DNA from: Pseudomonadota bacterium
GTDB lineage: Bacteria; Myxococcota; UBA9042; PHBI01
Reading direction: 5' to 3'
DNA length: 11,073 nt
Assembly (NCBI GenBank): GCA_005788935.1
Contig: SYAK01000071.1
Location: 1 to 11,073 of the forward strand
Shown here piece by piece: positions 1 to 11,073 of the stretch. The notes under the pieces are model-generated. The model searched no databases. It saw only the letters and a program-made list of their open reading frames with translations, and had not been told where the DNA came from. A program made the position numbers and the translations under genes. Positions within the stretch are counted from its first letter, which is position 1; each line of letters begins with the position of its first letter.

Positions 1-94
1 CCGCGATGCCGACGACGAGCCGACGACCGGCGTCGCTCGGGCTGACTGCGTGTTCCGGGTTCGTCGTGACGGTCTCGGGGGCAGGATCGCTCAT
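1..94 (-). CDS. 5' end of an unidentified CDS leaving the window
   Basis: An ATG at 94-92 overlaps the TGA of the upstream TPR gene in an ATGA arrangement, the usual sign of translational coupling. Only 31 codons are visible. They begin with a polar, proline- and threonine-rich stretch of about 23 residues and then enter what looks like the first beta strand of a Rossmann-like or P-loop fold (RRLVVGIA, residues 24-31). This strand resembles the opening of flavin prenyltransferases (UbiX, usually RLVVGISGASG) and also of several kinases. The distinguishing glycine-rich loop lies outside the window, so no function is assigned. That it is a real gene is inferred from the 4-nt overlap and the open frame to the window edge. 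Confidence 0.5.
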   Translation of the reverse strand, partial: MSDPAPETVTTNPEHAVSPSDAGRRLVVGIA

Positions 95-1113
95 CCGTGG
101 GACGGACGTTGCGCGACCGGACGCGGTTCGTCAACGCCGACCGCCTGCGGTCGCGGCATTTCTGCCGTGGGGCGCATCAGCCGCGGCTCGAGGGTCGCGA
201 CGTGGCGCGCGAGCTCGCCGCGCGGATCCTCGGCCGTGGGGTCGTTGAGGTAGGCCCGGTAGTGATGCAGCGCCTCGCGCAGCCGCCCCGCGCTCTCACA
301 GGCGCGACCGCACGCGAGGTGGCATTCGGCGAAGTCGGGACGGAGCTCGAGCGCCCGCTGGAAGCGCGCGAGCGCCTCGGAGACTTCCCCCTGCCGCGCG
401 AGGACCTGTCCGACCGCAAAGGTCGCGCGGGCGTGCCGCGGATCGCGCTCGAGGATCGCCGCATAGGCCTCGAGCGCCTCGTGGAGCCTGCCACACTTGA
501 GGTAGCAGTTACCGAGGTTGTAATACGCCTTCAGGTAATCGGGCGCGTCGGCGAGCGTCTGGCGATACTGGGAAATTGCCTCGGTGTTCAGGTCGAGCAG
601 CGCGAGCACGTAGCCGAGCATGAACCGCGCCTTGTAGAAGGTCGTGTCGACCTGAACCGCACGGCGGAAGGCGGTCGCGGCGGCCTTGAGGTGTCCCTTC
701 TCCTTGAGGGCGTGCCCAAGGTTGAACCAGGCCCGCGAATGGTCAGGACGGAGCGCAACCGCGACCTCGTAGGCGTGCACCGCAAGCGCGATCTCGCGCG
801 CCTCGAACCATGCGTTGCCGAGTGCGAACGCATAGTCGGGCTGACCGGGGTCGAGGCGACGCGCCCGGACGAAGGCGACGCGCGCCTCGTTCGGCAGGCC
901 GAGGGCCGCGAGCACCGAGCCGAGGGCGTAATGTCCGTGCGCGTGGTCGGGCTCGAGGACGGCCGCCTCCGCGAGGTGGACCCACGCCTCCGCGTCACGC
1001 CCCTCCGTATGCAGGGCGAGGCCGAGCCGTCGCATCGCCGCGGGGCGCCCCGGCCCGATCCGGTTCACGAGCGCGAGCCAGGCGAGCTTGACGTGGGCCA
1101 TCAGGTTCTTCAT
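91..1113 (-). CDS. Eight-repeat TPR protein
   Basis: This is a 340-residue tetratricopeptide-repeat protein. From residue 24 to about 295 there are eight consecutive repeats in an exact 34-residue register (starts near 24, 58, 92, 126, 160, 194, 228 and 262). The position-32 proline is present at residues 55, 89, 123, 191, 225 and 259, and consensus W/Y-x-x-L-G cores occur, for example WFNLGHALKEKG near 129-140. No signal peptide or membrane segment is evident, so it is probably a cytoplasmic scaffold or adaptor. The last 40 residues are proline-rich and look disordered. The ATG at 1113 was chosen because GGAGG lies 6 nt upstream and the TPR homology starts soon after; the same frame stays open another 950 nt upstream, but that stretch is antisense to usg and has the composition of a shadow frame. 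It is followed by an overlapping gene (ATGA). Partner proteins cannot be read from the sequence. Confidence 0.88.
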   Translation of the reverse strand: MKNLMAHVKLAWLALVNRIGPGRPAAMRRLGLALHTEGRDAEAWVHLAEAAVLEPDHAHGHYALGSVLAALGLPNEARVAFVRARRLDPGQPDYAFALGNAWFEAREIALAVHAYEVAVALRPDHSRAWFNLGHALKEKGHLKAAATAFRRAVQVDTTFYKARFMLGYVLALLDLNTEAISQYRQTLADAPDYLKAYYNLGNCYLKCGRLHEALEAYAAILERDPRHARATFAVGQVLARQGEVSEALARFQRALELRPDFAECHLACGRACESAGRLREALHHYRAYLNDPTAEDPRGELARHVATLEPRLMRPTAEMPRPQAVGVDEPRPVAQRPSHG

Positions 1114-1143
1114 CGTCCGCCTCCGGCCTTGCCTCCATCGACT

Positions 1144-1155
1144 AGCGTAGCACCC
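1144..1155 (-). promoter_or_regulatory. Possible extended -10 promoter of the TPR gene
   Basis: On the minus strand the sequence reads TGC followed by TACGCT (1149-1144), an extended -10 element about 30 nt before the ATG at 1113. No convincing -35 hexamer is found 15-18 bp upstream. The same TGC-TA(c/g)... pattern occurs before nuoB. This is a suggestion from pattern only. Confidence 0.3.
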
Positions 1156-1212
1156 TCGCCACGCCGGGAACAGAGGGCAGGCCGCATCCGACCCTCTCCA
1201 ACGAGCGAGCCC

Positions 1213-2358
1213 ATGGGACAGCACGAAGCCCCCGCCGAGAACGTCGCCCTCTTCGGCATCACCGGGGCCCTCGGCCGCGAGCTCCAGGCCGCGCTCGAGG
1301 TCGACCAGGACGCCATCGGTCGCTTCATCCCGGTGGCCGGGACAGGCTCGGCGGGGGCCTCCGTGACCTGGCGCGGCGCGAGCCTCCCGGTCGTGGCGCC
1401 CGGCGCAGTCGACCCGTCGAAGGTCGACATCGCCGCCCTCGCCTGCCCCGCCATCGTCGCACGTCGCGAGGGGCCGCGACTCGTGAAGGCGGGTGTCCGG
1501 GTGGTCGACGCCTCCGGAGGGCTCGCACGGACCCCCGTGGCGTCCGGCCTCGCAGGGCCCGCTCGGCTGCGCTGGCCGAGACTGGCCAGCTGCGGCGACC
1601 TCGCGGACGAGACCGTCATCGCCCTCCCTGGCGACATCGCCTCGACGCTCGCGCCCGTGCTCGAGGCGCTGACGGCGGCCGCGGCGCCAGGCGTCGGACT
1701 CCTGCCGCCCGTCGTGACCGTCGACGCGGTGGTCCTCCGCTCGGCGGCCGCCGCGGGGCGTCGCGGGGTCCAGGCGCTGTCGTCCCAGGCCGTCGCGCTG
1801 CTGAACTACCAGCCCGTCCTCGACCCGGCACCCTTCCCGGCCGCGCTCGCGTTCAGCGCCGTGGCCCCCGCGCAGGATGAGGCCCTGCTCGCCGAGGGGA
1901 CAGCCGCCGACGAGCTGCTGGCGCTGCTGCCCGCCCTCGCATCGGTCCCGATCGGCATCGTGCCAGTCCTCGTGTCGGCCTTCTCCGGTCTCGCCGCGGT
2001 CCTGACCGTGCGATTCCGCGAGACACCGTCGCTCGCACGCGCCGAGGCCGCCCTCCTCGCCCACCCCGACGTCGAGGCGGCCGCCGCGCTGCGCGACCTC
2101 GATGACGTGGACCTCGAGGACGACGACGACAGCGACGCGGCCCCGACAGGGCGACCCGCCCCGACCGCAGCCGAGGATGGCGCGAGAGGCGCCGCAGGGC
2201 TCCGGGACGCCCTCGACAGCGACGCGGTCCGGGTCAGCTCACCGAGCCTCGGAGCAGACGGGGCGCTGCGCGTCGTCGTGATGGCGGACCCACTGCACCG
2301 GACCGCGGCCGCCTGCGAGACCATCATCGCGCGCTGGCTCGCGGAGGCCTCCGACTGA
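1213..2358 (+). CDS. usg: Usg-like aspartate-semialdehyde dehydrogenase homologue, catalytically dead
   Basis: This 381-residue protein follows the fold of aspartate-semialdehyde dehydrogenase (ASADH) from end to end. It has an N-terminal Rossmann glycine loop (FGITGALG, 14-21), the AGRRGVQAL helix (181-189) and a C-terminal VVMADPLHRTAAA helix (355-367). The catalytic residues of true ASADH are missing. The NPNC(S/T)T cysteine loop reads VIALPGDIASTL (135-146). The glutamine of the YQAVSG loop aligns with R176. The RVPV arginine aligns with I249, and the GH(S/A) histidine aligns with L260. The altered cysteine loop is close to that of E. coli Usg (VIAVPDSLTSQL, recalled from memory), and the Q-A-x-x-LLN segment near 192-198 also matches Usg. 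An acidic, probably disordered insertion (296-309) is unusual. No Shine-Dalgarno motif precedes the ATG at 1213. Role unknown; a partner-binding or regulatory pseudoenzyme is an inference. Confidence 0.8.
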   Translation: MGQHEAPAENVALFGITGALGRELQAALEVDQDAIGRFIPVAGTGSAGASVTWRGASLPVVAPGAVDPSKVDIAALACPAIVARREGPRLVKAGVRVVDASGGLARTPVASGLAGPARLRWPRLASCGDLADETVIALPGDIASTLAPVLEALTAAAAPGVGLLPPVVTVDAVVLRSAAAAGRRGVQALSSQAVALLNYQPVLDPAPFPAALAFSAVAPAQDEALLAEGTAADELLALLPALASVPIGIVPVLVSAFSGLAAVLTVRFRETPSLARAEAALLAHPDVEAAAALRDLDDVDLEDDDDSDAAPTGRPAPTAAEDGARGAAGLRDALDSDAVRVSSPSLGADGALRVVVMADPLHRTAAACETIIARWLAEASD

Positions 2359-2359
2359 C

Positions 2360-2434
2360 GTGCCAAAGTGACATGTTCGCGTGACACGCCGTGCCACTGT
2401 GCCACTGTGTCACACGCTGCTGTCACGCTGGCAC
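2360..2434. repeat. 75-bp mirror-spaced dyad of eight GTGNCA half-sites
   Basis: Starting 2 nt after the usg stop, five GTGNCA copies read forward (2360, 2368, 2381, 2391, 2399) and three read in reverse (TGTCAC 2408-2413, TGTCAC 2421-2426, TGGCAC 2429-2434). Around the centre at 2397 the outer sites are exactly symmetric: GTGCCA 2360-2365 mirrors 2429-2434, GTGACA 2368-2373 mirrors 2421-2426, and GTGACAC 2381-2387 mirrors GTGTCAC 2407-2413. The middle is a direct repeat, GTGCCACT twice (2391-2406). It could be a multi-site operator or enhancer for the downstream sigma-54-like promoter, or an RNA hairpin after usg; no T tract follows. Confidence 0.75.
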
Positions 2435-2486
2435 ATTGGCCGGCGACGGTCCGCCAAGAAACCCTGTGAATTCAACACCCGAAACC

Positions 2487-2502
2487 TGGCATGATTCTTG
2501 CC
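2487..2502 (+). promoter_or_regulatory. Sigma-54-type promoter (-24/-12) of the FN3/CFI-box gene
   Basis: TGGCA (2487-2491) and TTGC (2498-2501) are separated by 6 nt, which fits the consensus TGGCAC-R-N4-TTGCW with correct GG/GC spacing; the sixth base is T and the final base C instead of the consensus. The predicted start of transcription is near 2513, only about 3 nt before the ATG at 2516, which implies a leaderless or nearly leaderless mRNA. The dyad centred at 2397 would sit about 115 bp upstream of that start, the usual distance for an enhancer-binding protein. A weak alternative housekeeping -10 (TAGCGA, 2503-2508) has no matching -35. Confidence 0.55.
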
Positions 2503-2515
2503 TAGCGAGTCCGAC

Positions 2516-3736
2516 ATGAAGACGCTCCGTCCGTTCATGACCCTCGGCGCCCTCGCGCTCCTCGCTGCAGCGCCCGCGGCCCGCGCGGAAATCCCGAACT
2601 ACGCCTTCGTCGGCATCGAGGGCGAGGGCGCCCTCGAGGGGCAGCTCTCCGACCGCCTCGGCGTGACCGTGAACGCGACAACGCACGTCATCAACGTCGA
2701 CGACTGCGAGCGCTATCGTGGCGGCGAGGCGACGGTGACCTTCCGCGTGAGCCCGCTGCCCGCTGGCAACTGGCAATACGCGGTGGCCTACGCCCCGCCT
2801 GGCAAGACGTGCGCGACGACCAACGCGAACCCCGAGGCGACCGACGGGTCGTGCTTCGTGCCCGCCGCGCAGCGCGAGCTCACGGAGACCTCGATCTCGC
2901 TGCGCGTCGACTTCGCGAGCCTCATCGGCAGCGACTGCGACGCAGACACGGAAGGCACGGCGAAGCTGTACCTCATCCTCGAGGAGCCGACGCTCGCGTC
3001 CGTGAAGTACGAGACCGTGGACGTCCTCACCGACCTCGAGCCGCCGTCCGCGCCGACACTCGACGAGGCGACAGGTGGGGACGAGCGGATCGCGCTGGGC
3101 TGGAGCGACGAGGTCAACGACGCGAGCGCGACCACCTACACGGTCTACTGGGACGACGTGGCGTTCGGCGACGACGATCTGGACGCGGTCTCCTCCGCCG
3201 ACGACATCGGCGCGACGTCCTACGACATCGACAGCGCGCTCGAGAACGGCCGGACCTACCATGTCGGCGTCGTCGCGGTCGATGACGCGGACAACGCCTC
3301 GCCGCTGTCGAACATGCTGACCGCGGTCCCCGAGGAGACCCTCGACTTCTGGGAGGGCTATGTCGCGGCTGGCGGCGACGAGCCGGGCAACTTCTGCTTC
3401 ATTGCGACCGTTGCGCACGGGACGGCGATGCACGAGCACCTCGACATCCTGCGGGCCTTTCGGGACGATGTCCTTGGCACCACCGCGACAGGTCGCGCCT
3501 TCGTCGAGTCGTACTACCGCTACGGGCGCTTCGCCGCAGCCTGGATCGCGGACGAGCCGACCCTTCGCGCCGCGGTGCGCGTGATCCTGGCGCCCGTCGT
3601 CTGGTGCGCGTGGCTCGTGCTGACGCTCGGCGCGCCTGGCGCCTTCGCTGTCGGGCTCGCCCTGACCGCGGCCTTCATCCTCGCGCGGCGACGCCTTGGT
3701 GCGACACGCCCGCACCTCGCCAAGGAGCCGTCGTGA
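2516..3736 (+). CDS. Secreted FN3 protein with C-terminal CFI-box and membrane anchor
   Basis: This is a 406-residue exported protein. The first 24 residues form a Sec signal peptide with cleavage likely after AARA. Residues 25-175 are an all-beta-looking domain of unknown family with four cysteines (64, 99, 113, 141), suggesting disulfides. Residues 176-272 are a fibronectin type III domain (PPSAPTL start, WSDEV core, YTVYWDD strand, TYHVGVVAVD strand). A CFI-box follows: CFIATVAHG (294-302), then an HLDILRAFRDD and RAFVESYYRY pattern (309-336). The C-terminus has hydrophobic segments (about 357-390) ending in RRRLGATR. In known CFI-box-CTERM proteins the motif precedes such a tail; surface or envelope location is inferred. 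The ATG at 2516 is required by the signal peptide, although it has no Shine-Dalgarno motif and lies directly after the promoter. It overlaps the next gene by one base. The ligand is unknown. Confidence 0.85.
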   Translation: MKTLRPFMTLGALALLAAAPAARAEIPNYAFVGIEGEGALEGQLSDRLGVTVNATTHVINVDDCERYRGGEATVTFRVSPLPAGNWQYAVAYAPPGKTCATTNANPEATDGSCFVPAAQRELTETSISLRVDFASLIGSDCDADTEGTAKLYLILEEPTLASVKYETVDVLTDLEPPSAPTLDEATGGDERIALGWSDEVNDASATTYTVYWDDVAFGDDDLDAVSSADDIGATSYDIDSALENGRTYHVGVVAVDDADNASPLSNMLTAVPEETLDFWEGYVAAGGDEPGNFCFIATVAHGTAMHEHLDILRAFRDDVLGTTATGRAFVESYYRYGRFAAAWIADEPTLRAAVRVILAPVVWCAWLVLTLGAPGAFAVGLALTAAFILARRRLGATRPHLAKEPS

Positions 3737-4488
3737 TGCGTCCGCTGATGATGAGCCTCGCAAGGACCGGTCTGGCCGCTGGGACGGCCGCGTTGGCGTT
3801 GACCTCGGGCGGAGCCGCGGCGGCGAAACCGCAGGAGGGCCCTGGCCGCATGTTCGAGCTGCACGGGGGCAACTACGGGCCCGCAGTCGACTCGACCTTC
3901 GGAGACGCGGACAAGACCCCATGGGCCGATGTCTTCGGCGGCAAGCAGCTGACGCTCCTGCGGGGGCACTTCGACTGGCAGCTGTGGAACGGCTTCGGGA
4001 CCGTCGCGGTCGGTCTCGGCGGGGGCTACGGCTGGGTCGATGGCTACGCGCGCGACGGCGACGGCGAGGCGACCGAGGACGAGGTCGGCTTCAACCTCAT
4101 GCCCCTCTCGCTGTCGCTCGTCTACCGCTTCGACTGGGCCACAGCCCGTTACGGGTTTCCCCTCGTGCCGTACGGCAAGGCCGGGCTCTCGGCGGGGCTG
4201 TGGTGGGCGACCGACGCGAACGACGACATCTCGAGCGCGGTCGGTGCAGGGGGCGCCTCGCGGCGCGGCTCGGGCCTGACCTTCGGCTGGCACGCCGCGG
4301 GCGGGCTCATGTTCCTCCTCGACGTGCTGGCGCCTGGCATGGCGGCGAGCATGCGCGACGAGGCCGACGTACGAAACACCTACATCTTCGCAGAGTTCAG
4401 CCATAACGTGCTGGACGACTTCGGCGGCGGTCGTTCGCTCGTGCTGAGTGACGACGCGCTCTCCTTCGGTCTCGCCTTCGAGTTCTGA
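3736..4488 (+). CDS. Outer membrane beta-barrel protein, MXAN_2562-like
   Basis: This is a 250-residue outer membrane protein. The signal peptide covers about residues 1-30 (ending GGAAAA). The mature part opens with FELHGGNYGPAVDSTFGD and a DVFGG motif. It continues as alternating amphipathic strands rich in aromatic and glycine residues (VAVGLGGGYGWVDGYA, LSLVYRFDW, PLVPYGKAGLSAGLWW) and ends in a terminal phenylalanine (LAFEF), as expected for a BAM-assembled barrel. The opening and the VPYGKAGL strand match what I recall of the MXAN_2562 family of myxobacteria. The ATG at 3736 overlaps the previous TGA by one base and has AAGGAG 8 nt upstream inside the previous gene; a GTG at 3733 is a possible alternative. 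The tight coupling suggests that the FN3/CFI-box protein and this barrel act together at the cell envelope. The substrate or cargo cannot be deduced. Confidence 0.8.
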   Translation: MRPLMMSLARTGLAAGTAALALTSGGAAAAKPQEGPGRMFELHGGNYGPAVDSTFGDADKTPWADVFGGKQLTLLRGHFDWQLWNGFGTVAVGLGGGYGWVDGYARDGDGEATEDEVGFNLMPLSLSLVYRFDWATARYGFPLVPYGKAGLSAGLWWATDANDDISSAVGAGGASRRGSGLTFGWHAAGGLMFLLDVLAPGMAASMRDEADVRNTYIFAEFSHNVLDDFGGGRSLVLSDDALSFGLAFEF

Positions 4489-4519
4489 GCGGCGAGGCCC
4501 CCGACGGAGACCGCGCACG

Positions 4520-5395
4520 ATGGCCGAGGCGTCGCCCCGCAACATCCTCCTGACCCTGCAGTACGACGGGACGGGTTTCTCGGGTTGGCAGTACCAGCCT
4601 GGAAAGCGGACCGTGCAGGGCGAGCTCGTGCAGTCCATCGAGGGCATCGTCGGCCATTCGGTCGAGGCCTGGGCGAGCTCGCGGACCGATGCGGGGGTGC
4701 ACGCCCGCGCGATGCCGGTGAGCTTCGAGACGACGAAGGCCATCCCCGAGCACGGTCTCCTGCGCGGGCTCAACGCGCGGCTCCCGCACGACATCTCGGT
4801 GACCGCGATCGGAGCCCTGCCGCTCGGCGTGCGCCCGCGCGACGTGGCGCTCGCGACGACCTACCTCTACCGCGTGCAGCTCGGCCCGCGACGGGCCCTC
4901 GCGAGCCGCTTCGCGTGGTGCCCGAAGCAGCCGCGCTGTGACCTCGACGCGATGCGGCAGGCGAGCGCGCACTTCCTCGGCGAGCATGACTTCGCGGCCT
5001 TCCGCAGCGTCCATTGCGACGCAAAGTCGACCCGACGCACCATCCACGCGGTGACGCTCGAGATCGACGCCGATGATCTGGTGACGATCTCCATCACCGG
5101 CAACGCATTTCTACGCAACATGGTGCGTATCATGGCCGGCTCGCTGATTTCGGTCGGGCTCGGGCGGCGGCCTCCGGAGTGGATCAGCACGCTGCTCGCG
5201 ACCCTGCGGCGAGACGACGCCGCACAGACCGCGCCTGCCCTCGGGCTGACCCTTCACACGGTGCACTTCGACGGCTACCCGCGCATCGGCAAGCGCGCGC
5301 TCGAGGTCACCGGCCGCGGGCCGACGGAGGACGATTCGGCCCCCGCATCCGCGGTCGAGTCCGTGGTTGACGACGACGGCCTCGCCGGGGGATGA
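4520..5395 (+). CDS. truA: tRNA pseudouridine(38-40) synthase TruA
   Basis: TruA converts uridines 38-40 in the anticodon arm of many tRNAs to pseudouridine. The 291-residue protein shows the family motifs in order: LQYDGTGFSGWQYQP (13-27), the catalytic SRTDAGVHA (54-62, nucleophile D57, equivalent to E. coli D60), GLNARLPHD (83-91), the YLYRV tyrosine motif (115-119), HDFAAFRS, and NAFLRNMVRIMAGSL near the C-terminal core. About 25 acidic, probably disordered residues extend beyond the usual end. The ATG at 4520 was chosen because the conserved first strand starts at residue 9 and GGAG lies 11 nt upstream. It lies 31 nt after the barrel gene and overlaps the next gene by 4 nt (ATGA), so it is probably co-transcribed with both. 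A usg homologue two genes upstream recalls the gammaproteobacterial usg-truA neighbourhood. Confidence 0.95.
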   Translation: MAEASPRNILLTLQYDGTGFSGWQYQPGKRTVQGELVQSIEGIVGHSVEAWASSRTDAGVHARAMPVSFETTKAIPEHGLLRGLNARLPHDISVTAIGALPLGVRPRDVALATTYLYRVQLGPRRALASRFAWCPKQPRCDLDAMRQASAHFLGEHDFAAFRSVHCDAKSTRRTIHAVTLEIDADDLVTISITGNAFLRNMVRIMAGSLISVGLGRRPPEWISTLLATLRRDDAAQTAPALGLTLHTVHFDGYPRIGKRALEVTGRGPTEDDSAPASAVESVVDDDGLAGG

Positions 5396-6576
5396 ACGAG
5401 TCGATGCTCGAGACGCTCCTCACCGAGAAGAAGACCATCGTCGTCGTCGGACCTGGCGGCGTCGGCAAGACCACGACGTCGGCGGCGCTCGCGGTCCACG
5501 CGGCGCGTCTCGGGCTGAAGGTGCTCGTGCTGACGGTCGATCCTGCGCGCCGACTCGCGAGCTCGCTCGGCCTCAAGGAACTCGGCAACCGCGAGGTCGA
5601 GATCGACCCGGCCCACTTCGAGGAGGCCGGGGTGCCACTCGCCCCCGGCCCGTCCGGGCGCCCGGGGCAGCTCTTCGGGATGATGCTCGACGTGAAGTCG
5701 ACCTTCGACGACCTCATCCGCCGCCATGCGCCGACCGTCGCCACGCGCGACAAGATCCTCGGCAACCCCTTCTACGTGCAGGCGAGCTCGGCGCTCGCGG
5801 GGTCGCAGGAGTACATGGCGATGGAGAAGCTCTACGAGCTGCGCGAGAAGCGGGCCTACGACCTCATCGTCCTCGACACGCCCCCGACCGCCAACGCGCT
5901 CGACTTCCTCGACGCCCCCGACCGCCTCGAGGACTTCATGGGCTCGCAGACAGCGAAGATGCTCGTCCAGGGCGCGAAGGCCGCGGGGCGTTTCGGGCTC
6001 GGCCTGCTGAAGCTCAACACGATCATCGTCCGCGGTCTGAACCGCTTTGTCGGCGCGGACATGTTGCTGAATCTGCTCGACTTCATCCAGTCGCTCCACG
6101 AACTCTACGCCGGCTTCAAGGAGCGGGCTGGCCGGGTACGGGCCATCCTGCGCGGCCCCGACGTGAGCTTCCTCGTCGTGACCTCGACCGATCCGGCCGC
6201 TATCGATGAAGCTGGCTTCCTCTCCGCGCAACTTGAGCGCAACCGGATGCCCTTTGACGGCATGATCGTGAACCGCGTGCGCGAGAGCCGCGTCCCCGAC
6301 GCAGCACTTGACGGCCTCGCGCATCGCATCCGGGCCGAGGCCCCGCCGCTTGGCGATCAGGAGGCGCTGCGCCGAATCGCCGAGGCGGCCGAGGCGGCCG
6401 CGCGGGCCTGGAACGTCGTCGTGGCGCGCGATGCCGAGGCGCTCGCCACGCTGTCGCGGGCGGCAGGCGGGCGGAAGGCCATCGTCCCGGTCCCGCTCTT
6501 CAGCAAGGACATCCATGACATCGGGGCGCTGTCCCGCTACGGCGAGCTCGTCGCGCGGGCGACGACGTTCGGCTGA
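5392..6576 (+). CDS. ArsA/Get3-family ATPase, cysteine-free
   Basis: This is a 394-residue SIMIBI-class ATPase of the ArsA/Get3 family. It has a P-loop GPGGVGKTT (20-28), a switch I-like TVDPARRLASSLGL (48-61) and a switch II-like LDTPPTANALDFLDAP (161-176), followed by a hydrophobic helical region (about 186-245) where Get3 proteins hold a client-binding groove. The signature lysine of the deviant Walker A (GKGGVGKT) is replaced by proline at position 21; as I recall, mycobacterial ArsA-like Rv3680 is similar. The protein contains no cysteine, so it lacks both the arsenite-binding cysteines of ArsA and the CXXC zinc pair of Get3. Arsenic extrusion is therefore very unlikely, and no arsB, arsC or arsR is nearby. 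It starts with ATGA overlapping truA and ends 6 bp from a convergent gene. Client and partner are unknown. Confidence 0.88.
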   Translation: MNESMLETLLTEKKTIVVVGPGGVGKTTTSAALAVHAARLGLKVLVLTVDPARRLASSLGLKELGNREVEIDPAHFEEAGVPLAPGPSGRPGQLFGMMLDVKSTFDDLIRRHAPTVATRDKILGNPFYVQASSALAGSQEYMAMEKLYELREKRAYDLIVLDTPPTANALDFLDAPDRLEDFMGSQTAKMLVQGAKAAGRFGLGLLKLNTIIVRGLNRFVGADMLLNLLDFIQSLHELYAGFKERAGRVRAILRGPDVSFLVVTSTDPAAIDEAGFLSAQLERNRMPFDGMIVNRVRESRVPDAALDGLAHRIRAEAPPLGDQEALRRIAEAAEAAARAWNVVVARDAEALATLSRAAGGRKAIVPVPLFSKDIHDIGALSRYGELVARATTFG

Positions 6577-6582
6577 CGCGGC

Positions 6583-6831
6583 TCAGGGCTCGGCGGCGTC
6601 GTCAGGCTCGGCCAGCGTGTCCGCCTCGGTCCTGACGGGCAGCAGCGCCCGGCGCTCGCAGACGAGCGGGTCGTCGGGGTTGAGCGCGTGGGCGATGTCG
6701 AGCAGCTCGGGCGGCAGGTCGACGAAGGTCACCGAGCCGTCGTCGTGGATGATGAGCTCAAGCGGCCCGAGGGGCCCCTCAAGGACCACCCGCTCGGGGG
6801 TGCCGTCTGGCGCCTCCGGGGGCGTGCTCAC
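6583..6831 (-). CDS. Small acidic protein of unknown function, coupled to the L,D-transpeptidase
   Basis: This is an 82-residue protein that I do not recognise. It starts at a GTG whose last bases form the TGA of the transpeptidase gene (GTGA, 4-nt overlap), strong evidence for co-translation. The sequence is acidic, with a probable beta hairpin (VVLEGPLGPLELIIHDDGSV, about residues 15-34), a helix-like PPELLDIAHALN (40-51), a single cysteine and a disordered Asp/Glu/Pro-rich tail. There is no signal peptide or membrane segment, so it is probably cytoplasmic although its partner gene product is exported. The gene ends 6 bp from the convergent ArsA-like gene. It could be an assembly or regulatory factor for the transpeptidase, but that is inference from position only. 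Confidence 0.62.
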   Translation of the reverse strand: MSTPPEAPDGTPERVVLEGPLGPLELIIHDDGSVTFVDLPPELLDIAHALNPDDPLVCERRALLPVRTEADTLAEPDDAAEP

Positions 6832-8936
6832 GGCTCGGCCTTGAAGACGAGCGTATTCGGGTGGTCCGCGTCGGCGGCGTAGGGCGTCTTGCCCTCGGCC
6901 CAGTCGCGGTCGTAGCCGTAGACGTCCGAGTAGAAGACGAGGCGCCCCTCGGGGTCAAAGCCGGTGTTCACGTAGTCGGTCGAGATCGGGATCTTCGACT
7001 CGAGGGCGAAGGCCGACTCCTTGCGGGACTCAAGAATCTCGTCGAACTTCTCGGTCGTGAGGCGCCCGGTGACCTCGATGAGCAGCCAGCGCGCGAGCTC
7101 GACGGGGTTCTCCGTGCGCATGCAGCCATGCGAGAAGGCGCGGACCGGGCGCGAGAAAAGGTTCTTGCTCGGCGTGTCGTGCATGTAGATGGAATAGTCG
7201 TTGGGGAACAGGAACTTCACAACTCCGAGCGCGTTACCGGTACCGGGCTGCTGAACGACGACCTCCGAGCCATCGGGCAGCACCTTCACCTCGAAATTGT
7301 GCTTCGCGTAGTAGTCGGGCTCCTCGAGGAGCAGCAGGTCGAGCTCCTGCTCCTTGATGCGGCGCGGCACGTTCCACGTCGGATTCAGCACGACTGTCGA
7401 CATCTCGGCGCTGAAGAGACGAGTGTGGTTCATCTTGCCACGCTTTCCACTGCGGACATCCCCCTCGGTCGTGTTGTTCCCGATGATCACGCGGTGGCGT
7501 CGACTCTCCTCCCGGCCCGTGAAGAACGTGGCCTCGAAGGCGGGCAGATTGACGCGGATACGCATCTGGGCCTCGCCGAAACGGGCCTCCCCCTGGTGCA
7601 GATCGCTCTCGCGCAGGCGCTGCAAGGACAGCGCGAGCTGGGCGGCCCGCTCGGCGAAGGTCCTGTTCAACGACTGGCGCATGATCTTGTCGACCTCGCC
7701 CGAGTCCTTGATCTGATGCGTCTGCTGGTACGCGAGGACGGCCGACTCGAGTGCAGCGTCGAACTTCTCGCCGATGTCGCTGTCGAGGTACCCCTCCTGC
7801 TTCAGCCGCTCGGCGAGCTTCCTGACCGCGGGGCCCGACTTGCCGCGCCGCAGCTTCTCGACCTCCTTGCCGAGCTCGAGGTGCGTGGCGTGTCGCGCCG
7901 CAAGCCCCCGGTAGCGCGCGAGGGCCTCGACAGTGCGCGGGTAATCGGGGTGCTGCGGCGTCGCGGCCTCGAGGAGCCCGTCGAGGTCGAGCCCGTCGGC
8001 CTTCAGGAAGCGCTCGAGCCACGCGCCGAGCTCGCCGCCGACCCGCTTCCGCGCGGTGGCGAGGTCCTTGTCGGCCGTGAACGGGTGGGCCCATCGCGCG
8101 AAACGCATCTCGAAGGCGTAGCGGACGAGGCGCGCGAGCATCGCCCGGTCGGCAGCGACCATCGCCTCGGCAGCCGCGCGGCGCGTGTCACCGAGCGCGG
8201 CAAAGCGTCCACGGAGCGCCTCGAGGCCCTCTTCCGCCGCCTCCTCATCGAGGCCAGCCTTGCCAAGCGCAGCCTCGATGGCGGCCTCGTCCTGTCCGTG
8301 CGTCGTCAGGATGACGTCGAGGAGCGCCTTCCGTGCTGGCGTGGCACCCTCGCCGAGCCCGCGCCCAGCCGCCTCGCGGGCCTCGGTCCAAGCCTTCACT
8401 GCGGCCTCGAGCCCGGGGACGTCGAGCTTCACCGGGTCGAACCCCTGCGTATCAACTTGCCGGTAAAGGCTCAGAAAGCGCTCACCGAGTGGCGTCAGGC
8501 CGCCTTCGGCGAAGAACAGGAGCCGCCCTTCGAGGGCCGCCGCGCGCGTGGTGACGACGTCCCGAAACGGGGTGTCGTCAGGGAATGGCTGTGCATCCGA
8601 CGGCGCAGCCCCGCCAGCCCCGAGCGCACGGTGAAAGCTCGCCACCTGCGCGGCGAGGCTGCCCCCCGCCTTCGGAAGCTCGGGCGCCGCGGCCTTGGGA
8701 TCGGCCGAGGCGTTGCGTGGAGCACCCGTCACCGAAGGCAGCGCCTCACCGCCCTCGACCTGCGGGATGACCGCAGCTGGCGCCTCGCCCCCGCCATCGC
8801 ACCCGGTGCCAGCCGTGGAGAGCGCGAGCGTCCACACGAGCCCGCGCAGTGGCCCCCGACCCCATCGGGCCGCCTTCACGTCCGCCGACCGCTGCCCGGA
8901 GCCTTCCGCTAGCACGCCACCCGCTTGCCATCCCAT
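6828..8936 (-). CDS. YcbB-type L,D-transpeptidase (YkuD domain), probable lipoprotein
   Basis: This enzyme class forms 3-3 cross-links in peptidoglycan in the periplasm, or attaches proteins to it. From the ATG at 8936 it has 702 residues. After a signal segment ([13 protein letters not shown] then Cys46) comes a long alpha-helical scaffold region, a peptidoglycan-binding type 1 domain (about 362-424, [17 protein letters not shown] start), and a YkuD catalytic domain with [22 protein letters not shown] spread over 586-607 (H586, H603, catalytic C605, R607). This matches E. coli LdtD/YcbB architecture. The lipobox (AGTGC) lacks the usual leucine at -3, so lipidation is uncertain. A GTG at 8879 would give a more normal signal peptide, with cysteine at 27, and may be the true start; neither start has a strong Shine-Dalgarno motif. 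The mature protein is the same either way. The next gene overlaps its stop by 4 nt. Confidence 0.9.
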
Positions 8937-9038
8937 CGCGTCCAGCCACCCTTCACCCGTCGCTCTCGCGACGCGGCCTGTCGTTCCATGGCGCCTGCCT
9001 CTGGCCATTCGGTCTGGCCGGCGACGCGCGCCTCGATT

Positions 9039-9087
9039 GGCAGCCTGGTCACGGCCTGGCTGCCTCGCGACGGCAGAACGTCCTGCC
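9039..9087. repeat. Alternating GGCAG/CTGCC inverted repeats
   Basis: GGCAGCC (9039-9045) pairs with GGCTGCC (9058-9064) around a 12-nt centre that itself holds two extra base pairs. GGCAG (9072-9076) can pair either with the CTGCC at 9060-9064 or with CTGCC at 9083-9087. The arms are therefore mutually exclusive hairpins or a set of binding half-sites. In a sequence this GC-rich, short repeats of this kind can also arise by chance. Confidence 0.4.
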
Positions 9088-9223
9088 GCCGCCCGTTGTT
9101 CCGCGACAGTGGAGCACATCCGATCGGGCGGCGCCACTTCGGCGCACGTTGGCCCGCGCTGGCCCACGGGGCGCCGCGCGGGCTTGCGGGGGGCGAGCGG
9201 CGGGGGCTCGCTGTCGATCCGCG

Positions 9224-9252
9224 TTGCCGGACTCGGAGCGGAATGCTAGCGT
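9224..9252 (+). promoter_or_regulatory. Probable housekeeping promoter of nuoB
   Basis: TTGCCG (9224-9229) and TAGCGT (9247-9252) are 17 bp apart, and TGC directly before the -10 makes it an extended -10. Transcription would start near 9259, leaving a leader of about 38 nt with GGAG 5 nt before the nuoB ATG. Confidence 0.5.
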
Positions 9253-9296
9253 CCGGTCCCGCGCCGGATCGCTCGGCGCCCCAACCCGGAGTCTCC

Positions 9297-9848
9297 ATGG
9301 CCAAGAACCCGCTCGCTGGTGGATTCGAGGAGCAGGTCATCACGACGAAGCTCTCCGAGCTCGTCAACTGGTGCCGCAGTTACAGCCTCTTCCAGTACCC
9401 GTTCGTCACGGCCTGCTGCGGCATGGAGTACATGGCCACCGCGGCCGCGAAGCACGACATCGCGCGCTTCGGCGCCGAGGTGCCGCGCTTCTCGCCGCGT
9501 CAGGCCGACCTGCTGTGGGTCGTCGGCACCATCACGCACAAGAACGCGCCGGTCCTTCGTCGCATCTACGAGCAGATGGCCGAGCCGAAGTGGGTCATCG
9601 CGTTCGGCGTGTGCGCATCGACGGGCGGCTTCTACGACAACTACGCGACCGTGCCGGGCATCGACCACATCATCCCGGTCGATGTCTACATCCCCGGGTG
9701 CCCGCCGCGTCCGGAGGCCGTCATGGACGCGGTCCTCATGCTGCAGGACCAGATTCAGCACGAGCCCGCGCGCGTGACGAACGAGACCTCGCGTGTGCCG
9801 CCGTCCGAGCGCGTCACCGACGAAGACATCGCCCGCTCGCGAGCCTGA
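9297..9848 (+). CDS. nuoB: NADH-quinone oxidoreductase subunit B (NuoB)
   Basis: NuoB carries the N2 [4Fe-4S] cluster of respiratory complex I, the last cluster before quinone, in the peripheral arm at the membrane. The 183-residue protein has all four ligand cysteines in the family pattern: tandem C40-C41 in [11 protein letters not shown]106 in [13 protein letters not shown], and C135 in PGCPPRPEA. The ATG at 9297 was chosen over longer in-frame starts because GGAG lies 5 nt upstream and the residues before it do not resemble the family. A charged tail of about 25 residues follows the conserved core. Unlike usual operons, no nuoC, nuoD or other nuo gene follows; the next gene is convergent, 33 bp away. 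It may be a stand-alone nuoB completing a split complex I, or a second copy; the window cannot decide. Confidence 0.95.
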
Positions 9849-9863
9849 GACGGTCGTCTCGCG

Positions 9864-9900
9864 CCGCCTCCCGCAGCGTCGTCAGATAACGACGAGGCGG
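9864..9900. terminator. Possible bidirectional stem-loop between convergent genes
   Basis: An inner stem CGTCGT/ACGACG (9877-9882 with 9889-9894, loop CAGATA) is extended by CCGCCT/AGGCGG (9864-9869 with 9895-9900) after a 7-nt left bulge. It overlaps the stop codon of the DsrE-like gene. A smaller hairpin GAGAC/GTCTC (9847-9860) lies just before it. No T tract follows on either strand, so intrinsic termination is doubtful. Confidence 0.3.
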
Positions 9901-10274
9901 GCGAGGCGGATTTCGCGCCAGATGCCAGGCCAGCCAAGCACGCAGTCGACGATCCGGGCGTCCTCGAGGGCGTCCGGATCTTCACTTAGCTCGGCCACGG
10001 CGGCGCTGCACGCGTAGACCGACAACGTTCCGCCGCCAGCCTCGGCCATGGCGCGCACGAGCGCCAGATCACGCCCGAACGCGCCAAGGGGCCCGCGGAG
10101 CTCGCGGAGCCAGACTCCGACCGCGGGGCCGAAGAGCGCGAGCGTGACCTCCTCACCGGCCGCCACGGACGTCCCGACCAGGTCGAGGGCGAAGCGTGGG
10201 GCGCCCACGTCGACCGAGCGGACCAGGACAGCGAGCGCCGACGCGTGCTCGGACTCTGGTGGCGTGTCCCTCAC
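9882..10274 (-). CDS. DsrE/DsrF-like small protein
   Basis: This is a 130-residue cytoplasmic protein whose pattern fits the DsrE/DsrF/TusD fold. It has a VTLALFGPAVGVWL strand-helix (43-56), a strand GGTLSVYACSAAV with cysteine 89 where many family members carry their functional cysteine (81-93), a helix rich in Asp/Glu, then ARIVDCVLGWPGIWREI with a second cysteine (C111), and a final hydrophobic strand ARLVVI. Family members are sulfur-relay or small regulatory proteins; the substrate here is unknown. The start is GTG at 10274, supported by GGGAGG with 5 nt spacing. It lies downstream of tRNA-Cys on the same strand but behind that gene's terminator, and converges on nuoB. The family assignment is by fold pattern only and moderately certain. 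Confidence 0.68.
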   Translation of the reverse strand: MRDTPPESEHASALAVLVRSVDVGAPRFALDLVGTSVAAGEEVTLALFGPAVGVWLRELRGPLGAFGRDLALVRAMAEAGGGTLSVYACSAAVAELSEDPDALEDARIVDCVLGWPGIWREIRLARLVVI

Positions 10275-10310
10275 GGCGGCCTCCCGCGTCTGCGAGCTGA
10301 GCGAAATCAG

Positions 10311-10341
10311 GAAAGGCCGACCCCCGCGAAGGGATCGGCCT
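10311..10341 (-). terminator. Intrinsic terminator of tRNA-Cys
   Basis: Read on the minus strand, AGGCCGATCCC (10341-10331) pairs over 11 bp, including one G-U wobble, with GGGGTCGGCCT (10324-10314). The loop is six bases (TTCGCG), and a short T run (TTTCC, counting the last stem base) follows. It starts 4 nt after the encoded CCA of the tRNA. Confidence 0.75.
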
Positions 10342-10344
10342 CTC

Positions 10345-10418
10345 TGGAGGCGCCACCCGGGATCGAACCGGGGGTGGAGGATTTGCAGTCCTCTGCCTTA
10401 CCACTTGGCCATGGCGCC
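10345..10418 (-). tRNA. tRNA-Cys (anticodon GCA)
   Basis: The 74-nt minus-strand gene folds into a full cloverleaf. The acceptor is GGCGCCA with TGGCGCC, the D stem GCC/GGC, the anticodon stem GAGGA/TCCTC with loop CTGCAAA (anticodon GCA at 10386-10384), the variable loop CACC, and the T stem CCCGG/CCGGG with loop TTCGATC. The discriminator base is T (U73), the identity base of bacterial cysteine tRNAs, and the CCA end is encoded (10347-10345). It has its own promoter and terminator, so it looks like an independent transcription unit. Confidence 0.97.
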
Positions 10419-10431
10419 AGCAGGCTTTCGG

Positions 10432-10460
10432 CTTCTAAGCAGTCCGCGGGCGACTGTCAA
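10432..10460 (-). promoter_or_regulatory. Near-consensus sigma-70 promoter of tRNA-Cys
   Basis: On the minus strand a perfect -35 TTGACA (10460-10455) is followed after 17 bp by TAGAAG (10437-10432, four of six consensus bases). Transcription would start about 7 nt upstream of the mature tRNA 5' end at 10418. It begins 20 bp after the stop of the upstream TPR-like gene. Confidence 0.7.
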
Positions 10461-10479
10461 CCCGAAATGGCGTACCGGC

Positions 10480-11073
10480 TCACTCAAGGGTCGTCGGGAC
10501 GTCCCCGACAGGCACGGCCGGGGACGTAAGCGGCGGAGCTTCGCTCTCTGCAGGCGCCGCGGGTGCGGGCGATGTGGCGGGGGCGGCGGCGGCCCCCGCC
10601 AGCGAGGCCTCGACTTCGGAGCGCAGGACCGTCCGCCGGTAGAGGAACAGCGGCTCCCAGCCCTCGTCCTCGAGCCCGGCGTAGAAGGCGAGACGCGCGA
10701 GATCGGCCTCGTGCTTGCGACCGAGAAGCACGAGCGTCTCGGCGCGCCCTGCGAGGGCGACGCGGTCGATGGCGCGGGCCTTCAGCGCGGCGTCCCAAAG
10801 CGCGAGCGCTTCGCTGTGCATGCCGAGGGCGCCGAGGATGTCGGCCTCGATGCGATCGCCGTGCGGGGTGGCCGAGCCCCGCGCGAGCGACAGGGCCTCA
10901 GCGTGGCGGCCAGCGAGCCAGGCCCGGCGCGCGTCAACGAGGACCCGCTTGTCGGCCCGGGCGGTCGCGAGGCTGAGATGATGCCCCACCAGTGGGCGTG
11001 GGCCGCCGAGGCGCAGGGCGTCCTCCCACGCCCGGCGGGCCCCCGTGAAATCGCGCATCGCGGCGAGGACGAC
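10480..11073 (-). CDS. C-terminal part of a TPR-like helical-repeat protein
   Basis: The reading frame is open to the window edge; the visible 197 codons are the 3' part of a longer gene, or the ATG at 11058 could in principle be the start. Residues read as paired helices of TPR type, for example DFTGARRAWEDALRLGG, then AWLAGRHAEALSLARG, LGALGMHSEALALWDAALKA and ALAGRAETLVLLGRKHEAD, each a helical pair with the small-large alternation of TPRs but poor consensus. The last 45 residues are a Pro/Ala/Glu-rich low-complexity tail. No membrane segment is visible. The gene ends 20 bp before the tRNA-Cys promoter. A role as a protein-interaction scaffold is all that can be inferred. Confidence 0.75.
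   Translation of the reverse strand, partial: VVLAAMRDFTGARRAWEDALRLGGPRPLVGHHLSLATARADKRVLVDARRAWLAGRHAEALSLARGSATPHGDRIEADILGALGMHSEALALWDAALKARAIDRVALAGRAETLVLLGRKHEADLARLAFYAGLEDEGWEPLFLYRRTVLRSEVEASLAGAAAAPATSPAPAAPAESEAPPLTSPAVPVGDVPTTLE

Follow-up and report, generated by a model that had tools for sequence, protein, structure and literature searches.

The eight TGNCA cores clustered upstream of an MXAN_2561-type gene in the window (the whole stretch of 11,073 nt that was analysed) are very probably the upstream activating sequence (UAS, enhancer) of a bacterial enhancer-binding protein (bEBP) acting at a predicted sigma-54 promoter of the MXAN_2561/MXAN_2562 operon. The motif and the promoter lie together in the window, are conserved in related Myxococcota and are paired almost exclusively with one another there. 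The promoter had escaped the earlier note on this DNA, which described the array as eight GTGNCA half-sites for several dimers of one protein or, alternatively, as a long RNA hairpin. The array is located in a gap of 157 bp (2359-2515) between the stop codon of a usg-like gene (2356-2358) and the start codon at 2516, and begins 2 nt past that stop, as had been claimed. The features of this region are as follows.

1180..2358, plus strand: aspartate-semialdehyde-dehydrogenase-like (usg-type) gene (PF01118, 6.4e-09), start approximate, ORF 97-2358
2361..2373, no strand assigned: putative UAS dyad 1, TGCCA-aag-TGACA, starting -126 from the -24 element, near the -129 of L064 and the -131 of L065
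2382..2386, no strand assigned: single half-site TGACA at -105, exactly 39 bp before the half-site at 2421
2392..2404, no strand assigned: putative overlapping UAS dyad, TGCCA-ctg-TGCCA, at -95
2400..2412, no strand assigned: putative UAS dyad 2, TGCCA-ctg-TGTCA, at -87, exactly 39 bp after dyad 1
2421..2433, no strand assigned: putative UAS dyad 3, TGTCA-cgc-TGGCA, at -66
2487-2501, plus strand: predicted sigma-54 -24/-12 promoter TGGCATGATTCTTGC, the sole TGGCAN6TTGC match in the window, at a position conserved in relatives
2516..3736, plus strand: MXAN_2561-type secreted protein with a CFI-box-CTERM domain (NF041770, 6.2e-22, above cut-off)
3736..4488, plus strand: MXAN_2562-family outer-membrane beta-barrel protein (NF040596, 5e-61, above cut-off)

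The NCBIfam matches of the usg-like gene are ASADH models, every one of them below cut-off. The product of 2516..3736 also matches the MXAN_2561 family model NF045522 below cut-off (8.6e-20), and the barrel gene that follows is presumed to belong to the same operon. The family scans of the window ORFs left out the minus-strand ORF 94-2238. Neither MXAN_2561 nor MXAN_2562 is mentioned by name in the literature searched.

The TGNCA cores start at 2361, 2369, 2382, 2392, 2400, 2408, 2421 and 2429 and together span 73 bp. All eight of the GTGNCA half-sites described earlier are present (2360, 2368, 2381, 2391, 2399, 2407, 2421 and 2429), and the pattern gives 12 matches over both strands at these eight positions as the core, TGNCA, is palindromic; each site is therefore readable on either strand. 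This clustering is far above chance, as 300 dinucleotide shuffles of the whole window gave at most four cores in such a span and none of 5000 shuffles of the 157-bp gap reached eight. The tandem GTGCCACT repeat is located at 2391-2406 as previously reported. Four pairs of cores are 8 bp apart and three pairs are 39 bp apart, arrangements reached in only 2 and 5, respectively, of 1425 accepted trials in which eight sites were placed at random. The three pairs mirrored about 2397 are likewise present, but at least three mirrored pairs arise in 82 of the 1425 accepted placements; exact mirror symmetry is therefore not the notable feature of the array, and on this test it was rejected as the functional one.

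The predicted sigma-54 promoter scores 10 of 11 consensus letters, is TGGCAC-N5-TTGC-like with the GG and GC 10 bp apart, and has a -24 element of TGGCAT rather than TGGCAC. A single TGGCAN6TTGC match in the 11 kb of the window compares with 0.04 expected. At a looser cut-off, a second sigma-54-like match with 10 of 11 letters (TGGGACGGACGTTGC) is found at 98-112 within coding sequence. Relative to the -24 element, the dyads of the window start at -126, -95, -87 and -66.

Related loci were compared at the DNA level in relatives with at most 57% protein identity; proteins from the family and order of the nearest genomes are only 37-57% identical, whereas more similar proteins (98, 78, 71 and 64% identical) are encoded on other contigs. 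Scanning the barrel alignment against species genomes gave 33 loci. In 12 of these a strict or near-strict sigma-54 element precedes the barrel by 1.28-1.44 kb, and some loci end short of that distance; the corresponding distance in the window is 1.25 kb. A profile search matched 232 of 377 genomes, often through the CFI-box part only, and the best 30 loci were taken. Conservation upstream of orthologues, the lack of which would have counted against the earlier note, is borne out for the dyad in these relatives: a TGNCA-N3-TGNCA dyad is kept near the promoter in 18 of the best 30 MXAN_2561 loci. It is absent from the other 12, two of which (L091 and L093) contain isolated dyads with no sigma-54 element. 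At the level of sequence, the predicted sigma-54 promoter and the dyad are thereby kept together upstream of orthologues. The 18 loci include that of G135, which has a non-canonical -12 element and two dyads 40 bp apart.

The association was also measured from the promoter side. A dyad lies within 200 bp of 16 of the 17 MXAN_2561 sigma-54 promoters scoring at least 10/11, the exception being L079. This comparison omitted promoters less than 900 bp from the locus start and so left out L086, which carries both promoter and dyad. Only 2 of 37 other strict sigma-54 promoters have a dyad: in L057 it starts at -77, and in the other case it abuts the promoter at -19; by mononucleotide shuffle, the chance of a dyad is about 0.002 per 200 bp. 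The 37 control promoters are a subset of the 187 strict sigma-54 matches from 12 genomes, where the reversed pattern gives 29. The L057 site, at 1424 of that locus, is TGTCAAGGTGTCA; the strict sigma-54 element 77 bp downstream of it precedes an unassigned gene. The sites of the relatives are located at -66 to -131, with one at -180 (L077) whose promoter match is doubtful, and they share a TTGACAAAATGGCA-like consensus whose spacer is rich in A/T. The spacers of the window (AAG, CTG, CTG and CGC) are poorer in A+T than these, and each window site may therefore be weaker.

The dyad is nearly confined to this promoter. Across seven neighbourhoods of MXAN_2561-type genes, amounting to 90.9 kb, 10 of 10 dyads sit at this promoter, so that the scattered copies against which the earlier note had cautioned do not appear in this DNA of the relatives; in the window, four of four dyads sit inside the array. 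The motif TTGACANNNTGGCA has 28 matches in 15 genomes, compared with 13 for its reversed control. A sigma-54-like element is found within 250 bp of 10 of the 28 matches, and nine of these 10 are the MXAN_2561 promoter. The array is thus best read as the UAS of a bEBP with very few targets. On the minus strand of L139 (G011, contig C91), TTGACAATTTGGCA occurs at 621 of the reversed locus, 78 bp before the sigma-54-like sequence CGGCATGGGGATTGC. A gspC-like type II secretion gene follows CGGCATGGGGATTGC, an assignment supported only by a T2SSC match just under the Pfam cut-off, and in this one genome the gene may be a second target of the regulator. In G007, identical sigma-54-like 15-mers (TGGCACGGACGTTGC) occur on contig C138 at 558, 603 and 648, exactly 45 bp apart, and also at 396; these are perhaps a tandem repeat.

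The spacing of the half-sites also follows a pattern in the relatives. In 14 of 18 relatives the promoter-proximal dyad is preceded by a TGNCA at a distance of 31-33 bp (exactly 32 bp in 11), and a whole second dyad is found at 39-40 bp in four, namely G012, G001, G002 and G135 (L064, L065, L066 and L082). The two dyads of L066 start at -105 and -66. In the window it is the middle dyad (2400) that has a half-site 31-33 bp upstream, and the promoter-proximal dyad (2421) has none. Counted from the first core, the two-dyad arrangement of G012 and G002 reappears in the window in the cores at 0, 8, 39 and 47, and the cores at 21, 60 and 68 resemble the same module shifted by 21 bp, with the core at 31 left over. 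The first module is positioned at -126/-87, near the -129/-90 of G012, and the second at -105/-66, equal to that of G002. The window array looks like a denser version of the site found in the relatives and may consist of two interleaved modules.

The best candidate for the regulator, somewhat likelier than not to be the right one, is a protein of FHA-AAA+-HTH type whose gene comes directly after one for a Ser/Thr protein kinase. When the sigma-54 activators of six dyad genomes were censused, six bEBP families proved common to all six, and a representative of the candidate family contains FHA, Sigma54_activat and HTH_8 (Fis HTH) domains. The gene of this FHA-bEBP is found upstream of the target on the same contig, in divergent orientation, at about 6 kb in G046, 8 kb in G003 and G006 and 16 kb in G010, and a Ser/Thr kinase gene immediately precedes it in both genomes checked (G010 and G046), at 16426-18285 of L255 and 2734-4476 of L256. 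In the nearest genomes (G001, G002 and G012) the target's contig offers 6-11.5 kb of upstream DNA, in which this FHA-bEBP is not encoded; the remaining dyad genomes have the FHA-bEBP and the target on different contigs. A clear orthologue is present in 16 of 18 dyad genomes; in G011 it is split over contigs, and in G041, which has the dyad, none was found.

The predicted recognition helix varies with the site. An orthologue could be read in 17 dyad genomes, and its helix is GIHRK[ST]LEY in 16 of them and GVHRKTVEY in G007. Seven genomes lack a promoter-linked dyad, and the five that could be read have DIHRKTAEY, DMHRKSVEY or SMHRKSVEY; the helix of G236 is unreadable and G130 has no match at the orthologue level. 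G135 was at first scored as dyad-less and has the dyad-type helix, and its two dyads were then found. G184 has a different helix, yet carries TGACAGATTGCCA, without a sigma-54 element. Shared ancestry could account for both the helix pattern and the gene linkage. Autoregulation of the bEBP was rejected, as the bEBP and kinase genes of L253-L256 have no dyad nearby.

It is quite conceivable, though it falls short of being probable, that the array is an enhancer for some other bEBP, such as a member of one of the response-regulator families, of the second FHA family or of another. Five families besides the candidate are encoded in all six censused genomes, and in G041 the dyad occurs although the kinase-linked family was not found. 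Set against this, the kinase-linked family is the only one among the strong bEBP matches to lie within 17 kb on the target's contig (G010 and G046), a search for this family alone found it nearby in G003 and G006 too, and its recognition helix changes with the presence of the dyad.

That the array is instead the operator of a repressor or of a sigma-70 activator, with the sigma-54 promoter nearby by coincidence, is improbable. Protein binding alone does not show activation, and most sites of the relatives lie 66-131 bp upstream, where other regulators could act as well. The dyad nevertheless tracks the sigma-54 promoters of the MXAN_2561-type gene, no sigma-70-like site was found in 2300-2600, and sigma-54 promoters require an upstream activator according to PMC4641369.

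The hairpin reading, as a terminator or attenuator of the usg-like transcript or as a stem in an antisense RNA, is more improbable still. An inverted-repeat search of the array gives 37-nt arms that are 70% complementary, and the two window strands fold better than their shuffles (z of -3.0 and -4.9, or -2.7 and -6.0 on repeat folding). This pairing mostly follows from the self-complementary TGNCA cores, and the stem is not conserved: 15 dyad-keeping relatives folded over the matching stretch give z-scores of -2.4 to +1.5, the -2.4 being one strand of L066. The array also lies upstream of the predicted transcript start, no terminator-like site is present in 2300-2600, and Rfam gives no match at the array. 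An intrinsic terminator, or a conserved stem with a U-run, was accordingly rejected from the site search, Rfam and the folding of relatives. The sole RNA-family match in the window is a tRNA gene on the minus strand at 10348-10418. With the long hairpin discarded, what stands of the earlier proposal is the binding of several dimers of one protein, which the conservation of the dyad at the orthologues' predicted sigma-54 promoter supports. The internal tandem GTGCCACT repeats might suggest a repeat of REP-like or mobile type, or low-complexity sequence arisen by chance, but the likelihood of this is negligible: none of 5000 local shuffles matched the array, and no dyad occurs off the promoter in 90.9 kb of the relatives' DNA or elsewhere in the window.

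The distance from the promoter to the start codon bears on the message. Transcription from sigma-54 promoters starts as a rule 12 nt after the GC of the -12 element, and the start codon at 2516 is located 14 nt after this GC, which places the predicted transcription start of the window at about 2513 with a leader of about 3 nt. The start codon is 13-16 nt after the GC in 13 of 18 loci (the window and 12 relatives), with signal-peptide-like N-termini, and 37-92 nt after it in the other five. As a control, an ORF start at 12-17 nt is found in 6 of 42 strict sigma-54 promoters, a set that includes copies of the target promoter. The MXAN_2561 sigma-54 transcripts of those 13 loci are therefore predicted to be leaderless or nearly so, with leaders of 1-4 nt if transcription starts 12 nt after the GC, and the Shine-Dalgarno would consequently not be transcribed.

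The enhancer reading implies a mechanism of a kind that is well known, a sigma-54 promoter switched by a bEBP enhancer, at which transcription requires rpoN and an activator that hydrolyses ATP. Dimers of the bEBP would bind the TGNCA-N3-TGNCA dyads through the Fis-type helix-turn-helix and assemble into an active AAA+ ring. Looping of about 53 bp of DNA would then bring the ring to the sigma-54 RNA polymerase waiting at 2487-2501 and let it open the promoter of the MXAN_2561/MXAN_2562 cell-envelope operon; the binding, the looping and the sigma-54 dependence of the window promoter are all inferred from the DNA. If the FHA-bEBP encoded directly after the Ser/Thr kinase is the regulator, kinase signalling would drive the operon. 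Tentatively, and with a good deal of speculation, this may be extended to a line from kinase to FHA-bEBP dedicated to essentially one cell-envelope operon, with a spacing code (a dyad and a half-site at 32 bp, or a pair of dyads at 39-40 bp) that several Myxococcota lineages have retained and a leaderless or nearly leaderless message. The window would then contain two interleaved modules shifted by 21 bp (two helical turns), and its eight half-sites would provide room for four dimers, allowing the active ring to form directly on the DNA.

An odd repeat thereby becomes a testable circuit with an enhancer motif, a main conserved target and a named candidate regulator with a kinase alongside. The target is a surface protein and an outer-membrane barrel of no known function. 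To our knowledge, few lines from a Ser/Thr kinase to an FHA activator have a known promoter, so a clean target site would allow reconstitution. The strict spacing in the relatives and the apparently interleaved version with eight cores together provide a natural series of sites with which to determine the number of dimers required by a sigma-54 enhancer.

No description of the TGNCA-N3-TGNCA motif with this target was found in the literature searched, which was covered at the abstract level. The candidate resembles the FHA-domain enhancer-binding proteins of Myxococcus in combining an FHA, a sigma-54 activator and a Fis HTH domain and in being encoded after a Ser/Thr kinase, and we know of no binding site of those proteins that matches TGNCA-N3-TGNCA. 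The other close likenesses are to characterised enhancers. The LuxO upstream activating sequence at the qrr promoters is given as TTGCAWWWTGCAA in PMC11443567 and PMC10162802. Like the array dyads, it consists there of two 5-bp half-sites with a 3-bp A/T spacer, and the sigma-54 start has a single copy or two of it about 90-120 bp upstream. It differs in its half-sites, TTGCA/TGCAA rather than TGNCA, in its regulator, a Vibrio response regulator, and in its small-RNA targets; TTGCA is absent from the gap at 2359-2515, where the cores are TGNCA. The repeat of the FlrA region (GTCA-N6-TGGC) and that of DVU2894 (yGTCA-N6-TGACr), described in PMC4641369, share the letters GTCA and TGGC with the TGTCA-N3-TGGCA of the window, but have a spacer of 6 rather than 3 and belong to flagellar regulators. 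The GcsR enhancer is described in PMC4894688 as three 18-bp sites upstream of gcvH2 and resembles the array as a multi-dyad enhancer upstream of an RpoN site with room for three dimers; it differs in its sequence (TGTAACG-N4-CGTTCCG), its TyrR-like regulator and its metabolic operon. As this last example indicates, enhancers with multiple sites upstream of sigma-54 promoters are ordinary, and the array of the window has the form of one.
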